A stretch of 64,000 bases of DNA from Fibrobacter sp. UWR3 (GTDB taxonomy: Bacteria; Fibrobacterota; Fibrobacteria; Fibrobacterales; Fibrobacteraceae). Both the position numbers and the translations under genes were made by a program. The stretch spans positions 186,001 to 250,000 of the forward strand of contig NZ_FRCW01000002.1 in NCBI RefSeq assembly GCF_900143055.1, in the 5' to 3' direction. Positions 1 to 64,000 of this stretch are shown piece after piece. The notes beneath the pieces were generated by a model, which did no database searches, was not told the DNA's origin, and saw only the letters and a program-made list of their open reading frames with translations. How positions within the stretch are numbered: the first letter of the stretch is position 1; every line of letters starts with the position of its first letter.

Positions 1-1628
1 TGGGCGAAAAGGTCTACGTAAGAGACCTCGAAACGGACTACGAATGCGATGGCGACCACTGGTTCGAAACCATCGATACGGGCAAGTCGAGCTCGTCTTC
101 CAAGAAAACATCTTCGAGCAGCGCAAAGTCCAGCAGTTCTGCAGAATCTTCGCCCAGCGAGAAATCCAGTAGTTCCGCAGAGTCTTCATCCAGTGGAAAG
201 TCGAATTCCAGCGAGACAAGCGTGTCCAGCTCCGCAAAGTCGAGTTCGAGCTACACAACCCCATTGCTCTCTCACTGCGATATAGGTACCGACGAAAACT
301 GCTTTAAGGACGCCCGCGATGGTCAAACATACAGAACGGTCAAAATCGGAAATCAGGTTTGGATGAGGGACAATCTGAACTTCAGAACAGGAAGTAGTTC
401 CTGTTATAACGATGACACCAGCTTCTGCACTAAGTACGGTTTGCTCTACACCTGGGCAACAGCCTTAGACAGCGTTGGCGAATTCAGTACAAACAGCAAG
501 GGCTGCGGATATAACGCATTGTCGTGCCGACCAGTTTCTCCGACATACGGAATCTGCCCAGATGGATGGAGAATTCCTTCAACCATCGATTGGAGTATTT
601 TGTTTGGTAAGGTTGGAGGCAAGGATGTTGCCGGCAAAGCCCTCAAATCCGCATCTGATTGGCTAAATGACGGCAACGGGACAGACGAAGCATCGTTCAC
701 GGCCTTGCCGGGAGGACGTTTCGAAGAAGGAATATTCTATCTCATAGGTAACGACGCATCTTTTTGGGCCAGCAATCCCAATACTACCACATATGTCAAA
801 TTAGTTGATTATGTAGCTATGTCTGACGATCTCGACAAGGCAGCTGATTACCAGACTGAACCATACAACAAGCGTTACATTCGTTGCATCAAGATTGATA
901 CTGCTCAAACAGCATCTTCGTCCAGCATCACATCGAAGTCGAGTTCAAGCGAGTATACACCTTACGACCATAAGAACGATCTTTTTGAAGACAGTCTGAA
1001 CTCCGGCGCGTACAAGAAATTTACCGATGTACGGAACGGAAGGTCGTATTACTATCTCACGATTAACGCAAAAGATGGTGACGAAGATGTTTCGGTAACA
1101 GTCATGGCCGAAAACCTGAATATCGGCATCGATGTGCCGGGAGCAAATGACCAGAGCGACGATGAGAATATTGAACGCTACTGCTACAATGACGACACGA
1201 CCAACTGTGACAAGTACGGCGGCCTTTACCAGTGGGCCGAGATGATGCAATTGCCGAGTCGCTGCAATGTTGACGCTTGCGAAGACCTTATCGAGGAAAA
1301 TCACCGGGGCATCTGCCCTGAAGGCTGGCACGTGATGACCTATGACGAGTATGTCATTGTATTAACGGCCAATAAGGAAGAAAAAAATATTCGAGCTATA
1401 TCCTTTGGCGGGGATAATCTAACCGGATACAGCTTAATCGGAGCTGGTCATAACCGGAATCATCAATTCGCTGATTTAGACAACATGACATTCTGGTTTT
1501 ACCCGGAAAATGGCACTATGTCAGAACCGTCAGCATTTTCAGGCTATCAACTAAAATCTTCCGCCGGAATGGATTTTACAAGCAGTCGCAAATCATATGC
1601 CAACTCCGTTCGCTGCGTGAAGGACTAA
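1..1628 (+). CDS. FISUMP-domain surface protein (5' end missing)
   Basis: The frame is open at the left edge (first full codon at position 3) and stops at TAA 1626-1628, so 541 residues of a longer protein are visible. Residues about 27-85 are a Ser/Lys/Glu-rich linker (repeats of the type AKSSSS), a hallmark of Fibrobacter secreted proteins. Two FISUMP domains follow: one from about residue 98 (DARDGQTYRTVKIGNQVWM, later GICPDGWRIPS) and a more divergent one from about 338 (CYNDDTTNCDKYGGLYQWA, GICPEGWHV), separated by a second Ser-rich linker. The C-terminus VRCVKD is shared by the other FISUMP proteins here. The domain has no established activity; surface exposure is inferred from relatives. 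A similar gene follows after 15 bases, so the two are probably co-transcribed. Confidence 0.85.
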   Translation, partial: GEKVYVRDLETDYECDGDHWFETIDTGKSSSSSKKTSSSSAKSSSSAESSPSEKSSSSAESSSSGKSNSSETSVSSSAKSSSSYTTPLLSHCDIGTDENCFKDARDGQTYRTVKIGNQVWMRDNLNFRTGSSSCYNDDTSFCTKYGLLYTWATALDSVGEFSTNSKGCGYNALSCRPVSPTYGICPDGWRIPSTIDWSILFGKVGGKDVAGKALKSASDWLNDGNGTDEASFTALPGGRFEEGIFYLIGNDASFWASNPNTTTYVKLVDYVAMSDDLDKAADYQTEPYNKRYIRCIKIDTAQTASSSSITSKSSSSEYTPYDHKNDLFEDSLNSGAYKKFTDVRNGRSYYYLTINAKDGDEDVSVTVMAENLNIGIDVPGANDQSDDENIERYCYNDDTTNCDKYGGLYQWAEMMQLPSRCNVDACEDLIEENHRGICPEGWHVMTYDEYVIVLTANKEEKNIRAISFGGDNLTGYSLIGAGHNRNHQFADLDNMTFWFYPENGTMSEPSAFSGYQLKSSAGMDFTSSRKSYANSVRCVKD

Positions 1629-1643
1629 AAGGGGGGAAATAAA

Positions 1644-2474
1644 ATGAAGCACTCACTCTACACCGCATTTGCATGCGCAGCGTTCCTCGCCGCCTGCGGC
1701 GACGACGACAACGATTTTATCGCGCGCCCTGATGGCGCAAAGTCTTCGTCGAGCATGGCAAGGAATTATTCCAGTACAACGGAACCTTACACCATCGTAG
1801 ACCAATTTAACCCCAGAATCTCGTACGGTGAGATGGTTGACGACCGTGACGGTCAAACATACAGGACCGTAAAAATTGGGGACCAAACCTGGATGGCAGA
1901 AAATCTGAACTACCGAGACCTGCGCAAAGTATGGGATTATGATTCAAGCAGCTTCTGTTATAACGATTCAGCCATTTATTGCGAAAGATACGGACGTTTT
2001 TACCCATGGAGTACAGCCATGGACAGCATTGGGACTTGGAGTACTAACGGCAAAGGTTGTGGAGGAAACGGATGCACTCCGACTTATCCAGTACGAGGCA
2101 TTTGTCCAAGTGGCTGGCACCTGCCAGACTCGACAGAATGGAGAATCTTGATTAACACAGCGGGTGGAGACTCAATCGCAGGCGAACATTTAAAATCCAG
2201 AAGCCCAGATTGGGAAACTCAAGTCAATTATGATGACAAAAAAAGATATGGAGGAAAAGACACTTACGGATTTTCCGCACTTGCTTCTGGCACATATTGG
2301 GACATCCGTGTAGGTGTTGCATGCATTCCACGCCTTTCAACGGAAATATGGACATCAACATCTTACTATTCGACAGACGCATACGCCATACATTTGGATA
2401 TATTCAACAACAACGCGTGGTATTATACCCCCAAAAAAAGATCAAGTAATCCTGTCCGCTGCGTGAAGGACTAG
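1644..2474 (+). CDS. FISUMP-domain lipoprotein
   Basis: A 276-residue protein with a lipoprotein signal peptide (hydrophobic stretch then lipobox LAAC, Cys18) followed by an Asp-rich segment and a short Ser linker. A single FISUMP domain covers about residues 65-276: DDRDGQTYRTVKIGDQTWMAENLNY, then CYNDSAIYCERYGRFYPWSTAMDS, then GICPSGWHLPDSTEW, ending VRCVKD. The start is set by a strong purine-rich ribosome binding site (aaggggggaaat) just before ATG 1644. It follows another FISUMP gene by 15 bases. Function is unknown; anchoring in the outer membrane facing the surface is an inference from the family. Unlike three other FISUMP lipoproteins in the window, its signal peptide does not carry the palindromic element. 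Confidence 0.88.
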   Translation: MKHSLYTAFACAAFLAACGDDDNDFIARPDGAKSSSSMARNYSSTTEPYTIVDQFNPRISYGEMVDDRDGQTYRTVKIGDQTWMAENLNYRDLRKVWDYDSSSFCYNDSAIYCERYGRFYPWSTAMDSIGTWSTNGKGCGGNGCTPTYPVRGICPSGWHLPDSTEWRILINTAGGDSIAGEHLKSRSPDWETQVNYDDKKRYGGKDTYGFSALASGTYWDIRVGVACIPRLSTEIWTSTSYYSTDAYAIHLDIFNNNAWYYTPKKRSSNPVRCVKD

Positions 2475-2517
2475 CGCATTTAGCCCAAAAAACAACAGCA
2501 ATTTGTCGGCAAAATGC

Positions 2518-2556
2518 GCCCGCTATCGCCTTAATGGTCAAAAGCGGGCCTTTTTT
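2518..2556 (+). terminator. Intrinsic terminator after FISUMP pair
   Basis: Inverted repeat gcccgct (2518-2524) and agcgggc (2543-2549) followed by a run of six T. It separates the FISUMP genes from the mla operon that begins at 2592. Confidence 0.7.
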
Positions 2557-2591
2557 AGTGCTTTTTTCTATATTTCGCCCGAAATTGTACC

Positions 2592-3650
2592 ATGACGACT
2601 ATTCTCTTGCCAGATACGCTCACGGCGACGAACAGCAAAGACCTGCTCCGGAATTGCACGAAGCAGCTCCGTAGCGGTGCGCTGTGCCTTGACGGCAGCA
2701 ATCTCGCAAGCATGGACTACAGCGGCGACGCGTTCTTCGCGCTCCTCGCCGAACTTTCCGAAAAGACGGGCAACGCGCTCACCCTCGCCCACTTCAACGC
2801 CGATATCAAGGCGCACCTTTCTGCACTCCGCAAGATGGAGCCGCCCGCAAGGCCCGCGAAGGGTACGAACAACGTTCTCGAGATGCTCGGTGGCATCGGC
2901 TTTGCCGTGCTGAAGGAATCCTTCGAGGTCCTCACGCTCCTGTTCATGTCCATCTACTGGACCGTCTTCGGGCCGTTCGACAAGGGCAAGATCCATTTTG
3001 GCGGTGTCGCCAAGCAGATGTTCAAGCTCGGGAGCGAAGCCATGGGAATATGTTTCTTGATGGTCGCCCTCATCTGCCTTACGATGGCGCTCCAGAGTTC
3101 CATCATGCTGAACGCGGTGGGCGGCGGCTCCTACCTCGCCTCTGGTCTCGGCTTCCTCATCTTCGCAGAAATCGGCCCGCTCCTCACGACCATCATCCTC
3201 GCGGGCCGTTCCGGCAGTGCCGTCGCCGCCGAAATTGCGAACATGAGCGTGTGCGAAGAAGTCAAGGCCATCAAGTCGATGGCCATCCCGCCGGTGCAGT
3301 ACCTGGTGGTGCCGCGCTTTATCGCCATGAGCGTCGCAACGCCCATCCTCTCGTTCTGCGCCTCCATTTTCGGGTGCTTCTCGGGGTTCCTCATCGCGTA
3401 CTTCTTCTGCGACATTTCGTTTTCCAACTACATGATGGGCATCCGCGACGGTATCGCGCCCATCACGTTCCTAAAGAGCAGCATCAAGGCGCTCGTCTTC
3501 GGCTGGATAGTGACGCTCATCGCCTGCAACAAGGGTCTGAACGCGCACGGCGGCGCAGAAGCCGTGGGCAAGGCAACCACATCGAGCGTGGTCGCCGCAA
3601 TTTGCTGCATCGTGCTCGCCGACACCCTCTTCGCCTTCATATTCTACTAG
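2592..3650 (+). CDS. mlaE: MlaE-family ABC permease with N-terminal STAS-like domain
   Basis: A 352-residue inner-membrane permease of the MCE/Mla lipid transport system. Residues about 1-95 have no membrane segment and look like a STAS domain (MlaB-like) fused to the permease; residues about 105-350 are the MlaE domain with five to six hydrophobic segments and the family core FAEIGPLLTTIILAGRSGS followed by AAEIANMSVCEEVKAIKSM. MlaE normally pairs with ATPase MlaF and inner-membrane MCE protein MlaD, which are the next two genes (gaps 9 and 12 bases). The fusion would supply the MlaB function, which explains the absence of a separate mlaB. Family assignment is secure; the direction of phospholipid transport cannot be read from sequence. 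Confidence 0.92.
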   Translation: MTTILLPDTLTATNSKDLLRNCTKQLRSGALCLDGSNLASMDYSGDAFFALLAELSEKTGNALTLAHFNADIKAHLSALRKMEPPARPAKGTNNVLEMLGGIGFAVLKESFEVLTLLFMSIYWTVFGPFDKGKIHFGGVAKQMFKLGSEAMGICFLMVALICLTMALQSSIMLNAVGGGSYLASGLGFLIFAEIGPLLTTIILAGRSGSAVAAEIANMSVCEEVKAIKSMAIPPVQYLVVPRFIAMSVATPILSFCASIFGCFSGFLIAYFFCDISFSNYMMGIRDGIAPITFLKSSIKALVFGWIVTLIACNKGLNAHGGAEAVGKATTSSVVAAICCIVLADTLFAFIFY

Positions 3651-3659
3651 GGAGCAGCA

Positions 3660-4442
3660 ATGGAAGAAATCCTGAAAGTAGATCACCTGAAGGCAAGTTA
3701 CGGGCGCGAGTCCATTCTGAAGGACATTTCCTTCGGGGTGAAGCGCGGCGAAATCCGCATGGTGCTCGGGAGTTCGGGCTGCGGTAAATCGACGCTCCTG
3801 AACAACATCCTGAAGTTCATCAAGTCCGACGCAGGCACTATCACCTACTTCGGCAAGACCTTCGGTGCAAAGGAAGGCCTTGACAGCGAGACCCGCATGC
3901 GTACGGGCGTGCTCTTCCAGAGCGGGGCCCTCATCGCCGACCTGACCATCGCCGAGAATGCGATGTTGCCGCTCAAGCGCAGCATGCCCTACATGCCCAA
4001 GAGCCAGATGGAAGCCATCGTGGCCGACCGCCTGGAGAAGGTGCACCTGCTGCACGCCTTCCACAAGTACCCGGGCGAAATTTCGGGCGGTATGAAGAAG
4101 CGCGCAGCCCTCGCCCGCGCCATCGCGCTCAAGCCGGAACTGCTCTTTTGCGACGAACCTTCCACGGGCCTCGACCCGGTGACGGCCCGCTCCCTCGACG
4201 AACTTTTGCTCGAACTGCGCGACACGCTCAAGGTATCGATGGTCATCGTGAGCCACGAACTCGAGAGCATCAAGATTATCTGCGACAGATTTGTGTACCT
4301 CAAGGACGGCTACGTGCTCAAGGACGCCACGCTGCAAGAAGGCATGGAATCCGACGACCCCACGCTACGTCACTTTTTCAACCGGCAGTGCCCCAAGGAG
4401 GAATACTCCGAGGGACTCTACCACTTTAATTTTATAGATTGA
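3660..4442 (+). CDS. mlaF: MlaF-family ABC transporter ATP-binding protein
   Basis: A 260-residue ABC ATPase: Walker A GSSGCGKST (about residues 36-44), Q-loop in VLFQSGAL, signature ISGGMKKRAALARAI, Walker B LLFCDEPSTGLDP and switch histidine in VIVSHELES. The signature ISGGM and the sequence FQSGALI are typical of MlaF rather than of other ABC ATPases. It energises the MlaE permease encoded immediately upstream. The start follows the ribosome binding site agggagcagca, whose first bases overlap the end of the upstream gene. Confidence 0.94.
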   Translation: MEEILKVDHLKASYGRESILKDISFGVKRGEIRMVLGSSGCGKSTLLNNILKFIKSDAGTITYFGKTFGAKEGLDSETRMRTGVLFQSGALIADLTIAENAMLPLKRSMPYMPKSQMEAIVADRLEKVHLLHAFHKYPGEISGGMKKRAALARAIALKPELLFCDEPSTGLDPVTARSLDELLLELRDTLKVSMVIVSHELESIKIICDRFVYLKDGYVLKDATLQEGMESDDPTLRHFFNRQCPKEEYSEGLYHFNFID

Positions 4443-4454
4443 TTCGGAGAAACG

Positions 4455-5381
4455 ATGGAAACCACCCGATCCGAAAGAATTAAACTTGGCGCGTTCATGC
4501 TGCTGTGCGGAATACTCATCTGCGTATTCCTCGGCTACGTGCTCAAGCGCTACCTGAGCGAACAGTACGACAACTACTACACCATCTTCGACACCTCGGT
4601 GAACGGGCTCTTTGTAGACGCGAAGGTCAAGCTGAACGGCATCGACGTCGGTAGCGTCACGCGCATCACGATTAACGAGGAAAACCTGAACGAGGTCGTG
4701 GTCGCCTTCAAGGTCACGCACGGAACGCCTATCAAGATTGGCACCCGCGCGGGCATGACGGCAGGCATGAACCTCACCGGCGAAAAGCAGGTGGTGCTCT
4801 CGGGCGGCTCTTTCTCGGAACCGAACGTCCCCGAAGGCGGGCTCGTGCCGGCGGAAGTTTCGCACTTTGACCACATCACGAACCAGGCGGGCAATATCGT
4901 CGCGCACGTGGATTCCGTCCTCATGAACGTCAACACGCTGCTCTCTGCAGAGAATGCAGAAAACCTGAGCAAGGCCATCAAGAATTTTGAAGAAGTGACG
5001 GCAAACCTGAAGCGCGTCACGCAGGGCATGGCAAAGCCCATCGAGAACATTTCCAAGTCCGCCGAATCGATGCACCGCGTGATGGGTGAAATCGAAGAAG
5101 CGAAGATTGCCGCGAAGGCGGGCGAAGACCTCGACATCCTGAAGGAAAAGCTCGACGCCATCGACACGAAGGCGATGAACGAGAACTTGACGAAGGCGAT
5201 GGAATCCATCAGCCAGCTCTCGAAGCGGCTCGACGGCATGGTCTACAAGAACCAGGACCAGGTGGGGGACGCCATCGTGGAACTGAACGCCGTACTCGAG
5301 AACCTCGAAGAGTTCAGCCAAAAAATCAAGAACAACCCCTCCGCGCTCATCCGCGAACCCGCAAAGACCCGCCGCAAATAA
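4455..5381 (+). CDS. mlaD: MlaD-like MCE-domain protein
   Basis: A 308-residue protein with one N-terminal membrane helix (about residues 10-30), an MCE domain (about 40-120; VNGLFVDAKVKLNGIDVGSV and LTGEKQVVLSGG are typical) and a long C-terminal helical part (about 140-300) rich in Glu, Lys and Ala, probably coiled coil. In MCE systems this protein forms a hexameric ring or tube that carries lipids across the periplasm. It lies third in the mla operon, 12 bases after mlaF, with ribosome binding site cggagaaacg. The long tail suggests the tube-forming type rather than the short E. coli MlaD. Confidence 0.9.
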   Translation: METTRSERIKLGAFMLLCGILICVFLGYVLKRYLSEQYDNYYTIFDTSVNGLFVDAKVKLNGIDVGSVTRITINEENLNEVVVAFKVTHGTPIKIGTRAGMTAGMNLTGEKQVVLSGGSFSEPNVPEGGLVPAEVSHFDHITNQAGNIVAHVDSVLMNVNTLLSAENAENLSKAIKNFEEVTANLKRVTQGMAKPIENISKSAESMHRVMGEIEEAKIAAKAGEDLDILKEKLDAIDTKAMNENLTKAMESISQLSKRLDGMVYKNQDQVGDAIVELNAVLENLEEFSQKIKNNPSALIREPAKTRRK

Positions 5382-5391
5382 GAGGTAGAAC

Positions 5392-6078
5392 ATGCGCAAA
5401 GTTTTTAAGATTCTATCGACATTGTCACCCTGGAGCCGTCAGGCGATAGGGTCCAAAGCCTTCGCGGGAATGACGAGAGCCGCGAAAGTGTTGTTTGTCG
5501 CAATTGTCGCACTTGCCGCCATGACGCTTACCGCATGCTTTGGCGGGAGCACGAGCGAACCCACCCGCTACTTCACACTTGCCGTCGAAAACATCGACAT
5601 GCCGGCCGCAGGTGAAGCAAACGGCCGCCTGCAGGTGCGCAAGTTCACCATCGACCAGGCCTACCAGAGGAACAACATCGTCTACCGCGAATCCGCTTAC
5701 GACTTCATGTTCTACGACCTGGACCTGTGGGCATCTCGCCCCGAGCAAATGGTGGCGCAGGTCGCCGCAGAATACATCGTGAAAAGCGGGCTTTTCGCAT
5801 CGGTCGATACCCGCGCCTCGGGCAAGCCCGATTTTGAACTCCTGGGCCACATCGACGCCATCGAGGAAATCGACGAAGGCTCCTCGCAGTATGCACGCCT
5901 TTCCCTCAAGCTTACGCTCCAGAAACCCGACAGTGACGCTCCCCTCTGGGAAAAGCGCTTCGACGAAAGGCAATCCGTGAGCAGTCGCGAGCCCCGCCTT
6001 GTGGCAGAGGCCATCTCGAAGCTCCTCGGCAAGTACATGGAAGAAGCCCTCGGGGCCATCGCCGGCGCAGGCAAGTAA
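5392..6078 (+). CDS. PqiC-like ABC-transport auxiliary lipoprotein
   Basis: A 228-residue lipoprotein (lipobox LTAC, Cys49) of the ABC-type transport auxiliary family (PqiC/YmbA-like): TRYFTLAVENID after the Cys, then VRKFTIDQAYQRNNIVYRESAYDFMFYDLDLWASRPEQMV and a mixed alpha/beta C-terminal domain. These lipoproteins sit in the outer membrane and receive the MCE tube. The first ATG (5392) has a good ribosome binding site (agaggtagaac) and begins 10 bases after mlaD. Starting there, about 26 residues precede a normal signal peptide and are encoded by a palindromic repeat (5424-5454); the internal ATG at 5470 would give a conventional signal peptide (MTRAAKVLFV...LTAC). Either start is possible. 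Confidence 0.85.
   Translation: MRKVFKILSTLSPWSRQAIGSKAFAGMTRAAKVLFVAIVALAAMTLTACFGGSTSEPTRYFTLAVENIDMPAAGEANGRLQVRKFTIDQAYQRNNIVYRESAYDFMFYDLDLWASRPEQMVAQVAAEYIVKSGLFASVDTRASGKPDFELLGHIDAIEEIDEGSSQYARLSLKLTLQKPDSDAPLWEKRFDERQSVSSREPRLVAEAISKLLGKYMEEALGAIAGAGK
5424..5454 (+). repeat. Palindromic element at the 5' end of the PqiC-like gene
   Basis: Outer arms accct / agggt enclose inner stem gcc / ggc, with internal-loop bases gga and gat. The intergenic element at 63655-63688 has the same layout, as do copies in three FISUMP lipoprotein genes. Read in frame it gives S-P-W-S ... A-I-G-S. Confidence 0.7.
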
Positions 6079-6312
6079 ATCTGGCCCGAGAATGCCCGCC
6101 GGCGGCCATTTTCGCAGACAAAAAACACATTTTTCGCGAAATTGGGGATTAAATCGCCCAAAACACGGCATTTCGGGCATTTCACACTATTTTAGCGTAT
6201 AAAAGCGCACATCGGATGTAAAAAAAAGTGAAGGTTTAATCCCTTTGCTTTTTTTGATTTTAAATTTACTACGGGTTTGGTTGTATACTTAAAATACGGT
6301 ATGGTGTACAAG

Positions 6313-8664
6313 ATGTTTGATTATATCCTTTCGCGCAAGATTTTCCCCGCGACACTCGCATTCGGATTGGGCCTCACGTTCCAGGCCTGCTCCGACGACC
6401 CTTCCTCACCCAAAGGCGAAGACGAGCCCATACCCGTCCCGAAAGAGGAACTGCATACCTCCGAAGCACCGACGCTCAGGCTTACCGAAGTTTCTTCGCT
6501 CAACCTCTCGTGGCTCGATCACGAGGGCGATGACCCCGCGTGGGTAGAAATTTTCAACTCGGGCGACAAGGACGTGAACCTCAAGGGCTACTCGCTGGTC
6601 GAGAACCTCACGAACCCGCAGAAGTGGGTGTTCCGTGGCGAGACCATCCCCGCGGGCGCATACCGCACCGTATTCCTCGACAAGAAGGACATCTCCACCA
6701 TCGAGGGCATGGTGGACGGCGTCGATGACGAAGGCCACGTGCTGCACGCCCGCACGCACACCAACTGGAAGCTCGACAAAAAGGGCGGCACGCTCTACAT
6801 CATCGACAACCACAACGCCATTCACGACAGCCTCACCTACCCCGCACTCCCCGCCGGCATCAGCTACGGCAAGGTTTCGGACGGAAGCCTCAAGTATTTT
6901 GCCGTCGCGACTCCCGAAGCCCTCAACGACGATGCGGGTGCATACGCGACACTCGCCCCCACGTTTGACTTCGGCACCAAGAGCGCGGGCTTTTACGCAA
7001 GCGAAATCACACTCGACCCGCCCGCCGTACCGGAAGGCACCACCGTCCGCTGCACGCAGAACGGCTCTAAGCCCACCGAAGCCTCGCCCGAATTCACCGC
7101 ACCGATTACCATTTCAAAAAACACGGTCTTCCGTTGTGCCGCATTCCAGCCCGGAGCGCTCACGACCGACGTGATTACCAAGACGTTCTTCATCGGCGAA
7201 ACGGCCCGCATGCCGGTCGTCGCGGTCAGCGTCGATTCCGCGTTCTTCAAGGAAAGCTACATCAAGACCAACGCCGAAACTCCGAAGAGCGCACCCGCAG
7301 GCCTTTTTGAGGAAAAGGAATTCCCCGTGCACGTGGAATACTTCCCCGACGGTAGCAAGTCCACTGCACCCGCATGGGAAGTCGACGCAGGCATTTCCAT
7401 CATGGGCGGCTACAGCAGGCTCAAGGACAAGAAGTCCGTCGCAATTGTGATGCGCGAGCAGTACCAGGACGGAAAAATCGACTACCCGCTGTTCGAGACC
7501 CGCAAGGACATCAACAGCAAGTTCCGCGGGTTCAACCTGCGCAACAACGGCAACCGATTCGTGAGCGACTACATCGGCGATGCAATGGGCGGCGCAATTC
7601 TCGAAGGGAGCGGCGTCGACTACCAGCGTAGCCGCCAGGTGGTGGTGTTCTACAACGGAAAGTACTACGGCATCCACGACATGCGCGAACGCTTCAACAA
7701 GCATTACGTAGAAACTAACTACGGAATCGACGCGAACTCGGTCACGATGGTAAAGCACCTCGGCCACGACGTCACCGCAAGCAACGGATCTGTCGACGAA
7801 TACAAGACGCTCCTGAGTTTCGTGGCGCAGAACGACTTCAGTGGCGAAAACAACAAGAACTACGAGATGGTAAAGACCCTCATGGACGTGGGCAACTTCG
7901 CCGACTACATGGCGGCTGAAATCTACATCCACAACGGCGACTGGCCGAACAACAACGTGCGCGCCTGGAAGAGCCCCGAGCAACCGTGGAAATTCATGGT
8001 GTACGACCTCGACCACGGATTTGACTGGATGTGGGGTGTGAACGGCGGCGAATTCAGCCAGAGCACCGACATTTTCCCGTGGATAAAGAAGGGCGGCGGA
8101 AACAAGCCCTGCAAGGACGAAGGCTGCTTCGCGAACCTGTACATACAACTTATCAAGAACCCGGAATTCCAGCGCGTGTTCCTGAACAGGTCTGCCATGA
8201 TGTTGCAGAACAACCTGAACGGGGCCAACGTGACCCGCGTGGTTGACGCGATGACAGCGACCATCGACACGGCCGAAATAAACCGCGACCTGAAAAAGTT
8301 CAAGCAGGACGAGATGTACTACAAGAACTCCTGCGGCAAGGGCTTCAGCAAGACGGGCAGTTGCCTCAAGGAATGGTCCGAAGAGCGCGACGCAAGCGTT
8401 GTTCAGGACTACTACTTCGAATTCGGGATGACGAGCATGGTGACCATGAACCTGAACGTCACCGGGAGCGGATACATCACCGTGGAAGGCAGGCCCGCCC
8501 CCACGCCGGCTTATGCGGGTAAGTTCTTCGCGGGCATCGGGATGGTCATCACCGCAGTCCCGGTCAGCGGCTCCGTGTTTACCGGATGGAGCGATGGCGA
8601 GACCGCAAACCCGAGATTCGTCGTGAACGAAGAAGGCGCGAGCTACACCGCCGTGTTTAAGTGA
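6313..8664 (+). CDS. CotH-kinase-family lipoprotein with lamin-tail domain
   Basis: A 783-residue lipoprotein (hydrophobic stretch, then FQAC). After a short Pro/Glu linker comes a lamin-tail-like domain (LRLTEVSS...WVEIFNSGDKDVNLKGYSL), a chitobiase/FN3-like segment (GTTVRCTQNGSKPTEASPEF), and a CotH domain in the middle (RGFNLRNNGNRFVSDYIGD, YYGIHDMRERFN, NNNVRAWKSPEQPWKFMVYDLDHGFDWMWG). CotH proteins are atypical kinases, and in bacteria often surface proteins near cellulosome or spore components; the conserved Asp-rich DLDHGFD segment is present. The last 70 residues resemble a bacterial beta-repeat (FTGWSDGETANPRF). Start choice is uncertain: TTG 6277, ATG 6301 and ATG 6313 are in frame and none has a clear ribosome site; 6313 gives the most normal signal peptide. 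Confidence 0.88.
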   Translation: MFDYILSRKIFPATLAFGLGLTFQACSDDPSSPKGEDEPIPVPKEELHTSEAPTLRLTEVSSLNLSWLDHEGDDPAWVEIFNSGDKDVNLKGYSLVENLTNPQKWVFRGETIPAGAYRTVFLDKKDISTIEGMVDGVDDEGHVLHARTHTNWKLDKKGGTLYIIDNHNAIHDSLTYPALPAGISYGKVSDGSLKYFAVATPEALNDDAGAYATLAPTFDFGTKSAGFYASEITLDPPAVPEGTTVRCTQNGSKPTEASPEFTAPITISKNTVFRCAAFQPGALTTDVITKTFFIGETARMPVVAVSVDSAFFKESYIKTNAETPKSAPAGLFEEKEFPVHVEYFPDGSKSTAPAWEVDAGISIMGGYSRLKDKKSVAIVMREQYQDGKIDYPLFETRKDINSKFRGFNLRNNGNRFVSDYIGDAMGGAILEGSGVDYQRSRQVVVFYNGKYYGIHDMRERFNKHYVETNYGIDANSVTMVKHLGHDVTASNGSVDEYKTLLSFVAQNDFSGENNKNYEMVKTLMDVGNFADYMAAEIYIHNGDWPNNNVRAWKSPEQPWKFMVYDLDHGFDWMWGVNGGEFSQSTDIFPWIKKGGGNKPCKDEGCFANLYIQLIKNPEFQRVFLNRSAMMLQNNLNGANVTRVVDAMTATIDTAEINRDLKKFKQDEMYYKNSCGKGFSKTGSCLKEWSEERDASVVQDYYFEFGMTSMVTMNLNVTGSGYITVEGRPAPTPAYAGKFFAGIGMVITAVPVSGSVFTGWSDGETANPRFVVNEEGASYTAVFK

Positions 8665-8808
8665 TTGGTCATTGGTTATTAGTTATTAGTTATTAGTTAT
8701 TGGTTATTGGTTACTAGAGTTGCGGGCTGCGGGATGTTTATTGCGGGCTGCGGGATGTTTATTGCAGGCTGCAAGGGGTTTATTGCTGGCATCAAGAGGT
8801 TTATCGCG
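8662..8808 (+). repeat. Heptad (7-bp) array phased from the cotH stop codon
   Basis: From the TGA at 8662 the sequence can be cut into 21 consecutive 7-base units without losing phase. The first eight are variants of ttattag / ttattgg; the rest form a higher-order 21-bp repeat (ggctgcg, ggatgtt, tattgcg). The array fills most of the gap to metH. Confidence 0.85.
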
Positions 8809-8826
8809 GGAATATTTGCTATTATT

Positions 8827-8852
8827 TATGCATAAAAACGAATATATGCATA
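8827..8852 (+). promoter_or_regulatory. Repeated palindrome TATGCATA upstream of metH
   Basis: The palindrome tatgcata occurs at 8827-8834 and 8845-8852, 18 bases apart and each followed by aa, 26-52 bases before the metH start. The spacing fits two operator sites on nearly the same helix face, but no known regulator is assigned. It could also be part of the promoter. Confidence 0.35.
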
Positions 8853-8877
8853 AACCTCGGGTCGTGGATAGACTTAT

Positions 8878-11800
8878 ATGACGCTACGTGAAGCTTTCGA
8901 AAACAAGATGTTGCTGCTGGACGGCGGCATGGGTTCCGTGATTCAGACTTACGGGATCAAGGGCGCGAACAACGACATGCTCTCCATCGAGAAGCCGGAA
9001 ATCATTCTCGATATCCAGCGCCGCTACGTGGATGCGGGCGTGGACTGCCTGACGACGAATACGTTCTCGAGCCAGCGCGTGAGCCAGCACGAATACCACC
9101 AGGAACACCGCATTGCCGAAATGAACCGCGCCGCTGTGAAGATTGCGAAGCAGGCCGCGGCAGAGGCCATGGAAAAGTACGGACGACAGGTGTACATCCT
9201 GGGTGACGTAGGCCCCACGAGCAAGATGCTCTCGATGAGCGAAGACGTGAACGACCCCGCGAGCCGTAGCATTACTTTTGACGAACTGGAAGACGCCTAC
9301 CTGGAACAGATTCAGGTGCTGGTGGATGAAGGCGTCGACGCCATCCTGATTGAAACGATTTTCGATACGCTGAACGCGAAGGCCGCCGCAAGTGCTTTTA
9401 CGAAAGTGATGGAAAAAGTTTCACGCCCGGTTGAGGTGATGTTCTCCATGACAGTGAGCGACGCCTCGGGCAGAACACTTTCGGGCCAGACGGTGGAAGC
9501 ATTCGCCGTGAGCGTGATGCACATGCACCCACTCTCCATCGGCCTGAACTGCGGTCTCGGTGCCGACGGCATGGTGCCGTACCTGCGCCGCATGGGCAAG
9601 GTTGCGCCCTGCTACATTAGCTGTCACCCGAATGCGGGTCTCCCGAACCAGTTCGGCGGTTACGACGACACGCCCGAAGACATGGTGCGCCTGATGGGCG
9701 TTTACCTGGACGACAAGCTGGTGAACATGATTGGCGGCTGCTGCGGTACCACGCCGGAACACATCGCCGCCATGCGCAAGATGCTCGACGCCCTGCCGGC
9801 CGATTACGAACGCCGCAAGCCCGCGCCCAAGTACGCAACAAGCCCGCTACTCCGACTCGCGGGTCTCGAGCCGCTGTTCAAGGAACAGGTACGCCCCAGC
9901 GACGGTGCTGACAGCTGCAACGCCGAAGACTTCGTGAAGGTGGGCGAACGCTGCAACGTCGCCGGCTCCAAGAAGTTCCTGCGACTGATTAACGAGAAGA
10001 ATTACGACGAAGCGCTGGACATTGCACGCAAGCAGGTCGAAGACGGCGCCGACGTGATCGACGTGAACATGGACGATGGCCTCTTGGACGCCACTGCCGA
10101 AATGCAGACCTTCCTGAACCTGATTGCCTCGGACCCGGCCGTGAGCCGCGTGCCCATCATGGTGGACTCTTCCCGATTCGAAGTCATCGAGGCGGGCCTC
10201 AAGTGCATCCAGGGCAAGAGCATCGTGAACTCCATCTCCCTCAAGATGGGCGAACAGGCGTTTATCGAGCACGCGCTCACCATCAAGCGCCTGGGGGCCG
10301 CCGTCATCGTGATGCTCTTTGACGAAGAAGGCCAGGCCACCAACTACGAGCGTCGCGTGAATATTGCCGCCCGCGCCTACGACATTCTGGTGAAGCAACT
10401 GAATTTCGCGCCATCGGACATCATCTTTGACCCGAACGTGCTGACGGTCGCTACCGGCATGGCGGAACACAACGCCTACGCCATCGACTTTATCCGCGCG
10501 GTCCGCTGGATTATGGACAACCTGCCCGGCGTGCGCATCTCGGGCGGTCTTTCGAACCTCTCGTTCGCTTTCCGCGGCAACAACTACCTGCGCGAAGCGA
10601 TGCATACCACCTTCTTGCATTACGCGATTCCAAACGGTATGGGCATGGCCATCATGAACCCGAGCGCGATTATCGAATACAAGACGATTCCGCTGGAACT
10701 CCGCATGGCCATTACCGAAGTGCTGTTGAACACGGAACCGGACGCCAGCGAAGCGCTTATTGAAATTGCAAGCCGCATGACCGCGGCCGCCGCTGCCGCC
10801 AAGGAAGCGGGCACCAAGTACGACCCGAAGGCGATTTTCGCCATGAGCACGGGCGCGGGCAGTTCCGACGCGGGTAGCAACAGCGTCGCCGACTCCGCGC
10901 AGGCAAAAACCACGCCCGAGGAACGCCTGCAAGAAGCCTTACTCAAGGGAACCTCCACCACACTTCAGCCCGACCTGATGGAACTCATCAACCGCGGCGA
11001 TAGTCCCGTGGGAATTATTTCCGGCCCGCTCATGGACGGCATGAACGAAGTCGGTCGCCGCTTCGGTGAAGGCAAGATGTTCTTGCCGCAAGTGGTGAAG
11101 ACTGCCCGCACCATGAAGAAGGCGGTAGAAATCTTGCAGCCCTACATCGAGGCGGGCAAGGACGCGAATGCATCGAGCCGCGGGAAAATCGTGATTGCGA
11201 CCGTGAAGGGCGACGTGCACGATATCGGCAAGAACATCGTCTCCGTGATTATGGCCTGTAACGGCTACGAGATGGTGGACCTCGGCGTGATGATTCCCGA
11301 AGATGTAATCGTGAAGGCGGTCATCGAGAACAAGGCCGATATATTGAGCCTCTCCGGATTGATTACGCCCTCGCTCGAAGAAATGTGCACTGTCGCGAAG
11401 GCCATGCAGGCTGCGGGCCAGCGCATCCCGATTATCGTCGGCGGCGCAACGACCTCGCCCACGCACACGGCCGTAAAGATTGCCCCGTGCTACGAAGGCC
11501 CCGTATTCCACGTGCGCGACGCCGCCAGCAACCCGGGCCTCGTGCAAAAGCTCTTGGACCCCGCGACCAGCGAGCAGACCATTCAGGAAAACCGCGAAGA
11601 ACAGCAGCGCATTCGCGACAAGCAAAACGGCATCCAAACCGAAGCCGCAAGCGCCATGGCCGCAGCAGAGAAGACTCCGCTCGAACGCCGCTACCTTTGC
11701 GACTGGAGCAAGTACCAGCCGGTGGAGCCTCCGTTCATGGGCGAAAGCAAACTCCCGCCCATCGCGCTCGAAAAAGTCATCCCGCTTATCAGCTGGGAAT

Positions 11801-12495
11801 ACTTCTTCTTCACCTGGAAAATCAAGCCGGACCAAGAAGAAGCAAAGAAACTCAAGGCCGACGCCGAAGCGCTCATCAAGAGTCTCACAAAGCCCGAGTA
11901 TGCGCTGCGTGCCGTGCAGGCGTTCTACCCTGCAGCCGGTACGGAAAATTCCATCAAGTTCAACACGGGCCGTACCGGCACCGACTCCGACTTTGTCGAA
12001 GTCGTGACGGCACGCCAGCAGAACCCGGAAGGCACCTGCCTTGCCCTCTGCGACTACGTTGCACCCGCAAACGCGAATACCGCAAGCATCTTCGCCGCTC
12101 CCGCCGGTAAGGATGTTTTCCGCGACATCGTGGGTGCCTTCGCCGTCACCGTGAGCGACGCCTTCGTCAAACGCCTCGAAAAGCTGAAAGCCGAACAGGG
12201 CGGCAGCGACTACGACGTTCTTTTGATGCAGACCGTCGCCGACCGCCTCGCCGAAGCCGGCGCCGAATACCTGAGCCAGGAACTCGCGCGCACCAAGGGC
12301 TGGAAGGGCATCCGCCCGGCCGTCGGCTACCCCGTGCTCCCGAACATCAAGGAAATCTTCAACGTCGCGAAACTCATCGATTTTAACAGCGTAGGCATCA
12401 GCCTCACCGAGAACGGCGCCATGTACCCGCAGGCCTCCGTGAGCGGCCTCTACATCAGCCACCCCGAAATCGACTACTTCCACGTGAAGGTGTAA
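8878..12495 (+). CDS. metH: Cobalamin-dependent methionine synthase
   Basis: A full-length 1205-residue MetH, which transfers a methyl group from methyltetrahydrofolate via cobalamin to homocysteine. All modules are present in order: homocysteine/zinc domain (about 1-330; Cys in GLNCGLGADG and the pair in IGGCCGTTPEHI), folate-binding domain (about 350-620; VGERCNVAGSKKF, DVNMDDGLLD), helical cap (about 690-790), cobalamin domain with GDVHDIGKNIVSVI (His is the lower cobalt ligand), and AdoMet reactivation domain (about 950-1205; RPAVGYPVLPN, TENGAMYPQASVSGLY). It stands alone between a heptad array and a small gene. I see no cobalamin or SAM riboswitch in the 213-base gap upstream, only a repeated palindrome. 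Confidence 0.97.
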   Translation: MTLREAFENKMLLLDGGMGSVIQTYGIKGANNDMLSIEKPEIILDIQRRYVDAGVDCLTTNTFSSQRVSQHEYHQEHRIAEMNRAAVKIAKQAAAEAMEKYGRQVYILGDVGPTSKMLSMSEDVNDPASRSITFDELEDAYLEQIQVLVDEGVDAILIETIFDTLNAKAAASAFTKVMEKVSRPVEVMFSMTVSDASGRTLSGQTVEAFAVSVMHMHPLSIGLNCGLGADGMVPYLRRMGKVAPCYISCHPNAGLPNQFGGYDDTPEDMVRLMGVYLDDKLVNMIGGCCGTTPEHIAAMRKMLDALPADYERRKPAPKYATSPLLRLAGLEPLFKEQVRPSDGADSCNAEDFVKVGERCNVAGSKKFLRLINEKNYDEALDIARKQVEDGADVIDVNMDDGLLDATAEMQTFLNLIASDPAVSRVPIMVDSSRFEVIEAGLKCIQGKSIVNSISLKMGEQAFIEHALTIKRLGAAVIVMLFDEEGQATNYERRVNIAARAYDILVKQLNFAPSDIIFDPNVLTVATGMAEHNAYAIDFIRAVRWIMDNLPGVRISGGLSNLSFAFRGNNYLREAMHTTFLHYAIPNGMGMAIMNPSAIIEYKTIPLELRMAITEVLLNTEPDASEALIEIASRMTAAAAAAKEAGTKYDPKAIFAMSTGAGSSDAGSNSVADSAQAKTTPEERLQEALLKGTSTTLQPDLMELINRGDSPVGIISGPLMDGMNEVGRRFGEGKMFLPQVVKTARTMKKAVEILQPYIEAGKDANASSRGKIVIATVKGDVHDIGKNIVSVIMACNGYEMVDLGVMIPEDVIVKAVIENKADILSLSGLITPSLEEMCTVAKAMQAAGQRIPIIVGGATTSPTHTAVKIAPCYEGPVFHVRDAASNPGLVQKLLDPATSEQTIQENREEQQRIRDKQNGIQTEAASAMAAAEKTPLERRYLCDWSKYQPVEPPFMGESKLPPIALEKVIPLISWEYFFFTWKIKPDQEEAKKLKADAEALIKSLTKPEYALRAVQAFYPAAGTENSIKFNTGRTGTDSDFVEVVTARQQNPEGTCLALCDYVAPANANTASIFAAPAGKDVFRDIVGAFAVTVSDAFVKRLEKLKAEQGGSDYDVLLMQTVADRLAEAGAEYLSQELARTKGWKGIRPAVGYPVLPNIKEIFNVAKLIDFNSVGISLTENGAMYPQASVSGLYISHPEIDYFHVKV

Positions 12496-12521
12496 ATCGC
12501 CCGTTTCGCAAAAACGCCCTA

Positions 12522-12550
12522 TTGACTTCGCACTGTTTTTTGATTAAATT
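12522..12550 (+). promoter_or_regulatory. Sigma-70-like promoter for the gene at 12574
   Basis: TTGACT (12522-12527), 17-base spacer, TAAATT (12545-12550), placed 24 bases before the start codon. Confidence 0.5.
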
Positions 12551-12573
12551 AACAGCAGATTGCGAGGTACATT

Positions 12574-12993
12574 ATGAAAGACAGACAAGATCTTCCCGAA
12601 CTAGCCAAGGCGTACCTTTTCGCTATAAAGATTACATTTGACAACATTCTCCCCGACAAGGCGGAGGAATTTAACGAGCTCGCCAACAACCTTTCGGCAC
12701 GCTGCCGCAAGGTCAAGTTCCTCAAGGAAAACACGAGCGACGTCTACACCATCGTGGAAATTTCTTTCGACGAGTTCGAGGACTTTTTGGTCACGACCTG
12801 CATCAAGAACGAATACCTGAAAAGTTTCCGCATGACAATCGACCACTACTCGTCGAACATGAAGCTCGTCTACAGCGAGAAATTCTTTGACTGCAAGGCC
12901 GTCTACGTCGAGGAATTCGCCTACGACAAGTTCGACACCAACCAGGAACGCCTAGTCAAGACCATCGGCGTCAAGTGCAAGCGCGGACATTAA
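12574..12993 (+). CDS. Conserved-looking hypothetical protein, 139 aa
   Basis: I do not recognise this protein. It has 139 residues, no signal peptide and no membrane segment, and a mixed alpha/beta composition rich in Phe, Lys, Glu and Asp, consistent with a small cytoplasmic protein (MKDRQDLPELAKAYLF at the N-terminus; IVEISFDEFEDFLVTTCIKNEYLKS in the middle). Codon use resembles the neighbours. It has its own recognisable promoter and a ribosome binding site (gcgaggtacatt), so it is very likely expressed as a single gene; the next gene is on the other strand and convergent. Confidence 0.7.
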   Translation: MKDRQDLPELAKAYLFAIKITFDNILPDKAEEFNELANNLSARCRKVKFLKENTSDVYTIVEISFDEFEDFLVTTCIKNEYLKSFRMTIDHYSSNMKLVYSEKFFDCKAVYVEEFAYDKFDTNQERLVKTIGVKCKRGH

Positions 12994-13011
12994 ACCCGCG
13001 CGAGCCCCACC

Positions 13012-13842
13012 CTATTTGCGTATAGTAGGTACGCACGAAAGCAGTTTTTTCGTGTATTCGTGCTGAGGGTCCGTAAGCACGGAGTCTGCGGGCCCGCGCT
13101 CCACCACCTTGCCAAAGTACATGACAAGCACGTCGTCCGAAATCGCACGCACCACCTGCATGTCGTGGCTAATGAAAAGTATGCTGAGCCCGAGATCGCG
13201 CCTCAGGTCGTCGAGCAGGTGTAGAATCTGCGCCTGCACCGATACGTCCAGCGCGCTCGTAACCTCGTCGCAAAGCAGGACCTTCGGTTCGACCATCAGG
13301 CTACGCGCAATGCAGAGCCTCTGCCGCTGGCCTCCCGAAAACTCGTGCGGGAACTTCTCCATCGCGCCGTGCGGAATGGACACGCGTTCCAGCAACTCGA
13401 CAGCACGCTGCCGCGCCTTCTCGAAAGTGACCTTGCGGGCCACCAGCGGGGCGGTGAGTATTTCCTCTACCGTCTGTCGCGGGTTCAGGCTGCTGAACGG
13501 GTCCTGGAACACCATCTGCACCACGTCGCACACGCGCGCAGGCTTCTCGCCCCCCTCGGGAGCAATCTTCCCGCACTGCACGCCCCTCCCGAAAATTTTC
13601 ACGCTGCCCGACGCAAGCGGCACGAGCCCCACCAGGGACTTCACGAGGGTCGACTTCCCGCAGCCCGATTCGCCCACCACGCTCAAGGTCTTGCCCTGTT
13701 CCAGCGTGAACGAGACGCCATCGACCGCGGTGAAGTAGTCCTTCACCTTTCCGAACACGCCACCCCGCACCGGGAACCGGACCGTAAGCCCGCTCGCCTC
13801 GATGGCGGGTACACCCGCGGGAGCCGCCTGCTGATTAGGCAT
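13012..13842 (-). CDS. OppF/DppF-type oligopeptide ABC ATPase, solitary
   Basis: A 276-residue ABC ATPase of the peptide/nickel importer type: Walker A GESGCGKST, Q-loop VQMVFQDPFSSLNP (diagnostic for OppF/DppF), signature FSGGQRQRLCIARSL, Walker B VLLCDEVTSALD, switch His in ILFISHDMQV, and the C-terminal PQHEYTKKLLS segment. The start is placed at 13842: the ATG overlaps the xseB stop (ATGCCTAA), with ribosome site ggggagg. An upstream ATG at 13881 in the same frame is less likely because it lies deep inside xseB. No permease, OppD or binding protein lies nearby, so its partners must be encoded elsewhere. Confidence 0.88.
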   Translation of the reverse strand: MPNQQAAPAGVPAIEASGLTVRFPVRGGVFGKVKDYFTAVDGVSFTLEQGKTLSVVGESGCGKSTLVKSLVGLVPLASGSVKIFGRGVQCGKIAPEGGEKPARVCDVVQMVFQDPFSSLNPRQTVEEILTAPLVARKVTFEKARQRAVELLERVSIPHGAMEKFPHEFSGGQRQRLCIARSLMVEPKVLLCDEVTSALDVSVQAQILHLLDDLRRDLGLSILFISHDMQVVRAISDDVLVMYFGKVVERGPADSVLTDPQHEYTKKLLSCVPTIRK

Positions 13843-14047
13843 CGGCCTCCCCATCCAGGCTTTCCAGGGCTTCCTGGACATTCTTCTCCGTCTCGAGGAG
13901 AATCTGGCGGCACTTCTTCAGCAGGGCCGTCGCCTCCTGGACACTCCCCGCCAGCTCGTCAATTTCCATCTCGGAATTGTCGATACGCGTAAGGATAGCC
14001 TCCAGGCGCTCCATCGAGTTCTTGTACTCTAGATTTTCTTTGCTCAT
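13835..14047 (-). CDS. xseB: Exodeoxyribonuclease VII small subunit
   Basis: A 70-residue, almost entirely helical acidic protein matching XseB: NSMERLEAILTRIDNSEMEIDELAGSVQEATALLKKCRQIL. With XseA it makes the bidirectional single-strand exonuclease VII. Length is normal for the family. xseA is not adjacent. Its 3' end overlaps the start of the OppF-like gene by 8 bases, implying translational coupling. Confidence 0.9.
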   Translation of the reverse strand: MSKENLEYKNSMERLEAILTRIDNSEMEIDELAGSVQEATALLKKCRQILLETEKNVQEALESLDGEADA

Positions 14048-14152
14048 GTGTGGGAATATAGTTATTTGTACAAAACATTCGTCCGCTTTTAATTACATTT
14101 ACCCCCAGTGGAGAAAAAAGAGACTCACAGCCTGCGGATGACACCCGCGGGT

Positions 14153-14857
14153 ATGCGCAAGGGTTTCCGCATCGCGTGCGGGGCGGTTTTTGTGGTCGTT
14201 GCGCTCGCGCTCCTGGGTTGCCTTGACCTCCCCGATGCCCCGAACGAGAGCCAATACGTGGAACGCGTCGACGTGTTCCTGTTCCAGGAAGGCAACCAGG
14301 ATTCCACGCTCCTGAAGATTCGCCCGAACGACTCGGCGATTATCAGGGCAGCCATCTATCCGAGGCAGTTCAAGAACAACCTCACGTTCCGCTGGCTTTT
14401 CTGCATCGGGGATTCCACAGCCGTCATCGGCGACAGCCTCACGTACACAATCCCGAGTTCGCCCAAGATACACGACATCCCGAACGCGCTTGAGGTCGCG
14501 GACGGGGTCGGGAACACCATCCGCAAGGATTTCAAGGTCAGCGTGAACATGGCTCCCGCGCTCCATTCCACCACCATCCCCGCCAACGGCGCAACGCTCT
14601 ACGGCAACAAGCACACGTCCATCCTGTTCAAGTGGAAATCCTACGACTTCGATTCCTTCGACGAGAACAAGCTCGAGCACACGCTCGTCATCGACGGTGT
14701 GGAGTACCCCGTAGGCCACCTCGAAGAGATTATGCAGTCCGGATTCGGCGAAGGCGAGCACACGTTCCAGATTATGGTGAAGGATTCCTTCGGCGATGCG
14801 GATACGCTCCCGGTCTACAGGTTCTACATGCTCGACACGCTCGGGGGCAGCCTATGA
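14153..14857 (+). CDS. Lipoprotein with PKD/Ig-like domains (cassette gene 1)
   Basis: A 234-residue predicted lipoprotein (hydrophobic stretch, lipobox LLGC, then LDLPDAPNES). Two beta-sandwich-like regions follow: one around FRWLFCIGDSTAVIGDSL and one around FKWKSYDFDSFDENKLEHTLVIDGVEY, which resembles Ig/FN3-like folds. I do not recognise a family. In-frame GTG 14108 and ATG 14141 are alternative starts; 14153 gives the most compact signal peptide, none has a good ribosome site. It is the first of five genes joined by overlapping stop/start codons (ATGA at 14854), and shares its domain layout with the next two, so the three are probably distant paralogues. Confidence 0.7.
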   Translation: MRKGFRIACGAVFVVVALALLGCLDLPDAPNESQYVERVDVFLFQEGNQDSTLLKIRPNDSAIIRAAIYPRQFKNNLTFRWLFCIGDSTAVIGDSLTYTIPSSPKIHDIPNALEVADGVGNTIRKDFKVSVNMAPALHSTTIPANGATLYGNKHTSILFKWKSYDFDSFDENKLEHTLVIDGVEYPVGHLEEIMQSGFGEGEHTFQIMVKDSFGDADTLPVYRFYMLDTLGGSL

Positions 14858-16437
14858 CGCGTGCCTTCCGTGCCATTTTCGCGTTCACGCTCGCGCTCGC
14901 ACTCGCGGGTCAGTTCTCGGCATGCAGCAACGGCGAGGACTACCTCTACGACGAGGAACAGTCCACGTTTATCGAGGTTTCCGCCGAGATGGCGTCTTCG
15001 TTCGATTCCAGCAGCACGCGGGCGAAGTCCGACACGCTCACTCCCGCCGACACGCTCATTTTCATCGCGAACATTCTCCCCTCCAAGTCCATCAAGATAA
15101 AGCGCTACCTCTGGACCATGGACGGCGAGCCCCTCTCGTACGATTTCAGTTTCCGCAAGAGCATCGAGGAGCCGGGCCTGCACAAGATTGCGTTCTTCCT
15201 CGAGACCTACCTGGGCGACACGCTCTCGGACACGCTCTCCCTGCTCATTTCGAACCTCCCGGTACTCGACGAGAACAAGTTCATCCCCGCGCGGCACTCG
15301 CAGGGGCTCCCGACATCGGGCGGGGTTTCGTTCGCGTGGGATGCCTACGACCCGGATTCCATCGCGAGCCTGCACTACCACTTTACCATCGAGGGCATTG
15401 TCGATACCGTAGTTCCGGAGCAGGGCTTTACCTACTGGGGCGACCTCCCGCCGCTCGAGCACCTGCGGTGGAGCGTGCAGGCGATAAACGAGTTCGGGTT
15501 TGCTTCGCGCGAAAAAATCCACGGGGATTTCTTTACCCGCGGTGGCATCGGCGAGGCGGGCCTTACGGGCGCGGTCACCACGAGTGCCGCGACAAGCGGC
15601 TCGGGTCAATTCGATTTCGGCGTGAACGTCACCGTACGCGACACCTTCAATCGGGTTGTCCTCACGAAAGACTTCCCGAGCAACAACCTTACCACGGGGC
15701 CATTCGCCGTATCGCCCTTAAGTGCGGGCAGATACAGCATCGAGGTTTCCATTCCCGAATATCCCGACTTTGCCGGCGATACGTTCGACGTTACGCTCCA
15801 GGCGGGCGAAGTGCTTGACCTGGACACGATTACCCTGCGCGATACCGTGCGCCCGCACATTGCCGTGCTTGCCGCGGGCTCAGCATTCACGAAAATCGAC
15901 ACGCTCGACTACAGCGACACGCTCAAGTTCCTCGTGCTGGATTTCGGTACGCCCTCCTCGCAGGTGACCGTTTCCGCGTTCCTGGAATCCACTCTCCTTA
16001 CCGAGACAGCGGTTTCGGGCGACACGTTCACAGTAATCCTCCCCTCGTCCGCACGCACATGGAACAGGCGCCTGCTCGATATTGTCGCCATCGACGCGAG
16101 CAAGAACAAGACCGTGCGCAACTACGTCATCGAGGGGGCCGATTCCTGGTTCAGGTCGAACCCCAACCCGACCCTAATCACGAGCGATTCCGTCCGCCTC
16201 TACATCCTGGACAACAACCGCTACGGATTCAAGCCCGACACGTTCTACTTCCACTTCGGCAACCGCAAAATCGCGCAGTACGCAAACGACGTTCCGCTCT
16301 ACTCGCAGACGTTCCTGAAAATTGAATTCAACGAGGGCGAAAACACAATCATGAGCGGGATCCGCTACACGAACGGGATTACACAGTGGAAGCGCTGGAC
16401 ACTCATCCGGAACAACTCTACGGGAGGCTCGCCATGA
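14854..16437 (+). CDS. Lipoprotein with Ig-like domains (cassette gene 2)
   Basis: A 527-residue predicted lipoprotein (lipobox FSAC, then SNGEDYLYDEEQ). Layout: Ser/Thr-rich start, PKD-like domain (YLWTMDGEPLSYDFSFRK), second Ig-like domain (VSFAWDAYDPDSIASLHYHFTIEG), a carboxypeptidase-regulatory-like beta domain (AGRYSIEVSIPEYPDF) and C-terminal beta domains. The start ATG overlaps the previous stop (ATGA, 14854-14857), and the next gene starts the same way, so translation is coupled. No enzyme motif is visible. A structural or binding role at the outer membrane is an inference from lipidation and all-beta architecture. Confidence 0.75.
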   Translation: MTRAFRAIFAFTLALALAGQFSACSNGEDYLYDEEQSTFIEVSAEMASSFDSSSTRAKSDTLTPADTLIFIANILPSKSIKIKRYLWTMDGEPLSYDFSFRKSIEEPGLHKIAFFLETYLGDTLSDTLSLLISNLPVLDENKFIPARHSQGLPTSGGVSFAWDAYDPDSIASLHYHFTIEGIVDTVVPEQGFTYWGDLPPLEHLRWSVQAINEFGFASREKIHGDFFTRGGIGEAGLTGAVTTSAATSGSGQFDFGVNVTVRDTFNRVVLTKDFPSNNLTTGPFAVSPLSAGRYSIEVSIPEYPDFAGDTFDVTLQAGEVLDLDTITLRDTVRPHIAVLAAGSAFTKIDTLDYSDTLKFLVLDFGTPSSQVTVSAFLESTLLTETAVSGDTFTVILPSSARTWNRRLLDIVAIDASKNKTVRNYVIEGADSWFRSNPNPTLITSDSVRLYILDNNRYGFKPDTFYFHFGNRKIAQYANDVPLYSQTFLKIEFNEGENTIMSGIRYTNGITQWKRWTLIRNNSTGGSP

Positions 16438-17825
16438 AACGCCTAGCCTCCGTGATTTCCATGCTCGCAACCGCGGTCGCATTCTTTGCCTGCGGAGATT
16501 CGCACCTGGTCGAAGACAGCGACCAGCCTACACTCGACCAGCACATCTTTGTGCTGCCCGACCGCTTTGCCGGACAGCCCTACAACTTCGGCTCGCCCGC
16601 AACGAACGTCTATCTCGACACGAACCAGTCCGTGAAATTCTGGGCGACATACAGCCTGGACGGGCAGTTTATTTCCACGGATGCCGACGAGGAACTCTAC
16701 CTGAACCACAACTGGATTATCGACGGAGAGAACTACAACATCTCGCCCCTGCGCCACAAGTTCTCGACACCCGGGTTAAAGCGCGGGATACTCGAGACGG
16801 TAGACCTGCTGAACGACACGCTGCGCGATACGGTGAACATCTACGTGAACACCCCCGTCTCTGTCGCCATTATCGCCCCGGTCAACGGTTTCAACCGCGT
16901 ATATCCCGGCCCGAACAGCAGCGTGGAACTCCGCTGGACCCTTGCAGGCGCCGACCCCTGGGAAAAATCCACGTGCTACGTGCACGCGGCTTACGACAGG
17001 GAAAACGTGTGGCGTAACGCCATCGGCAAGGTGGACTGCAACGAAGGCGCCACTCTCAACGGCACGTTCCTGGGCGATTCCCTCACGAGCTACATCATGG
17101 CCCACCCCGAGCGCGACACGTCCGTTTCCATATACTGGGGCGTAAAGGCAATCCTTTCTACCGATGACGGCTTCGAGGAACGCGACTCCACCGACATCTT
17201 CTATTTCTCCACGCTATTCATGCATACCGATTCTGCGGTCATCAGCATCCCTGTCGTGTACGACAATCTGCGCAACATGTCGATACACACGCGGCTCCTT
17301 GTAACAAGCAGTACCGGCGACACGCTCGCCCAGCTCAATTCAAAGACCAACCCGACGACTTTCACCACGAAGGTCGCGGCACAGACCGGTATCCGCATCC
17401 ATGTCGACGACGGCAACAGGAAGGAATTCCTGTCCGACGACGTTATCGTGAACACGTCCGCCGGCGCATTGACCATCGTGGATACAATCCACATGCAGGA
17501 TCATGTGCAGCCGCAGGTGGCCCCGCTCAGCAACGCCATTGGCTTCAACGACAGCATCGCCTTCTACGTTCTCGATGACGGCACGGGAATTAACCCCAAC
17601 CGCATCCACGTTTCCGTAGATTCCGATTCCGTCGAATTCAATTACGACGAGCCGTTCATCAAGTTCAGGAGCAGGTGCTTTGTCGGGTGTACCATCCGGA
17701 TTTCTGTCGAGGACAACGCCCGCAACATGAACCCCAAGGTGTTCTGGGAAACCAGGGCAAAGCAGGGATTCCTCGACACGCTCTACATAGACGGTCCATT
17801 CACCGAACTTTCGGGGGAAAGATGA
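16434..17825 (+). CDS. Lipoprotein with Ig-like domains (cassette gene 3)
   Basis: A 463-residue predicted lipoprotein (hydrophobic stretch, lipobox FFAC, then GDSHLVEDSDQ). It repeats the architecture of the preceding protein: PKD-like domain (LNHNWIIDGENYNI), Ig-like domain (SVELRWTLAGADPWEKSTCYV), and C-terminal domain with IAFYVLDDGTGINPNRIHVSV and ISVEDNARNMNPKVFW, similar in pattern to the 'KFLVLDFG ... IDASKNKTV' region of cassette gene 2. Start ATG overlaps the previous stop as ATGA, and its own stop overlaps the next start. Unknown function. Confidence 0.75.
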   Translation: MKRLASVISMLATAVAFFACGDSHLVEDSDQPTLDQHIFVLPDRFAGQPYNFGSPATNVYLDTNQSVKFWATYSLDGQFISTDADEELYLNHNWIIDGENYNISPLRHKFSTPGLKRGILETVDLLNDTLRDTVNIYVNTPVSVAIIAPVNGFNRVYPGPNSSVELRWTLAGADPWEKSTCYVHAAYDRENVWRNAIGKVDCNEGATLNGTFLGDSLTSYIMAHPERDTSVSIYWGVKAILSTDDGFEERDSTDIFYFSTLFMHTDSAVISIPVVYDNLRNMSIHTRLLVTSSTGDTLAQLNSKTNPTTFTTKVAAQTGIRIHVDDGNRKEFLSDDVIVNTSAGALTIVDTIHMQDHVQPQVAPLSNAIGFNDSIAFYVLDDGTGINPNRIHVSVDSDSVEFNYDEPFIKFRSRCFVGCTIRISVEDNARNMNPKVFWETRAKQGFLDTLYIDGPFTELSGER

Positions 17826-18448
17826 TTTCGAAGTTTTCCCTGATATTCGCGCTCGCTCTCGCCTCCCTCGCCCTTGCACAGGAGGCGCACAGGTATCTGC
17901 ACATCTCGACGAACCCCTCGTACGCAGATGCCTATGTGAATTCCACCCGCAAGAACTTTGCCGCGAACCCGGACGTAAGCCTCCCCGGCTACATCGAGGT
18001 TCCCGCTGGCGAGGGCAACGTGCTGGTGACCATATTCAAGCCCGGCTACAGGGACACGACCATCAACGTGACTGTTTCTGACAAGGACACATCGTACCTC
18101 ATCGTTTCGCTTTCGCCCAGTTATGACGACGTGTATCTTGAACGCCAGCAGAAGGCGCTCTCGCACCGCACGCGCAGGAACATAGGCTTCAAGCTCGCCA
18201 TCGCATCGGCGGCCCCGCTTGTCGCAAGCGGAATCGCGGCGCTCGTGACCGAATACAACATCGGCAAGGCGAACGACAAGAAAGACCTTATCGAGAAGAG
18301 CGTCATACGGGAAGGCGACGAATATGCACGCAACCTGGAGCGCTACGGGGAATACCGGGATGACGCGGAATCGGCAAAAAAAGTCACCGTAGGGACATTC
18401 ATTGCGGGGGTAGCACTCCTCGGATTCGGCTTGATACTTTCGTTTTAG
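17822..18448 (+). CDS. PEGA-domain protein with C-terminal membrane hairpin (cassette gene 4)
   Basis: A 208-residue protein with a cleavable signal peptide (ending LALAQ), a PEGA domain (about residues 25-95: HISTNPSYADAYVNSTRK ... VLVTIFKPGYRDTTINV) and a C-terminal part with two hydrophobic segments (KLAIASAAPLVASGIAALV and FIAGVALLGFGLILSF) around a charged loop. PEGA domains are beta-rich surface/periplasmic modules found in lipoproteins and S-layer-like proteins. Start ATG overlaps the stop of cassette gene 3 (ATGA). The same C-terminal two-helix module ends the next protein and the one at 42151-43476. Confidence 0.8.
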   Translation: MISKFSLIFALALASLALAQEAHRYLHISTNPSYADAYVNSTRKNFAANPDVSLPGYIEVPAGEGNVLVTIFKPGYRDTTINVTVSDKDTSYLIVSLSPSYDDVYLERQQKALSHRTRRNIGFKLAIASAAPLVASGIAALVTEYNIGKANDKKDLIEKSVIREGDEYARNLERYGEYRDDAESAKKVTVGTFIAGVALLGFGLILSF

Positions 18449-18458
18449 CGGGTAAACC

Positions 18459-20066
18459 ATGAGCAGCACCATGAAAAAGATTTTCCTCCTTCTAGCGGCA
18501 AGTTTCTTATCGCACGCATTTGCGGAAGACCCGCAGGGCATGCAGGTTATGGTCGAGCTTGTCTCGGGCACAAAACAGAAGGCGCAGTTCCTCGGCATCG
18601 CAAACGATACCGTGAGCCTCGGGGGCTATATCAAGAACGAATTCACCGTGCTAAAGTTCCCGAAGAGCCAGTTCAAGAGCATTCTCGATTCCCTCGGGAA
18701 CAACATCCTTGCGGCCCAGGCAGATCCCGCGCAGGAATACGAGCCGGTAGACCCGAACGCCCCCGGGTTTGTAAATGAGGAGGCCGCTGCAGGCGATACG
18801 CCCGAAGGTGACACCGCCGGGCTCGACACAGGTAGCGGGAGGCCCGCAGGCACAAACCCCGAGCCGGCCGCAGGCGACTACATTCCAGACAAACTATTCG
18901 CCGGGTTCGAAACCGACGGTATAGATTCCGGCAAGGCGAGCCTCCTTACGGCAGTGACCTTCGAGATAATGCGCGAACTCGACCCGCGGTTCGGAATGCG
19001 CGGGTTCAGCGCCACCCCGCAATGCAACGACCGCGCCTGCGTGCAGGATTACTGGAAGACATACGGCGTGAAGGATATCTACTTCGGGAAGATTTCAAGA
19101 GCATCGCACCCGGATTCCGCGAACGTGGAAATCACGCGGGTGCTTTACGAGGAGGAACTCCCCACCATTTCAAAAGAGCAGGTGACGCTCTCGCTCGACT
19201 CGCTCCTGCAGGATGCCGTCAAGGACGGCGCCCTCGTGAACCTCGTCAAGAAGGCGGCCGGGTTCCCCATACCCTCGAAGCGCAAGCGCAGCTACATCCA
19301 TGTGGAAACGGACCCGGAATCCGCCACCATCTCGCGCCCCGAAAAGGATGCGATATGCAAGTCTCCCTGTACCTTCGCCGTTACGGATACGGGCAAGATT
19401 GAGATAAACGCGTACTGGAACGTGGATAAGCACCTGTGGGGCGCACAGACCTTCGTGCGCCCGCTCCCCGGCGATACGGTGAAGGTCTCGCTCAAGCTGA
19501 AGCGGGTGATTCCCGAAATAAAAATCGTGTCGAACCCGGTCGGCGCAGAGATTTTCCCGGGCCAGGAAGAAATTACCCGCAACAGCAAGTCCATCGGCTC
19601 GACTCCAAAGATTGTCTCGCTCACCAATCCGGGCATGACCCACCTGCGCCTCCGCCGGGAAGGCTACCGCGATACGCTCGTGAGTTTCTACGTTGCCCCC
19701 GTCTCCGAAATCAATCTCGACATCTCGATGGAGCACCTCACCGACTTCGAAGAAATCAAGAAGCAGGAGGAATGGGTGAAGCAGCGCCGCAAATCGTTTA
19801 TCGGGCAAGTGCTGATGGGTTCTTCCGTCGCCCCGGTACTCGCGGGTGCACTCCTTTTTTACCTCGCCCAGCAGAACTACGACGACGCCGACGACATCAA
19901 GGCCGAACTCAAGATGCCGAGCGCCGCGAAAGGCGAGAACTACAACAGCAAAAAGCAGAAGAACAAGGACCTCGTGGACACGGGCGACCGCTACAGCATC
20001 ATAGGCGGGAGCCTCATCGGTGCGGGTATAGCCGTATTTGGCCTGGGGCTTTTCCTCACCTTCTAG
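18459..20066 (+). CDS. PEGA-domain protein with TolB/CsgG-like N-terminal region (cassette gene 5)
   Basis: A 535-residue secreted protein (signal peptide ending HAFAE). Residues about 145-270 (LTAVTFEIMRELDPRF ... QCNDRACVQDYWKTYGVKDIYFGKIS) have the pattern of the nucleotide-independent CsgG/TolB-like domain often placed before PEGA domains in this phylum and in spirochaetes. PEGA-like repeats follow (SYIHVETDPESATI; IKIVSNPVGAEIF; LRLRREGYRDTLVSF), then a basic/acidic segment and the two-helix C-terminal module ending GIAVFGLGLFLTF. It starts 10 bases after gene 4. An internal ATG at 18471 (MKKIF) is an alternative start. Last gene of the cassette, followed by a terminator. Confidence 0.78.
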   Translation: MSSTMKKIFLLLAASFLSHAFAEDPQGMQVMVELVSGTKQKAQFLGIANDTVSLGGYIKNEFTVLKFPKSQFKSILDSLGNNILAAQADPAQEYEPVDPNAPGFVNEEAAAGDTPEGDTAGLDTGSGRPAGTNPEPAAGDYIPDKLFAGFETDGIDSGKASLLTAVTFEIMRELDPRFGMRGFSATPQCNDRACVQDYWKTYGVKDIYFGKISRASHPDSANVEITRVLYEEELPTISKEQVTLSLDSLLQDAVKDGALVNLVKKAAGFPIPSKRKRSYIHVETDPESATISRPEKDAICKSPCTFAVTDTGKIEINAYWNVDKHLWGAQTFVRPLPGDTVKVSLKLKRVIPEIKIVSNPVGAEIFPGQEEITRNSKSIGSTPKIVSLTNPGMTHLRLRREGYRDTLVSFYVAPVSEINLDISMEHLTDFEEIKKQEEWVKQRRKSFIGQVLMGSSVAPVLAGALLFYLAQQNYDDADDIKAELKMPSAAKGENYNSKKQKNKDLVDTGDRYSIIGGSLIGAGIAVFGLGLFLTF

Positions 20067-20113
20067 CAAAAACCGCATAATTCGCCGTAAAAAAGGCAAA
20101 AAAACACTTTTTT

Positions 20114-20135
20114 AAACGGACAGCCGTCCGTTTTT
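20114..20135 (+). terminator. Terminator after the lipoprotein/PEGA cassette
   Basis: Perfect 8-bp stem aaacggac / gtccgttt with loop agcc, followed by ttgcttttt; A-rich and T-rich tracts outside (aaaaaggcaaaaa ... tttttgctttttt) extend the pairing. Confidence 0.7.
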
Positions 20136-20162
20136 GCTTTTTAAAAAACTAGATTTAGAGCG

Positions 20163-21806
20163 ATGCGTAAACTACTTATTTCATTCATGCTTTTGACCGC
20201 GGCGGTCTATGCGGCTGATTTCGAGCGCTCCAATTGGCGAGCCCAGATGTACCTGCAGGCCGAACCCGCCTTTATTCACTTTGAATCCGAAGAACCGCAA
20301 CTGTTGAAAGAGTCCATCGATAAGGAACTCCTCACCATACCCGTGAGCGTGGGCTTCCTGTTCAACCCCTTCTTTACTCCGCTGTTCAAGGCCGATATTC
20401 CGTTTACCTTCTGGCTCGGTGCCGAAGTCAACTCCATCCAGTTCCGTGAAATTGCGAGCGACCCCGCCTACTGGGGTGTCGGCGACGACGGCAAGCGCGT
20501 CGAAGACGAAAAGCACGACCTTTCCGAAGCGGGCGAAGGCCGCACGCTCTCGTTCCGCGCATACGCCCCGTCCGTGGTGGGCGGTTTCTCGTTCAACCTC
20601 GGCGGCGACTTTGACCTTCGCGTGCTGGGCGGCTACGGGTTCCACTTCTTTACCTTCGTGGACAACTACTCCACCAGCACCAAAGACCACACCGAGATGG
20701 TCCCGACGGCATTTGTCTCTGGCGCTCTCGAATACCGCATCACCGAGATTTTCCAGGACGTGGACATGAAAATCGGCATCAACGTGCGCAGGGAATTTTT
20801 GCCCTACGAAGACATGATGGCGACCTACCCCTACAAGTACGACAAGGAAAACCCGACCCCGTCCTCCGGATTCTCGGGAATCACCTTCAGCAAGGTTTCT
20901 TACAAGTGGCCCGTACGCGTGGGCCTCGAACTTTCGTTCGACTTCGGGCGTGAAAGCCGCCGCGACCGCCGCATGCGCTTTACCCTGCGCGACCGCGACC
21001 AGGTGCTGCGCGACAACAGCGAAGTCAAGGACACCCTCAGCGACTGGGACTGCATGGCCATCGAGCGCGACTACCGGTTCTTCCTCGACGAGAACGGCGA
21101 ACTGCCCGACATGAGCGACGCCTACACCAAGACCCAGTTCTCCGACGTGCTGGAAAGCTTCCTCGCCTTCTGCCACCCGGCGGACCTCGCCACGAAGGAA
21201 AAGCTCTATGCGACTCTCGACACCGGCAAGATCGAGCTGAAGGAATACCAGGTACGCCAGGAAGATTCCCGCTTTGACCAGGTCATGGCGAGCAACGACC
21301 CCGAAATGCTCGAAATGTTCCTGCAGTACTACCCCGACTCCCCGCGCCGTGGCGAAGTCGAAGCCAAGATTAGGACACTCAGCGAATACCACAAGTTCCG
21401 CGAGATACAGGCGCAGAACACCTTCAAGGCATACCTCTCCTACCTGAACGACAACCCGAACGGGGCTTTCAGGGACGAGGCCGAAGCAGGCATCTTTGAA
21501 CTTGTCCGCAACAGCAACCGCATGAAGGACTACGAGATTTACCTGAAGCGCTTCCCGAACGGCAAGTACGTCGAAGAAGCGAAGGCCGCACTCAAGGGCG
21601 CAAACAACAGCGCTCCTTCCCAGATAGAATACCAGGCCCCCGAATACGTCGAACCTCCTGCAGAGGAGAGCGCTCCGGCGGTCGAGGAACCCGAAGAGGA
21701 AGAAGAAGAGGAAGAGGTAAAGCCGTCGCCGAAGAGCAAGAAGGCTAAGGCCAAGGCCAAGAGGGCCGCAAGCAAGAAGAAAGCAAAGTCCAAGAAGAGA
21801 AGATAG
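20163..21806 (+). CDS. Outer-membrane beta-barrel-like protein with Lys/Glu tail
   Basis: A 547-residue protein with a signal peptide (ending VYAAD). The first 270 residues alternate hydrophobic and polar strands with many aromatic residues (FLFNPFFTPLFKADIPFTFWLG; FDLRVLGGYGFHFFTFVDNY), as in an outer-membrane beta-barrel. Residues about 360-490 form short helical repeats resembling TPR/tol-pal units (MLEMFLQYYPDSPRRGEVEAKI; YLSYLNDNPNGAFRDEAEAG; DYEIYLKRFPNGKYVEEAKAAL). The last 40 residues are acidic then strongly basic (Glu run, then KKAKAKAKRAASKKKAKSKK). No family recognised. The downstream DedA-like gene begins 3 bases after the stop. Confidence 0.78.
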   Translation: MRKLLISFMLLTAAVYAADFERSNWRAQMYLQAEPAFIHFESEEPQLLKESIDKELLTIPVSVGFLFNPFFTPLFKADIPFTFWLGAEVNSIQFREIASDPAYWGVGDDGKRVEDEKHDLSEAGEGRTLSFRAYAPSVVGGFSFNLGGDFDLRVLGGYGFHFFTFVDNYSTSTKDHTEMVPTAFVSGALEYRITEIFQDVDMKIGINVRREFLPYEDMMATYPYKYDKENPTPSSGFSGITFSKVSYKWPVRVGLELSFDFGRESRRDRRMRFTLRDRDQVLRDNSEVKDTLSDWDCMAIERDYRFFLDENGELPDMSDAYTKTQFSDVLESFLAFCHPADLATKEKLYATLDTGKIELKEYQVRQEDSRFDQVMASNDPEMLEMFLQYYPDSPRRGEVEAKIRTLSEYHKFREIQAQNTFKAYLSYLNDNPNGAFRDEAEAGIFELVRNSNRMKDYEIYLKRFPNGKYVEEAKAALKGANNSAPSQIEYQAPEYVEPPAEESAPAVEEPEEEEEEEEVKPSPKSKKAKAKAKRAASKKKAKSKKRR

Positions 21807-21809
21807 GCC

Positions 21810-22592
21810 TTGAAAAAATTCGCCCTACTCGCAATCCTTGTCGCAGGCATGAGCCTCGCGACGTTCGCACAAGTTGATTCCAGCACGGTGCAGGCAAGTC
21901 CGGCAGCCCAGGTCGAAGCCGTTGCAGAAGCCACCTCCGAAGAAGGCGCGACCGCCGACGGCACCCCGAAGACCGGCATCTACGACCAGGTCATCAACTG
22001 GTACAACGCGAACCTGAACTACGGCACCGTCGCTCTCCTCATGGCGGTGGAATCCTCGTTCATCCCCTTCCCGTCGGAACTGGTGGTGCCGCCCGCCGCA
22101 TACAAGGCGATGCAACCGGAATCGGGCCTGAACATCGTGTTCATCGTGCTCTTCGCTACCCTCGGGGCACTCGCGGGTGCATTCGTCAACTACTTCCTCG
22201 CGAAGCTCCTCGGGCGCCCGATTGTGTACAAATTCGCAGACAGCCGCCTGGGGCACTTTCTGCTTCTCGATTCGGGCAAAGTAACAAACGCCGAGAGGTT
22301 CTTCCTCGAGCACGGCGCAGTCTCTACGCTCGTCGGCAGGCTCATTCCGGCAATCCGCCAGCTGATTTCTATCCCGGCGGGCCTTTCCAAGATGAAGCTC
22401 TGGGCATTCACGCTCTACACCGCCATCGGCGCCCTCTTCTGGAATATCATCCTCGCAGTCCTCGGGTACATCGCCCACGGGCAGAAGGACTTGATTCAGA
22501 CGTACAGCCACGAACTTTCCATCGGGCTCGTTGGGCTCGGCGTATTGTTTATCGGCTACATGACCTGGTGCGCGCTCAAGCCGAAAAAGTAG
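21810..22592 (+). CDS. DedA-family (VTT/SNARE-associated) membrane protein with N-terminal signal-like extension
   Basis: A 260-residue DedA-family protein. The family core is clear: PFPSELVVPPAAY (re-entrant loop), LGALAGAFVNYFLAKLLGR, and FLEHGAVSTLVGRLIPAIRQLISIPAGLSKMKLWAFTLYTAIGALFWN. DedA proteins act as lipid carriers/scramblases in the inner membrane. Unusual here are the first 50 residues: a typical cleavable signal peptide (KKFALLAILVAGMSLATFAQVDSS) followed by an Ala/Glu-rich linker, which DedA proteins normally lack. The start appears to be TTG at 21810 with purine-rich sequence agagaagatagg upstream, 3 bases after the preceding stop, so it is co-transcribed with the barrel protein. 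Confidence 0.88.
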   Translation: MKKFALLAILVAGMSLATFAQVDSSTVQASPAAQVEAVAEATSEEGATADGTPKTGIYDQVINWYNANLNYGTVALLMAVESSFIPFPSELVVPPAAYKAMQPESGLNIVFIVLFATLGALAGAFVNYFLAKLLGRPIVYKFADSRLGHFLLLDSGKVTNAERFFLEHGAVSTLVGRLIPAIRQLISIPAGLSKMKLWAFTLYTAIGALFWNIILAVLGYIAHGQKDLIQTYSHELSIGLVGLGVLFIGYMTWCALKPKK

Positions 22593-22652
22593 AAAGCGAG
22601 AAATCCGTCATTTCACACTCCACACCTCACACTCCACACTTCACACTAGTTA
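22590..22652. repeat. Heptad array joining two convergent stop codons
   Basis: Nine 7-base units run in phase from the TAG of the DedA-like gene (22590) to the opposing stop of the MORN gene (22650-22652); units include ctccaca (twice), cctcaca and cttcaca. The array is the entire gap between the two genes. Confidence 0.85.
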
Positions 22653-23297
22653 GAAGTCGCAGTTCTTGACGCAGCGGTTGTTTTCGAAAATCGCCTCGAG
22701 CGTCTTGACGCCCTTGGTAAAGCGGCGGTACGGCCCGTTGCGGAGCCCTTTCTCGAACGTCATCTCTTCCTTGATGGCACCAAGGTCGTCGTAGATTTTT
22801 GCGACACCGTGGATTTGCCCGTTCACGTAGGGCAGCGTGCGCACCAGCAGTCCGCGTTCGCTCCACACTTCGCTCGCGCCGTCAAGCACGCCCATCTTGT
22901 ATACCTCGCGGGATTTCTTGATTCCGTTCTCGTAAAATTCCGTGCTGGACCCGTCCTCGATTCCTTCCTTGTAACCGATGGTCTGCCAGACCTTGCCGCT
23001 TTCGTAGTAACTCTTGAACACGCCATCGAGCTTGCCATTCTTGTACGGGGCCTCGACCGCCAGATTGCCGTTGGGGTGATACGTGTAGGCAACCCCCTCG
23101 CGGATGTCGGTACCCTTCTGCACCGTGTACAGGCGGGCCAGCGTCCCGTCATCAAGCGTAGTGCGGACGGTGTCCAGTTCCACCCCGCCTTGCGATGCGG
23201 GCTTGGCCGCGAGCTTCTTCGGGGCCTTTGCAGGTGCGGCGAAGGCATTGAGAAATCCGCAACACAGGAGTAACACGAAAATTTCTTTTTTCATCAC
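22650..23297 (-). CDS. Secreted MORN-repeat protein (YwqK-like)
   Basis: A 215-residue protein with a signal peptide (ending NAFAA) and six to seven MORN_2 (YwqK-type) repeats of about 23 residues: GVAYTYHPNGNLAVEAPYKNGK, GVFKSYYESGKVWQTIGYKEG, GSSTEFYENGIKKSREVYKMG, GASEVWSERGLLVRTLPYVNG, GVAKIYDDLGAIKEEMTFEKG, GPYRRFTKGVKTLEA. Such proteins are exported beta-meander repeats of unknown role, often called YwqK-family antitoxins by homology; no toxin lies next to it, so I do not infer a toxin-antitoxin pair. Divergent from the radical SAM gene (48-base gap); convergent with the DedA-like gene. Confidence 0.85.
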   Translation of the reverse strand: MMKKEIFVLLLCCGFLNAFAAPAKAPKKLAAKPASQGGVELDTVRTTLDDGTLARLYTVQKGTDIREGVAYTYHPNGNLAVEAPYKNGKLDGVFKSYYESGKVWQTIGYKEGIEDGSSTEFYENGIKKSREVYKMGVLDGASEVWSERGLLVRTLPYVNGQIHGVAKIYDDLGAIKEEMTFEKGLRNGPYRRFTKGVKTLEAIFENNRCVKNCDF

Positions 23298-23345
23298 CGA
23301 TAAATGTAGTTTTATCGTCGAGAATTATGTATTTTGCAGTTGCTT

Positions 23346-24851
23346 ATGCGTATTACTTTTTTGAATCCTCCGTTCCATCCGATGTTCAGTCGCGAATCGC
23401 GCAGCCCCTGCGTGACTAAATCGAGCACTCTTTACTGGCCCATGTTCCTGAGTTACGCCGCCGGCACTGCCGAGGCGGATGGCAACGAGATTCAGCTGAT
23501 TGACAGCCCCGCGATGGAGCTGGACTTGCCCCAGACGCTCGAGGGCATCAAGAAGTTTGACCCGGCGCTTGTCATTTGCAGCACGAGCACCCCGAGCATT
23601 CTGAACGACCTCAAGGTGGTGCGTGCCATCAAGGATACGCTCCCGAACGTGAAGGTCGCCATCATGGGTACGCATGCCACCGCCGAGCCGCTCGAGAGCC
23701 TGGAGATGGAACCCGCGCTCGACTTCGTGATTATCGGCGAGGCGGACTACACCTGCCGGAACCTCGCGAGGAGCCTGCGCGGCGACGGAGTCCCCGTGAA
23801 CCAGATTGCGGGCCTCGCCTTCCGCAAGGAGGACGGCACCACAGACTTCCAGCCCGAGGGTCCAAAAATCGAGAACCTGGACGAACTCCCGTGGGTTTCG
23901 AAGGTGTACCGCAAGCACCTTTACAGCTGCTACAAGAAGTATTTCTACGGAGCGAACCTCAACCCGCTGATTGTGATTTTGAGCGGGCGCGGGTGCCCGA
24001 ACCGCTGCAGCTACTGCGTGATTCCGCAGACGCTCAACGGCCACAAGTTCCGCCGCCGCACGCCGAAGGACGTGGTGGACGAATTGCAGTACATCAAGGA
24101 CAATTTCGAAGATCTGGGCGAAGTCTTCTTCGAAGACGACACGTTCACCGCAAGCCACGAGCATGTGCGCGAAATCTGCAACCTGATTCTGGAACGCGGC
24201 CTCAAGATTACGTGGAGCTGCAACGCCCGCGCCGATGTTCCGCTGGATTTGCTCAAGCTGATGAAGAAGGCGGGCGGCCGCGAGATGTGCGTGGGTTTTG
24301 AAAGCGCTTCGCCTGTGGTTCTCGAGAACATTCACAAGGGCGTGAAGAATACCGACAAGGCAATCGAGTTCACGAAAAACGCCCGCAAGGCAGGCCTGCT
24401 GGTGCACGGCTGCTTCATGGTAGGTAACCCGGGCGACACTCCGGAAACACTCCGCATGACGCTCGACTACGCCAAGAAGTTGAACCCGAATACTGCGCAG
24501 TTCTACCCCATCATGGCGTACCCCGGTACCGAGGCCTACAAGGAAGCCCTCGAGAGCGGCGCATTACAGACAAAGGATTACAACCAGTGGCTGGACAAGG
24601 ACGGGTTCCACCGCACCACCATCCAGCGCGGCGAACTCAGCAGCCAGGCACTCGTGGACTTCTGCGACAAGGCCCGCCGCGAGTTCTACCTGCGTCCGAG
24701 CTATATTCTGCGTCAAGGCATCATGGCCCTCAAGAACCCGCGCGAACGCTACCGCGTGATGCGTGGATTCGGAACGCTCGTGAAGCACCTGTTTAGGAAG
24801 CACGGGCAGCTCGCCCCTGTGGCGCGCCAGGCCCCGACCATAAAGCCATAG
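23346..24851 (+). CDS. B12-binding-domain radical SAM protein
   Basis: A 501-residue class B-type radical SAM enzyme. Residues about 1-165 form a cobalamin-binding Rossmann fold (DPALVICSTSTPSILNDL; FVIIGEADYT), without a DxHxxG motif. The radical SAM core follows (about 195-410) with GRGCPNRCSYC (Cx3Cx2C binds the iron-sulfur cluster), FFEDDTFT, and GFESASPVVLENI, HGCFMVGNPGDTPETL. Such enzymes methylate or rearrange unactivated carbons in lipid, hopanoid or secondary metabolism; the substrate cannot be deduced here. ATG 23346 gives the standard N-terminus MRITFLNPPF; an upstream TTG in frame (23334) is less likely. Confidence 0.88.
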   Translation: MRITFLNPPFHPMFSRESRSPCVTKSSTLYWPMFLSYAAGTAEADGNEIQLIDSPAMELDLPQTLEGIKKFDPALVICSTSTPSILNDLKVVRAIKDTLPNVKVAIMGTHATAEPLESLEMEPALDFVIIGEADYTCRNLARSLRGDGVPVNQIAGLAFRKEDGTTDFQPEGPKIENLDELPWVSKVYRKHLYSCYKKYFYGANLNPLIVILSGRGCPNRCSYCVIPQTLNGHKFRRRTPKDVVDELQYIKDNFEDLGEVFFEDDTFTASHEHVREICNLILERGLKITWSCNARADVPLDLLKLMKKAGGREMCVGFESASPVVLENIHKGVKNTDKAIEFTKNARKAGLLVHGCFMVGNPGDTPETLRMTLDYAKKLNPNTAQFYPIMAYPGTEAYKEALESGALQTKDYNQWLDKDGFHRTTIQRGELSSQALVDFCDKARREFYLRPSYILRQGIMALKNPRERYRVMRGFGTLVKHLFRKHGQLAPVARQAPTIKP

Positions 24852-24880
24852 CGGATTGACAGGCAAACCAACCTTATTTA

Positions 24881-24908
24881 AATCCTGGCCCCTGCGCCGG
24901 GATTTTTT
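24881..24908 (+). terminator. Intrinsic terminator after the radical SAM gene
   Basis: Nine-bp stem aatcctggc / gccgggatt (one G-T pair), loop ccctgc, followed by six T. Confidence 0.8.
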
Positions 24909-24932
24909 CTACATTGACAAACAGAGGCCAAT

Positions 24933-25658
24933 ATGATTCAAAAGGACGCAACAAAAGAAACTACGGACGCACTTTGGAACGAACTCACTGTCGATAAGAA
25001 CCTGAAATACGGTGAAAGTTCCATTTTCTGGATCAAGGTCCTGTATGTCAACGCCGTCGCCATATTCGCCCTCTTGGCAATCGACTGTTTCCTATTCAAG
25101 GACAGTGTCGAGGGGGCGCCCCCGACAACCCTGGAAGACCTTTTCTACACAGTCTCCATTATATCAGTCATTGCCATGGTTTTTACAATTCCGATTCAGT
25201 GCTTCAAATTCGGTAAATGGGCTTACCACACCCTAAAATTCCAGAGGCTATTCACTGAAACCCGTTTTTCGCCCAAGGTCGCCGCCTGTCTTTGCAACCT
25301 GATATTCGCAAAAGACCTGTTGATCCGTCAAAAGCAGGCCCTCGAGAGTTACAACCAGGAAGCGGTAATCAATCCCCAAAGCCGCTCCTGGAAAATCACT
25401 CTCATTATAAAGTTCCTTACCGCCGGATTCACCATCGCTTTTTGTGCCGTCATGGTTATTCTAGCGATTCTACAATTCTTTTTCGCCGCAATACTGCTCT
25501 TTGTATTGGCACTCCTGCTTTGTGCCGTCTATCTCGCATGCAGTTTCAAAATCATGCGAGCCATCATGGAGAACGAACGCAGACTCCATTCCCTCCTGCT
25601 CGATGAACTGCTGAACCGCAAAGTTGACGAAATCCTCGCCCAGCGAGGAAATCAATAA
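24933..25658 (+). CDS. Hypothetical four-helix membrane protein
   Basis: A 241-residue protein with no recognised family. Four hydrophobic segments are visible: about 30-48 (IKVLYVNAVAIFALLAI), 68-90 (FYTVSIISVIAMVFTIPI), 155-180 and 183-208 (a Phe/Leu/Ala-rich pair), with charged stretches between and a charged C-terminal helix (ENERRLHSLLLDELLNRKVDEIL). No signal peptide. Ribosome site agaggcc before ATG. It stands as its own unit between a terminator and the HIT gene (27-base gap), and its base composition is slightly more AT-rich than its neighbours. Confidence 0.72.
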   Translation: MIQKDATKETTDALWNELTVDKNLKYGESSIFWIKVLYVNAVAIFALLAIDCFLFKDSVEGAPPTTLEDLFYTVSIISVIAMVFTIPIQCFKFGKWAYHTLKFQRLFTETRFSPKVAACLCNLIFAKDLLIRQKQALESYNQEAVINPQSRSWKITLIIKFLTAGFTIAFCAVMVILAILQFFFAAILLFVLALLLCAVYLACSFKIMRAIMENERRLHSLLLDELLNRKVDEILAQRGNQ

Positions 25659-25684
25659 ACTTTTTTACTACTATTATACATACT

Positions 25685-26041
25685 ATGAGTGAAAACTGCC
25701 TTTTCTGCAAAATCATCAAGGGTGAAATCCCTTCCAAGAAAATCTACGAAGACGACGACGTGTTCGCCTTCTACGACATCGCCCCGCAGGCCCCCGTGCA
25801 CTTCCTGGTGGTGCCGAAACGCCACATTTCGACCATCATGGACATGAAGCCTGAGGATTGCGAGCTCGTGGGCAAGATGCTCTACCGCGCGCAGCTCATC
25901 GCGAAGGACCTCGGCCTCGAAGAGGGCGGCGCCCGTTTCGTGTTCAACTGCAAGGCTGACGCGGGCCAGACGGTGTTCCACATCCACCTGCACGTCGTTG
26001 GCGGACAAGCGATGGGCTGGCCCCCGTTCCCAGCGAAATAG
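25685..26041 (+). CDS. HIT-family protein (HinT-like purine nucleoside phosphoramidase)
   Basis: A 118-residue HinT-type histidine triad protein. The N-terminal CLFCKIIKGEIPSKKIYEDDDVFAFYD and the catalytic triad QTVFHIHLHVVGG are diagnostic; the middle His of HIHLH is the nucleophile. HinT hydrolyses aminoacyl-adenylates and nucleoside phosphoramidates in the cytoplasm. Length is normal. Its TAG stop is the first triplet of a heptad array. Confidence 0.95.
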   Translation: MSENCLFCKIIKGEIPSKKIYEDDDVFAFYDIAPQAPVHFLVVPKRHISTIMDMKPEDCELVGKMLYRAQLIAKDLGLEEGGARFVFNCKADAGQTVFHIHLHVVGGQAMGWPPFPAK

Positions 26042-26229
26042 ACGAAAGAACGGGCCTTCGGCCCTATAGACGAAAGACGATAGATATACCTGTCCAAAAT
26101 TCTTCATAAAATTGCTTGGTATATCAACAAATACAATTCTTTCGTCTATCGTCTACCAGCTATACAAAACTTCACAACTTGTTGCCTTAGTTGTTGTTAT
26201 CCACCTTGTGGAGAAGCGATCTTTCGTCT
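26039..26229. repeat. Heptad array and inverted copies between hinT and recO
   Basis: From the TAG of the HIT gene the sequence runs in 7-base phase: tagacga, aagaacg, a gggcc/ggccc hairpin, again tagacga (28 bases later), aagacga. Reverse-complement copies (tcgtcta, ctttcgtct) lie at 26141-26157 and directly before the recO start. A module with ttgttgttatccacc / gtggag lies at 26185-26214. Confidence 0.75.
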
Positions 26230-27144
26230 ATGATTAAAACCCGCGCGATAGTCCTGCACCGCTTCCCCTACAGCGATTCCAGCTGGATCGTGAAGGCGCT
26301 TACGGAAGAAACCGGCACGGTCTCCTTCATCGTGAAGGGAGGCAAGCGCAAGGACAGCCCGTTCAGGGGGGCGCTCGACCCGCTCGCCCTGTGCGAGATA
26401 GTGTATCGCGAGAACCCGAATACGGAACTGCAGTTCCTGAAGGAAGCGAGCGTCATCAACTGGCACCCGCACCTTCGCGAAGACCTGCTCGCCCTCGCGA
26501 AGGCGCAGGTGATGGCCGAAATCGTACTGCGGTACGCACCCGCGGGTGTCCCGCTGGAAGGTGAATTCGCCCTGCTGGAAGAGGCGCTCGCGGCGCTTGA
26601 CGTACCCGATAATAAACTGCCCGCGGACGATAATTCTGAAGTTAAACTCCCAGCGGGCAATTCGCCTGAAGTTAAACAGCCCGCAGATTCCGAAGTTAAA
26701 CCGCCCGCGGGCAATTCGCCGGAACAAGATGCCACACCCTCCTTACCAGCAGGCATTAAACCACCAGCAGGCATTAAACAGCCCGCAAACAAGTCGGGTG
26801 TTTTCGCCCGCTGGCTCCTGGATATCTGCGAACTCTGGGGCTACCACCTGGACATGAATTTCTGCAGCCGCTGCGACCACCAAATCGAAGGCGTTCCGGC
26901 CGATTTCCATCCGGAAACAGGCGCATTCGTCTGCAAAAGCTGCCTCGGGGTCGAAACTCCCCGCGCTCGGCCCGAGACGCTCGCCGGTTTCGAGGCGCTG
27001 CGCACCGGCAGGGCAATCGCGCACCCGGAATTCGTCGAGAACGCTCTCCTCGCCTACCTGCGCAGCCACATCGGGTTCATGCGCGAAATAAACTCGCTCA
27101 AGTTCCTGAACGAGACGCGAAAGTTATACGACCGTTCGCGCTAA
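26230..27144 (+). CDS. recO: DNA repair protein RecO with repetitive Pro-rich insert
   Basis: A 304-residue RecO, the mediator that loads RecA at single-strand gaps with RecF/RecR. N-terminal OB fold: IKTRAIVLHRFPYSDSSWIVKALTEETG, then KGGKRKDSPFRGALDPL. C-terminal zinc motif: FCSRCDHQIEGV ... FVCKSCLGVE (four Cys). Between them (about residues 128-193) is a low-complexity insert of repeated blocks such as KLPADDNSEV, KLPAGNSPEV, KPPAGNSPE, absent from normal RecO (about 240 residues). The DNA of the insert is itself a minisatellite (gaagttaaac, gcgggcaattcgcc). It probably forms a flexible loop and need not impair function. The C-terminal codons and stop overlap the first unit of the tandem array at 27130. 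Confidence 0.93.
   Translation: MIKTRAIVLHRFPYSDSSWIVKALTEETGTVSFIVKGGKRKDSPFRGALDPLALCEIVYRENPNTELQFLKEASVINWHPHLREDLLALAKAQVMAEIVLRYAPAGVPLEGEFALLEEALAALDVPDNKLPADDNSEVKLPAGNSPEVKQPADSEVKPPAGNSPEQDATPSLPAGIKPPAGIKQPANKSGVFARWLLDICELWGYHLDMNFCSRCDHQIEGVPADFHPETGAFVCKSCLGVETPRARPETLAGFEALRTGRAIAHPEFVENALLAYLRSHIGFMREINSLKFLNETRKLYDRSR
26614..26805 (+). repeat. In-frame minisatellite inside recO
   Basis: Imperfect tandem repeats with cores gaagttaaac, cagcgggcaattcgcc and ccagcaggcattaaa, always keeping the recO frame. Confidence 0.8.
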
Positions 27145-27375
27145 ACTCGGGGATTAAATTACTCCGGTTTGCGCTCACTCTCCCAACCGCCCCTGTTTAA
27201 TAACAGGGGCTTTGTTGCTCACAATGACGACCGTTCGCGCTAGATTCCTGAATTAAATTACTCCGGTAGGCGCTCACTTTCGCCTTCGACGACTCGTTAA
27301 TACGAGTCGCTTTTGGCTCACAAACGACCGGTCGCACTAAACTCGGGGATTAAATTACTCCGGTTTGCGCTCACA
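27130..27375 (+). repeat. Tandem array of ~98-bp modules with TAAT-loop hairpins
   Basis: This accounts for most of the 364-base gap between recO and panB. Module starts at 27130, 27229 and 27326 (gaccgttcgcgct / gaccggtcgcact), two complete and one partial. Each has a conserved first part (attaaattactccgg then tttgcgctcac) and, in the complete units, a hairpin with variable stem but the same TAAT loop: gcccctgtt / aacaggggc (27189-27210) and cgactcgt / acgagtcg (27290-27309), each followed by T-rich sequence and a gctcac box. The first module starts within the last codons of recO. Confidence 0.85.
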
Positions 27376-27430
27376 CCCACCTGCGACGACCTCGCGCCAA
27401 CTTCCAACATAATTTCTATCTTTTACACGC

Positions 27431-27496
27431 TGTGAAAAGCGCAGTTTATAGAAAGCGCTGTTCACAGAAAGCGCGGTTTACAAGCGCGGTTCATAA
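27431..27496 (+). repeat. Short ~16-bp direct repeats upstream of panB
   Basis: Three to four imperfect copies of a unit like ttcacagaaagcgcgg precede the panB ribosome site. The last 12 bases before panB (aaataggagatg) hold a normal ribosome binding site. Confidence 0.6.
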
Positions 27497-27508
27497 ATAG
27501 GAGATGCT

Positions 27509-28255
27509 ATGCTTACTGCGGAAGATATCCGCGCCTTGAAGGGCACGGGCAAGAAAGTTTCGATGATTACCGCCTACGACTTCGCGTTCGCCCAGATGGC
27601 AGAAGCCGCCGGAGTCGACCAGATTCTCGTGGGCGACAGCCTCGCGAACACCATGCTCGGCTACAAGAGCACCCGCGAAATCGGCATGACCGAAATGCTC
27701 ATCTTCGTCGCCGCCGTCTGCCGCGGCGCCCCCAACACGCACGTGGTGGCCGACATGCCCTACCTGAGCGACAAGGATCCGCAAACCGCATACGATAACG
27801 CTAAGCGCTTCATGGACTTAGGTGCAGCAAGCGTCAAGCTCGAGGGCACCCCCGCAGGCGTCATCGAATACCTCCGCAGCAAGGATATTCCCGTCTGCGC
27901 ACACCTCGGGCTGCTCCCGCAGACTGCAGAAAACTTCAAGCAGAAGGGCAAGACCGAAGAAGAGGCCCGCGCCATCGAAGAGGCCGCCAAGTTCGTCGAT
28001 AGCCTCGGATGCTTCGAGACGGTGCTCGAGCACATCCCCGAAGAACTCGGCAAGAAGATTACCGGCGAGGTGAAAAGCGTCACCATCGGCATCGGCGGCG
28101 GAAAATTTACCGACGGACACGTGCTCGTGATGCACGACGCGCTCGGAATGCACCAGAAAAAGCTCCCTCCGTTCGCCACGAAGTTCGTCGACATGTATTC
28201 CCTCGGCGTAGAAGGCTTCCGCAAGTACGTGGAGAGCGTGAAGAACGAAGCGTAA
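27509..28255 (+). CDS. panB: 3-methyl-2-oxobutanoate hydroxymethyltransferase
   Basis: A 248-residue PanB, first step of pantothenate (coenzyme A) synthesis: ketoisovalerate plus methylene-tetrahydrofolate gives ketopantoate. Motifs: MITAYDFAFAQMAEAAGVDQILVGDSLANTMLGY (metal ligand Asp in GDS), VVADMPYLS (Asp ligand), VKLEG, CAHLGLLPQ, and IGIGGGKFTDGHVLVMHDALG. A strong ribosome site (aggagatgct) fixes the start. No panC or panD is adjacent; the gene stands alone between repeat regions. Confidence 0.95.
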   Translation: MLTAEDIRALKGTGKKVSMITAYDFAFAQMAEAAGVDQILVGDSLANTMLGYKSTREIGMTEMLIFVAAVCRGAPNTHVVADMPYLSDKDPQTAYDNAKRFMDLGAASVKLEGTPAGVIEYLRSKDIPVCAHLGLLPQTAENFKQKGKTEEEARAIEEAAKFVDSLGCFETVLEHIPEELGKKITGEVKSVTIGIGGGKFTDGHVLVMHDALGMHQKKLPPFATKFVDMYSLGVEGFRKYVESVKNEA

Positions 28256-28261
28256 CACACA

Positions 28262-28403
28262 GCAAGGAGAAAATTTTCTCTACGCAAAGCAAAAAAATTT
28301 GTCGCAGCGCAGAAAAAATCTTTCTTGATTGAAAAATTTTCTCTCGCGAACGAAAAATTTCTGGTGAAAAGAAAAAAATCTCGTCGATGACGGGATTTTT
28401 TTT
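28262..28403 (+). repeat. Phased A/T tracts and terminator after panB
   Basis: About six A/T tracts (aaaattttctc, aaaaaaattt, aaaaaatc, aaaaattttctc, aaaaattt, aaaaaaatc) recur every 19-22 bases, about two helical turns, predicting intrinsic curvature. The last one runs into an intrinsic terminator: stem aaatctcgtc / gacgggattt (28376-28398) followed by T run to 28403. The gap to the H1-like gene (28404-28620) is AT-rich and holds no gene I can support. Confidence 0.6.
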
Positions 28404-28620
28404 GCAAGTGTTACGAAAATCACAAGTAATTCTTTGAGTATCATCAAGTTACAATCACAAAAGACTGCTACGTACAAAAAAGGAGCAAATCGTCTGCAAC
28501 CCGCGTCGTTATTGGGCTCGCGTCATTTTACATACAAAGTAATTTTCATCCCTTATAAGACAACTTTTCCATCTTGTCAATATCTTTTTGAAAAAAAATG
28601 AAAAAAATTTTAAAAAGGTG

Positions 28621-28649
28621 TTGACTTTTTGTGAAAATAAAGTTATTTT
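28621..28649 (+). promoter_or_regulatory. Promoter of the histone H1-like gene
   Basis: TTGACT (28621-28626), 17-base spacer, TATTTT (28644-28649), 43 bases before the start codon, preceded by long A/T tracts that resemble an UP element. Confidence 0.55.
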
Positions 28650-28691
28650 AATGTCATCAAAACAATTAACCCTCAAAAAAGGAAGAATACA

Positions 28692-28958
28692 ATGGCTACT
28701 ACAAAGAAAACTGTTGCTAAGAAGGCTCCTGCCAAGAAGGCTGCTCCGGCTAAGAAGGCTGTTGCCAAGAAGGCTCCGGCTAAGAAGGCTGCTGCTAAGA
28801 AGGCTCCGGCCAAGAAGGCTGCCCCGGCTAAGAAGGCTGTTGCCAAGAAGGCTCCGGCCAAGAAGGCTGCTCCGGCTAAGAAGGCTGTTGCCAAGAAGGC
28901 TCCGGCTAAGAAGGTCGCTGCCAAGAAGGCTCCGGCTAAGAAGGCCGCCAAGAAGTAA
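28692..28958 (+). CDS. Histone H1-like Lys/Ala/Pro repeat protein
   Basis: An 88-residue protein made almost only of Ala, Lys, Pro and Val in repeats AKKAPAKKA / AKKAVAKKA, like the C-terminal tail of eukaryotic histone H1 and bacterial H1-like proteins (AlgP, Hc-type, BpH1). Such proteins bind and condense DNA non-specifically; this is the expected role. The start has a good ribosome site (aaaaaaggaag), a clear promoter and a terminator, consistent with a strongly expressed single gene. The DNA is itself a repeat (gctaagaaggct), so copy number may vary between strains; the long reverse and shifted frames here are shadows. Confidence 0.88.
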
Positions 28959-28990
28959 TTTTTATTCTTCTTTAAAGCTCTCTTTTGGAA

Positions 28991-29020
28991 AGGTCCCGCT
29001 CTGCGGGCCCTTTTCATTTT
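28991..29020 (+). terminator. Terminator of the H1-like gene
   Basis: Stem aggtcccgc / gcgggccct (one mismatch), loop tct, then ttttcattttt. Confidence 0.75.
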
Positions 29021-29169
29021 TGCACGTTTTAAACACAAATAAACATCCCGAAGCCATCAATCAATTTGAAACTTCATCTTAAGCAGGGTATAAGCAGTCT
29101 TATAAATGGAAGGCGTCGGCCAAGGCATCATTTAAAATCATTTTAAAGATAATTTCTATCTTTAAAAAC

Positions 29170-29568
29170 ATGATTTCGGAAAAAGACCTCGAAGAACTCC
29201 AGAAAATTCCCCTAGATGAACGTGTCAAGCGCGTTGAAGCGCTGCTCGAAACAAAGGAAAACCCGCGCGGTTTTGAACTCGGGCTCCTCCTCGCCCTCAA
29301 AATGGGCCAGGAAATCCGTGAAAAGAAACCCCTCGGGAGCGAATCGGGCGACCTCGTGGTAAGCTGGAAGGACAAATATTCCGAATATGTGATTGAAGAA
29401 GCCATCGCAAGCGCGAAGGAATTCCTGCTGCACCCGGCAAGCATCGCCGAAAAGATCAAGGCGGGCATGGACAAGTTCAACAAGGCGCCGGAAGATGCCG
29501 GGCAAGAGAGCACCGGTCAGCAAAACGCTGCCGAATCGAAGGACCAAAACGAGGCAGAAAATGGATAA
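29170..29568 (+). CDS. Small hypothetical protein coupled to ppx/gppA
   Basis: A 132-residue cytoplasmic protein I do not recognise: helical N-terminus (ISEKDLEELQKIPLDERVKRVEALLETKENPRGFELGLLLALKMG), a central VVSWKDKYSEYVIEEAIASAKEFLLHPASIAEKIKAG and a Gln/Ala/Glu-rich tail. Its stop codon overlaps the start of the next gene by 8 bases, so translation of the phosphatase gene is probably coupled to it. The tail is low-complexity and may be an extension added by repeat growth. An association with polyphosphate/ppGpp metabolism is only suggested by the coupling. Confidence 0.68.
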   Translation: MISEKDLEELQKIPLDERVKRVEALLETKENPRGFELGLLLALKMGQEIREKKPLGSESGDLVVSWKDKYSEYVIEEAIASAKEFLLHPASIAEKIKAGMDKFNKAPEDAGQESTGQQNAAESKDQNEAENG

Positions 29569-30574
29569 CAAACTCCAGGCCACCGTAGATATCGGGAGCC
29601 ACAGCTGCATATTGCTGATCGCCGCATTCGAAGACGCTCCCGCAAGTTCACCAGCCGAAACAGCCGAAGCAGAAGTTAAACCGCGCCAAATTTTGGTGCC
29701 GAAACTCCAGAAGGTGGAAATCTGCCGCCTGGGTGAAGACATTTATGAACATGGCGCCATCACGCAGGCGCGCATCGAGGAACTCTCGAGAGTGCTGACC
29801 AAGTTCCGCATGGACCTGCACGCGCTCGGCGCCGACCTCAAGGCGGCCGTCATGACCGAAGCGATGCGCAAGGCATCGAACCCGGACGAAGTTCTCGACG
29901 CGGCAGAAAAGGCGCTCTGGATGCGCCCGCGAATCATCAGCGGCGAAGAAGAAGGCAAGCTCACCTACCGTTCCGTGAAGGAATGGCACGGCGAAGGCAT
30001 CGTCACCATCGATATCGGCGGCGGTTCCACCGAGCTCAGCAACGGCGAGACCACGTTCTCGATACCCGTCGGCGCACTCAAGATGTTCAAGGCGATGGGC
30101 CCGATTCCTGGACCGGAATACAAGAAGTTCGTGAAGGAGACCTTCAAGGAAGTGAGCTTCAAGGGCATGACCAAGAAGCCCGTCTACCTTATCGGCGGCA
30201 CGGGAACCGCACTCGCGATGGTCTACCTCGACAAGCCGAAGTTCGACTACAAGGCAATCGAAGGGCTCGAGATGAGCATCGCCGACCTCGACGCGGTCAC
30301 CACGCGCATATCGAACCTCTCGAAGGAACTGCGCGCGATGCTCCCGGGGCTCGAGAACGGCAGGAGCGACGTAATCATCTGCGGACTTTTCTGGCTCAAG
30401 TCGCTTTTGGAAAAACTGCGCGTAGAAACCTTCCGCATCAGCACCGCGGGCATCCGTTTCGGGCTCCTGTACCCGCCGGAACCCGAACCTGAAGCAAAAC
30501 CGAAGGCGAAAAAGACACCGCCCTGGCTCAAGAAGAAGGAAGAGAATTCTGCCGAAGAAGGCTCGGACCAGTAA
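29561..30574 (+). CDS. Ppx/GppA-family phosphatase
   Basis: A 337-residue member of the actin-like ASKHA fold: N-terminal phosphate loop VDIGSHSCILLIA, second loop TIDIGGGSTELS and the third GGTGTALAM. The family degrades inorganic polyphosphate (Ppx) or pppGpp (GppA); length is that of the short single-domain (two-lobe) form, so the two activities cannot be separated by sequence. A stretch after residue 25 (EDAPASSPAETAEAEVKPRQ) is an insertion; its codons gaagttaaaccgc are like the recO minisatellite. Start ATG at 29561 lies inside the previous gene (overlap 8). Followed by a hairpin repeat that probably terminates transcription. Confidence 0.9.
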   Translation: MDNKLQATVDIGSHSCILLIAAFEDAPASSPAETAEAEVKPRQILVPKLQKVEICRLGEDIYEHGAITQARIEELSRVLTKFRMDLHALGADLKAAVMTEAMRKASNPDEVLDAAEKALWMRPRIISGEEEGKLTYRSVKEWHGEGIVTIDIGGGSTELSNGETTFSIPVGALKMFKAMGPIPGPEYKKFVKETFKEVSFKGMTKKPVYLIGGTGTALAMVYLDKPKFDYKAIEGLEMSIADLDAVTTRISNLSKELRAMLPGLENGRSDVIICGLFWLKSLLEKLRVETFRISTAGIRFGLLYPPEPEPEAKPKAKKTPPWLKKKEENSAEEGSDQ

Positions 30575-30575
30575 C

Positions 30576-30605
30576 GTCATCCCCGCGTAGGCGGGGATCT
30601 TTTTA
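30576..30605 (+). repeat. Palindromic element acting as terminator (ppx / rlmI)
   Basis: gtcatccccgc-gtag-gcggggatc: 8-bp perfect stem atccccgc / gcggggat followed by ttttt. A longer relative is inside rlmI (31135-31211), and the same type of hairpin ends the tkt gene (34598-34633). Confidence 0.75.
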
Positions 30606-31658
30606 CAATTCCACGAGCGTCGCGACGAGGCAAGAATCCTTCGTAGCGCCGCTACCTGCAAAATCGATATCCTGCCCGCGCTTCCAAGCAGTGCGGGCTT
30701 TTTCGTGAACCGACCTGACGGCGGCAAGCACGTCACGCGCGAAGGTGTCGAGCGCGAACTCGCTGTAATTGGAACTCACCATGATGAAGGCTCCCGCGTT
30801 CAGGAGCGCCGCACATTCCGAGACGAGCGGCATCAAATGTTCCCGCACGTTGAAGTTGAACCCCTTGAAGCGCGCGAAACTCGGCGGGTCGAGCACGATA
30901 CCATCGAACTTGAGTCCCTTCTTTGCAGCCCAGCGCACATATTCGAGCGCATTCCCGCGGAAAAATTCACCGGGGCGCAGGTCGAGCCCGTTCAGCGCGT
31001 AGTTTTCGCGGCCCTTGTCGAGAATCTTCCCGCTGATGTCGGCGTTCGTGGCGACTGCGGCACCCCCGAGGCGCGCGTGCACCGAGAAACTGCACGTATA
31101 GCTGAAGAGGTTCAGGAACCGCGGGCCTCCACTTGTCATCCCCGCGCAGGCGGGCGGACAGCACTTAACAACTTGTTGTTTAGTGCGCATGGCCACCAAG
31201 GTGGGGATCTTCTTTGAACCTTCGCCAGTCATCGCGCGGAAGCGGTCTTCCACCTCGAGGCGCACGTGCCTCATGTCGAGGAACAGCCCCGGATTGACGG
31301 TATCGAGCAAGTCCACATGGAAGCGCGCGTTGCCTTCGCGTACCGTACCTACGGCCGCATCGCGGGTCCCGAACGCTACCTCCATGGGCGCGTTCTCAAG
31401 CGACTTGCCCGAACGGGAAAGCCTCTCCTTCACGATGATGCACGCGGGGTTGAACATCGCGGCCACCGCATCCACGAACTCGCGGCGACGCGGGAGCATC
31501 TCCGGCCCAAAGAACTGCACCTGCAAGCGGTCGCCGAAGCGGTCGAGCGTAAGCCCCGGGAATCCGTCGGCGGCTCCATTTACAATGCGATAAGCGTCCG
31601 TCACCTCGAACAGCGACGCACGCTTTTCAAATGCAGTCCTAAGTAAATTCTTCATCAT
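30603..31658 (-). CDS. rlmI: Class I SAM-dependent rRNA methyltransferase (RlmI-like) with in-frame repeat insertion
   Basis: A 351-residue RlmI/RlmK-type 23S rRNA cytosine-C5 methyltransferase. N-terminal PUA-like/EEHEE region (FEVTDAYRIVNGAADGFPGLTLDRFGDRLQVQFFG), then the Rossmann core: FLNLFSYTCSFSVHARLGGA (SAM site), NADISGKILDKGRENYALNGL, FDGIVLDPPSFARF (catalytic motif) and a C-terminal strand. Between FRAMTGEG and PRFLNLF about 30 residues (KIPTLVAMRTKQQVVKCCPPACAGMTSG) have no counterpart in the family; they are encoded by a palindromic repeat (31135-31211) in frame. The start MM is likely either Met. Convergent with ppx across a terminator hairpin. Confidence 0.9.
   Translation of the reverse strand: MMKNLLRTAFEKRASLFEVTDAYRIVNGAADGFPGLTLDRFGDRLQVQFFGPEMLPRRREFVDAVAAMFNPACIIVKERLSRSGKSLENAPMEVAFGTRDAAVGTVREGNARFHVDLLDTVNPGLFLDMRHVRLEVEDRFRAMTGEGSKKIPTLVAMRTKQQVVKCCPPACAGMTSGGPRFLNLFSYTCSFSVHARLGGAAVATNADISGKILDKGRENYALNGLDLRPGEFFRGNALEYVRWAAKKGLKFDGIVLDPPSFARFKGFNFNVREHLMPLVSECAALLNAGAFIMVSSNYSEFALDTFARDVLAAVRSVHEKARTAWKRGQDIDFAGSGATKDSCLVATLVEL
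31135..31211 (-). repeat. Palindromic repeat inserted in frame in rlmI
   Basis: Outer arms gtcatcccc and gtggggatc flank internal segments including acaacttgttgt and a ccacc / ggtgg hairpin. The 30576 hairpin has the same outer sequence. The insert keeps the reading frame and contains no stop codon in the rlmI frame. Confidence 0.75.
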
Positions 31659-31689
31659 CTATAACGCATGCCCAAAATTTTCGAAGACT

Positions 31690-31737
31690 TCTTTCGTCTT
31701 TCGTCTGTAGCGAGCATGGCGAGCGTTCTTTCGTCTA
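31690..31737 (-). repeat. Repeat phased from the nrdR stop codon
   Basis: On the minus strand the nrdR TAG begins tagacgaaagaacg, identical to the first 14 bases after the hinT gene (26039), followed after a spacer by agacgaaagacgaaag in 7-base phase. Confidence 0.7.
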
Positions 31738-32181
31738 AGTTTTATCCATCGACTTGATCTGGTCCACGAACTCGCCTACTTCCTTGAACTCGCGGTAGAT
31801 GGAAGCGAACCGCACGTAGGCGACCGCGTCGAGCTTCTTGAGTTCCTGCATCACGAGATTCCCGATAGTATCGTAGCCCACCTCGGAATTGTCGTTCACC
31901 GGCAGGGCGTTTTCCACGCGGGTCGCGAGTTCTTCGATGTCCTCGGGCGTAATCGGGCGCTTCTTGCACGAGTTCATGATGCCGCGAATCAGCTTTTCGC
32001 GCTGGAAAGGCTGCTTTTCGCCACTCCTCTTCACGACCGTCAACGGCTGGAGTTCAATATACTCGCGGGTCGTGAACCTGCGGCCGCAGGCCAGGCACTC
32101 ACGCCGTCTGCGGATGGCGATTCCACTCACGCGACTATCGACCACTTTGTCGTTGTCGTTCTTGCAAAAAGGGCAAATCAT
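31735..32181 (-). CDS. nrdR: Transcriptional repressor of ribonucleotide reductase genes
   Basis: A 148-residue NrdR. Zinc ribbon: CPFC at residues 3-6 and CLACGRRF at about 30-37; ATP-cone: VKRSGEKQPFQREKLIRGIMNSCKKRPI; then VENALP and GNLVMQELKKLDAVAYVRFASIYREF. NrdR senses ATP/dATP and represses nrd operons. It is usually unlinked to nrd genes, as here. Ribosome site is weak. The TAG stop is the first triplet of a heptad-type repeat. Confidence 0.96.
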   Translation of the reverse strand: MICPFCKNDNDKVVDSRVSGIAIRRRRECLACGRRFTTREYIELQPLTVVKRSGEKQPFQREKLIRGIMNSCKKRPITPEDIEELATRVENALPVNDNSEVGYDTIGNLVMQELKKLDAVAYVRFASIYREFKEVGEFVDQIKSMDKT

Positions 32182-32238
32182 GGCTAGAATATAGGATATT
32201 TTGCGAAAAAATGCAAATTTTTTATTCTTTACAGCCCA

Positions 32239-32919
32239 CTAGTCCTTGATACAGCGGACACTGATCAAGGTATTTTTTCGGTTCTCGAACCAGCCCGTAG
32301 TGTCATTTTCGTAGCGAAGATTCAAGGTGAAAGCCTCGTCGTCATCGATTCCAGCGGAACTCCAGAAGAACGCCCCGGAATTGATGATGGAGAGACGCCC
32401 TTCGCCACGGGTTTCGCTCCTGTCAAGCGCGACTCCCCCGGGTAGCGCCGCAAATCCGTAGTCATCCGTACCGGCAGAATAGTTGCCCTTCTCGTCCCAG
32501 GCCGTCGTCGCCTTGAGCTTACCGCCCGCAACCTTAGTGCCCCCGGCAAAAACGACCAGGGTCGTCCAGTCGTCTTCACTCGGCAGGCGCCAACCGCGCG
32601 GGCACGCCTTCATGGCAGCATTCCAGTCGTAGAAGCACCCGTACATGGTAAACACCTCAAACTCCCGGCACACGCTGCCTTCCATATCGTAATTGAGGTT
32701 TTCCGCCATCCACACCTGATCGCCAATCTGCACGGTCTTGTACCTCTGACCGTCGCGCGTATCGCGGAGCGTATTCGCAGAATCATCGTACTCGCTACTT
32801 CCGCGCCCATCCTCCGGCGTAACAAAGTCATCGCCGTCGTCACTACAAGCAGCGAGAAGAAGCAAAATGGACCCTATCGCGGCGCTCCGTTTGCTCCAGG
32901 GAGACAACAATACAGACAT
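32239..32919 (-). CDS. FISUMP-domain lipoprotein, signal peptide encoded by a palindromic element
   Basis: A 226-residue lipoprotein (start 32919, ribosome site taggagg, signal peptide with LLLLAAC, Cys25) followed by an Asp-rich stretch and one FISUMP domain: DTRDGQRYKTVQIGDQVWMAENLNY, GCFYDWNAAMKACPRGWRLPSEDDW, ending VRCIKD. Compared with other copies the CYN...Y segment is shortened, and the domain is compact. Residues LLSPWSKRSAAIGS of the signal peptide are encoded by the repeat at 32869-32905. It lies 14 bases downstream of the two-domain FISUMP gene on the same strand, so the pair is an operon. Confidence 0.87.
   Translation of the reverse strand: MSVLLSPWSKRSAAIGSILLLLAACSDDGDDFVTPEDGRGSSEYDDSANTLRDTRDGQRYKTVQIGDQVWMAENLNYDMEGSVCREFEVFTMYGCFYDWNAAMKACPRGWRLPSEDDWTTLVVFAGGTKVAGGKLKATTAWDEKGNYSAGTDDYGFAALPGGVALDRSETRGEGRLSIINSGAFFWSSAGIDDDEAFTLNLRYENDTTGWFENRKNTLISVRCIKD
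32869..32905 (-). repeat. Palindromic element encoding a signal-peptide n-region (FISUMP 32239-32919)
   Basis: On the coding strand tgtctccctggagc ... gccgcgatagggtcc; outer arms ccct / aggg with gga and gat internal-loop bases as in the intergenic copy at 63655. No in-frame Met lies between the element and the lipobox, so it must be translated. Confidence 0.7.
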
Positions 32920-32933
32920 ATTTCCTCCTAAAA

Positions 32934-34565
32934 TTAATCCTGGACGCAGCGGACGCTTAATCCATATTTTTTCCCCTCCACCCACATACCGACATCACTC
33001 TTGTCGTTTAAAAATTCATAATACAAAACAAAAATACTGGTAGATGTAAAATAAACGTCTTGTCTAGAAGTCCAAAACCTAGCCCTCAAGCCCTTAAAAC
33101 CACGGTTGCCATCAAAGTCACTTTTACGACCAAACTGGACAGAAATAACGGAGAATCCATAAGCATCATCTCCTCCTCCCCAACCGGACCAGCTGGTGTC
33201 GGTCTTGAGCAATTTCCCCGCTTTTTGTTTTCCGCCAATCGCAGTAAAAAGCTTGCCCCAGTCCAATGTATCCGGAAGATGCCACCCTTCTGGGCATATT
33301 CCACGCACCGGCATGGTCGGCGAACAATCCACCTCATAACCGCAGCCCTTGCCATTTTCGCTGAATACAGCCGCGCTGTCCATCGCCGCGCTCCACGTGT
33401 ATAGACGGCCATACACGTCACAATTTTTCGCTAAACTTTCATAACAGTAACTGAGCGTATCCAGGCCGTCATCGGATTCCGGATAAGCATAGTTCAGGTT
33501 CTGCGCCATCCACCACTGGTCTCCGATTTTCACGGTCCTGTAAATCTGGCCATCGCGTTCATCGGTAAGAGTACCGTATTCACAGGTGTCCGTGCTGTCC
33601 GTCTTGCAGGGAGGAACCTGCACTTCGAGCGGTTTGTAACACCGGACAGAATAACCACCGCCCTTTGAATATACCCAGGATGTATAAGCAGAATCGGACC
33701 TGCTTCGCAAAGTCATGCCATCGCTATTCCAAGAGTCATGCTCGGATGCACTCCAAAAAGTAGCGAGGCTGTCCGCACCAGAATAAGCATCAACACCATT
33801 GACCTTGAACCCCGCAGGGATTGCAGAGAATCCCGTACCGTCTGTTCCGCCGCCATCGCGGTCCCAACCTGCTTGCGACTTGAGATACTTTGCAACTTCA
33901 GAAGCCTCGCACCAGGTTGTCGGACAATATCGATCCGCCGCAGCAGCCAAGAGCCGCCATTCGGGATTGGTAGGCAAAAACCATCCCTCCGGACAAACGC
34001 CACGCACCGGATAAGTCTGCGTGCATCTTGTACCATTGCCGCAACCCGCGCCATTCGTAGACCACGTACCCGCGCTGTCCATGGCCGCGGCCCACGTGTA
34101 AAGGCGCCCAGCCACCTTACAATTTTCTTCGTTGTTCCCGTAGCACCAGCTATCTGCCGACTTGTAGTTGAGATTTTCGGCCATCCACCACTGGTCATCA
34201 ATTTTCACAACCTTATAAACCTGGCCATCACGCGCATCGACGATAGAGTCGTATTTTACATTCGGGTTCAGGAAGGATTCCTTCGAGACGCTCCAGACAT
34301 AGTTTTCAGAAGAACTACTGGACTTGGCGCTACTGGAAGAGGACTTGGCCGAACTGCTCAATTTCGGTGTAACGCTGGAGGAAGACCCGTCATCGCAATC
34401 CTCGCACTCGCTGGACGACGAATCGTCGGAACCGCGCGTGATAAAGTCGCTATCGTCGTCGCCACACGCGGTAAGGAAAAACGCCAAGACAAACGCTACA
34501 ATGGATCCTATCAGTCGCCAATGGCTCCTTCCAGGATGACGTGTCGAGAGAATGACTCTTTTCAT
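32934..34565 (-). CDS. Two-domain FISUMP lipoprotein
   Basis: A 543-residue lipoprotein with strong ribosome site (gaaggagg). The signal peptide is long: the n-region STRHPGRSHWRLIGS comes from a palindromic element, followed by VAFVLAFFLTAC (Cys34). Then an Asp-rich stretch, a Ser-rich linker (SSAKSSSSS), and two FISUMP domains: about 105-310 (DARDGQVYKVVKIDDQWWMAENLNY; GVCPEGWFLPTNPEW) and about 330-543 (DERDGQIYRTVKIGDQWWMAQNLNY; GICPEGWHLPDTLDW), ending VRCVQD. First gene of a pair with the FISUMP gene at 32239-32919; separated from tkt by a terminator hairpin. No biochemical role is established for the domain. Confidence 0.9.
   Translation of the reverse strand: MKRVILSTRHPGRSHWRLIGSIVAFVLAFFLTACGDDDSDFITRGSDDSSSSECEDCDDGSSSSVTPKLSSSAKSSSSSAKSSSSSENYVWSVSKESFLNPNVKYDSIVDARDGQVYKVVKIDDQWWMAENLNYKSADSWCYGNNEENCKVAGRLYTWAAAMDSAGTWSTNGAGCGNGTRCTQTYPVRGVCPEGWFLPTNPEWRLLAAAADRYCPTTWCEASEVAKYLKSQAGWDRDGGGTDGTGFSAIPAGFKVNGVDAYSGADSLATFWSASEHDSWNSDGMTLRSRSDSAYTSWVYSKGGGYSVRCYKPLEVQVPPCKTDSTDTCEYGTLTDERDGQIYRTVKIGDQWWMAQNLNYAYPESDDGLDTLSYCYESLAKNCDVYGRLYTWSAAMDSAAVFSENGKGCGYEVDCSPTMPVRGICPEGWHLPDTLDWGKLFTAIGGKQKAGKLLKTDTSWSGWGGGDDAYGFSVISVQFGRKSDFDGNRGFKGLRARFWTSRQDVYFTSTSIFVLYYEFLNDKSDVGMWVEGKKYGLSVRCVQD
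34503..34541 (-). repeat. Palindromic element encoding a signal-peptide n-region (FISUMP 32934-34565)
   Basis: On the coding strand gtcatcctggaaggagcc ... ggcgactgataggatcc; outer arms atcct / aggat, the same ends as the intergenic copy at 63655-63688. Encodes R-H-P-G-R ... L-I-G-S just before the hydrophobic core. Confidence 0.75.
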
Positions 34566-34597
34566 AAAGTTCCTCCTTCATTAGTCCATATATAATA

Positions 34598-34633
34598 TAA
34601 AAAAAGGAGACCCCCGCTCGGAGGCGGGGGTGA
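34598..34633 (-). terminator. Terminator of tkt (palindromic element)
   Basis: Eight-bp stem acccccgc / gcgggggt, loop of 6, with gtc before and ctcc then seven T after it on the minus strand; same outline as the 30576 element. Confidence 0.75.
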
Positions 34634-34682
34634 CTCATTAATAATATGGAGGGCGACAATTTTGCAGTGCGGAGACTACAAA

Positions 34683-36758
34683 CTACCCATTCACCTTCTT
34701 GAAGGCGGCGACGTTCTGTGCGAACTCGGCGAGGTATTCCTTGGCCTTCGCGGCGACTGCCTCGGGCACATAGCCGAATTCCTTCTCGAGCACGCCAGCC
34801 GGAGCGGAAGCGCCGAAGCGTTCCAGGCCGCAGGCCTTGCCAAAGCCGCCAACCACGCGGTCGAAGAGAACCGGGAGGCCGCTGGAAAGCGCAAACACCG
34901 GAGTCCACGGCACAATCACCTGGTCGCGGTATGCCTTGTCCTGCTTGAGGAAGAGGGCCGGGCTAATCATGGAGACGACGCGCACGGCCTTGCCTTCGGC
35001 GCGGAGGAGTTCGGCGGCCTGGTGTTCCAGGAGAACGTCACTGCCGTTTGCAACCAAAGTAAGTTCCGGGTTCTTGCCGGAGGCGGTATTGTCGCTCACG
35101 ATGTAGGCGCCCTTGCGGCAAGCCTTCGCGGCTTCGTAGCGGTTTTCGCCGGGGAGCGTGTTCACCACCTGGCGGGTAAGGATAAGAGCCGTCGGGCTGT
35201 CGTTGTTCTCGAAAGCCATTTCCCAGGCGGCGAGAGTCTCGAAAGCGTCTGCCGGACGGAGCACGAGCATTTCGGCCTTGCCGTTTTCCTTCGTGAGGTC
35301 TTCGAGCAGGCGGATCTGCGTCTCGTGTTCGATGGGCTGGTGCGTCGGGCCGTCTTCGCCCACGCGGAAGCTGTCGTGCGTGAACACGTACTTGACCGGG
35401 AGGCCCATGAGGGCGGCCATGCGGATAGCGGGCTTCATGAAGTCGCTGAACACGAAGAACGTGGCGCAAATCGGGAACAGGCCCTTCTGCAACGCGATAC
35501 CGTTCATGATGGCGCCCATCGTGAGTTCTGCAACGCCCACCTGCACGAACGCGCCCTTGAAGTCGTTCGGGCGGAAGATGCCCGTCTTGTTGAGGAACGC
35601 CTGCGTGTTGTCGGAGTTCGAAAGGTCGGCGGAACTGCAAATGATGTTGTGGAAGTTCTCGGCGAGGTAGCCGAGCACCGTACCGCTCGTAACGCGGGTA
35701 GCGACACCTTCCTTGATGGGGAGGTTCGAAAGGTTGAGCACCGGAGCCTTGCCGGAGAGCCATTCATTGAGGGTCGCGGACTTCTCGGCATTCGCCTTGT
35801 CCCAGTCAGCCTTGGCCTTCTTCCATTCGGCAACAACCTTGCGGAGTTCGTTCGCACGAGCCTCGAAGCCCGCCTTCACGTCGTCGAACACCTGGAACGG
35901 GTCGTCCGGGTTACCGCCGAGGTTCTTGACCGTAGCGGTTGTGGAAGCACCGGCAGCGTTGAGCGGCTGCCCGTGCGTAGAAACTTCACCTTCGTAGCTC
36001 TTGCCATCTTCGGCAACGGCGCCCTTCGCCATCGTGGTGTGGCCGTACACGAGCGTCGGCTTTTCCTTCTCGGCCCAAGCTTCCTTGAAGGCCTTGCGCA
36101 GTTCGGCAATGTTGGAACCATCGCATTCGATAACGCGGAAACCCCATGCCTTGTACTGGCCGACGAAGTCGTGGCTCATCACGTCTTCGGTCTTGCAACT
36201 GAGCTGCACCTGGTTCGCGTCGTAGAAGAAGATGAGGTTCGAAAGCTTGAGGTGGCCCGCGATGCGGCCCACGCCGTAGGCAATTTCTTCTTCGAGGCCG
36301 CCGTCAGAAACAAGGCAGACAGTCTTGTGCTCGAGGATGGAACCGAAGCGTTCCACCATGAAGCGTTCGGCGATGGCGGCGCCAAGGGCGATGCCGTGGC
36401 CGATGCCGAGCGGGCCCGAGGAGTTTTCGATGCCGAGCATCACGTCGAGTTCGGGGTGGCCAGGAGTGCGGCTGCCGAGCTGGCGGAAGTTCTTCACGTC
36501 GTCGAGCGTGAGGCGACCGGTGAGCACGAGCTCGGAGTACAGGAGCGGGCTCATGTGGCCCGGGTCCATAAAGAAGCGGTCGCGGCCCATCCATTCCGGA
36601 TCGTCCGGGTCGTAGCGCAAGAATTCCGCAAACAAAAGCGTCGTGGCGTCGGCGGCGCCCATCGCACCACCCGGATGCCCGGACTTCGCCTTCTGCACCA
36701 TCGCGGCAGAGAGAATTCGGACGTTGTCAGCTGCTTTTGTAACTAGGGAGTCTTGCAC
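34683..36758 (-). CDS. tkt: Transketolase
   Basis: A 691-residue full-length transketolase, moving two-carbon units between sugars in the non-oxidative pentose phosphate pathway with thiamine diphosphate. Visible: KSGHPGGAMGAADATTLLF (N-terminal His), SGPLGIGHGIALG (substrate/TPP site), SDGGLEEEIAYGVGRIAGHLKL (TPP/metal region), GHTTMAKGA, and in the central domain FRVGEDGPTHQPIEHETQIRLLE and ILTRQVVNTL. The first ATG has weak ribosome spacing but matches the family start. Divergent from the glycosyltransferase gene at 36908. Confidence 0.96.
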   Translation of the reverse strand: MQDSLVTKAADNVRILSAAMVQKAKSGHPGGAMGAADATTLLFAEFLRYDPDDPEWMGRDRFFMDPGHMSPLLYSELVLTGRLTLDDVKNFRQLGSRTPGHPELDVMLGIENSSGPLGIGHGIALGAAIAERFMVERFGSILEHKTVCLVSDGGLEEEIAYGVGRIAGHLKLSNLIFFYDANQVQLSCKTEDVMSHDFVGQYKAWGFRVIECDGSNIAELRKAFKEAWAEKEKPTLVYGHTTMAKGAVAEDGKSYEGEVSTHGQPLNAAGASTTATVKNLGGNPDDPFQVFDDVKAGFEARANELRKVVAEWKKAKADWDKANAEKSATLNEWLSGKAPVLNLSNLPIKEGVATRVTSGTVLGYLAENFHNIICSSADLSNSDNTQAFLNKTGIFRPNDFKGAFVQVGVAELTMGAIMNGIALQKGLFPICATFFVFSDFMKPAIRMAALMGLPVKYVFTHDSFRVGEDGPTHQPIEHETQIRLLEDLTKENGKAEMLVLRPADAFETLAAWEMAFENNDSPTALILTRQVVNTLPGENRYEAAKACRKGAYIVSDNTASGKNPELTLVANGSDVLLEHQAAELLRAEGKAVRVVSMISPALFLKQDKAYRDQVIVPWTPVFALSSGLPVLFDRVVGGFGKACGLERFGASAPAGVLEKEFGYVPEAVAAKAKEYLAEFAQNVAAFKKVNG

Positions 36759-36907
36759 GGTAAAACCTCTTTAGGGTGTTATTATTTACGCGCCAAATTT
36801 AGTTTTTTTCGCGCAATTTCACAAGGTCGAAAAGCCCGGTTAAAGCACGATAACATAAAAAGTTATATTTTGCAGGGAAACAAAAAACACGCATTACGGC
36901 TTCAAAA

Positions 36908-39469
36908 ATGAAGATTAAAGACTCTATTCTGTTGACACTCAAGAACTTACTGCACCCTGCAGGCCTTATCGGCCTGGTTATCGCCATTATCATCCCGGCC
37001 ATCATCTGGTTTCTCGGTCGCCCCAGCGGAGGCCACAAGGAAATCATCCGCCAGCTCGACCTGAACCTCCCCCTCCCGCTGTTCCTGTTCCAAATGGCGG
37101 TCGCCATCATCCTGTTCGCGTTCTTGAACAAAGATTTCCGCGAATGGTTCAAGGGAATCCTCCCCCAAAAGCCGTTCAGCATCCTCGCCATAGCGGCGGC
37201 CATCGGCATCGCGGTATTCGCCGGCACCCAGATAGAGGCACGCCACCGCGTTCAGAGCGACGAGAGCGTGTTCATGTCGGTCGCCCAGAACATGTACCAC
37301 AACCACGAATCGGGCACGTGCAACCAGGGCATATTTGACGGCACGCACCTCAACTGCATCGCCAAGTCCAACAGTTTCAAGACGAAGGGTCTCGCCTTCC
37401 TCTACTTCCTCGGCATGCCCCTGTTCGGCACTGACCTGCACTGGATTTTCAACGCAGAACTCCTGATGCTCCCGCTCGCGTTCCTGCTAATGTTCCTCGC
37501 GATTGTCGCCTGGACCAAGCAGCCCCTGCTCGCCTTCCTCGCAGCACTCCTCATGGCACTGCAGCCCACCGTGCTCTTCCAGTTCCGCGCCATGTCGGTG
37601 GAACCGCTCTACATATTCCTCTCTGCGCTCTCGCTGTTCATATTCAAGTGGGCCTACGACCGCAACACCGTAATGCACTGGGCTCTCCTCGCCATCACGC
37701 TGGCATTCTTCGCGCAGACCCGCCAGGAAACCGCATTCTGCCTGCTTTCCTTCATATTCTTCGCCTTCCCGAAAATCCTCGACAAGAAGGATTTCAAGGC
37801 GCCCACGTTCTTCGTGACGCTCTCGCTGTTCTCGGTACCGGCGCTGCTCACCATCAGCTACTTCCAGGGATTCGGGTTCCAGGGCGGCGAGTTCGAAGCC
37901 CACGGCCACTTCCTCGAAGACCTGAAACGCAACTGGATCGAGATGACCCGCCCCCTCAAGGAAAACGGCGAGCTCGAGAACCCGTTCCTCACCTACTTCA
38001 ACTACCTGTTCGCCATCGGCGGAGTCTACCTGCTGTTCCGCGCCATCTACGACGCCACAAAGGGCTGCAGGTTCTACCTGTGGACGCTCGTGTTCCTTTT
38101 GCTCTACCACGTGCAGACCTACATGATTCTCGAGAACGTCTCGGGCGACTTCAGCATCCAGATTAACCAGCGCTACAGCCTGGTGATGCTGCCCAGCATG
38201 GCGTTTGTCGCAGCGCTCCCCATCGCGCACGCCATCGAGTACTTCGCAGCATCCGCAAGCAAGAAAGAGGCAAAGCCGCTCGCATTTGCGGGCATGGTCA
38301 TCGTCGCCATAATCCTCAGCGCATGGACGTTCCACTACAAGGAAGACTTCAACAAGAACATCATGTACAACCGCAACCACCTGACCACCGAGGAGCACGA
38401 AATTCTCGGCTGGCTCAAGGAACAGCCCGAAGCGGACCGCCTGTTTATCTACGGGAGGCCCTGGCACTTCGTGGGTTACGGAGTATCTTCCATCCACTAC
38501 GACAGGGCGCGCCAAATGAGCGATGCCGAACTGCAAAAGTACATTGACAAGTACAACGGCGAAGTCTACTACATCCGCGGGCTCGACTGCTGGGACAGCC
38601 AGACCTACCACAAAAAGGCGGTAGAACACCGCATCGCCACGACCTGCGACGTGTTTGAGCGCGAAATGGACCTCGTGGGCGTGAAAAACATCCTGATTAC
38701 CAACAACTACTGGGTGCAGATCGCGAAGTTCAACGGGCGCAAGCACTACAACCCCACGAACATTATCCAGGTTTCCGAACCCGCGAGGGAGAGCGCCGCG
38801 GAAAATTCGAGCGAAGCCCCGCTGCTCCTGAATTACAATCTCAAGGAAAAGCCAGAAGCGGCCCGGAACTGGACGCTCCGGATTTCGCTTAACAATCTTC
38901 TAGTGAAAGATACCGCCTACGCAGCCGGAGAATACAACGTCCTGGTGAGTTACGACAAACTGCAACCCGGTTACAACACCGTCCGCTATATCGTCACGAA
39001 CACGGAAAAGCATACTAAGCTCGCCGACATTTCCAAGTACTACTTCAACGCAGCCGGCGGGGCCTCCGCACTCGAACAGGGCTCAATAACCGAGCACCGC
39101 CAGGACTGGGGCAACCTCCGCTGGAACAAGAGCATAGAGAACCACGAGATGACGATAAACGGTACCAAGTTCGAAAACGGGTTCGGCACGCACGCCAACT
39201 CCGAAACGACAATCGGCCTCGAGGGCAAGTACCGCGCATTCCGCACGTCTTTCGGGCTCGACGACGAAAGCCTCTGCAGCGAGGGCGTCTCGGTGCAAAT
39301 CATCGGCGACGGGCAGGTGCTTGCCGCAAGCCCTGTATTCCAGAGCGGCGTGGTCCACACGCTTACCGCCAACACCGAAGGCGTGCAGAAACTGGTGCTC
39401 AAGACCACCGCGAAGGGCAGCATCGACTGCAGCCACGTCGACTTCGTACACCCCGTACTAATACCTTAA
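36908..39469 (+). CDS. GT39-like membrane glycosyltransferase with C-terminal NPCBM domain
   Basis: An 853-residue polytopic protein. About ten to twelve membrane helices cover residues 10-480; the first periplasmic loop has DESVFMSVAQNMYHN, with the acidic pair expected at the active site of GT-C (PMT/ArnT, family 39) enzymes, which use polyprenyl-phosphate sugars. After the membrane part comes a periplasmic region with an NPCBM-like carbohydrate-binding domain at about 740-853 (KFENGFGTHANSETTIGLEGKYRAFRTSFGLDD). The GtrB-like gene downstream probably makes the lipid-linked sugar donor. The acceptor (glycoprotein, glycan or lipid) is unknown. No clear ribosome site at the chosen ATG, which follows a tkt-divergent AT-rich gap. 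Confidence 0.85.
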   Translation: MKIKDSILLTLKNLLHPAGLIGLVIAIIIPAIIWFLGRPSGGHKEIIRQLDLNLPLPLFLFQMAVAIILFAFLNKDFREWFKGILPQKPFSILAIAAAIGIAVFAGTQIEARHRVQSDESVFMSVAQNMYHNHESGTCNQGIFDGTHLNCIAKSNSFKTKGLAFLYFLGMPLFGTDLHWIFNAELLMLPLAFLLMFLAIVAWTKQPLLAFLAALLMALQPTVLFQFRAMSVEPLYIFLSALSLFIFKWAYDRNTVMHWALLAITLAFFAQTRQETAFCLLSFIFFAFPKILDKKDFKAPTFFVTLSLFSVPALLTISYFQGFGFQGGEFEAHGHFLEDLKRNWIEMTRPLKENGELENPFLTYFNYLFAIGGVYLLFRAIYDATKGCRFYLWTLVFLLLYHVQTYMILENVSGDFSIQINQRYSLVMLPSMAFVAALPIAHAIEYFAASASKKEAKPLAFAGMVIVAIILSAWTFHYKEDFNKNIMYNRNHLTTEEHEILGWLKEQPEADRLFIYGRPWHFVGYGVSSIHYDRARQMSDAELQKYIDKYNGEVYYIRGLDCWDSQTYHKKAVEHRIATTCDVFEREMDLVGVKNILITNNYWVQIAKFNGRKHYNPTNIIQVSEPARESAAENSSEAPLLLNYNLKEKPEAARNWTLRISLNNLLVKDTAYAAGEYNVLVSYDKLQPGYNTVRYIVTNTEKHTKLADISKYYFNAAGGASALEQGSITEHRQDWGNLRWNKSIENHEMTINGTKFENGFGTHANSETTIGLEGKYRAFRTSFGLDDESLCSEGVSVQIIGDGQVLAASPVFQSGVVHTLTANTEGVQKLVLKTTAKGSIDCSHVDFVHPVLIP

Positions 39470-39543
39470 TGTGTAATGTGAAATGTGATATGAGTAATTA
39501 ATCATCACACATTACACACTTCACATTTCACACCTCACATTTT
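39467..39543 (+). repeat. Heptad array phased from the GT39 stop codon, forming a hairpin
   Basis: Eleven 7-base units in phase from TAA 39467: taatgtg, taatgtg, aaatgtg on the left and acattac, acacttc, acatttc, acacctc on the right, so the two halves are near reverse complements around aattaatcatc. Confidence 0.85.
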
Positions 39544-39569
39544 TCATCCGTCTTTTCTATATTAATCGC

Positions 39570-40484
39570 ATGCTCTTATCCGTAATCATTCCCGTATTTA
39601 ACGAAGAAGAAATTGTTGCCGAAACTTACCGCGTCCTGGAAGAGGAACTCAAGGAATACGAGCACGAACTCATTTTCGTGAACGACGGTTCCAAGGACAG
39701 GACCCGCGAAATTGTCGAGGGCCTGCTTCCGGGCAACCCGAACAACAAGATTATCAACTTCAGCCGTAACTTTGGCCACCAGGCCGCCTTCAGCGCGGGC
39801 CTCGACCATGCCATCGGCGATGCGGTGGTGATTATCGACGGCGACCTGCAAGACCCGCCGAGCCTCATCCACGAGATGATGGTCAAGTGGCGCGAAGGCT
39901 ACCAGGTCGTTTACGCGCAGAGGAACAAGCGCAAGGGTGAAACCATCTTCAAGCGCTTTACCGCGTTTTGCTTCTACCGCCTCATCGGCAAACTCACGAG
40001 CATCGATATCCCGCCCGATACCGGCGACTACCGCCTCATGGACCGCTGCGTGGTGGACCAGCTCAAGAACCTGCCGGAACGCAGCCGCTTTTTGCGCGGG
40101 CTCGTGTGCTGGGTAGGCTTCAAGAAGATTGGCGTCAAGTACGACCGCGCCGAACGCACCGCAGGCACGTCCAAGTACCCGCTCAAAAAGATGATGCGGC
40201 TCGCCTTCGACGGCATTACCGGATTCAGTTCCGCGCCGCTCAAGGTCAGTTTCTACATGGGATTCTTCGCGACCCTCGTGGGTCTCGGCGTTCTCGTGTG
40301 GTCCATACTCGAGAAGTTCCTGAGCCCCGCGACAACAGTACCGGGCTGGGCATCGCTCATGACGGCCATCGTGTTCTTTGCAGGCGTGCAGCTCATGTCA
40401 ATCGGGATTCTCGGGGAATACATCGGCCGCATCTACGACGAAGTCAAGCAACGCCCACTTTATATCGAAGACAAGAAAAACTAG
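39570..40484 (+). CDS. GtrB/DPM1-like family 2 glycosyltransferase
   Basis: A 304-residue GT2 enzyme with GT-A domain (about 1-230: VIIPVFNEEEIV, LIFVNDGSKDRT, IIDGDLQDPPSLI, DTGDYRLMDRC) and two C-terminal membrane helices (VSFYMGFFATLVGLGVLVW; LMTAIVFFAGVQLMSIGILGEYIGRIYDEVKQRPLY). This is the polyprenyl-phosphate glucosyl/mannosyl transferase type that supplies GT-C enzymes, matching the neighbour at 36908. The stop TAG lies within a 10-bp hairpin. Confidence 0.93.
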   Translation: MLLSVIIPVFNEEEIVAETYRVLEEELKEYEHELIFVNDGSKDRTREIVEGLLPGNPNNKIINFSRNFGHQAAFSAGLDHAIGDAVVIIDGDLQDPPSLIHEMMVKWREGYQVVYAQRNKRKGETIFKRFTAFCFYRLIGKLTSIDIPPDTGDYRLMDRCVVDQLKNLPERSRFLRGLVCWVGFKKIGVKYDRAERTAGTSKYPLKKMMRLAFDGITGFSSAPLKVSFYMGFFATLVGLGVLVWSILEKFLSPATTVPGWASLMTAIVFFAGVQLMSIGILGEYIGRIYDEVKQRPLYIEDKKN

Positions 40485-40504
40485 GGAGGGCAACGCCCTC
40501 CCTA
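40482..40504 (+). repeat. Hairpin containing the gtrB-like stop codon
   Basis: Perfect 10-bp stem tagggagggc / gccctcccta with loop aac, starting at the TAG stop. Further small palindromes (gatactagtatc; ggcacc-ttc-ggtgcc) follow up to 40556. Possibly a terminator between convergent genes, though no long T run follows. Confidence 0.65.
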
Positions 40505-40569
40505 AGACCCTCCCGATACTCGATACTAGTATCTTCGTGGGCACCTTCGGTGCCTATGAAGTTTCTTTC

Positions 40570-42138
40570 CTAATCCTTCAAGCAGCGGACGGAAACAGAA
40601 GTCGTTCCAGTGAAATCCGTAAAAGCTGCACTTTGGAGGCTATAGACAAAATTAGCAGTAAAATATCTACCCTTACAAGAGGTCGTTTGACACTGTGTCT
40701 TACTCAAAAACCAAGCATTTTCTTTTTCTCCATCGCAAGAAGATCCCGAAGCTGCTCCTCTACCTCCCGGAAGTGCCGAGAATCCGAATTTATCATCACC
40801 GTTACCAGGTTCTTTCCAACCTGATGTAGAATTGAGATGGGTGGCCGCATTCTCTTTTCCATCAACAGCGGAGAACAAAGCAAACCACTCCGTCGTATCC
40901 GGCAGATGCCAGCCTTCGGGACAAACACTTCCCTTCTCTATCGTTTCCTCTATTGGATAAAGGCGGCCGTACTTGTTACAATTGGCTGAATTTTTTCCGT
41001 AGCAATAACCAATCGTATCCTTGCCTTCTCCCTTATAGTTCAGGTTCTGCGCCATCCACACCTGGTCGCCAATCTTGACCATCCTGTACGTCTTGCCATC
41101 GCGGTTATCAACGAAGTAATTTGTATCCAGGATGCAGCGGACGGAAAGAGCATAGTAATGATCTCCAGTCACATAATATTCGGACATCGATGCAGAATCG
41201 ACAGTATACTCCAATTTTAAACCATACGCGGAGTTAGATCCGGATTCTGTTGCAGTTGCACTCCAGAAATGGGCCGCGCCTTCTAAACCATAGTATCCAC
41301 CATCACCCGAATAATTACTCCAAAAGCCAGCAGGCAGTGCCGAAAAGCCATACTTATCCGTTCCATTACCATCATTCTTCCAGCCGGAGTTCGTCTTGAG
41401 AGCCTCGCCCGCTTTTTTCGCACTACCATCACCCACAGATTTAATCAACTCTTCCCATTCGCCCTTACTTGGTAAACTCCAGCCTTCGGGACAAAGATTT
41501 TTCGCATCCCCCCACACGTAAAGGCGACCGTATATTTCACAATTATGAGTGTTCCCGTCATAGCAAAAACTATTGGCCTCTTGCCAGGCCATATTTTCCG
41601 CCATCCAAGTCCGACCGCCGATTTCTACCGTCCTGTACGAAAAATAAGGAGTCCTTGGATCGGTCATAATCCCATAGCTTCTTCCTGAAGGAGGAACGTA
41701 GCTGGAAGACGATTCCGCAGAACTGCTGCTCGAAGCAATGGAACTGCTGCTCTGCACCGCCTGCGACGAAGATGTCGCTATGACCGATGAAGACGACTGG
41801 ATATCACCGCTCGATATCGGGACAGAAGATGACGACGGTTTATCGTCTTCCGAAGATGGAGAAGACTGAATATCACCGCTCGATGTCGGGACAAAAGATG
41901 ACGATGACGACGGATTATCGACATCCGAAGACGAAGGCAACGGATTATCGCCATCCGACGGGGAAGAATAGTCTACATCGTCCACATACTCAAGCGCCCC
42001 GAAGTTGTTGTCGAACTCTTCCTGGTAGTTGCTGCAGGCCGCAAAGAGGAAAGCGAGGGCAAGAATGACAAATGGATACACTTGTGCCCTTGGCACTGCG
42101 GTATGACGCACGAATCGTTCATTCAATTTCGAATTCAT
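40570..42138 (-). CDS. Two-domain FISUMP lipoprotein with long Ser-rich linker
   Basis: A 522-residue lipoprotein: signal peptide with VRHTAVPRAQV (encoded by a palindromic element) then PFVILALAFLFAAC (Cys35). Residues about 55-150 are a Ser/Pro/Asp linker with repeated blocks (PSSSSVPISSGDIQSS). Two FISUMP domains follow: about 155-340 (RTPYFSYRTVEIGGRTWMAENMAW; CPEGWSLPSKGEW) and 345-522 (DNRDGKTYRMVKIGDQVWMAQNLNY; CPEGWHLPDTTEW), ending VRCLKD. Ribosome site agggagg. Follows the gene at 42151 by 12 bases, so both are one operon. Confidence 0.9.
   Translation of the reverse strand: MNSKLNERFVRHTAVPRAQVYPFVILALAFLFAACSNYQEEFDNNFGALEYVDDVDYSSPSDGDNPLPSSSDVDNPSSSSSFVPTSSGDIQSSPSSEDDKPSSSSVPISSGDIQSSSSVIATSSSQAVQSSSSIASSSSSAESSSSYVPPSGRSYGIMTDPRTPYFSYRTVEIGGRTWMAENMAWQEANSFCYDGNTHNCEIYGRLYVWGDAKNLCPEGWSLPSKGEWEELIKSVGDGSAKKAGEALKTNSGWKNDGNGTDKYGFSALPAGFWSNYSGDGGYYGLEGAAHFWSATATESGSNSAYGLKLEYTVDSASMSEYYVTGDHYYALSVRCILDTNYFVDNRDGKTYRMVKIGDQVWMAQNLNYKGEGKDTIGYCYGKNSANCNKYGRLYPIEETIEKGSVCPEGWHLPDTTEWFALFSAVDGKENAATHLNSTSGWKEPGNGDDKFGFSALPGGRGAASGSSCDGEKENAWFLSKTQCQTTSCKGRYFTANFVYSLQSAAFTDFTGTTSVSVRCLKD
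42074..42107 (-). repeat. Palindromic element encoding a signal-peptide n-region (FISUMP 40570-42138)
   Basis: On the coding strand gtcataccgcagtgccaa then gggcacaagtgtatcc: outer arms atac / gtat, inner stem gtgcc / ggcac, three-base internal loops. Same shape as the other copies but diverged in sequence. Confidence 0.55.
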
Positions 42139-42150
42139 TCTGTTTCCTCC

Positions 42151-43476
42151 CTAGAACGCAAGGCTCACGCCAAGCCCGATTCCACCCACAATGGCAATAC
42201 CGATACCCGCAGTGCGATACTTCTGGTACTTCCCGATGTCGTCGTGGCGTTTATTGAATTCTTCGCGCGAAGCCGGCATTTTTTCGCTTTCGCTTTTCGC
42301 CTTGTTGTTGTAAACCACAGCAAGCGTCGTGCCCGCAACGAGCGCAGCCGCCGAAATCCCGAGGAACACCCAGCGTGCGCCGCTCGACTTCTTTGCTTCG
42401 GGCAGGCCGTTATCCACCTTGTCGCCCGCCTGCGGGGCCGGTTCCGCTACCGGAGCGGCATTGGACACCGTTCCCGAGGAGGTCACCACCTCGGATGCAA
42501 CCGTCTTCGTGTTCATCTTGGGCATCGCCTTGATGGCCGTAGAATCGCGACCCCAAATCCAGCGGCCCACGAGGTCGTTGCTCGCCTTCTCGAACTCCAC
42601 GCGGCCCTTGTAGGTGGCCATCTCGCCGTCGCGCCCCTTCGGGAAGTTCACCGACTTGTCCTTCATGTCCACCAGCAGGTGCGCGTTCTCCTTGCCCGAA
42701 GGAATCTGCGTCACGTTGAAGAGTTCGGCGCCGCTCAGGTAGTACGCGCCCGCCACCGGCCTGTTCAGGTCCAGGTAGAGCGAGAGGTCGCTCGTATCGA
42801 GAACCACCTTCAGGTTCGTCTTCGTATGCAAAAGCGAGTCGTTCATGTGGTCGAGCGCCTGCACAAAGAGCGGTGCAAACTCGTCGCCCGACTTGCGCAG
42901 CACAATGTCACCGCACTTCGAGAGCCAGAGTTCGGTAAAATGCTTCTGCTGGTCCATACGGCGTTCGTCGTAGCGCAGCTTGAAGTTGTAAGATGCATCG
43001 AAAGCGCCCGCATGCGAGAGCGGTTCCAGGTCCACGCCGCCCTCGATTTTCAGGAGGTTCTCCTTGCTCGCGATAATGCGGGAAAAAGCGTCGGTACAGG
43101 CGTCAATCTGCTGCGTGCGCTGTTCCAGGTCGTTCGCCATGGTCACCACGCCCAGGCGCAGTTCGCCAGTCACTTCCATGTAGCGCGATTCGAATTCGGG
43201 GAGTTCCACGGCATAAAAATGACCGCACTCCTCGTCTAGCACGTCGTTTATAGAAACCATGCTACACCGGTCGTTCATTTTCGCGATGCGGTTCGCACGG
43301 GTAATCAGGGAATCAAGTTCGGGGTTATCGCTCCCGATGCCCGCCTTCAACTGCTGCAAGTCGGACTGTATCGCCTGGAACTCGGAGGCGTCCTTCACAA
43401 AGATAGATACAGTCGGGTCGGCAAAGGCCATGTCTGCAAGGCACGCCAACACAACAGCAATAAAACTAGATTTCAT
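42151..43476 (-). CDS. Secreted hypothetical protein with C-terminal two-helix module
   Basis: A 441-residue protein with a signal peptide (start 43476, ribosome site taggagatgg; cleavage after FADP region). The main part (about 25-340) is mixed alpha/beta with no recognised domain (e.g. CGHFYAVELPEFESRYMEVTGELRLG; KLRYDERRMDQQKHFTELWLSKCGDIVL). A Thr/Val/Ala-rich linker leads to a C-terminal hydrophobic pair RWVFLGISAAALVAGTTLAVVYNNKA and TAGIGIAIVGGIGLGVSLAF with a charged loop. The same C-terminal module occurs in the PEGA proteins of the 14-20 kb cassette. The FISUMP lipoprotein gene follows after 12 bases, suggesting a joint envelope role. Confidence 0.72.
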   Translation of the reverse strand: MKSSFIAVVLACLADMAFADPTVSIFVKDASEFQAIQSDLQQLKAGIGSDNPELDSLITRANRIAKMNDRCSMVSINDVLDEECGHFYAVELPEFESRYMEVTGELRLGVVTMANDLEQRTQQIDACTDAFSRIIASKENLLKIEGGVDLEPLSHAGAFDASYNFKLRYDERRMDQQKHFTELWLSKCGDIVLRKSGDEFAPLFVQALDHMNDSLLHTKTNLKVVLDTSDLSLYLDLNRPVAGAYYLSGAELFNVTQIPSGKENAHLLVDMKDKSVNFPKGRDGEMATYKGRVEFEKASNDLVGRWIWGRDSTAIKAMPKMNTKTVASEVVTSSGTVSNAAPVAEPAPQAGDKVDNGLPEAKKSSGARWVFLGISAAALVAGTTLAVVYNNKAKSESEKMPASREEFNKRHDDIGKYQKYRTAGIGIAIVGGIGLGVSLAF

Positions 43477-43562
43477 ACCATCTCCTACACACCCTGACAC
43501 CATTTGCAAACAAATATAATAACCCCAAAACATTTTTTTTCGCGGCGATTCTGCGTTATTGC

Positions 43563-43640
43563 GTTAAATCACACTCCAGGCCTTCGTTTGTTTGCGAAAA
43601 ATCACATTCCCGTTTCCTCGCTTGTTGCAAATCACATTTC
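43563..43640 (+). repeat. Short direct repeats upstream of gmk (left part of a 495-base gap)
   Basis: aaatcacac / aaatcacat recurs at 43566, 43599 and 43629 (spacing 33 and 30) with similar flanks (ttcgtttg, cctcgcttg). Nothing coding is visible in 43477-43971; the rest of the gap holds the inverted repeats at 43703-43933. Confidence 0.5.
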
Positions 43641-43702
43641 AGCCAGGATTCACGCGAGCGGGTTTCGATTTCGGTGGCGAAAAAAAGCATTTTTTTCATT
43701 TC

Positions 43703-43933
43703 TGGCGGTGAAATTAACAATTTTTTTCGCATTTCACCGCCACTTTGTTACGTTATCTGCAACATTTGAGTTTCAAAAGATACTTTTTCGTCATATTCGG
43801 CGGTGAAAACGACATTTTTTCTCTGATTTCACCGCCATCCCGCCACCCTATTCCGCAAACGGCCCTAATTTTTATACAGACAACATAATTTCTGGCGGTG
43901 AAAACGAGCATTTTCACCCTATTTTCACCGCCA
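43703..43933 (+). repeat. Locus of three inverted repeats with arm GGCGGTGAAA
   Basis: Three hairpin-like elements: tggcggtgaaat / atttcaccgcca (43703-43714, 43731-43742), ggcggtgaaa / tttcaccgcc (43799-43808, 43827-43836), tggcggtgaaaa / ttttcaccgcca (43893-43904, 43922-43933). Arms are perfect, spacers 16-18 bases and T-rich, start-to-start distance 96 and 94. Half-sites (cggtggcgaaa, atttcgccgcc) flank the set. The last lies 38 bases before gmk. Confidence 0.85.
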
Positions 43934-43971
43934 CTTTGGCAATTTCGCCGCCTTTTACTACATTTGGGCGC

Positions 43972-44535
43972 ATGAAAAACAAGCTCTTCGTGATGAGTGC
44001 CGCTAGCGGCGCAGGCAAGACCACCCTCAAGGACAAGGTCATCGGCGAATTTCCGGACATCGTGTATTCCATCTCGGCAACGACGCGCAAGCCCCGCGAG
44101 GGCGAAGTCGACGGCGTGCACTACTTCTTCAAGACGAAGGAAGAATTCGAGCAGATGATCAAGGACGACGCACTGGTGGAATACAACCTGGTGCACGGCA
44201 ACTACTACGGTACTCCCAAGTTCTTCGTGGAAGACATGCTCAGGCAGGGCAAACGAGTCCTGTTCGACATCGACGTGTTCGGCAAGGTGAACTTCGACAA
44301 GGTCTACCCCGAGGCAACGGGCATCCTCATCCTCCCCCCGAGCGAAGAAGAACTCGAACGCAGGCTCCGTGGCCGCGGCACCGACTCGGAAGAGGTCATC
44401 CAGACCCGCCTCCACAACGCGAAAAAGGAGATGGAATTCGCGAAAACGCAGGGAAAATACGAATATACCATCGTGAACGACGACCTCGAGAAGGCCGCAA
44501 ACGAGCTCCGAGCTATATTAAAAGGCGAGGCTTAA
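43972..44535 (+). CDS. gmk: Guanylate kinase
   Basis: A 187-residue guanylate kinase (GMP + ATP to GDP + ADP). P-loop SAASGAGKTTL (about 8-18), GMP-binding ISATTRKPREGEVDGVHYFF, and lid/adenine region RLRGRGTDSEEVIQTRLHNA. The start MKNKLFVMSA at 43972 matches the family; there is no clear ribosome site, the upstream sequence being the repeat locus. Probably transcribed alone. Confidence 0.95.
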   Translation: MKNKLFVMSAASGAGKTTLKDKVIGEFPDIVYSISATTRKPREGEVDGVHYFFKTKEEFEQMIKDDALVEYNLVHGNYYGTPKFFVEDMLRQGKRVLFDIDVFGKVNFDKVYPEATGILILPPSEEELERRLRGRGTDSEEVIQTRLHNAKKEMEFAKTQGKYEYTIVNDDLEKAANELRAILKGEA

Positions 44536-44557
44536 GCAGGAAAAAACGCTTAAAAAG

Positions 44558-44594
44558 AGATCCTTCGACTACGCTGCGCTCCGCTCAGGATGAC
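44558..44594 (+). repeat. Palindromic element after gmk
   Basis: agatccttcgac ... cgctcaggatgac: outer arms atcct / aggat. The related, opposite-facing sequence lies at 49945-50010. A small hairpin ttaagc / gcttaa (44532-44553) includes the gmk stop codon. Confidence 0.6.
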
Positions 44595-44666
44595 ACGCAG
44601 CGCATTAAATTTTGGCGATTTTGAAGAAATTTCGCCATTTTTTGCATTTTAGACAGTTAATTTATA

Positions 44667-44704
44667 TGTAAAGAACGGAATTTTTTACATTTCCGTCCTT
44701 TACA
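44667..44704 (+). repeat. Inverted repeat upstream of rpsP
   Basis: Arms tgtaaagaacggaa (44667-44680) and ttccgtcctttaca (44691-44704), 14 bp with one mismatch, spacer ttttttacat. A weaker tggcga / tcgcca pair lies just upstream. Same design as the loci at 43703 and 53023, with other arms. Confidence 0.65.
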
Positions 44705-44780
44705 CACAAAAGTTTTATTTCTATATTGCCCCGGCAAAAACAATAACCCCGCATTGCGGGAACCCCAAAAAGAGGTTAAA

Positions 44781-45230
44781 ATGGCAACTGTTATCCGTCT
44801 CGCCCGCTTCGGCAAGCGTCACAACCCCATCTACCGTGCCATCGTCATCGACAACCGCAAGGCTCGCGACGATAGCTTTATCGAACAGGTCGGTTTCTAC
44901 AACCCGAACCTCAAGAAGGCCGAAATCCGCTTCGACCAGGAAAAGATCCTCAAGTGGCTCTCCGTCGGCGCCCAGCCGTCCGACACCGTCCGCAACCTCC
45001 TGAAGCAGGTCGGCATCCTCGACCTGTTCCACGAGATCAAGGCCGGCCGTTCCATCGAAGGCAAGACCGCCAATCCGCGTCCGGAAAAGAAGAAGGCCGT
45101 GAAGCTCGGCCCCAAGGCCCTCGCCAAGATCGAAGCCGAAAAGGCCGCCAAGGAAGCCGCCGCTGCTGAAGCTGCCGCTGCCGCCGAAGCCCCGGCTGAA
45201 GCTGCTGCCGAGGCTCCCGCCGAAGCATAA
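44781..45230 (+). CDS. rpsP: 30S ribosomal protein S16 with Ala-rich tail
   Basis: A 149-residue S16. The conserved part is residues 1-85 (VIRLARFGKRHNPIYRAIVIDNRKARD; IEQVGFYNPN; LSVGAQPSDTVRNLLKQVGI). The last 60 residues are an extension, first Lys-rich (EKKKAVKLGPKALAKIEAEKA) and then Ala/Glu/Pro only (KEAAAAEAAAAAEAP), nearly doubling the usual 80-90 residue length. Tails of this sort occur in several phyla and are probably disordered. Ribosome site aaaagagg. First gene of the rpsP-rimM-trmD-rplS group; a terminator follows it, so the downstream genes may have their own promoter. Confidence 0.95.
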   Translation: MATVIRLARFGKRHNPIYRAIVIDNRKARDDSFIEQVGFYNPNLKKAEIRFDQEKILKWLSVGAQPSDTVRNLLKQVGILDLFHEIKAGRSIEGKTANPRPEKKKAVKLGPKALAKIEAEKAAKEAAAAEAAAAAEAPAEAAAEAPAEA

Positions 45231-45246
45231 TCATGCTTTTCTAAAG

Positions 45247-45277
45247 AGTCCTGTGCCCCGCGCACGGGACTTTTTTT
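45247..45277 (+). terminator. Terminator after rpsP
   Basis: Ten-bp stem agtcctgtgc / gcacgggact (one G-T pair), loop cccgc, followed by seven T. Confidence 0.85.
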
Positions 45278-45281
45278 ATCC

Positions 45282-45393
45282 CGATCGTCACTAGTCGTTA
45301 GTCAATGGTCATTGGCTTCTAGCCAGGCGGCAGAGCCGCGATTATTCAACTAACAACTAATGACTAAAGACCAATAACCATATCCCGATAAGC
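45282..45393 (+). repeat. Heptad array between rpsP terminator and rimM
   Basis: About sixteen 7-base units in phase up to the rimM start; left units cgttagt, caatggt, cattggc and right units ttcaact, aacaact, aatgact, aaagacc, aataacc are roughly reverse complements around ggcggcagagcc. Confidence 0.75.
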
Positions 45394-45394
45394 A

Positions 45395-45988
45395 ATGTCC
45401 GACTCTCAGGAATACATCACCGTCTGCCAGCTCATGCGCACGCATGGCGTGAAGGGTTACATCAAGGCGATGCCCCTCACCCACGACATTACGCGCCACA
45501 AGAGCCTCAAGGACGTGCGCCTCAAAAAGACGAACGGCGAGGAACTGGACCTGCGTATCGAGGATTCCAAGCAGGCGAACGACATCTGGCTCCTGAAGTT
45601 CGAGGGCTACGATACGCCCGAATCGCTTACGCATTTCGTGAACGGCGACGTGATGATTCCGGAATCGGAGAGGTTGCCCGCACCCGAGGGCGAGTACTAC
45701 ATCGACGACCTGGAAGGCTTCCGCGTCCATACGGAAGACGGCAAGGACATTGGCGAAGTGCTCGAGGTCCAGGAACTGCCTACGGTCAACGCTTTCAACA
45801 TCAAGTTCGACGACGCGTTCAAGTCCGAGTTCAGCGCGAAGTCCATCCTCGCCCCGTGGATAGACGACTGCGTGCTCGAAATTGACGAGGACGGCGGGTT
45901 CATCGTGTGCGACGCGGCCTACCTGAAGGCGCTCTGCCCCGAGGACCACTCCGCGGAAGCGCTGCCCGAAAAAAGCGCGGAGGCATGA
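45395..45988 (+). CDS. rimM: Ribosome maturation factor RimM
   Basis: A 197-residue RimM, which binds S19 and helps mature the 30S head. N-terminal beta-barrel: VCQLMRTHGVKGYIKAMPLTH; middle FEGYDTPESLTHFVNGDVMI; C-terminal PRC domain: EYYIDDLEGFRVHTEDGKDIGEVLEVQELPTVNAFNIKF and LAPWIDDCVLEID. No clear ribosome site because the heptad array runs up to the ATG. The stop overlaps the trmD start (ATGA). Confidence 0.93.
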   Translation: MSDSQEYITVCQLMRTHGVKGYIKAMPLTHDITRHKSLKDVRLKKTNGEELDLRIEDSKQANDIWLLKFEGYDTPESLTHFVNGDVMIPESERLPAPEGEYYIDDLEGFRVHTEDGKDIGEVLEVQELPTVNAFNIKFDDAFKSEFSAKSILAPWIDDCVLEIDEDGGFIVCDAAYLKALCPEDHSAEALPEKSAEA

Positions 45989-46692
45989 TGGTCATCGACT
46001 GCATTACCATATTCCCCGAGATGTTCGCCCCGATGAAGCAATCCATCATGGGGCGCGCACAGGCGAAGGGCCTGCTGGAATTCAACACGGTCTACCTGCG
46101 TGACTTCGCGATAAACGACTACGGCCAGGTGGACGACGTGCCCTACGGGGGCGAACCGGGCATGGTGCTCCGGCCCGAACCGCTCGCCGCCGCCATCCGC
46201 AGTACCGGCGTAAAGCAGGACGGCGGGAAGGTCATCTACCTCACGGCAGACGGCGTGCCCTTTACGCACAAGATTGCGGAGGAACTCTCGCACGAATCCC
46301 ACCTGGTTCTCGTGTGCGGGCACTACAAGGGCATCGACGACCGCATCCGCCAGACCGAGGTCGACATGGAGATTTCCATAGGCGATTTCGTAGTCAGCGG
46401 GGGCGAACTGCCCGCAATGCTCGTGACCGACGCGGTCGTGAGGCTCATCGACGGCGCCCTCGGGAACCGCGAGAGCGGCGATACCGACTCCTTCGCGCAG
46501 GGCGTACTGGGGTGGCCGGTCTATACCCGCCCGGAGGAATTTGAGGGAAAAAAGGTGCCCGAAGTGCTGCTTTCGGGCCATCACAAGAACATTTCTGAGT
46601 GGCGGAGGCAAGAATCTTTAAAAAGAACGCAAGAAAGACGCCCCGACATCTTTGAAAAACTGAAATTAAATACTAAATTTGGCGACAAATAA
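45985..46692 (+). CDS. trmD: tRNA (guanine-N1)-methyltransferase
   Basis: A 235-residue TrmD that methylates G37 of tRNAs reading CNN and GGG codons. SPOUT trefoil-knot motifs: TIFPEMFAPMKQSIMGRA, DDVPYGGEPGMVL, VCGHYKGIDDRI, SIGDFVVSGGELPAMLVTDAVVRLIDG, PVYTRPEEFEG, EVLLSGHHKNI. The start is MMVIDC at 45985, overlapping the rimM stop (ATGA) with ribosome site cggagg. Co-translated with rimM; rplS follows after 16 bases. Confidence 0.96.
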   Translation: MMVIDCITIFPEMFAPMKQSIMGRAQAKGLLEFNTVYLRDFAINDYGQVDDVPYGGEPGMVLRPEPLAAAIRSTGVKQDGGKVIYLTADGVPFTHKIAEELSHESHLVLVCGHYKGIDDRIRQTEVDMEISIGDFVVSGGELPAMLVTDAVVRLIDGALGNRESGDTDSFAQGVLGWPVYTRPEEFEGKKVPEVLLSGHHKNISEWRRQESLKRTQERRPDIFEKLKLNTKFGDK

Positions 46693-46708
46693 AAAGAGGT
46701 ACACAATT

Positions 46709-47056
46709 ATGTCCCTGAACATCGAAGCAATCCACAGCGAAAACGTTAAGTCCGACGTGCCTGCCTTCCGTGCCGGCGATACCGTCACTGTCAACGTCAA
46801 GGTCATTGAAGGCACCAAGGAACGTATCCAGCCGTTCAAGGGTGTTGTCATCCAGCAGAAGAACTCCGGCATTTCCAAGACCCTCACGGTCCGCAAGATG
46901 TCCGGCTCCGTGGCCGTTGAACGTATTTTCCCGATCAACAGCCCCCGCATCGATTCCTTCGTTCTCGACCGCGCCGGTAAGGTCCGCCAGTCTCGCATCT
47001 ACTACATGCGCAACCTCCGCGGCAAGGCTGCCCGTATCGAAGAACGCGAAGCCTAA
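46709..47056 (+). CDS. rplS: 50S ribosomal protein L19
   Basis: A 115-residue L19, at the 30S-50S interface. Family sequence: FRAGDTVTVNVKVIEGTKERIQPFKGVVIQQKNSGISKTLTVRKMSGSVAVERIFPINSPRI and KVRQSRIYYMRNLRGKAARI. Ribosome site aaaagagg before ATG 46709. Last of the conserved rpsP-rimM-trmD-rplS order. Confidence 0.97.
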   Translation: MSLNIEAIHSENVKSDVPAFRAGDTVTVNVKVIEGTKERIQPFKGVVIQQKNSGISKTLTVRKMSGSVAVERIFPINSPRIDSFVLDRAGKVRQSRIYYMRNLRGKAARIEEREA

Positions 47057-47080
47057 TCAGGCTTCTGGGGTAGTTTCCCG

Positions 47081-47992
47081 ATGTACGGGAATTCCCGGCA
47101 ACAAGTTATCCCGCCCACGCGCTCCCGCGTGAAGGCGGGTTTTGTTGTTTATTCTCCCGAATCGGACACGCGGGAACTCATAATCCTGGACGAGGGCGAG
47201 CTCATTGCCGTCGACAAGTCGGGGGGCAACCGCGACATCAAGTTCAAGATGCACCCGGGCGATATCGTGGGCGTCGCAGCGCTTTTCGAACGCGAACCGC
47301 TCCGTTACACCATCGAGGCCTCCGAGGATTCCGTCATCACCGTGCTCTCGGAAGAATGCCTTGAGTCCGAACTCAAGAACATCCCCGTCTGGCTGCTCGC
47401 CATCCTCAAGAACCTCTCCGTCCGCACCCGCGAGTTCAAGCACGATTCCAGGCGCACGCCCGTCGAGAACACGCTCAAGAGCCTCGCCGAATACTGCGCC
47501 CACCTAGATTCGAACATCAAGTACCCGCTGGAAGAATTCATCCGCGAGTTCAACTGGCTCACGCGCATTCCGGCGGCAACGGTCAAGGGCGATATCAAGG
47601 CGCTGCTCCGCCGGAGTTTCATCGGCCTCGTGAAAGATGGCGAAGACCTCTACGTGCAGGTCCACAACGCCACGCTCATGCAGATTTATTCCGACTACCT
47701 GCAGGCACAGGACGATGGCGCGCTCTGGGCGCCGCTCCGGCTGAACCTCGCACAAAAACGCATCCTGGTGCACCTCACCACGCTCGACGAACACGTGCAG
47801 ATGGAAGCGCCGGAATGGATAGCCTACCTCAACCGCAAGGGACTTGCCATCGACGTATCGCAGTGGATAACGCTCGAGGACCTCGGTTGCTTTGCCACCG
47901 GCGAAGAGAGCAAGTACCATATTGACCAGGCGAAGGTGGAATACTACCTCACCGCCATCCGTTACGATTCCAACCTCCGGGGGGCCGTCTGA
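47081..47992 (+). CDS. Cyclic-nucleotide-binding-like protein (paralogue 1)
   Basis: A 303-residue protein whose first 110 residues follow the jelly-roll pattern of a cNMP-binding domain (LIILDEGELIAVDKSGG; FKMHPGDIVGVAALFEREPLRYTIEASEDSVITVLS), though the first strand (KxGxxIFxEGD) is missing and no full phosphate-binding cassette is seen. The rest is helical with winged-helix-like stretches (TPVENTLKSLAEYCAHL; IPAATVKGDIKALLRRSFIGLV). The next gene, overlapping by one base (TGATG), is a paralogue, so the two proteins probably act together. Located just behind rplS (24 bases) and perhaps read through. Regulator or cNMP effector; DNA binding is not certain. Confidence 0.72.
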   Translation: MYGNSRQQVIPPTRSRVKAGFVVYSPESDTRELIILDEGELIAVDKSGGNRDIKFKMHPGDIVGVAALFEREPLRYTIEASEDSVITVLSEECLESELKNIPVWLLAILKNLSVRTREFKHDSRRTPVENTLKSLAEYCAHLDSNIKYPLEEFIREFNWLTRIPAATVKGDIKALLRRSFIGLVKDGEDLYVQVHNATLMQIYSDYLQAQDDGALWAPLRLNLAQKRILVHLTTLDEHVQMEAPEWIAYLNRKGLAIDVSQWITLEDLGCFATGEESKYHIDQAKVEYYLTAIRYDSNLRGAV

Positions 47993-48918
47993 TGCTCGTG
48001 AGAGAAGGCGAATACCTGTTCCTGGAAGGCGACAAGGCCTCTAGCCTCGTCATCGTGAAGTCGGGCATGCTGGTGGGCACCTCCAAGCAGTTCCGCATGA
48101 GCCGCTTCCAGAACTTCGGGCCCGGTTCCCTCATCGGGGAATTCAGCATTCTCGAAAGCAGCCCGAGGGAATTCACCGTACGCGCCGTCGAAAACAGCGA
48201 GGTGCTGTTCATCGAGCAGAAAGACCTGATGCGCGAACTCGAGCACAAGCCAGGCTGGTTCCGCTCCACGCTCACGTTCCTCGCAAGCCATTGCCACCTC
48301 GCCGAAGAAACCAGCAAGAAGATGCGGATTGTGCAGGCGCTCCCCTCGCTCCTGTTCCTGTTCAAGAACCACCTCGAGACATCGGGTTCAGACAACATAA
48401 CGCTAGCAGTTCTGCAGCAGAAGATGCTCGTTCTCGACAACGTCGACTACTCCGATACCGAAAAGCTCTTGCAGATTCTCGAAGGGCTCGAACTGCTCCG
48501 CATCGAGGGCGACACCGTGCGCGTCTCAAACCTGCAGATTGTACCCATGCTCTACGAGGCACTCCGGTTCCGCGCCATCAACAAGCAGGTATCGCCCGAG
48601 ATACTCCCCATTACCGACCAGTTCGTGCTTACCACGTTCGTGAAGGCGGTGCGCGAAAACGGCATTCCTATCCGGAGTGCACGCACGACCGTCAGCGCCC
48701 CCCTGTTTATCGCGCAGGCGAAGAAGACCATGTTCGGGAGCCTTACCATGCGCACGCTCGCACCGCTACTGCAAAGCGGCGTGCTCTCGACCGAGCCCGC
48801 CTACAGCGAGGCCACCACGCTCGAGACCATCGAGAGCATCTCCGGCGACTTCGAGCATATCCTCGACCTGCTCGAACTCAACCGCATATTCCCGCTGCTG
48901 GATAAGAAGCTGGTGTAG
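47992..48918 (+). CDS. Cyclic-nucleotide-binding-domain protein (paralogue 2)
   Basis: A 308-residue protein with a more typical cNMP-binding domain (residues 1-110: REGEYLFLEGDKASSLVIVKSGMLVGTS; FGPGSLIGEFSILESSPREFTVRAVENSEVLFIEQKDL). GSLIGEFSILESSPREFTV corresponds to the phosphate-binding cassette, with E and R retained. The rest (about 120-308) is helical, including two segments that may be winged helices (VLQQKMLVLDNVDYSDTEKLLQILEGLELLRIEGDTVRVSN). It starts on the last base of the preceding stop codon. Likely a signalling protein for cAMP, c-di-GMP or another ligand. Confidence 0.78.
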   Translation: MLVREGEYLFLEGDKASSLVIVKSGMLVGTSKQFRMSRFQNFGPGSLIGEFSILESSPREFTVRAVENSEVLFIEQKDLMRELEHKPGWFRSTLTFLASHCHLAEETSKKMRIVQALPSLLFLFKNHLETSGSDNITLAVLQQKMLVLDNVDYSDTEKLLQILEGLELLRIEGDTVRVSNLQIVPMLYEALRFRAINKQVSPEILPITDQFVLTTFVKAVRENGIPIRSARTTVSAPLFIAQAKKTMFGSLTMRTLAPLLQSGVLSTEPAYSEATTLETIESISGDFEHILDLLELNRIFPLLDKKLV

Positions 48919-48993
48919 AGGCGCTGCGCGCCTTCTGGCACATTTTCTATATTTACATCTGTAATAAACCATCACCTTAAAACAAGGCAAAAC

Positions 48994-49380
48994 ATGAAAC
49001 TTTCCGCACTCATCGTGACCCTCTCCTCTATCGCCGCATTCGCCCAGGAAGCCGCAGAACAGGCTGAACAGCAGCCCGGTCTCCTTGGCAGCCCCATCAT
49101 AATGATGGTGCTCATCTTCGGCGTGATGTGGCTGTTCTTCATCCGCCCGCAGAGCAAGGAAAGGAAGAAGATGGACGAAATGCGCAAGGCCCTCAAGAAG
49201 GGTGACAGGGTCATGACCACCGCCGGCATCCTCGGCACCGTCACCAACATCGACGAAACCGGCACGACCGTCACCGTCCGCACGGGTTCCACCACTTTTA
49301 TCGACTTTGACAAGCAGGCTATCCTCCGCGTGATTAACGCCGAAGTGAAGGCCGAAGAAAAGAAGGACGAAAAGAAGTAA
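48994..49380 (+). CDS. yajC: Preprotein translocase subunit YajC
   Basis: A 128-residue YajC, accessory subunit of SecDF. Core: GSPIIMMVLIFGVMWLFFIRPQSKERKKMDEMRKALKKGDRVMTTAGILGTVTNIDETGTTVTVRTG. N-terminal 20 residues look like a signal peptide before the usual single membrane helix, an addition seen in some phyla. The tail is Lys/Glu-rich. secD/secF are not adjacent; the deformylase gene overlaps the stop (TAATG). Confidence 0.93.
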   Translation: MKLSALIVTLSSIAAFAQEAAEQAEQQPGLLGSPIIMMVLIFGVMWLFFIRPQSKERKKMDEMRKALKKGDRVMTTAGILGTVTNIDETGTTVTVRTGSTTFIDFDKQAILRVINAEVKAEEKKDEKK

Positions 49381-49922
49381 TGGCTCTTCTCCCTATCAAG
49401 ACTTACGGCGACCCGGTGCTCCGCAAGAAGAGCGAACCGATTACCGAGATTACGCCGGAACTCCGCCAGCTCGCGCAGGACATGCTCGAGACCATGTACG
49501 ACGCGCCGGGTTGCGGGCTTGCCGCTCCGCAGATTGGCAGGAACATCCGCCTGGTCGTCATCGACACGGCGATTCCCGACGAAGAGGAACCGCGCCCCTA
49601 CATCATGTTCAACCCGGAATGGGAACCTGAAGAAGACGCGAAACCCGCCTGCCACGAGGAAGGCTGCCTCTCGCTGCCGGATATCTTCTGCAACGTGACA
49701 CGCCCCGACAAGGTGTGCGTGCGGTTCTTCGACATCAACGGCGAACCGCAAGAAATCCATGACTGCGAAGGGCTCTTTGCCCGCTGCATCCAGCACGAGA
49801 CGGACCACCTGAACGGTGACCTGTTCGTGGACAAGATTTCTACCGCCGACCGCACGATGAACCAGTCCAAGCTCCGCAAGATGGCAAAAGAAACCCAGGC
49901 GAAGCTGAAGAAGAAGAAGTGA
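49380..49922 (+). CDS. def: Peptide deformylase
   Basis: A 180-residue deformylase that removes the formyl group from new proteins. All three motifs are present: GCGLAAPQIG, EEGCLSLP (metal Cys) and QHETDHLNG (two metal His and catalytic Glu). It starts one base inside the yajC stop. The TGA stop opens a 12-bp perfect hairpin. The usual partner fmt is not next to it. Confidence 0.96.
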   Translation: MALLPIKTYGDPVLRKKSEPITEITPELRQLAQDMLETMYDAPGCGLAAPQIGRNIRLVVIDTAIPDEEEPRPYIMFNPEWEPEEDAKPACHEEGCLSLPDIFCNVTRPDKVCVRFFDINGEPQEIHDCEGLFARCIQHETDHLNGDLFVDKISTADRTMNQSKLRKMAKETQAKLKKKK

Positions 49923-50010
49923 CATTTTCGCCGCAGGCGAAAATGTCATCCTGAGCCCTTCGACAAGCTCAGGGCAGGCTCTGCAACAAAGTCGCGGAGT
50001 CGAAGGATCT
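49921..50010 (+). repeat. Hairpin and palindromic element after def
   Basis: gacattttcgcc / ggcgaaaatgtc (49921-49932, 49936-49947), 12-bp perfect stem, loop gca, begins in the def stop codon. It leads into gtcatcctgagcccttcgac ... gtcgaaggatct (49945-50010), a larger palindromic element related to the one after gmk. Confidence 0.8.
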
Positions 50011-50041
50011 AGAAGTGAGTGTTACAGTTGTGTTTTAAACA

Positions 50042-51535
50042 ATGTCCAGCGCACGTCTTAAAATTTTCTGGCTTTGCCTGCTCGCATTCCCGGCGATAGT
50101 TTTCGCCGGCGATTTTGACTTGCCGGAACTGCCCGAAGCAAAGAACGCTCCGGCTAAAGACACACAAATCACTCCGGAACCGGCGAAAGCATTCAAGCCG
50201 ATTGCCGAACCGGCCGCAAAACCAGCCCCTGCAGGAGATGCTAAAGATGCGACTAATGATGCGTCTAAAGATGCACCTAAAGATGCGCCGGCAAAAAATA
50301 TGCACAAGGACGCACCTAAAGATGCGCCGGAGCAATCGGATTACGACGGTCCCGTAAACTTCGCGCCCATCGAAGCGACAAACGTTTCCGACGCGCACAG
50401 CGCGGGCGCAAATTTACCCGCAGGCATCATCGCGAAGAAGATTCCCGCGAACCTGAACCGCCCCCTGCAGGTGGGCGTATTCACCGGAGTGAAGGAACTC
50501 CTCTGGAAATCGCACGACGCTACATACAAGTTCACCGCAGAGGGGAACAAGGTTATCGCCTCCGGACCGGGGAAACCGCAACCCGATAGCAAATACCAAA
50601 TCAATACGGACGGAGCCTGCATTGCGCTCGCCCCCTCGCAAAAGGAGCTTGCCTCCTCGTGCTACCCGGGCAGTTTTACCCTCACGGCAAAGGGCGGGCT
50701 CTTGACCGCAGTGAATACCGTCGACGTGGAAGAATACCTGCGCGGCGTGGTGCCCTACGAAATCGGCAAGCTCGACAGCAGCAGGTTCAGCGCACTCGAA
50801 TCGCAGGCGATTGCCGCACGCACGTACGCCTACAAGCACTTCGGCAGCCGCGAATCCATGGGATTCGACGTGTACGCCGACACCAAGGACCAGGTTTACA
50901 AGGGGCTCGCGAGCGCAACCCCGCTTACCGACAGCGCCGTGAAGGCCACCGCCGGAATCGTTATGACATACAACGGCGAGTTCATCATCGCGTACTACCA
51001 TTCCACCTGCGGGGGCATGAGCGAGACGCTCGCCACATGGGGCCGGCCCGACCTCCCCTACCTCAAGAGCAAGCCGGACCTGCGGCCCGATGGAACGCCA
51101 TGGTGCAACGAATCGAGTTACAGCAAGTGGGAACGCAACTTTAGCGAAAAGGAACTCCCCGCGCTCTTCAAGAAGAACGGCAAGGAAGCAAACGCGAAGG
51201 TGCCCGAGTTCAAGCACGTGAAGGCGATTGGCGTGAAGGATACGCTTGCTAGCGGAAGAATCCTCACGCTCGAAGTCACTACGGACAAGGGAAAGTTCAC
51301 GGTCGCGGGCGACAAGGTGCGCTGGCTGTTCAAGAAGAACGGGACAATGCTGCCCTCATCATTCTTCAGGGTAAAGCACCACAAGCAGGAATGGAAAATC
51401 GAGGGCAAGGGGTTCGGGCACGGAGTCGGAATGTGCCAGATGGGCGTGCGCGCCCGCAGCGCCGCAGGCCAGGACTTCGCGACCATACTCACGCACTACT
51501 ACCCGGGAATCACGCTGGAGCGTTTCGAGAAATGA
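50042..51535 (+). CDS. SpoIID/LytB-domain protein
   Basis: A 497-residue secreted protein (signal peptide ending VFAGD). Residues about 25-115 are a low-complexity linker with repeats KDAPKDAP; the SpoIID domain covers about 140-495: VDVEEYLRGVVPYEIGKL (catalytic Glu region), ALESQAIAARTYAYKHFGSR, YHSTCGGMSETLATWGRPDLPYL and GFGHGVGMCQMGVRARSAAGQDF. SpoIID proteins are lytic transglycosylases acting on denuded peptidoglycan; in non-sporulating didermic bacteria they are general cell-wall proteins. The stop overlaps the mtaB start (ATGA). Confidence 0.9.
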   Translation: MSSARLKIFWLCLLAFPAIVFAGDFDLPELPEAKNAPAKDTQITPEPAKAFKPIAEPAAKPAPAGDAKDATNDASKDAPKDAPAKNMHKDAPKDAPEQSDYDGPVNFAPIEATNVSDAHSAGANLPAGIIAKKIPANLNRPLQVGVFTGVKELLWKSHDATYKFTAEGNKVIASGPGKPQPDSKYQINTDGACIALAPSQKELASSCYPGSFTLTAKGGLLTAVNTVDVEEYLRGVVPYEIGKLDSSRFSALESQAIAARTYAYKHFGSRESMGFDVYADTKDQVYKGLASATPLTDSAVKATAGIVMTYNGEFIIAYYHSTCGGMSETLATWGRPDLPYLKSKPDLRPDGTPWCNESSYSKWERNFSEKELPALFKKNGKEANAKVPEFKHVKAIGVKDTLASGRILTLEVTTDKGKFTVAGDKVRWLFKKNGTMLPSSFFRVKHHKQEWKIEGKGFGHGVGMCQMGVRARSAAGQDFATILTHYYPGITLERFEK

Positions 51536-53025
51536 GCGCCGAAAATCCGGTATTTGCCGTACTGAGCCAGGGATGTGCCGCGAACTTCGGGGACGGGGAA
51601 AAGATTGCGCGGGCGCTTGCCGCACGCTACAACGCGCGGGTTGTATTCCGGCTGCCGGATGAGCAAGATGCTGCGGGAAGCGTTCGCAATTTACAGGATG
51701 CAGCGGGATGCGCGCCATCCGCACAAGATGTACTCGGGGCTCAAGATGCTGCGAGGAGCTTTTGCACATTACAAGATGTACTCGGGGCTCAAGGTATGCT
51801 CGGGACTCAAGATGCGCTGAGCCTCGGGTCGCAAAGTCCGCCCAGGACTCAAGATGCGCCTAGGGCACAAGATGCGCCGGACGCCATATACTTGAATGTC
51901 TGCACGGTGAAGGGGAACGCGGGTGCTTTGAAACTGCTCCGCACCGCAAGCGAAAGGTTCCCTGGCACACCGCTGTTCATTACGGGATGCGCCCCGAAGG
52001 ACTTCCGCGAAGAAGCGGTCAAGGTTACAGATAAAGTATCATTTACGAGTTTAGAGGAAATCGCCTCTCTAGAGCAAGGCGAAGCCACTGCGATAGAGTC
52101 CAACGTTCTACGCGGATCCCCGTTCGTGGGTATCGTAAACATCGAGGAAGGTTGCCTCGACGCCTGCGCGTTCTGCAGCACGCACCTCGTGAAGGGGCGG
52201 CTCAAAAGCTATGCCCCCGAGGGAATCGTCGAGCAGGTCAAGCGCCTTGTGGCCGACGGATGCACCGAAATCCAGCTGACCGGGCAGGACTGCGCCTGCT
52301 ACGGGTTCGATATCGGCACGAATCTCGCCACCCTCACGCAAAGCATCCTCGTGCATGTTCCCGGCAATTACAAGATACGCCTCGGCATGGGAAACCCGCG
52401 ACACGTATGCGGTTACGCAGGTGCCCTGCTCGAATGCTTCCAGGACAATCGCGTCTACAAGTTCATGCACGTTCCCGTACAAAGCGGGAGCGACAGAATC
52501 CTGAAGGCGATGAACCGGAGGCACACTGCAAGCGAGTTCCGGCGACTCACAAGCGAGTTCAATAAACGGTTCCCGCTCGCCACCCTCAGTACCGACCTGA
52601 TTGTAGGCTTTCCCGGCGAAACGGAAAGCGACTTTCGCGAAACATTGCGACTGCTCGAAGAAACTCGCCCGACGGTATGCAACATCACCCGCTTTGTCGC
52701 CCGGCCGGGTACGGCCGCCGCGCGAATGGAGGCAGATGCAGGCCTCCGCATTCCGGATAGCGTCAAGCACGAGCGTTCCGCCCGCCTGGCGGAAGCGTTC
52801 CAGAAAATCGCCCGCGAGAACAACGCCCTGTGGGTCGGCAAGACCTGCGACGTGGTGGTAGAGAAACCCGGGCACCGCGCAGGCACCTCCATCGCGCGGA
52901 ACGAGGCCTACCGCCCGGTAGCCCTCGCCGGCGACATTCCCGCCGGAACAAAACTGCAAGTGCGCATCACCGACGCAGAAGCATTTGCTCTTATAAGTTT
53001 AATTCGCCATTCCGCCCGAAAATAG
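51532..53025 (+). CDS. tRNA t6A methylthiotransferase, archaeal/CDKAL1-like type
   Basis: A 497-residue radical SAM methylthiotransferase that would convert t6A37 of tRNA to ms2t6A. N-terminal UPF0004 domain with three cluster Cys (LSQGCAANFGD, NVCTVKGNA, TGCAPKDF), radical SAM cluster EEGCLDACAFC, and TRAM domain at the end. The segments TGQDCACYGFDIGTNLATL, IRLGMGNPRHV, FMHVPVQSGSDRILKAMNRRHT and STDLIVGFPGETESDF, and EAYRPVAL in the C-terminal part, follow the archaeal/eukaryotic family rather than ordinary bacterial MtaB. Between the first and second Cys lies a repetitive insert (about residues 44-118). Starts at 51532, overlapping the SpoIID stop. Its TAG stop is part of an inverted repeat. 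Confidence 0.88.
   Translation: MSAENPVFAVLSQGCAANFGDGEKIARALAARYNARVVFRLPDEQDAAGSVRNLQDAAGCAPSAQDVLGAQDAARSFCTLQDVLGAQGMLGTQDALSLGSQSPPRTQDAPRAQDAPDAIYLNVCTVKGNAGALKLLRTASERFPGTPLFITGCAPKDFREEAVKVTDKVSFTSLEEIASLEQGEATAIESNVLRGSPFVGIVNIEEGCLDACAFCSTHLVKGRLKSYAPEGIVEQVKRLVADGCTEIQLTGQDCACYGFDIGTNLATLTQSILVHVPGNYKIRLGMGNPRHVCGYAGALLECFQDNRVYKFMHVPVQSGSDRILKAMNRRHTASEFRRLTSEFNKRFPLATLSTDLIVGFPGETESDFRETLRLLEETRPTVCNITRFVARPGTAAARMEADAGLRIPDSVKHERSARLAEAFQKIARENNALWVGKTCDVVVEKPGHRAGTSIARNEAYRPVALAGDIPAGTKLQVRITDAEAFALISLIRHSARK
51661..51890 (+). repeat. In-frame minisatellite inside the mtaB-like gene
   Basis: About a dozen imperfect copies of an 18-base unit with core caagatg and ctcggg (hexapeptides like QDVLGA), with spacings of 18, 30 and 42 bases, always multiples of three. 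Confidence 0.82.
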
Positions 53026-53293
53026 GACTAAACGCTATGTTTTTGTGCGTTTAGTCCTACGAAAAACAAGTGCATCAATCTGCGGATAGGACTAAATCGT
53101 GCATTTTTTCTATTTAGTCCTATCAAAGCCTCATTTTCTCTGTCGTTCATTTGTCCGAAACGCGCTTTTGTCCCTTTAACGCATTGCGAGATAGGACTAA
53201 AGCACCTTTTTACAACGAAATAGTCCTACATCAGCCATCAGAACCCCTCCCGAGATAGGACTAAAGCACCTGCATTCCACGATTTAGTCCTAT
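53023..53293 (+). repeat. Locus of four inverted repeats with arm TAGGACTAAA
   Basis: Part of the 466-base gap before the fibro-slime gene. Arms: 53023-53034 / 53048-53059 (12 bp, includes the mtaB stop TAG), 53085-53097 / 53112-53124 (13 bp), 53192-53199 / 53221-53228 (8 bp), 53255-53265 / 53283-53293 (11 bp). Spacers of 13-21 bases, T-rich (gcattttttc, ctatgtttttgt, gcacctttttac). Start distances 62, 107 and 63. From 53294 to 53440 I see nothing coding. Confidence 0.88.
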
Positions 53294-53440
53294 TTTAGCC
53301 GGAAACACATAGCTGCAATGCGCGGAGGCGCGTGCCGAACTAAGCAAGCACTGGAACAAAGTGATAGTGTGAGCGTGTTCGACACGCCCGCAGCCAAGTA
53401 TCTATAAACAAAGAACTTCAGCAAACAACACTCGCAAACA

Positions 53441-53474
53441 TAAAAAGAACCCGGCTTTATGCCGGGTTCTTTCT
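53441..53474 (-). terminator. Terminator of the fibro-slime gene
   Basis: Perfect 12-bp stem aaagaacccggc / gccgggttcttt with loop tttat; on the minus strand followed by a T-rich stretch. Confidence 0.8.
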
Positions 53475-53491
53475 TAAGTTCGTTTGTCGCC

Positions 53492-56254
53492 TTACTTCGT
53501 CGTACGGCGGTACCCGCGCGTCGTCGTGAACGAAGCACGCTGGTACGGAGCATCCACGTACTGGAAGCCGCCACCGCCCATGTAGGCGCAGTACACATAG
53601 TGTTCCTTAATAATGGACACCTGGTAGATGTACGGACCCGTACCGATCTTACGACCCTGCTGGGAAACCGGGTACATCTTGATGGTCACCATCATTTCGC
53701 CCACACCAGTTACATTGGCATAGTCGGTACCGTCGGTACAAGTATTGGACGTCGCGTTCGGCACAGTCTGCGCACTCACCATAGCCTTGAACAGGGCAGG
53801 GTCGGTAACGCCTTCGGTGTACTGGCTAATGAAGTGGCCAAGGTGGTCGAACACGCGCACGTTCACCTGGAACGGCTGAGACGTACGGAACGAAATGCTG
53901 GAGCAGCTTTCCGTGCCGTTCGCATCGGCGTAGCAACGGCCCGAAGCGGCACCGCCCTTATCGCTCACCACAGTCGCACCCGGGCTAGACACGCCACCGT
54001 TGGCATGGCCATCGGCACCCACCGGAGCCGCAGTAATTTCGGTCCAGTGCTCCTCGAGCCAGCCGTTCTGGTCGCCACCGTCAATGAATCCAGGCGGAAG
54101 CGGCGTAATCAGGAGTTCTGCCGTAGAGTTCTTCGGCAGGTCATCGCCACCGGCCTTGTCGGTAAGTTCCTTGTTGTCGAATTCCGGACGCACGAGCGAA
54201 GTATCCTTCATCTCGATAACCGTCGTCGGGTTCACAAGCAACTTTGCAGAAGCCCACTCCGGCGGATACGTTTCCACAGTCTTGCCCGCCTTGGACGAGA
54301 CAAAGAGCGGAGTACCGAACATGGCGAACGTACCGTTGTACATCATGGTCGTCCAGTAGTTGTTGGCTTCGCTCAGCGGGTCGTTGTTCGGGTAGTTGAA
54401 AGCAATCTCGTCACCGGCCTGGAGAGAGTATTCGTTTCCGGCCTTGTCCTTGAGCTTGCCCTGGAGGTCATAGATAACGCCATCGGCGCCCTTGTCCATC
54501 GTGAAGTTAGCGCTTTCGACAAACATGCCAAGTGTATCGTGAGCAAGACACGTTGCAGCCTCGATGCTGTAGTTGGTGCAGCGGACAACCACGAGTGCAG
54601 GAATGGTCCCACTCTGGCCGCCGGCAACCATCATGGCGAGCGTTTCGTCAGAAAGTTCGGTATTCAAGATAAGGCTCGTCGTAGCGACACCGTCGGTAAC
54701 CGTAACTTCGGCACCGGTAACAGTCGGCTGGCCGTACTTGGTCGGAGCAATTTCGGCAAGGGTGGTGCGCATATACATGTTGGAACCATCGGACTGGCGG
54801 TCAGCATAGAAGAAGTGCAGGTGGTGCCAGGTGTTGTCGGCCCAAGAGCCGTCCGGGTTCAAGAAGCAGTTCTGGCCAGCAGCAGTCTGGTTCATAAGAG
54901 GAGGATCCATGTAACCGCTCGCCGCAAGCACAGGGTCTGCATGGCAGCCGTGGCCGTTAGCGGCAAGCACGGAAATGTCCACGCGGCCCGGAGCGGCAAG
55001 GTGAGTACCACCAAGGTCCACCACGAGCACGCCGTCCACGAAGATCCACATGTCGTCGTCACCAGTAAACTCAAAGATTTCCGGGTCCGGAAGGCCAGCG
55101 GCGTTCACCTGGTTCTTGGAGTTGTACTTGAACTTGGCGTAACCCATCATGGTAAAGCCGTAGTTGCGGAGGTGACGAGGGCCAAGCACCGCATCGCTGT
55201 TGGCAGCGGTCAAGGCAGCAATCGGGCTACGCGGGCCACCCGCCATGAGCCACGTGGCACAGAGGCCGGCAGTCTTCGAATTCATCATATCGGCCTGGGT
55301 AGAGGCGTACTGGTAGTCGTAAGGCGGGCAGAAGATGGAGAGCGTCTGCGGACCGTACTGGTCGCACTGGTCCGTGGTGCATCCGCCGTTAGCCTTTGTC
55401 GCCATGTCCAAACGGGTCTGGGAGTTGGTATCCACGATATCGAGCGGGAAGTAACCACCGTTACCGTAGTTGTAGTCCATCGCGTAGATGTTCTTGGAAG
55501 AACCGGCAACGTTCGCAGGCGGGAGCGTAAGCACCGTGTTGGAACGCTTGGCGAATTCGTTGTTGTCGGAATACCAATGTTCAAAGAAGAAGTTGTCACA
55601 AGCATCCTTCGCCTTCAAAATTTCCACGCCATCGAGCATGTCGATTTCGGCACCGGCAGCCGCAGGGGCAAACTTCAGGAACGGCTGGACCATGCCCGGA
55701 GTGTAGTACACGGCGTTCGCCCAGACGTTGCCGTTACACTTCGTTCCGCTGACCATGCCGTCAACGTACTTCTCGTAACCGCGCTGGGTATAACCGCGAG
55801 CAGTCTTGTTGTTGCATTCACCGTACTTAAGCGTATCGGCCGTGGTCGTCAGCTGGAGGTACGACGGGAGCATCGTGTTCGGCAAGTGGGGCCTACCGTC
55901 CTGGCCAATCCAGTCACCCGCCTTGGAACGACCGTTACCGCAGGTCGCATGGAACGGAGCATAAGTCGTGTACCAGGTGGCATCGTAACCAATAGCGCCC
56001 TTCGACACACTCGTATTAAAAATCAGTTCACCGCACGTACCGCCCGTAGCGCCATGGTTCGCACAATAGTTATTGTCACCCGTGCTGATGAACTCTTCCG
56101 AAAAGTTCTCGAAGTCCGGATGCGTCACCGGGAAGTCACGCACCACAATGTCGAGGTTCGCGGCACCAGCCACGTCGGCATGCACCGGCGTAAAGCTAAC
56201 CAAACCAAAAGACACCGCGGAGAGTGCCAATCCTGCTACCAATTTTCTTTTCAT
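53492..56254 (-). CDS. Fibro-slime domain protein
   Basis: A 920-residue secreted protein (start 56254, ribosome site gtggagattgg, signal peptide ending TPVHADV). The N-terminal half carries a fibro-slime domain: LDIVVRDFPVTHPDFENFSEE (residue about 35), then around 400 EFTGDDDMWIFVDGVLVVDLGGTHLAAPGRVDI, and the flanking FYADRQSDGSNMYMRTTLAEI. The rest is beta-rich with Ig-like segments; the last 25 residues are basic and aromatic (FTTTRGYRRTTK), which resembles a C-terminal sorting tail but is not a known signal. Fibro-slime proteins were described in F. succinogenes as outer-surface cellulose-adhesion components. A hairpin lies just before the ribosome site. Confidence 0.93.
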   Translation of the reverse strand: MKRKLVAGLALSAVSFGLVSFTPVHADVAGAANLDIVVRDFPVTHPDFENFSEEFISTGDNNYCANHGATGGTCGELIFNTSVSKGAIGYDATWYTTYAPFHATCGNGRSKAGDWIGQDGRPHLPNTMLPSYLQLTTTADTLKYGECNNKTARGYTQRGYEKYVDGMVSGTKCNGNVWANAVYYTPGMVQPFLKFAPAAAGAEIDMLDGVEILKAKDACDNFFFEHWYSDNNEFAKRSNTVLTLPPANVAGSSKNIYAMDYNYGNGGYFPLDIVDTNSQTRLDMATKANGGCTTDQCDQYGPQTLSIFCPPYDYQYASTQADMMNSKTAGLCATWLMAGGPRSPIAALTAANSDAVLGPRHLRNYGFTMMGYAKFKYNSKNQVNAAGLPDPEIFEFTGDDDMWIFVDGVLVVDLGGTHLAAPGRVDISVLAANGHGCHADPVLAASGYMDPPLMNQTAAGQNCFLNPDGSWADNTWHHLHFFYADRQSDGSNMYMRTTLAEIAPTKYGQPTVTGAEVTVTDGVATTSLILNTELSDETLAMMVAGGQSGTIPALVVVRCTNYSIEAATCLAHDTLGMFVESANFTMDKGADGVIYDLQGKLKDKAGNEYSLQAGDEIAFNYPNNDPLSEANNYWTTMMYNGTFAMFGTPLFVSSKAGKTVETYPPEWASAKLLVNPTTVIEMKDTSLVRPEFDNKELTDKAGGDDLPKNSTAELLITPLPPGFIDGGDQNGWLEEHWTEITAAPVGADGHANGGVSSPGATVVSDKGGAASGRCYADANGTESCSSISFRTSQPFQVNVRVFDHLGHFISQYTEGVTDPALFKAMVSAQTVPNATSNTCTDGTDYANVTGVGEMMVTIKMYPVSQQGRKIGTGPYIYQVSIIKEHYVYCAYMGGGGFQYVDAPYQRASFTTTRGYRRTTK

Positions 56255-56268
56255 AATATCCAATCTCC

Positions 56269-56287
56269 ACCTATTTGCACAATAGGT
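56269..56287 (-). promoter_or_regulatory. Leader hairpin before the fibro-slime ribosome site
   Basis: acctatt / aataggt, 7-bp stem, loop of 5, ending directly 5' of the ggag ribosome site on the minus strand. It could regulate translation or protect the mRNA 5' end. Confidence 0.4.
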
Positions 56288-56470
56288 AAACAATACATAC
56301 CTAAATATAAACCAAAATTGCGCTTTTATTCCCGTCTGGAATTGAAAAATATCATAAATATGGGCATTTTTCGCATTTTTGTGACCTAAAACATAGCGTT
56401 TAGACCACCTCCCCAGGTCCAAACGCCCCGTTTTTCCAAATTTGCAGGGTACTGTTCTATATTTGCGGGC

Positions 56471-57085
56471 ATGAACTGGTCGCTACTTTTTGTCATCATC
56501 ATCATGATTCTCCTGCTCCGGGTCGTGTACCTGAGGCTCAAGGCAAACTCCATCAAGGCGGAATCTTTCCGGAACCTGAGCGACCGCGACCAGATGGCGG
56601 TCCTCAAGGAATGCCTGCTCAACACCCCCACACGCACAAACCTCGAGAACCTCGCCGAATTCGCGAAGGCCCGCGGGTTCAATGTCGATACGGCAACCTA
56701 CCTCAAGTTTATCGAGAGGCACATGAAAAACGCCTGGGGCAAGAACGCCATCGCCGAAGACAACGAGATTTACGCTGCGGAATCCGCTTGGGTGGACGCC
56801 ATCCGCCCGTTGGAATTTGCCGAGGCGGAAAAGGCGCGCGCCGATGGCGACATGGAGAAGTTCGTGAAGTGCAGCCTCGAGGGCGTATCGCGGCTGTATT
56901 CCGACGAGGCGATTCTCTCTGAACTGGAAAAGCTGGTCCCGCACTGCAAGAAGGCGAAGTCGCTTATCGAGGGGTACCGCGACCTGATCGCCGCCCGCGA
57001 CGCAAGCGAGGCCGACGACAAGTCGCTCGAGAAGCTGCGCAAGAAGCGCGACGCGTGGATGAGCGAATTGATGATTGATGATTGA
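56471..57085 (+). CDS. Hypothetical membrane-anchored helical protein
   Basis: A 204-residue protein I do not recognise. One N-terminal hydrophobic segment (about 5-20, WSLLFVIIIMILLLRVVYL) is followed by a basic stretch and an all-helical cytoplasmic part with pairs of helices (LENLAEFAKARGFNVDTATYLKFIERHM; AEAEKARADGDMEKFVKCSLEGVSRL), perhaps TPR-like. The last residues SELMIDD and the stop TGA are encoded by a heptad array, so the C-terminus has been reshaped by the repeat. No ribosome site is strong. Divergent from the fibro-slime gene. Confidence 0.65.
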   Translation: MNWSLLFVIIIMILLLRVVYLRLKANSIKAESFRNLSDRDQMAVLKECLLNTPTRTNLENLAEFAKARGFNVDTATYLKFIERHMKNAWGKNAIAEDNEIYAAESAWVDAIRPLEFAEAEKARADGDMEKFVKCSLEGVSRLYSDEAILSELEKLVPHCKKAKSLIEGYRDLIAARDASEADDKSLEKLRKKRDAWMSELMIDD

Positions 57086-57172
57086 TGATTGATAATTGAT
57101 GATGGATGCGGGGGGCGAGAAGTTTGTCGCAAGTGGCGAGAAGTTTGTTGAGGGAAACGAGAAGTTTATCGC
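57068..57172 (+). repeat. Heptad array overlapping a stop codon (56471-57085 gene)
   Basis: Fifteen 7-base units in phase: ttgatga (three times), ttgataa, ttgatga, then ggggggc, gagaagt, ttgtcgc, aagtggc, gagaagt, making a 21-bp higher-order repeat. The TGA at 57083 is inside the third unit. With the TAAT-loop hairpins at 57244 this covers nearly all of the 306-base gap. Confidence 0.85.
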
Positions 57173-57243
57173 GGGGCTTACAGACCAAACTCACGCTTTA
57201 TGGTATTTTGATCCGTATAAAATTAGTTTATTTACAAAAAAAA

Positions 57244-57385
57244 GCCCTCGGGTATTAACCGAGGGCGATTGAAAGAGCGAGCGGTCTCCCGTGAGCAAAA
57301 AGCGACCGGTATTAACCGGTCGCGATTGCGAGAGCGAGCGCCAGCCTTGAACTTGTCATTCAGATTCTAGCGCGAGCGGTCTCAT
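57244..57385 (-). repeat. Module with TAAT-loop hairpins after the DUF3078 gene
   Basis: Read on the minus strand: gagaccgctcgcgct, hairpin gcgaccggt / accggtcgc (57302-57323, loop TAAT), tttttgctcacggg, second gaccgctcgct, then a further hairpin gccctcgg / ccgagggc (57244-57266) with T run. Same order and boxes as in the recO-panB array. Confidence 0.8.
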
Positions 57386-57391
57386 AACTAC

Positions 57392-58267
57392 TTAAAACCA
57401 GCGCCAAGTGATGCCGAAGAGCACCATCGTCTTGTACTGTGCGTCTTCGTCGAGATCCTTGTCGTAGGCCATATCGTAGCCGACCTGCAGTTCGATGTAC
57501 GGCACGATCGTCACAGCGAGGAGGTTTTCCCACTTGCCGTCGATTTCGTCGACACCCTTGAAGTTCACGAAAGCCCACAGGCGGGTCTTGAAGCTAGCGA
57601 TGGAAGATAACGCGTACTTGAATTCCGTGATGGATTCGAGACCCGGTTCGTCCTTGAACTTTTCAACCTTGTCTTCGGTATCCTTGTCATCTGCAAAGCC
57701 GTAGCCGTTAGAAATCGTCATACGGTTAGCAAAACCGATACGCTGGCTGAACATGTCGTTCGGAACGTAGGCAAGACCGGCGACCTGCGTTTCGTATGCC
57801 GGATCCATGAAGCAGGAGATGGCCTTCTTAATTTCGTTGCCTTCTTCGTCTTCACTGTAGGAGTAGCCCGAAAGGAACTGCGTTTCGAAGCGGTTGCCAA
57901 TGTAGGGCTTCAGGACTTCGGTCATGTTGAAGTCGAGCATGGATTCCCAGAATATCTTGTCGGCGGACTTGCGCTGACCGAGACCGTCAGTCCAAGTCTT
58001 GCCCAAGGCGAGGTTCACCAGGTTACGCCAGTTGGCGACCTTCCACTTGCCCTGCACGTCGGCATCGTAAGTGATGAGCCAGGTGTAGTTGGATGTTCCG
58101 TCCTGCTGCCAGTTAGAGAAGTTGTAGTAGTTCCACTTGACAGCGGCGACCACATCGGCAGTCCAGTTTTCGGGAAGGGCACCTTCGAACATGCCGCCTT
58201 CCGCCATTGCAGGAGCGGCAAGAGTGCAAGCAGTGGCACAGGCCAAAAGAAGCGATTTGATTTTCAT
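57392..58267 (-). CDS. DUF3078 outer-membrane beta-barrel protein
   Basis: A 291-residue protein with a signal peptide (ending PAMAEGG). Matches DUF3078: NFSNWQQDGTSNYTWLITYDADVQGKWKVANWRNLVNLALGKTW, WESMLDFNMTEVLKPYIGNRFETQF, and strand-like segments to the C-terminal WRWF, typical of an outer-membrane barrel ending in Phe. No function is established for the family. The region around residues 140-165 (EEGNEIKKAISCFMDPAYETQ) is loop-like. Ribosome site is weak (agaaaagat). Followed by the TAAT-loop hairpin module. Confidence 0.85.
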   Translation of the reverse strand: MKIKSLLLACATACTLAAPAMAEGGMFEGALPENWTADVVAAVKWNYYNFSNWQQDGTSNYTWLITYDADVQGKWKVANWRNLVNLALGKTWTDGLGQRKSADKIFWESMLDFNMTEVLKPYIGNRFETQFLSGYSYSEDEEGNEIKKAISCFMDPAYETQVAGLAYVPNDMFSQRIGFANRMTISNGYGFADDKDTEDKVEKFKDEPGLESITEFKYALSSIASFKTRLWAFVNFKGVDEIDGKWENLLAVTIVPYIELQVGYDMAYDKDLDEDAQYKTMVLFGITWRWF

Positions 58268-58372
58268 ATCTTTTCCTCGTTATGGCCCGTGGTATTCCCG
58301 CAAGGCCGGTTTGACGCCTTAAAAATAGCATATTTGTATTTTTTGGGGAAGGTACTTTCTATAATTTAGCGC

Positions 58373-58924
58373 ATGCTGAAGGCTTTTTTGAGGTTTATCG
58401 CCACTGCAGGGCTCGTTCTTTGCACTGCCGCAACTGCGGGTGCGGCGGACCAGAGTGTCGCAAGCGCGGGGCAAGCCGGCGAAGCCACCCCCTGGCACTT
58501 TGGCGCGGGCGTATCGGCAGGCAGGCTCACTCCGGTAATGCTCGAAGGCTCCGTTCGCTACAAGGCAGCCACCTTGCATGTCGCCGGATTCGGGTTCCAC
58601 AAGGGGGCAAACGACTTCTGGTGCGGCATTCGCGGCAACATCGGGTGGACGTTCCTGCGCGATTTCCCATTCAACCTCTTCTTGGGCGTTGGCGGCGGGT
58701 ATGAATTTGCGGAAGCCCCCAACGAGATGCACCGCGCAGTGAACCGCGCAAATAACGCGATGTACCTGTACCCCTACAACTACAAGGAACTGCTCGACAT
58801 TACCGCAGACCTGCGCATTAACTTGTTCGGAGTGTTCACTCAGATATCCTTCCCCGCTTACAGGTTCAAGGACCACGACGCGCCCGACTTCAGCTGGCGG
58901 GTGGGCTACCTGATGGAATTTTGA
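58373..58924 (+). CDS. Small outer-membrane beta-barrel-like protein
   Basis: A 183-residue protein with a signal peptide (ending TAGAADQ) and an all-beta remainder with alternating pattern and glycine-aromatic strands (WHFGAGVSAGRLTPVMLEGSVRY, WTFLRDFPFNLFLGVGGGYEF, RINLFGVFTQISFPAYRF), ending in Phe as outer-membrane proteins do. No named family. The TGA stop is part of a heptad array. Divergent from the DUF3078 gene. Confidence 0.7.
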   Translation: MLKAFLRFIATAGLVLCTAATAGAADQSVASAGQAGEATPWHFGAGVSAGRLTPVMLEGSVRYKAATLHVAGFGFHKGANDFWCGIRGNIGWTFLRDFPFNLFLGVGGGYEFAEAPNEMHRAVNRANNAMYLYPYNYKELLDITADLRINLFGVFTQISFPAYRFKDHDAPDFSWRVGYLMEF

Positions 58925-58996
58925 TGATTGATGATTGATAATTGATGATGTAGAGCGTGAAATGAAAAAATCCTCGGTTGAACCGAGGATTTTTTA
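58921..58996 (+). repeat. Heptad array and bidirectional terminator after 58373-58924
   Basis: Heptads ttgatga, ttgatga, ttgataa, ttgatga (58921-58948), identical to part of the array at 57075-57102. A perfect palindrome aatcctcggt / accgaggatt (58969-58991) flanked by A run and T run follows, a terminator usable from both sides. Confidence 0.8.
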
Positions 58997-59004
58997 TGAA
59001 TTCA

Positions 59005-59166
59005 GCGAGCGTTCTCCCGTGAGCCGTAGGCGACTCGTATCAACGAGTCGTCGCAGGCGACCTTTGGACACTTGCGCTTTAGCGCTTAGTGTACATGGCC
59101 ACCTTTAGGTGGGAGCGAGCGCAAACCGGAGCGATTTAACACCCTAGTTTAGCGCGAGCGGTCTCA
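59005..59166 (-). repeat. Module with hairpins after argG
   Basis: Read on the minus strand: gagaccgctcgcgctaaac, ctccggtttgcgctcgct, small hairpins ccacc / ggtgg and gcgct-rich, then cgactcgt / acgagtcg (59031-59050) with loop TGAT, then cggctcacggg. The conserved boxes and stem are as in the recO-panB array, in opposite orientation. Confidence 0.8.
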
Positions 59167-60438
59167 TTACTTCTTCGGGAGCACGACCGGCTTGCCGAAG
59201 TCCACGTTCGTCTTGTTGCCGAGCAACAGGGCGCGGGTCTTCAGGGGCAGGCCGAAGCAGCGGATGAAGCCCGTTGCGTCCTTCTGGTCGTACATGTCGA
59301 CGTCGGTGAATCCGCCGAGGCCCATGTCGTAGAGGCTGTACGGGCTCTTGATGCCGGCCGGAATGATGTTGCCCTTGTAGAGCTTGAGCGTCACTTCACC
59401 GGTAACGACCTTGTTGACTTCGGCGAAGAAGGCGTCCATAGCCTGGCGGAGCGGAGTGAACCACTGGCCATTGTACACGAGGTTCGCGTACGTCATAGAC
59501 ATCTTCTGGGCTTCGAACAAAGTTTCCTTGTCGAGTACGAGCTGTTCAAGGCATTCGTGAGCCTTGTACAGGAGCGTGCCACCCGGAGTTTCGTACACGC
59601 CGCGGCTCTTCAAGCCAACGAGGCGGTTTTCGACGATGTCCAACAGACCGCAAGCGTTCTTGCCACCGATCTTGTTCAGGTATTCGAGGAGTTCGACTGC
59701 GCCCATCTTCTTGCCGTCGATAGCCACCGGATTACCCTTATCGAAGGTAATCGTCACGTGGTCAGCCTTGTTCGGGGCCTTTTCGTACGTGTTGGTGTGC
59801 TTGAGGAATTCGTACTTGTGTTCCTGTTCCGGGAATTCCAGGACGCCACCTTCGTGAGAGAGGTGCCACAGGTTACCGTCTTCGGAGTAAATCTTCTTCT
59901 TGCTGATGCCGTTCAGCGGAATCTTGTGAGCGGCAGCGTAGTCGATAGCATCTTCGCGGCTGTGGAAGTGCCACTTTGGATCCTTCCACGGAGCGATGAC
60001 TTCGAGCTTCGGATTGAGGGCAGCGTAGGTCAGTTCGAAACGGACCTGGTCGTTACCCTTACCGGTAGCACCGTGAGCAACAGCGTAGGCGCCTTCCTTT
60101 TCAGCAATCTTCACCTGGTACTTGGCGATGAGCGGACGGGCGAAAGAAGTACCCAGGAGGTAGGTTCCTTCGTACTTAGCACCGGCGCGAACGGTCGGCC
60201 AAACGTAGTCTTCGAGGAATTCCTTCTTGAGGTCGAGAACGTAGCACTTGGATGCGCCAGTCTTCAAAGCCTTGTCTTCGAGAGCCTTGGCGTCCGGGAA
60301 GTCGTTCTGACCGAGGTCGGCGGCGAAAGCGATCACTTCGCAATCGTAGTTTTCCTTGAGCCAGGGGATGATGATGCTGGTATCGAGTCCACCGCTGTAA
60401 GCGAGGACAACCTTTTTCTTGGATTCTTTCTTAGCCAT
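59167..60438 (-). CDS. argG: Argininosuccinate synthase
   Basis: A 423-residue enzyme joining citrulline and aspartate to argininosuccinate with ATP (arginine synthesis). Motifs: [22 protein letters not shown] (PP-loop), [43 protein letters not shown] and [37 protein letters not shown]. Length is typical. Ribosome site gaaag. No other arg gene is nearby. The downstream module of hairpins begins immediately after its TAA. Confidence 0.96.
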
Positions 60439-60480
60439 TTTATTTCCTTTGAGAAAATTTTAGACGAACCAAATATAGAA

Positions 60481-61344
60481 TTAAAAGCCGATAACGGCAC
60501 CCAAGTAACCGGACATAGCCCAGGAATCAACGGACCTGTTGAAGAAGCGCTGGAAGCCAGTTTCGATAGAGACCCATGCGGCGGAGAGGTGCTTTTTTGA
60601 CCAGGGCCAAACTGCCTGGAGATTGTAGGCTATACCCGGAGCAATCGTGAGCAGCTGGGCTCCGCCGAAATTGTATTCGTATAGGATGCTCGCCGTAGCG
60701 CCAAGCGTGTTCCAGAACTCGATGCCACCGCCCAGGTCTACACCGATGGAAAAACCGTCCAGCGAAAACATCTTCTCGCAGTCTTCCACTTCCTGTTCGT
60801 TCTTCGTGGAAACGCCGGGAATCCAGCCTTCCATGTCGCGCTGGTGCCATTCCTCGCGAATTTCCTCGAGGTCCGTGGATTCAAAACCGACAACCGGGCT
60901 CACGTACCAGCTCCAGCGCCCCTGCGGGAAATGGAATCGCGTATTGATACGGTAGCGCCGGTACAGCACGGACTTGTCGGCATCCAGGTCACCGCCAAAG
61001 AAGCGCACATCGCCACCCGCACTTATCCAGTCGTTGTAGAAATACTCGAACTGACCCTGCCAAACGCCCAGGCAGTCGCATTCCTCGGTCGGGTTGTAGA
61101 GGCCAAACGCGAGACCCACCAGCAGGCCGTAACCCGTATAGGCGGAAAGGCGCGGGAGCGGAACGCTGTGGCGTTCCAGAACGGCCGTATCGGGGTCTGC
61201 AGTGTCCGCAACAGCACTCGCAGTATCGGCACTTGCAACAACGTTCGCGGAATCTGTGTTTTCAACAACGTTCGCGGTATCCCCCACGGCAGTTTCCGCG
61301 AGGGCATTCAAGGCAAGGAACAATATCACCCAGAATATCCGCAT
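60481..61344 (-). CDS. Outer-membrane beta-barrel-like protein with Asp/Ala/Val/Thr repeat linker
   Basis: A 287-residue protein with a signal peptide (ending NALAET), a repetitive linker (NVVENTDSANVVASADTASAVADTADPDTAV, about residues 24-55) and a beta-rich remainder (LSAYTGYGLLVGLAFGLYNP; WQGQFEYFYNDWISAGGDVRFFGG; LGATASILYEYNFGGAQLL) ending in GAVIGF with terminal Phe. Four Cys, one C-x-C, are in loops. No named family. The linker DNA is itself repetitive (cgcgaacgttgtt). Confidence 0.7.
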   Translation of the reverse strand: MRIFWVILFLALNALAETAVGDTANVVENTDSANVVASADTASAVADTADPDTAVLERHSVPLPRLSAYTGYGLLVGLAFGLYNPTEECDCLGVWQGQFEYFYNDWISAGGDVRFFGGDLDADKSVLYRRYRINTRFHFPQGRWSWYVSPVVGFESTDLEEIREEWHQRDMEGWIPGVSTKNEQEVEDCEKMFSLDGFSIGVDLGGGIEFWNTLGATASILYEYNFGGAQLLTIAPGIAYNLQAVWPWSKKHLSAAWVSIETGFQRFFNRSVDSWAMSGYLGAVIGF

Positions 61345-61391
61345 ATTCTTTAATTATACAAAATAAATCTTCAGCAAGCCACGCAGTACCG

Positions 61392-62141
61392 TCACTTCAC
61401 CTTCTTGCCGTTCTTTGCGGCAGAAAGTTTCTTGTATTCCTCGCGGGCCTTGCGCATATCGGCCATAAACACATCGTTTGTATGCAGGCTCGGGTAAGCA
61501 CCCGAAACAAGCACCTTGGAGGCATCCACGTCGCTCTGCCAGTGGAACCCGGCAATCACGCGGCTCTGGCCCCATTCGTAGGCGTATTTCAGCAGTGCAT
61601 CCTGAGCGGACGGGTTCACCTCGATCAACAACAGAGCCATAGACCACGCGCGAACGGTATGCCCCGACGGGTAAGAACCATTCGTTCTCAGGCGTTCTTC
61701 TTCGGACGGAACCAGGGTCGGTTCGTTAAAGCGGTCGTAAGGGCGACGCCTCATGTAATGCCTCTTGGGAAGGCTCCCCACCTGCTTGAGCGTCCGGACT
61801 CCGCGTTCGAGCAGGTTCATGATGGCGGGAGTCTTCTTTGCCGAAATTTCCATGCCGAAAGGTTCGCTGAACATCTTGGCCATGTCCTCAACCGTCTCTA
61901 CCGCCTGGGCCACGGCCAGGGCCGCTCGCGCGGAATCGGCACGCATCTTTTTGCCCCAGATGTACTGCGACATGTCGTACATGAACTGCGGGGAGAGCGT
62001 GTCAGGAGGCGCCGGGTAGAAGTTCAGTGCGTTCGGGAGCGCATCTGCTTCCACGTAAGGTTTGACATCTGCAGCGAAACTGCAAAGCGACGCGCAACAA
62101 AAGGCGACAACGATAAAAACTTTCTTGATAAGATTGTTCAT
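61392..62141 (-). CDS. Class A non-specific acid phosphatase (PAP2 superfamily)
   Basis: A 249-residue secreted protein (start 62141, ribosome site caagg, signal peptide ending CSFAAD). The three-part phosphatase signature is complete: KRHYMRRRP (KX6RP), PSGH in GSYPSGHTVRAWSMALLLIEV and SRVIAGFHWQSD (SRX5HX3D, with catalytic His and metal/phosphate Asp). Such enzymes release phosphate from many organic esters in the periplasm; residues about 20-100 (PDTLSPQFMYDMSQYIWGKKMRADSARA) match the class A lead region. Divergent from vsr with a 46-base gap. Confidence 0.93.
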   Translation of the reverse strand: MNNLIKKVFIVVAFCCASLCSFAADVKPYVEADALPNALNFYPAPPDTLSPQFMYDMSQYIWGKKMRADSARAALAVAQAVETVEDMAKMFSEPFGMEISAKKTPAIMNLLERGVRTLKQVGSLPKRHYMRRRPYDRFNEPTLVPSEEERLRTNGSYPSGHTVRAWSMALLLIEVNPSAQDALLKYAYEWGQSRVIAGFHWQSDVDASKVLVSGAYPSLHTNDVFMADMRKAREEYKKLSAAKNGKKVK

Positions 62142-62187
62142 ACCTTGAATATAAATAAAAAAGACTATCTTTTCAAATGCTAATCCC

Positions 62188-62631
62188 ATGAAAAAATGCC
62201 GTCGTAAAAAACACTCTCCCATGAACCGTTCGCAAATGATGCAGGCGGTCCATTCGGAAGACACCCGGCCCGAACTGCTTGTGCGGCGGGCACTGTTTAA
62301 GGCGGGACTGCGTTACAGGCTGCACAAGCACGATTTGCCCGGCTCGCCAGACCTGTTTATCCTCAAATACGGCGTGGTTGTATTTATAAACGGCTGCTTC
62401 TGGCACCAGCACGGCTGCAAGTTCACGAGCCGCCCCAAAAGCAACCCTGAATTCTGGAATGAAAAGTTCACGAACAATATGGTGCGCGACATCAAGACGA
62501 ACTGGAAACTTTCGCTACAAGGCTACCGCGTTGCAACCATTTGGGAATGTTCCGTCAAGAACGATTTCGACCGCACTATTGAACGCCTCAAGGCCTTTAT
62601 TGCAAGCGATGAAGAAAGCATAGAGATTTGA
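62188..62631 (+). CDS. vsr: Very short patch repair endonuclease Vsr, solitary
   Basis: A 147-residue Vsr that nicks DNA at T-G mismatches arising from deamination of methylcytosine. Motifs: MMQAVHSEDTRPELLVRRALFKAGLRYRLH, LPGSPDLFILKY (metal Asp), VVFINGCFWHQHGCKF (zinc Cys/His), NPEFWNEKFTNNMVRDIK, YRVATIWECSV. The alternative start at 62221 (MNRSQMM) gives 136 residues, closer to other Vsr N-termini; neither start has a clear ribosome site. Vsr genes normally sit beside a C5-cytosine methyltransferase; none is in this window. Confidence 0.93.
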   Translation: MKKCRRKKHSPMNRSQMMQAVHSEDTRPELLVRRALFKAGLRYRLHKHDLPGSPDLFILKYGVVVFINGCFWHQHGCKFTSRPKSNPEFWNEKFTNNMVRDIKTNWKLSLQGYRVATIWECSVKNDFDRTIERLKAFIASDEESIEI

Positions 62632-62683
62632 ACCACGGGTCGGAAAAAGACTATCTTTCTTTTTGATTTTGAAAGGTTTAAAA

Positions 62684-63616
62684 ATGCAAGTTCTTGAAAA
62701 AATCAGTGATTTTATTGGCAAGTGGATGGCGGTTGTCGTCCTGGCTATTGCGGCGCTCTCGCTGTTCCTGCCCAAAGCCACACTCTGGATTGAGCTCAGC
62801 TGGGTGAATTACCTCTTGATGGTCGTGATGTTCGGCATGGGGCTCACGCTCAAGCTAAACGACTTTGCACTTGTCTTTGCGCGCCCTAAGGAAATTACCA
62901 TCGGGTGCGCATCGCAGTTTATCGTGATGCCGGCACTCGCATTTTTGCTCTCCAAGATTTTCGGGCTCGATGCCGCGTTGATGGCGGGCGTCGTTCTCGT
63001 GGGCACTTGCCCGGGCGGGACCTCCAGCAACGTCATCACATATCTTTCGAAAGGCGACGTGGCACTTTCTGTTGGAATGACCAGCGTGAACACGCTGCTC
63101 GCTCCCGTGCTGACTCCGGCGATTACCTACCTGCTTTTGCGCACCACCGTGAACGTAGACGTGATGGCGATGTTCCTTTCCATCGTGAAAGTCGTCATCG
63201 TGCCGATTGCGCTTGGGTTTATCATCAACAAGTTTTTCGGCAAGTGGACTGCCCGCGCAGTGAAGGTTTTGCCGCTCGTTTCCGTGATTGCGATTGCAAT
63301 GATTGTGGCTGCGGTCGTCTCACACAATGCATCGAAGATTCTCTCTACGGGTGCCATCGTGTTTGCCGTGGTGATTCTCCACAACCTGCTCGGTTACGGC
63401 TGTGGATTCGGCCTCGGGAAGCTGCTGAAATTCTCGACACCCAAGACGAAGGCGCTTTCCATCGAAATCGGCATGCAGAATTCCGGACTCGCTACAAGCC
63501 TTGCTGCGACCGCGTTCTCGGGCCTTGCGATGGCGACCGTCCCCGGCGCAATTTTCTCCGTGTGGCACAATATCTCCGGCGCGATACTCGCGAACGTTTA
63601 TCGCCGAAAGGAATAA
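62684..63616 (+). CDS. Bile acid:sodium symporter family (BASS) transporter
   Basis: A 310-residue membrane protein with about ten hydrophobic segments. BASS family marks: VMFGMGLTLKLNDFALVFARPKE, LVGTCPGGTSSNVITYLSKGDVALSVGMTSVNTLLAPVLTPAI (crossover helix) and EIGMQNSGLATSLAATAF. Family members import organic anions such as bile acids, pantoate or pyruvate with Na+; the substrate is not deducible. panB lies 35 kb away, so pantoate is only one possibility. The start at 62684 has purine-rich gaaaggtttaaaa; an upstream GTG/ATG start at 62663 is less likely. Confidence 0.92.
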   Translation: MQVLEKISDFIGKWMAVVVLAIAALSLFLPKATLWIELSWVNYLLMVVMFGMGLTLKLNDFALVFARPKEITIGCASQFIVMPALAFLLSKIFGLDAALMAGVVLVGTCPGGTSSNVITYLSKGDVALSVGMTSVNTLLAPVLTPAITYLLLRTTVNVDVMAMFLSIVKVVIVPIALGFIINKFFGKWTARAVKVLPLVSVIAIAMIVAAVVSHNASKILSTGAIVFAVVILHNLLGYGCGFGLGKLLKFSTPKTKALSIEIGMQNSGLATSLAATAFSGLAMATVPGAIFSVWHNISGAILANVYRRKE

Positions 63617-63654
63617 AAAGATTTCGCAGAGAATAAACACCGCGCCCACCCTCT

Positions 63655-63688
63655 GTCATCCTGGAGCCGCGTAGCGGCGATAGGATCC
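63655..63688 (+). repeat. Palindromic element (intergenic reference copy)
   Basis: gtcatcctgga-gccgc-gta-gcggc-gataggatcc: inner 5-bp stem and outer arms atcct / aggat with three-base internal loops. The same design is found inside four lipoprotein genes. It lies 22 bases before the GNAT start. Confidence 0.8.
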
Positions 63689-63710
63689 AATAAGCATCTC
63701 CAGCATAATT

Positions 63711-64000
63711 ATGACCATTGAATACAAAAACACCCACGAATTTTCTGAACAAGATTTAAAGGACCTCTTCCTCTCCGTCGAATGGTCTTCGGGGCATTTC
63801 CCCGACAAACTCATCATTGCGATGAAGAACTTCAAGACCGTCATTTCCGCCTGGGACGGCGAAAAACTCGTCGGAATGATTTGCGCGATGGACGACAGCA
63901 TCATGAACGCCTACGTGCATTACCTTCTCGTACGCCCCGAATACCAGGGCAAAAGCATCGGCAGGGAACTCGTGGAACGCGTCAAGGTAATCTACAAGGA
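63711..64000 (+). CDS. GNAT-family N-acetyltransferase, 3' end missing
   Basis: An ATG at 63711 opens a frame that runs off the right edge. The visible 96 residues match a GCN5-related acetyltransferase: strand KTVISAWDGEKLVGMICAMDD, and the acetyl-CoA pyrophosphate loop RPEYQGKSIGRELV (Q-x-x-G-x-G/A type). The acyl acceptor cannot be told. The upstream ribosome site is weak (ctccagcata). Confidence 0.85.
   Translation, partial: MTIEYKNTHEFSEQDLKDLFLSVEWSSGHFPDKLIIAMKNFKTVISAWDGEKLVGMICAMDDSIMNAYVHYLLVRPEYQGKSIGRELVERVKVIYK

Follow-up and report, generated by a model that had tools for sequence, protein, structure and literature searches.

The 64,000-nucleotide window analysed here, a stretch of contig NZ_FRCW01000002.1 of Fibrobacter sp. 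UWR3, carries on its minus strand (30603..31658) an rlmI-like gene encoding a class I SAM-dependent methyltransferase of 351 aa. The protein matched PF10672 with 74.9 bits, against a cut-off of 27. None of the NCBIfam equivalog models reached its cut-off for this protein (the best scored 118 versus 466 bits), and the name rlmI is approximate because these models were matched only far below their cut-offs. Classical RlmI has an N-terminal PUA domain, which seems to be missing here, since the NCBIfam matches in the N-terminal part of the protein begin near model position 80. A stand-alone REP copy lies just outside the gene on the plus strand (30576..30599), with a CGTC tag at 30575-30578 and TTTTT following. 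Inside the gene, a 75-bp composite repeat (31135..31209, minus strand) is read in frame as (K)IPTLVAMRTKQQVVKCCPPACAGMT. The initial annotation had described an in-frame palindromic insertion in the rlmI linker, composite in build and with outer arms gtcatcccc/ggggatc shared with the hairpin at 30576-30599, and the analysis confirmed each of these points. The extent given there, 31135-31211, was right at its start; the repeat stops at 31209. The coding signal flanks the element on both sides, at 0.45 and 0.59 in a hexamer model whose training set, long open frames, came from these same loci, so that model and data are not independent. The linker of the protein comprises 51 residues, compared with 20 in the repeat-free orthologue G081, a gain of 31 residues that is close to the thirty originally proposed; linker length varies widely across the genus, also where repeats are absent. 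The insert sits in a connector of four to six residues directly before the SAM-motif strand, because the alignments with solved relatives break at this place, between residues 215 and 222 of 3c0k and between residues 212 and 217 of 3vse. A structure prediction for the window protein, made with one orthologue, reached a mean pLDDT of 36.5 and was not used for surface-loop placement.

On the coding strand, the 75-bp element reads GATCCCC, 51 bp and GCCTGCGCGGGGATGAC. After removal of the 51 bp, the remaining sequence is the 24-bp palindrome of 30576-30599, save for another loop base. The host REP is therefore represented by a 5' part (GATCCCC, 31203..31209, minus strand) and a 3' part (GCCTGCGCGGGGATGAC, 31135..31151, minus strand), both delimited by comparison with the REP-only orthologue L127, and the TGTC variant of the CGTC tag is present at 31134-31137 on the plus strand. 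Between these parts lies a 51-bp core of 17 codons (31152..31202, minus strand), which we call type I and which was delimited by the exact difference from L127 and by further copies; CC or CCC occurs at both of its junctions, so that its ends can be placed only to within 3 bp. The core contains two hairpins on the minus strand. P2 (CCAC-CTTG-GTGG, 31193..31204) takes two of its bases from the REP arm, and P3 (31161..31186) consists of a near-invariant foot, GCACU/AGUGC, an A.A mismatch and a variable, covarying upper stem, flanked by the near-invariant motifs CCAUGC and UGUCCG. Both gains in rlmI, that of the REP and that of the core, are multiples of three and free of stops in the frame used; therefore the protein was lengthened, not broken. 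The insert is presumably translated, including the stretch KQQVVKCCPPACAGMTSG.

The outer repeat belongs to a large family. The 24-bp palindrome had 106 matches in the genome with up to 2 mismatches (41 forward and 65 reverse), the reversed control having 0 and 0, and many of the 106 copies showed compensating changes in both arms. With these counts and the 14 strong copies of the inner part, the repeat is not a chance pattern. The hairpin at 30576, originally taken for a terminator, is thus a copy of a genome-wide REP family, even if GGGGATCTTTTT could also terminate transcription. The tags given above are those of CGTC-1 REPs, the TGTC variant having been described for CGTC REPs in the accessible part of PMC3733652. 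The 8-bp stem starts with AT and closes a 4-nt loop (ATCCCCGC-GTAG-GCGGGGAT, within 30576-30599), as in CGTC-1. The 3-nt tail, mostly CCA in that class, is CTT after the stem at both window copies; the CCA tail is ascribed there to 'most' CGTC-1 REPs, not to all (PMC3733652). As far as this source could be consulted, the outer repeat agrees with CGTC-1 in tag, stem and loop but differs in the tail; it is a new member of the known in-frame palindromic repeats, in a phylum that has no entry in the paper, and no dedicated transposase is known for CGTC REPs of other bacteria (PMC3733652). Three of the 30 REP loci examined in the own genome (L093, L096 and L097) held core-less short REPs with the coding signal on both sides; L093 resembles BirA by eye.

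The linker was read in 46 genomes, 44 of them from the genus (the gene was present in 76 genus genomes) and two from the same order. The REP alone was found in three (G084, G047 and G018), the REP with the core in one, the own genome, and neither in the remaining 42. The comparison with relatives that the initial annotation had proposed thus showed the whole segment in one of the 46 genomes and in no other genome examined. What had been regarded as one palindromic insertion was indeed an insertion, though not a single event, as the outer REP is also present in G018, G047 and G084, and the inner 51 bp in the own genome only. G084 matched locus L127 of the F. succinogenes MAG RUG14609 at 100% over the whole protein. 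In the alignment of the window with L127, the element differs by exactly 51 bp. A 287-column tract around it (alignment columns 435-721) contained 1 mismatch in 236 aligned positions, as opposed to 95 in 769 (12%) in the rest of the gene, which shows a recent exchange of the site by homologous recombination between the own and RUG14609 lineages. The core is the sole large difference that has arisen since the exchange of the tract. In a protein tree of the 46 genomes, the four REP-bearing rlmI genes were not united, requiring 4 changes, of which at least 3 were forced, no better than with shuffled labels. This tree gave no support to the idea that the REP in rlmI had one vertical origin. Such a pattern would be expected if the site moved by recombination or underwent loss and gain, and it counts against a simple vertical story. 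Recombination explains the pair of the own genome (G000) and G084; for G018 and G047, the REP must have been inherited and lost in other lineages, exchanged again or acquired separately.

A search for filled and empty pairs yielded many repeat-driven false pairs, and only pairs with homologous flanks, among those listed, were used. A second orthologous pair with REP only and with REP and core was found (L160, with the core, versus the own-genome loci L045/L252, with the REP only), again 51 bp apart. The comparison of L041 with own-genome L111-L113 also showed a core-less REP, the overall length difference of 32 bp being blurred by repeated REPs.

The search of the own genome with the element returned 14 long matches and one partial match, besides REP-only matches. 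A covariance model (R1) built from 84 distinct cores gave 29 matches in the own genome at E ≤ 0.01, comprising 14 at 70 bits or more, one at 48.7 bits and 14 at 31-40 bits. Across the genus, matches at E ≤ 1e-4 were present in 73 of 80 genomes. Across the phylum, 77 of 167 genomes were positive, namely these 73 and four from two further genera of the family. When a genome collection was scanned for an exact pattern, at least 120 stretches with the core were found; among the 80 matches listed, 79 were from Fibrobacter or Fibrobacterales, and the only one outside Fibrobacteraceae was on a contig of a MAG labelled Treponema. This single copy (L128) lies on a 4.6-kb contig, which may represent a transfer or a mis-binned Fibrobacter contig. 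The same pattern scan of viral contigs, in search of a phage or viral home, gave 0 matches. Altogether, 147 distinct core copies were extracted from the loci and divided by a text rule into a REP class of 85 and another class of 62, a crude division that missed some REP-armed copies (e.g., L040 and L063). The core was found in REPs with differing loop sequences and in other palindromic arms, in one case (L177) without clear arms. The insertion sites varied among copies, and many lay within other repeats. Literature searches, with most subscription papers beyond their reach, returned no description of these Fibrobacter elements.

The structure of the core is conserved. Across the 84 cores, 18 columns were invariant, and these include most positions of the single-stranded CCAUGC and UGUCCG motifs and some of the P3 foot. 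Over the whole P3 hairpin, 91.5% of the cells were paired compared with 81.5% in shuffles, and 99 cells had changed on both sides versus 39.6 in shuffles, none of 500 shuffles reaching so high a count. P3 scored 0.282 for covariation, whereas no slid register exceeded 0.121; the number of further pair types (11) was not above that of shuffles (11.6). A P2 stem of at least 4 bp could form in 131 of the 144 copies; with shuffled sequence the share was 21.5%. In L085, L090, L188 and L214, the P2 stem CCAC/GTGG was replaced by UCCCC/GGGGA, a compensatory change of the whole stem. Folding of the single core copy gave z values of −2.5 (RNA) and −2.9 (DNA). No Rfam family scored above its gathering threshold for the core, and the matches at E ≤ 10 near the element were all far below their cut-offs.

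The 14 matches of 31-40 bits in the own genome (L287-L300) corresponded to a related, type II core, CCACCTAAAGGTGGCCATGTACACTAAG...AAGTGTCCAAAGG. One of these is intergenic in the window (59065..59112, minus strand; 37.7 bits with R1) and was delimited from the alignment of type II copies. Type II cores lay mostly inside a longer common repeat, GACCGCTCG...GGCTCAC, and in one case (L295) within different palindromic arms. The base pair adjoining CAC/GTG differs between the core types (G-C, A-U and C-G). A third element, CCCCAAAGAGGATAACTCTACTA...AGTATCGTATA, occurred in seven distinct copies among the loci examined. It was located inside the P3 stem of the core in G003 and G020 (L242, about 684-780, and L243, about 686-780), next to the core within the REP part in L044 (own genome) and L137, and also in another hairpin; one copy holds a further hairpin in its own loop. 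By eye, its architecture is that of the core: a 5' hairpin is followed by a fixed motif, a stem in which an A is bulged, and another fixed motif on the 3' side.

The in-frame test with the hexamer model was applied to the 133 of the 147 core copies that had at least 330 bases on both sides. In 17 of the 133, the coding signal was present on both sides in one frame that stayed open through the element. The insertion in rlmI, called a clear case of coding insertion in the initial annotation, is such a case, though not an isolated one. One copy (L077) had coding sequence on both sides and a stop inside the core. With 220 of 690 frames open in the remaining copies, 17 open copies out of 18 correspond to P = 4.6e-8 if copies are independent, and this independence is incomplete, L122 and L237 lying in homologous TonB-receptor genes. 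The 17 copies used four kinds of frame (8, 5, 3 and 1 copies), and two further copies (L045 and L183) look like frameshifting insertions. The 51-bp length class accounted for 16 of the 17 cores in genes, compared with 92 of 116 elsewhere. Random 80-nt windows from the same loci passed the coding test in 1128 of 1876 cases versus 17 of 133 for the cores. Core copies strongly avoid genes, where they are several times rarer than random positions, and therefore most insertions into genes were presumably removed.

The Pfam hosts of the in-frame cores included TonB receptors, a TrmB-like methyltransferase, a DEAH helicase, PP-loop TilS-like proteins (two sites), RsmB, a glycosyltransferase, an RlmL-like protein, a periplasmic binding protein, a RluA-like synthase, an ABC exporter ATPase and a DUF4329 protein, where we take TilS, RluA and TrmB as labels for the matched Pfam families. 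No Pfam family was matched at 1e-5 in L073, L236 and L228. As a raw count, RNA-modification enzymes made up 7 of the 17 host genes. The other internal in-frame core of the own genome resides in the TrmB-like gene (PF02390), likewise directly before the SAM motif. At this site, the relative G060 has SASHT and other relatives have repeat-like inserts, as judged by eye. In the corresponding linker of L331 and its orthologues L333, L334, L335 and L338, differing repeat-like coding inserts were seen in several relatives. The TrmB-like linker may be a hotspot like that in rlmI. TilS-like genes of different Fibrobacter (L235, L173 and L198) had the core at two different sites, and L173 contained several other repeat-like coding inserts too. 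REPs have also been noted in tRNA pseudouridine synthase genes in the accessible part of PMC3733652.

The observed core family, its conserved structure, the orthologous sites with the REP alone or with REP and core, and the in-frame copies are accompanied here by a proposed history, to which we assign a probability of roughly 0.78: two small hairpins entered the rlmI-like gene, one nested in the other, and the core is a non-autonomous mobile element moved in trans. A CGTC-type REP hairpin, which together with some flanking bases amounts to 42 bp, would first have entered the connector that joins the N-terminal domain to the SAM-binding strand. The resulting REP site would be the one visible in four lineages, its 287-column tract having recombined between the own and RUG14609 lineages. 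The 51-bp structured element would then have inserted at one fixed REP position, GATCCCC^GCC. The folded single strand of the core would be recognised by a trans-acting mover, a suggestion made because the foot and the internal loop are conserved in sequence and the stems by pairing. No clear target duplication was seen at the core, the CC or CCC at both junctions being uninformative. For comparison with MITEs, which have terminal inverted repeats and a target site duplication, the core thus offers these bases and ambiguous ends.

It could be argued that the whole 75-bp composite is a single transposable unit, similar to the Rickettsia palindromic elements (RPEs), that entered rlmI in one step. 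REP-armed copies do share arms and core, two copies of the own genome, L002 and L004, match that of the window at 100% identity over 77-79 bases, and at the TrmB-like site no REP-only relative was found at the exact place among the 15 loci listed (14 relatives and the own genome). At the exact rlmI site, however, REP-only orthologues exist, one of them otherwise nearly identical, which refutes a one-step entry there unless RUG14609 lost exactly the core, and the core also occurs in several other kinds of arms and, in L177, without clear ones. We regard such a unit as very doubtful in general, although it may hold for some other copies. The loss just mentioned is an explanation in itself, as the core might have been gained in a common ancestor and precisely excised in RUG14609, leaving the REP. 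The element would then be able to excise cleanly. The pair differs by exactly 51 bp, and two sequences alone give no polarity, but at this site G047 and G018 have the REP alone, so that gain in the own lineage takes one event and excision two. Excision is accordingly quite improbable, and we infer that the direction at rlmI was gain of the core. It is hardly credible that an assembly artefact or a decaying gene produced the pattern: repeats are prone to misassembly, but this copy lies within a 465-kb contig and related states occur in independent assemblies, and decay is at odds with the intact frame, the PF10672 match above its cut-off and an orthologue of 92% identity.

The near-invariant internal loop with covarying stems, together with the location of most copies outside coding sequence, would also suit a core that is primarily a functional RNA, cis-regulatory or protein-binding, spread by its usefulness and found in genes by accident. 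The lack of an Rfam match at the gathering threshold, with the E ≤ 10 matches far below their cut-offs, and the sites that differ between copies, many of them inside other repeats, make this unlikely, if still worth some weight. As to the mover, hairpins with a stem mismatch resemble the targets of Y1 enzymes, and a Y1_Tnp match was present in 20 of 61 genus genomes, so that an IS200/IS605-type (Y1) transposase of the RAYT kind could be considered for both the REPs and the core. A profile search for Y1_Tnp gave 0 matches in the own genome, however, and its presence elsewhere is unrelated to the number of cores (G073 has 29 core matches but lacks Y1, and G076 has one Y1 but lacks the core). The GTAG tag is absent as well, and CGTC REPs, as far as PMC3733652 is available, are likewise without a dedicated transposase. 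There is little likelihood that such an enzyme is responsible, and the RAYT explanation was dropped after the Y1_Tnp searches.

The history preferred above, nested entry of REP and core, may be part of something larger. As a tentative reading, possible rather than probable, Fibrobacteraceae would harbour an undescribed superfamily of minimal, gene-less mobile hairpins of about 50 nt, which insert in folded single-stranded form into hairpins belonging to other repeats. Their shared architecture would comprise a 5' hairpin, an unpaired motif that is fixed, a stem in which an A is bulged or mismatched, and a 3' motif that is again fixed, and the order of nesting would run from REP through core and third element to the further hairpin seen in one copy. 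The length of the commonest unit, 51 nt, would allow passage through genes in frame and lead to longer linkers. The mover might be an enzyme of a new kind, or else the host might supply the process, for instance template switching at hairpins.

Protein-coding palindromes have so far been regarded mainly as a feature of Rickettsia and a few REP-rich species, to which Fibrobacter adds a rumen and gut lineage. Here, the states before and after insertion are present in the same gene of living relatives, and a relative chronology of the layers can be drawn up, from the REP through recombination at the site to the core. The mover can be sought for a defined unit of 51 bp whose landing site is fixed. 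The enzymes with natural insertions of 17 codons, which include methyltransferases, a pseudouridine synthase, a tRNA lysidine synthetase and others, offer material for studying how proteins take up junk sequence.

Among known systems, the small mobile double-hairpin elements of fungal mitochondria have hairpins inserted among them, as the core has; they differ in being mitochondrial and, as far as we know, bear no sequence relation to the core. REP/RAYT systems and REPINs are likewise small multi-copy hairpins, whereas the Fibrobacter repeats (30575-30599 and 31134-31209) have no GTAG tag and the own genome has no Y1 transposase. RPEs (Ogata et al. 2000, 2002) are repeats that occur in frame within conserved genes as well as in intergenic regions, and two accounts give their length as 105-146 bp and as about 150 bp (PMC2229807, PMC10969869, in the parts available). 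The resemblance lies in short palindromes with open frames that occur both in frame in conserved genes, as do 17 of the 133 core copies, and between genes; in contrast to RPEs, as these are described, the Fibrobacteraceae core of 51 bp is nested in a separate 24-bp REP, has a conserved internal loop and takes part in deeper nesting of hairpins. According to the accessible text of PMC3733652, CGTC-1 REPs include RPE-6 and Neisseria dRS3. The outer repeat shares with them the AT-starting 8-bp stem, the 4-nt loop, the CGTC/TGTC tag and the intragenic copies; no dedicated transposase is known for them, and in the own genome the Y1_Tnp profile had no match. Section 7 of that paper describes REPs inside other palindromes, and thus palindrome-in-palindrome nesting, but, in the text available, not the core family of Fibrobacter, a name with 0 occurrences there. 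ISPpu9 is an insertion sequence that targets REPs (PMC8450116, as far as available) and resembles the core as a second mobile element with REPs as landing sites; it carries a transposase gene, whereas the 51-bp core has no gene at all. In-frame palindromic repeats are thus already known from Rickettsia RPEs and, for several species, from GTAG and CGTC REPs (PMC3733652, in the part consulted), and the new part is a nested core family, conserved in structure, that uses REPs as landing sites.

Follow-up and report, generated by a model that had tools for sequence, protein, structure and literature searches.

What are the three matching palindromes in this stretch of Fibrobacter sp. UWR3, and why does a second locus nearby repeat the same design with unrelated arms? 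The window analysed here is a stretch of 64,000 nucleotides (RefSeq assembly GCF_900143055.1, contig NZ_FRCW01000002.1, positions 186,001 to 250,000). The initial annotation described three elements at 94-96 base spacing and proposed that such arms agree within a locus but not between loci, which would be unusual for REP-type repeats and might reflect concerted evolution within a locus or the copying of a local seed. In the present study, the observation itself was confirmed: three perfect inverted repeats (GGCGGTGAAA-N17/18-TTTCACCGCC) are present (Table 1), with the start-to-start spacing of the cores slightly tighter than described, at 95 and 95 bp. These elements are not due to chance, as GGCGGTGAAA-N10-30-TTTCACCGCC occurs 17 times in this genome and 0 times with the reversed control pattern, and pairs of like inverted repeats were found only in the real sequence and in none of three copies shuffled in three-base blocks. 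The second locus (53023-53293, arm TAGGACTAAA) is equally real, comprising four elements, with 28 exact elements of this arm genome-wide. An Rfam search of the whole window returned no match to a known structured RNA.

Table 1. Coordinates of the array features in the window
Position	Strand	Feature	Observation
43650-43985		Approximate extent of the phased A/T-tract unit	Includes ~50 bp outside the outer palindromes; best 210-bp window starts at 43775, power 30.4, the highest in the window (AA/TT periodicity scans)
43703-43742		Class A palindrome E1	TGGCGGTGAAAT-N16-ATTTCACCGCCA; perfect inverted repeat, arm 12, loop 16
43748-43759	+	Inner box next to E1	TTACGTTATCTG; consensus TTABTTTGTNYG; 5 bp after E1; same position beside the outer palindrome in classes A, C, D and one class B array
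43799-43836		Class A palindrome E2	Arm 10, loop 18; 95 bp (9 helical turns) from E1
43877-43888	-	Inner box next to E3	TTATGTTGTCTG on the minus strand, pointing toward the other box
43893-43933		Class A palindrome E3	Arm 12, loop 17; 95 bp from E2
53023-53059		Class B palindrome 1	TAGGACTAAA; overlaps the stop codon of a radical-SAM/TRAM protein gene
53087-53122		Class B palindrome 2	64 bp (6 turns) away
53192-53228		Class B palindrome 3	2 mismatches; 105 bp (10 turns) away
53256-53292		Class B palindrome 4	64 bp (6 turns) away

Are the arms locus-specific? The proposed interpretation was only partly supported. The architecture does persist while the arm changes, and this is not an ordinary REP family. 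However, the agreement of arms within but not between loci is true for these two loci only, and the arms are neither homogenised per locus nor copied from a local seed, because each arm recurs at several unlinked loci of the same genome. A degenerate pattern built from four arms gave 77 exact elements against 2 control hits, defining classes A (GGCGGTGAAA), B (TAGGACTAAA), C (GGGTACCAAA) and D (GCAGACYAAA). Anchoring on the shared inner box then revealed class E (GGGCRTATAAA), and a linked gene revealed class F (CATACYAAA). Class A is present at 8 loci of this genome, classes B and D at many loci, class C at a few, and classes E and F at one locus each seen so far; about 0.84 Mb of the 3.55 Mb genome was read directly, and the rest was searched by pattern. 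The result that had been set beforehand as a refutation, namely that only two arm sequences would exist in the genome, was not obtained, as at least six classes are present here and 25 arms were observed among 47 gene-linked loci in the genus. Class A occurs in 11 of 80 congeneric genomes, class B in 9 and class D in 5, and orthologous loci in other species usually keep the same class although their spacers diverge. What appears to set the arm is the class of a linked nuclease-like protein, not the locus.

What, then, do the arrays share? First, the palindromes are spaced by integral helical turns. Distances between palindrome centres cluster at 64, 74, 85, 95, 106, 116, 127, 137, 158, 169 and 179.5 bp, with a best period of 10.52 bp (R=0.946) for 55 distances in this genome, 10.52 bp (R=0.960) for 96 distances from other genomes, and 10.49 bp (R=0.938) for 70 distances from arm classes not used to find the effect. 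The 28 distinct distance values alone give R=0.842, whereas 5000 sets of random distances reached at most 0.58. At orthologous loci the spacing changes by whole turns, as upstream of gmk, where 95+95, 116+74 and 74+105 were observed in three species. Tandem duplication explains some class B repeats but not this pattern, since most spacers are unrelated. Upstream of gmk in two further loci (L076 in genome G003 and L079 in genome G019), a different palindrome (GTAAAGGACGGAAA...TTTCCGTTCTTTAC) is followed by a box-like ATACAAACTAAC and may represent a further arm class.

Second, AA/TT steps in spacers that are otherwise unconserved are locked to the same phase, peaking at about 21, 31.5, 42 and 53 bp from a palindrome centre and being scarce between. 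The effect continues about 50 bp outside the outer palindromes and fades beyond, so that each ~290-bp unit looks like curved or wrapped DNA. Rotating each spacer destroys the signal (z=11), and it was replicated in other genomes (z=13, with GC steps in antiphase) and in new classes (z=9). The shared T-rich loop (gcattttt) pointed out in the initial annotation is one of this series of A/T tracts. In a class-blind scan for this periodicity, 15 of 17 windows above 22 in the sampled DNA of this genome, a sample partly chosen around known hits, are these arrays, and a 400-kb sample of a relative with no gene match (G043) has none. Moderate AA/TT 10.5-bp power without a known arm was also observed in the 210-bp windows at 2435 (18.5) and 56274 (16.4). 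Just outside the window, at 257250-257459 of contig C2 of this genome (G000), strong 10.5-bp AA/TT periodicity accompanies GCACTTTTT...AAAAAGTGC palindromes upstream of a small gene that looks like an antitoxin, and this is not one of these arrays.

The surroundings were also examined. All 26 catalogued arrays are intergenic or overlap only gene ends, with 13 between convergent genes, 9 between tandem genes and 4 between divergent genes, against 25, 56 and 29 of 110 long intergenic regions, using gene calls from a simple home-made coding model. The neighbouring genes have no common function. Several Fib_succ_major (PF09603) lipoprotein genes adjoin class A arrays, but this family has 137 domain hits in the genome and was therefore treated as background; likewise, the 28 DUF4423 (PF14394) paralogs over cut-off showed no clear association as a candidate binder. 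The inner box lies about 5-6 bp inside the outer palindromes, and the boxes face each other in class A and point the same way in the others. The box is not a promoter on present evidence, as promoters of this genome carry TANNTTTG just upstream of genes and the box is not enriched there. A lone copy (TTACTTTGTATGTA) without palindromes or A/T phasing was observed at 28529-28542 (minus strand) of the window, about 150 bp upstream of a lysine/alanine-rich histone-H1-like protein gene starting near 28693, and similar lone boxes sit between stop codons and terminators at C2:449111 and C15:47613 of this genome.

Which protein might read these arms? The third shared feature of the arrays is that each class is linked to a ~270-310-aa protein with a PD-(D/E)XK-nuclease-like C-terminus. 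The gene beside a class B array at C4:114162-114983 of this genome encodes a protein of 274 aa (P0003). In all DNA examined at that stage, every tblastn hit of this protein lay beside an array, with one arm class per protein group (B with B, A with A and D with D). A family profile found matches in 49 of 80 genomes, with up to eight per genome. Of 50 gene loci inspected in Fibrobacter, in two sets, 48 (29/30 and 19/20) have a phased palindrome array within about half a kilobase, against 2 of 29 control loci with the same detector, although some loci are orthologous to each other and the 50 are thus not fully independent. One of the two exceptions (L223) has strong AA/TT periodicity and a weaker array. 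In several loci the gene lies between two arrays, and arrays are on the 5' side of the gene in 40 of 56 cases. Beside the linked gene, 25 distinct 7-bp arms were read, nearly all followed by AAA.

Arm similarity follows protein similarity. Among 36 proteins under 90% identical, arms differ by 4.8 of 7 positions at 35-45% protein identity and by 1.4 at 75-90%, and identical arms occur in none of 498 pairs below 45% identity and in 67% of pairs at 75-90%. The Mantel correlation is -0.24, with no permutation of 3000 as low, and the N-terminal half follows the arms slightly better (-0.26) than the C-terminal half (-0.18). The covariation is modest at low identity, one pair shares an arm at 48% identity, and a few arms were trimmed or anchored by hand. 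Moreover, shared ancestry of whole loci contributes to this correlation, which shows co-inheritance and is consistent with, but does not prove, recognition.

The linked proteins are ~270-310 aa in length, and no convincing match was obtained in Pfam or NCBIfam. However, all nine aligned members match the C-terminus of PADLOC PDC-S68 proteins (best E 1e-24), and three of the nine match HEAT_CxxC_PD-DEXK (2.6e-6). The motifs SKSE, PDF and WEH, corresponding to the conserved acidic E...D...E core, are kept in 47 of 47 proteins, although the third motif reads E-H-F rather than the classical E-x-K. We read this as a PD-(D/E)XK-like nuclease domain, with fold and catalytic activity inferred from sequence alone. 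The homologous ~80-110 C-terminal residues also end plasmid-encoded AAA/RecD/RecQ-type helicases and ATPases, whereas in the present family this domain is joined to a different N-terminal half in a protein linked to DNA arrays. No structure supports the protein: AlphaFold models from one or four sequences were poor (mean pLDDT 36 and 47), with only residues around 10-105 (predicted helix, strands, helix) reaching about 65-85, a PDB fold search was uninformative, and a PDB sequence search gave nothing significant. A full-length relative (29% identity over 92%) was found on a human faecal contig (MT839528.1, 4212 bp), where it is followed at 3830-4212 by repeated GTTGC/GCAAC palindromes; the automatic detector did not call an array there, and this is possibly the same system outside Fibrobacter.

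Herein, we propose, with moderate confidence, that the array is a gene-less member of a previously unnamed protein-plus-repeat system of Fibrobacter, a selfish or chromosome-organising system in which each class comprises a nuclease-like protein encoded beside one cognate array, plus dispersed arrays without the gene. The sequence data directly demonstrate the arrays of two to seven 36-39-bp dyads at integral helical turns, the A/T tracts phase-locked to the dyads through spacers and flanks, the near-universal linkage of gene and array, and the covariation of the 7-bp arm with the protein. In contrast, binding is inferred: the protein would recognise the arms, which sit about 1.5 turns on either side of a dyad centre and so on one face, about 3 turns apart, and oligomers would bridge or wrap the phased dyads into one nucleoprotein complex. 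This would explain the integral-turn spacing, the phased A/T tracts and the freedom of the sequence between them. Less surely inferred are cleavage and mobility, in that the nuclease domain probably acts at such complexes so that arrays spread or are maintained as selfish, non-autonomous elements, while the array beside the gene, usually on its 5' side, would also control it.

Are the arrays mobile? The patchy presence among species, the several classes per genome and the array-gene-array loci are mobile-like. In addition, the same intergenic spot, between a 157-aa protein gene and a beta-lactamase-family gene, holds a class D array in this genome (L130, C1:141014-141219) and class A arrays in three relatives (L056, L057 and L065); these sequences do not align convincingly and were treated as independent arrivals, not arm conversion. 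On the other hand, copies within a genome are old rather than recent duplicates, many are vertically inherited at the same place between species, and no target-site duplication or clean insertion was found. In the one close filled/empty pair (gmk, this genome versus the close relative G063), the empty allele keeps what looks like a remnant of the last arm, and the absence is therefore probably a loss. A phage origin was not supported, as viral contigs gave two stray class A and two stray class B singletons and no class D, and no viral relatives of the protein were found. The main weakness of the hypothesis is that this genome keeps arrays of classes A, C, D and E, but the only two genes found are beside class B and class F arrays; arrays thus persist without a detected cognate gene, including those of class A.

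Could another system account for these results? The alternative that survives best, although unlikely, is that each class is the operator set of a conventional regulator that loops or wraps DNA (Lrp/AsnC- or GalR/LacI-like) and controls neighbouring genes, with the linked protein as that regulator and its nuclease domain inactive or accessory. The helical phasing and multi-site geometry match such regulators: archaeal Lrp proteins bind aligned sites and wrap DNA (PMC2995911), Ss-LrpB binds three sites cooperatively at its own gene and many places far from promoters (PMC4046817), and the 5' position of arrays is expected for autoregulation. Lrp/AsnC-type regulators such as Ss-LrpB also use several palindromic sites on one DNA face, governed by helical periodicity, with DNA wrapping proposed. 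However, known Lrp sites are ~15 bp and 2-3 turns apart, whereas the dyads here are 36-39 bp and mostly 6-17 turns apart, and no HTH_AsnC or AsnC domain was matched in Pfam by any of nine linked proteins. LacI and GalR likewise use pairs or triples of operators at integral-turn spacing below 200 bp, but the present arrays lie mainly between convergent or tandem genes, their phased A/T tracts continue outside the outer sites, and the linked protein carries a nuclease-like domain. The scarcity of arrays between divergent genes, the lack of shared function among neighbours and the conservation of the nuclease motifs also argue against this reading.

A defence module, in which the nuclease is an anti-phage or anti-plasmid effector whose chromosomal arrays autoregulate it, titrate it or mark self DNA, is doubtful. 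The C-terminal domain resembles candidate defence proteins and occurs fused to plasmid-borne helicases/ATPases, but this is domain similarity only, no defence-island signal was seen among the neighbours examined, and dozens of dispersed arrays per genome, including for classes with no detected gene, are not typical of defence systems. Slightly less likely still are chromosome-topology sites for gyrase, HU or another nucleoid protein, placed between convergent genes to absorb supercoils, with the arms secondary. The phased A/T tracts over ~290 bp and the excess in convergent intergenic regions are consistent with this view, and BIME/REP gyrase sites are also extragenic, enriched between convergent genes and proposed to wrap DNA; however, general topology proteins do not explain 25 different arms, their covariation with a linked protein or the absence of arrays from the 400-kb sample of a congener, and no REP consensus was noticed. 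Finally, REP/REPIN-type repeats mobilised by a RAYT are very unlikely and are refuted on the protein side, as the Y1 transposase (PF01797) is absent from six array-bearing genomes tested (G000, G018, G069, G020, G010 and G064) and was found in two others in which classes A, B and D were not found.

The layout nevertheless resembles RAYT/REPIN (PMC3116915, PMC3686654), with one gene class linked to cognate extragenic palindromes, dispersed gene-less copies, several classes per genome and a patchy but long-lived distribution among relatives. The present system differs in its PD-(D/E)XK-like protein, in its 16-18-nt loops and in its phased dyads and A/T tracts; such long loops and helical phasing are not known as REP features, and no GTAG/CGTC tag was noticed beside the dyads on inspection by eye only. 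We know of no described equivalent among the open-access papers searched, although a description elsewhere cannot be excluded, and the F. succinogenes S85 genome paper (PMC3079729) contains none of the terms repeats, palindrom, intergenic, curved or nucleoid. In its boldest form, which we regard as somewhat less likely than not, the system would be a new type of selfish or chromosome-organising system, in which a nuclease recognises its own class-specific palindromes only when they are displayed in register on a curved, wrapped DNA superstructure, with protein and dispersed repeats evolving together into dozens of mutually distinct specificities within one genus; the human gut relative suggests that it is not confined to Fibrobacter. 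The findings link a phased DNA superstructure readable directly in sequence to a specific linked protein and to about 25 natural specificities, so that protein-DNA recognition, its co-evolution and DNA wrapping in bacteria could be tested with ready-made cognate and non-cognate pairs. They also suggest a second way, besides RAYT/REPIN, for bacteria to carry long-lived populations of non-coding repeats tied to one gene, built on a nuclease-like protein, and the geometry (palindromes plus 10.5-bp AA/TT phase-lock) gives a class-blind rule for finding such arrays elsewhere. Elsewhere in the window, at 39470-39532, overlapping inverted repeats TGTGTAATGTG/CACATTACACA and TGTGAAATGTGA/TCACATTTCACA were observed just after a long plus-strand ORF (stop at 39469).

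Follow-up and report, generated by a model that had tools for sequence, protein, structure and literature searches.

The window, a 64,000-nucleotide stretch of the Fibrobacter sp. UWR3 genome, contains four palindromes behind an mtaB-like gene that very probably form a binding array for a sequence-specific protein. This protein, encoded outside the window at C4:114162-114983, would combine a PD-(D/E)XK nuclease-like C-terminal domain with an N-terminus of ~72 residues that reads the palindrome arms. Its assembly on one face of the DNA would bend the array, and the complex would act in autoregulation near its own gene and as a boundary or architectural block at dispersed arrays. From the helical phasing of the elements, their association with a gene and the co-variation of specificity we infer physical binding to the arrays as operators; a dimeric state, autoregulation and a function for the dispersed sites are proposed, and DNA cutting is putative.

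Palindrome arrays in the window and across Fibrobacter

The elements of the window array have 10-bp arms and no assigned strand, and they are found at 53023-53292, behind the mtaB-like gene, as an earlier note on this DNA had described. Element 1 (53023-53059, TAGGACTAAA-N17-TTTAGTCCTA) is followed 64 bp, or ~6 helical turns, from start to start by element 2 (53087-53122, TAGGACTAAA-N16-TTTAGTCCTA). Element 3 (53192-53228, TAGGACTAAA-N17-AATAGTCCTA) starts another 105 bp (~10 turns) downstream, and element 4 (53256-53292, TAGGACTAAA-N17-TTTAGTCCTA) starts 64 bp after that. The mtaB-like ORF (51391-53025, plus strand) ends inside element 1, its stop codon lying in the first arm as the note had observed, and converges with a 976-aa gene (53492-56422, minus strand) that was named fibro-slime-like by inspection, with no family search. 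The array occupies part of the gap between the two. An ordinary GC-rich inverted repeat (53444-53472, no strand), distinct from the array and located between it and the convergent gene, is likely a two-way intrinsic terminator.

Seven of the eight arms are exact copies of TAGGACTAAA; the exception is the right arm of element 3 (AATAGTCCTA, two mismatches). The window holds eight matches to TAGGACTAAA with at most one mismatch against 1.5 expected, which excludes chance. The spacers, previously given as 13-21 bases, are in fact nearly constant in length at 17, 16, 17 and 17 nt, and it is their sequence that varies. Elements 3 and 4 with their flanks are 76% alike across 59 nt, which identifies a local duplication.

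A second array in the window comprises three elements of the form GGCGGTGAAA...TTTCACCGCC (43704-43741, 43799-43836 and 43894-43932, no strand) with arms unlike those at 53023-53292. Their centres are 95 and 95.5 bp apart, corresponding to 9 turns. This array lies upstream of a guanylate kinase-like ORF, and a 460-aa ORF on the minus strand borders it on the other side.

In the genome containing the window (G000; 3.55 Mb, 20 contigs) the exact 10-mer TAGGACTAAA occurs 61 times, nearly always paired across a spacer of 16-18 nt, and every copy falls into one of eight clusters; a reversed control pattern gave 14 matches of the scattered type. Exact inverted pairs number 28 against 0 for the control. 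Arms scattered singly, or clusters absent elsewhere in the genome, had been named as observations that would speak against paired elements, and the genome-wide search revealed neither. The strict pattern GGACYAAW-N16..18-WTTRGTCC occurs in 17 of 80 Fibrobacter genomes, with one match for the control; the genomes searched represent 80 species of Fibrobacter. In related species the arms are lineage-specific, for example AAGGACTAAA, ACGGACTAAA and ATGGACCAAA. The form TAGGACTAAA with a span of 37 is found in G000 and G082, TAGGACTAA[A/T] with a span of 36 in G009, [A/G]AGGACTAAA in G024, G063, G076 and G080, ACGGACTAAA with a G-rich centre in G029, and ATGGACCAAA in G021. Many element centres consist of an A- or G-tract, and within a cluster these tracts mostly point in the same direction. 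Only the arms and the composition of the centre are conserved, and spacers differ from locus to locus. A pattern scan of GTDB contigs returned more than one match only at Fibrobacter loci, the remaining matches being single background pairs, and a plasmid search with array DNA gave no match.

Other repeats were seen in these genomes. An TAGTACTAAA...ATTAGTACTA element, the same including its spacer in G009 and G076 (L216:8529-8564, L217:8335-8370), follows a ~1000-aa gene at a distance of 12 bp, and weaker copies adjoin it. Four 43-bp inverted pairs (GTGCAAGT) in G076 (L246:2433-2724), spaced by 83 bp and poorly phased, may be an unrelated tandem repeat.

Helical spacing of the elements

The centre-to-centre distances of neighbouring elements are multiples of 10.55 bp (vector strength 0.938; n=147, at least 12 genomes, 42-180 bp); a first set of distances had reached 221 bp. 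When tandem-duplicated loci are left out, 83 distances retain a vector strength of 0.933 (Rayleigh p ~4e-32; this and the other p-values are optimistic, since the species are related and independence is overstated, many genomes are metagenome assemblies and gene calls are crude). The best period among those tried between 4 and 40 bp is 10.5, and the gene-adjacent arrays of the paralogs described below give a vector strength of 0.95 at 10.5 bp over 60 distances. The linkers are phased as well: AAA/TTT that lies 24 bp or more from every element centre keeps register with the dyads of the elements (R=0.49, n=537, p ~3e-57). The A/T fraction has maxima at 0, 10, 21, 31, 42 and 52 bp and minima near 5, 27, 37 and 48. 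Degenerate, uncalled elements could contribute to this A/T phasing, which fades farther outside the arrays, where it is weak or absent.

Phased A/T together with the element spacing is a signature of DNA bent to one side. These features point to duplex DNA organised for same-face protein binding and bending, and not to RNA hairpins. Of the functions proposed in the earlier note, binding sites of a dimeric DNA-binding protein are strongly supported by the phasing and by the candidate protein family described below. Templates for a fold-back enzyme find no such support, since the phasing belongs to duplex DNA.

It is very improbable that the arrays act at the RNA level, as two-way terminators or regulatory hairpins. 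The array transcript does fold strongly (z -6.7), but folding is expected of any inverted repeat. The position between convergent genes and the T runs beside ~40% of the outermost elements would suit a terminator, as would the fact that convergent gaps with an array less often contain another intrinsic terminator (4/18 vs 20/43), although the terminator test is not significant when counted per 3' end. RNA provides no explanation for helical-turn spacing over 42-221 bp or for phased A/T tracts, and Rfam and tRNA searches found nothing at the arrays.

A protein family paired with the arrays

The partner gene, which is atypical and escapes codon-based gene calling, was recognised by reading the ~950-bp gap beside lspA-linked arrays. 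In G000 it codes for 274 residues, and an array lies 86 bp upstream of the gene. Homologs adjoin an array in G000, G009, G024, G063, G076, G082, G007, G029 and RUG11683. Members occur in 49 of the 80 Fibrobacter genomes, as many as eight matches being found in one genome; all 17 genomes with GGACYAAW elements have the family as compared to 32 of the 63 others (p=1.2e-4).

No Pfam family scores above cut-off for this protein, and there is no NCBIfam assignment. PADLOC models of the PD-(D/E)XK type match the C-terminus. SKSE, PD[F/Y]-type and EH motifs are kept in 57/57 loci, the family alignment has invariant columns, and the acidic motifs reside in an alpha-beta core with the helix and strand order of the PD-(D/E)XK superfamily. 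The structure model (mean pLDDT 73.8, four sequences) predicts an N-terminal helix, a three-stranded sheet, long helices and a nuclease-like domain; the remaining four models of the family have pLDDT values of 40-56. The closest folds to the C-terminal domain are I-Bth0305I (3r3p; Z 8.5, rmsd 2.7 Å, 90 residues), TnsA (1t0f; Z 8.1, rmsd 3.4 Å, 114 residues) and Bax1 (Z 8.0), where a Z of ~8 supports a shared fold, not a function. Since Foldseek returned no PDB match with E <0.001, the nuclease assignment is based on the motifs, the PADLOC models and a VIA second look; PDB sequence searches gave no significant match. Judged from sequence and model, the C-terminus looks like a PD-(D/E)XK nuclease with putative cleavage activity.

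No cognate methyltransferase gene, as a restriction-modification system would have, was recognised beside the partner gene in the loci inspected, the neighbours of which are annotated in part. Viral contig scans revealed no relative, and plasmid matches cover the C-terminal domain only. A human faecal contig filed as phage (MT839528.1; L335:3033-3833) encodes a near full-length relative with 29% identity, the sole one inspected outside Fibrobacter, beside a leucine-rich-repeat-like gene; no array precedes it. Members of the family thus also exist outside Fibrobacter. Genes for Rpn-family recombination-promoting nucleases/putative transposases occur near two arrays of different species (L251:8607-9836, L238:5169-6158), probably by coincidence.

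A phased array with paralog-specific arms lies just upstream of ~44 of the 53 distinct paralogs examined by a lax test. A strict test finds one at 46/57 paralog loci, a few of which are the same gene fetched twice, and in 0/285 shuffled windows, 1/600 random genomic windows and 5/57 downstream windows. The arms include TTACATACTAAA, GTACCTATAAA, GGGGC[G/A]TATAAA, ATGCATATAAAA, TGTCACTAAA and CACCCACTAAA. Gene-adjacent and dispersed arrays of the same genome agree in their outer bases, in T/C at position 7, in span and in centre type. A second arm type, TTACATAC, forms dispersed pairs in 18/80 genomes; G006 has 26 of these pairs over many contigs, including those upstream of its paralog. G000 encodes a second paralog (C1:207098-207856; L315:2090-3290) with its own three-element TTACATAC array upstream, and these arms are unlike the GGCGGTGAAA arms of the array at 43704-43932. 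Several systems with different arms coexist in single genomes. No examined paralog has matching arms in G011, G021 and G062 (metagenome-assembled genomes, 82-88% complete; the G011 paralogs were fetched in part).

At two loci the gene is flanked by arrays. In G029 (L250:1-1856 and the end of L255) the partner gene lies between arrays with identical elements, as if a ~1.7-kb unit had been tandemly duplicated, and a contig also ends in the same element. In G021 (L328:2081-3529) a paralog gene stands between arrays that have the same arms (TGTGACTAA) and spacers that are in part alike.

Natural chimeras indicate which part of the protein may read the arms. The proteins of L298 and L300 are 97% identical over residues 80-274 and 22-23% identical over residues 1-72, and their arms are TTACATACTAAA and GTACCTATAAA, respectively. 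Likewise, the L313 and L311 proteins share 97% of the C-terminus and 46% of the N-terminus, and their arms differ. Across 33 paralogs, arm similarity tracks the identity of residues 39-72 best (Mantel r 0.57), also after removal of the nuclease domain (partial r 0.44, p 5e-4). Chimeras and correlation together suggest that the N-terminal ~72 residues, predicted to form a helix plus a three-stranded sheet, most likely set arm specificity. With dozens of independent natural protein-site pairs, a recognition code becomes legible from sequence alone; examples are LRIDKC with GTACCT, NH[G/N] with TTAC, and LRVQPHK with GGGGC.

We consider it unlikely that the arrays are products of a mobile system of the REP/RAYT-like or homing type, in which the nuclease-like protein would move or seed palindromes. 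Such a system could account for the fold, which is nearest to I-Bth0305I and TnsA, for the patchy distribution with several paralogs per genome, for tandem growth of arrays, for the flanking of the gene by arrays in G029 and G021, and for a relative without an array at a syntenic site. However, loci within a genome share arms and geometry and little other sequence, and no target-site duplication or empty site is defined. In addition, the TTACATAC arrays of G006, G036 and G082 have one constant 63+136 bp geometry in common while their linkers are unrelated, which fits selection for binding better than copying. The earlier idea of transposon-like end pairs may hold: the partner has a nuclease-like fold, but what the loci have in common is arms and geometry and not a transposed sequence.

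Dispersed arrays and known systems

GGAC-type arrays favour gaps between convergent genes (29/58, three of them hand-corrected, vs 42/289 background gaps, p=2e-8) and avoid those between divergent genes (5/58 vs 72/289). Arrays of the TTACATAC type show no convergent enrichment (4/18), and this makes one common role for dispersed arrays doubtful. Some loci, such as pmbA/lgt, have arrays in five species; G088, in which no paralog occurs, lacks an array at each of 17 orthologous loci.

An ordinary regulon, with a new family of transcription regulators for which all arrays are operators and in which the nuclease-like domain serves only for dimerisation or ligand sensing, is possible, although on balance we doubt it. 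Most paralog genes have an upstream array, as expected for autoregulation, six of the 18 scorable TTACATAC arrays lie between divergent genes, and the array at 43704-43932 precedes the guanylate kinase-like ORF. On the other hand, the convergent gaps favoured by the TAGGACTAAA family are normally promoterless, array neighbours are mostly housekeeping genes with no common function, and all three nuclease motif types are retained at every locus of the 57.

The same lack of a functional theme among neighbours, together with the occurrence of several arrays per genome and of arrays adjoining dnaA in G009, could indicate sites of chromosome-domain organisation or segregation at the origin or terminus. 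We regard this as distinctly unlikely: origin/terminus mapping in G088 and G069 places array neighbours all over the chromosome, array orientation is independent of the replication strand, to which tract direction has no relation, the arm type is absent from most Fibrobacter genomes, and systems with different arms coexist within one genome.

We favour an array of protein binding sites. Each palindrome of 36-37 bp would be bound by one symmetric unit, probably a dimer, that reads the arms through its N-terminal helix and sheet. Units on adjacent palindromes would co-operate on one DNA face, and the phased A/T tracts would let the whole array bend or wrap around the complex. Upstream of the protein's own gene the most likely role would be autoregulation, and at dispersed arrays, which in the arm family of the window lie mostly in convergent gaps, a boundary or architectural block.

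This work connects a protein family that had not been characterised with the DNA sites that it likely targets. The strict phasing of sites and A/T tracts suggests a bacterial protein by which selected DNA segments are wrapped or looped in an orderly manner. If the partner cuts or moves DNA, it would represent a mobile or selfish system of a new type; if it does neither, a new kind of boundary or regulator. A more speculative and doubtful reading is a nuclease-fold family with exchangeable N-terminal specificity modules, each of which would maintain, and perhaps create or homogenise, its own genome-wide set of phased palindrome arrays with nucleosome-like wrapped DNA, such that a binding site spreads and not a copied segment.

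The sequences point to an undescribed system in which each protein copy would have its own set of sites; searches in the open literature turned up no account of it, which is not proof that none exists. As a candidate class, intrinsic terminators, which are GC-rich hairpins with a short loop and a T run behind them, were rejected: the elements have loops of 16-18 nt, and a T run follows the arm in less than half of outer and about one fifth of inner elements.

REP sequences and BIMEs are short extragenic palindromes that occur with a REP-associated tyrosine transposase, RAYT (PMC2817692). The Fibrobacter palindromes are similarly short, extragenic, dispersed or clustered, arranged in regularly spaced composites and associated with an enzyme gene. 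However, RAYT is a Y1 (HUH) tyrosine transposase whereas the Fibrobacter partner has a PD-(D/E)XK-like domain; REP sequences exceed 100 copies as compared to about ten arrays per genome; and one conserved hairpin with a GTAG/CGTC tag contrasts with arms around variable spacers. Strict helical phasing and several paralogous gene-array pairs per genome further set the Fibrobacter arrays apart.

The EDxHD and other PD-(D/E)XK homing endonucleases (families in PMC6083498, reviewed in PMC3943268) include I-Bth0305I, the best structural match of the partner C-terminus. A homing gene resides within its own target, which it thereby protects. The partner gene was not seen in an intron or intein, multi-palindrome arrays persist beside it, no empty target was identified, and its cleavage activity is putative. 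TnsA of Tn7-like transposons also matches the partner C-terminus in fold, but no TnsB or TnsC was recognised in the loci inspected and no transposon ends are defined. The PDC-S68 proteins of PADLOC, a candidate for defence, are related to the C-terminal ~115-135 residues (E 1e-22 to 5e-26); their models comprise ~1200 residues and have only this nuclease-like part in common with the partner.

Finally, whole-helical-turn spacing is familiar from cooperative repressor operators, where it signifies same-face cooperative binding. The Fibrobacter arrays differ from such operators in having up to seven sites, phasing over ~4-21 turns and phased A/T linkers, and in that GGAC-type arrays lie mostly at the 3' ends of genes.
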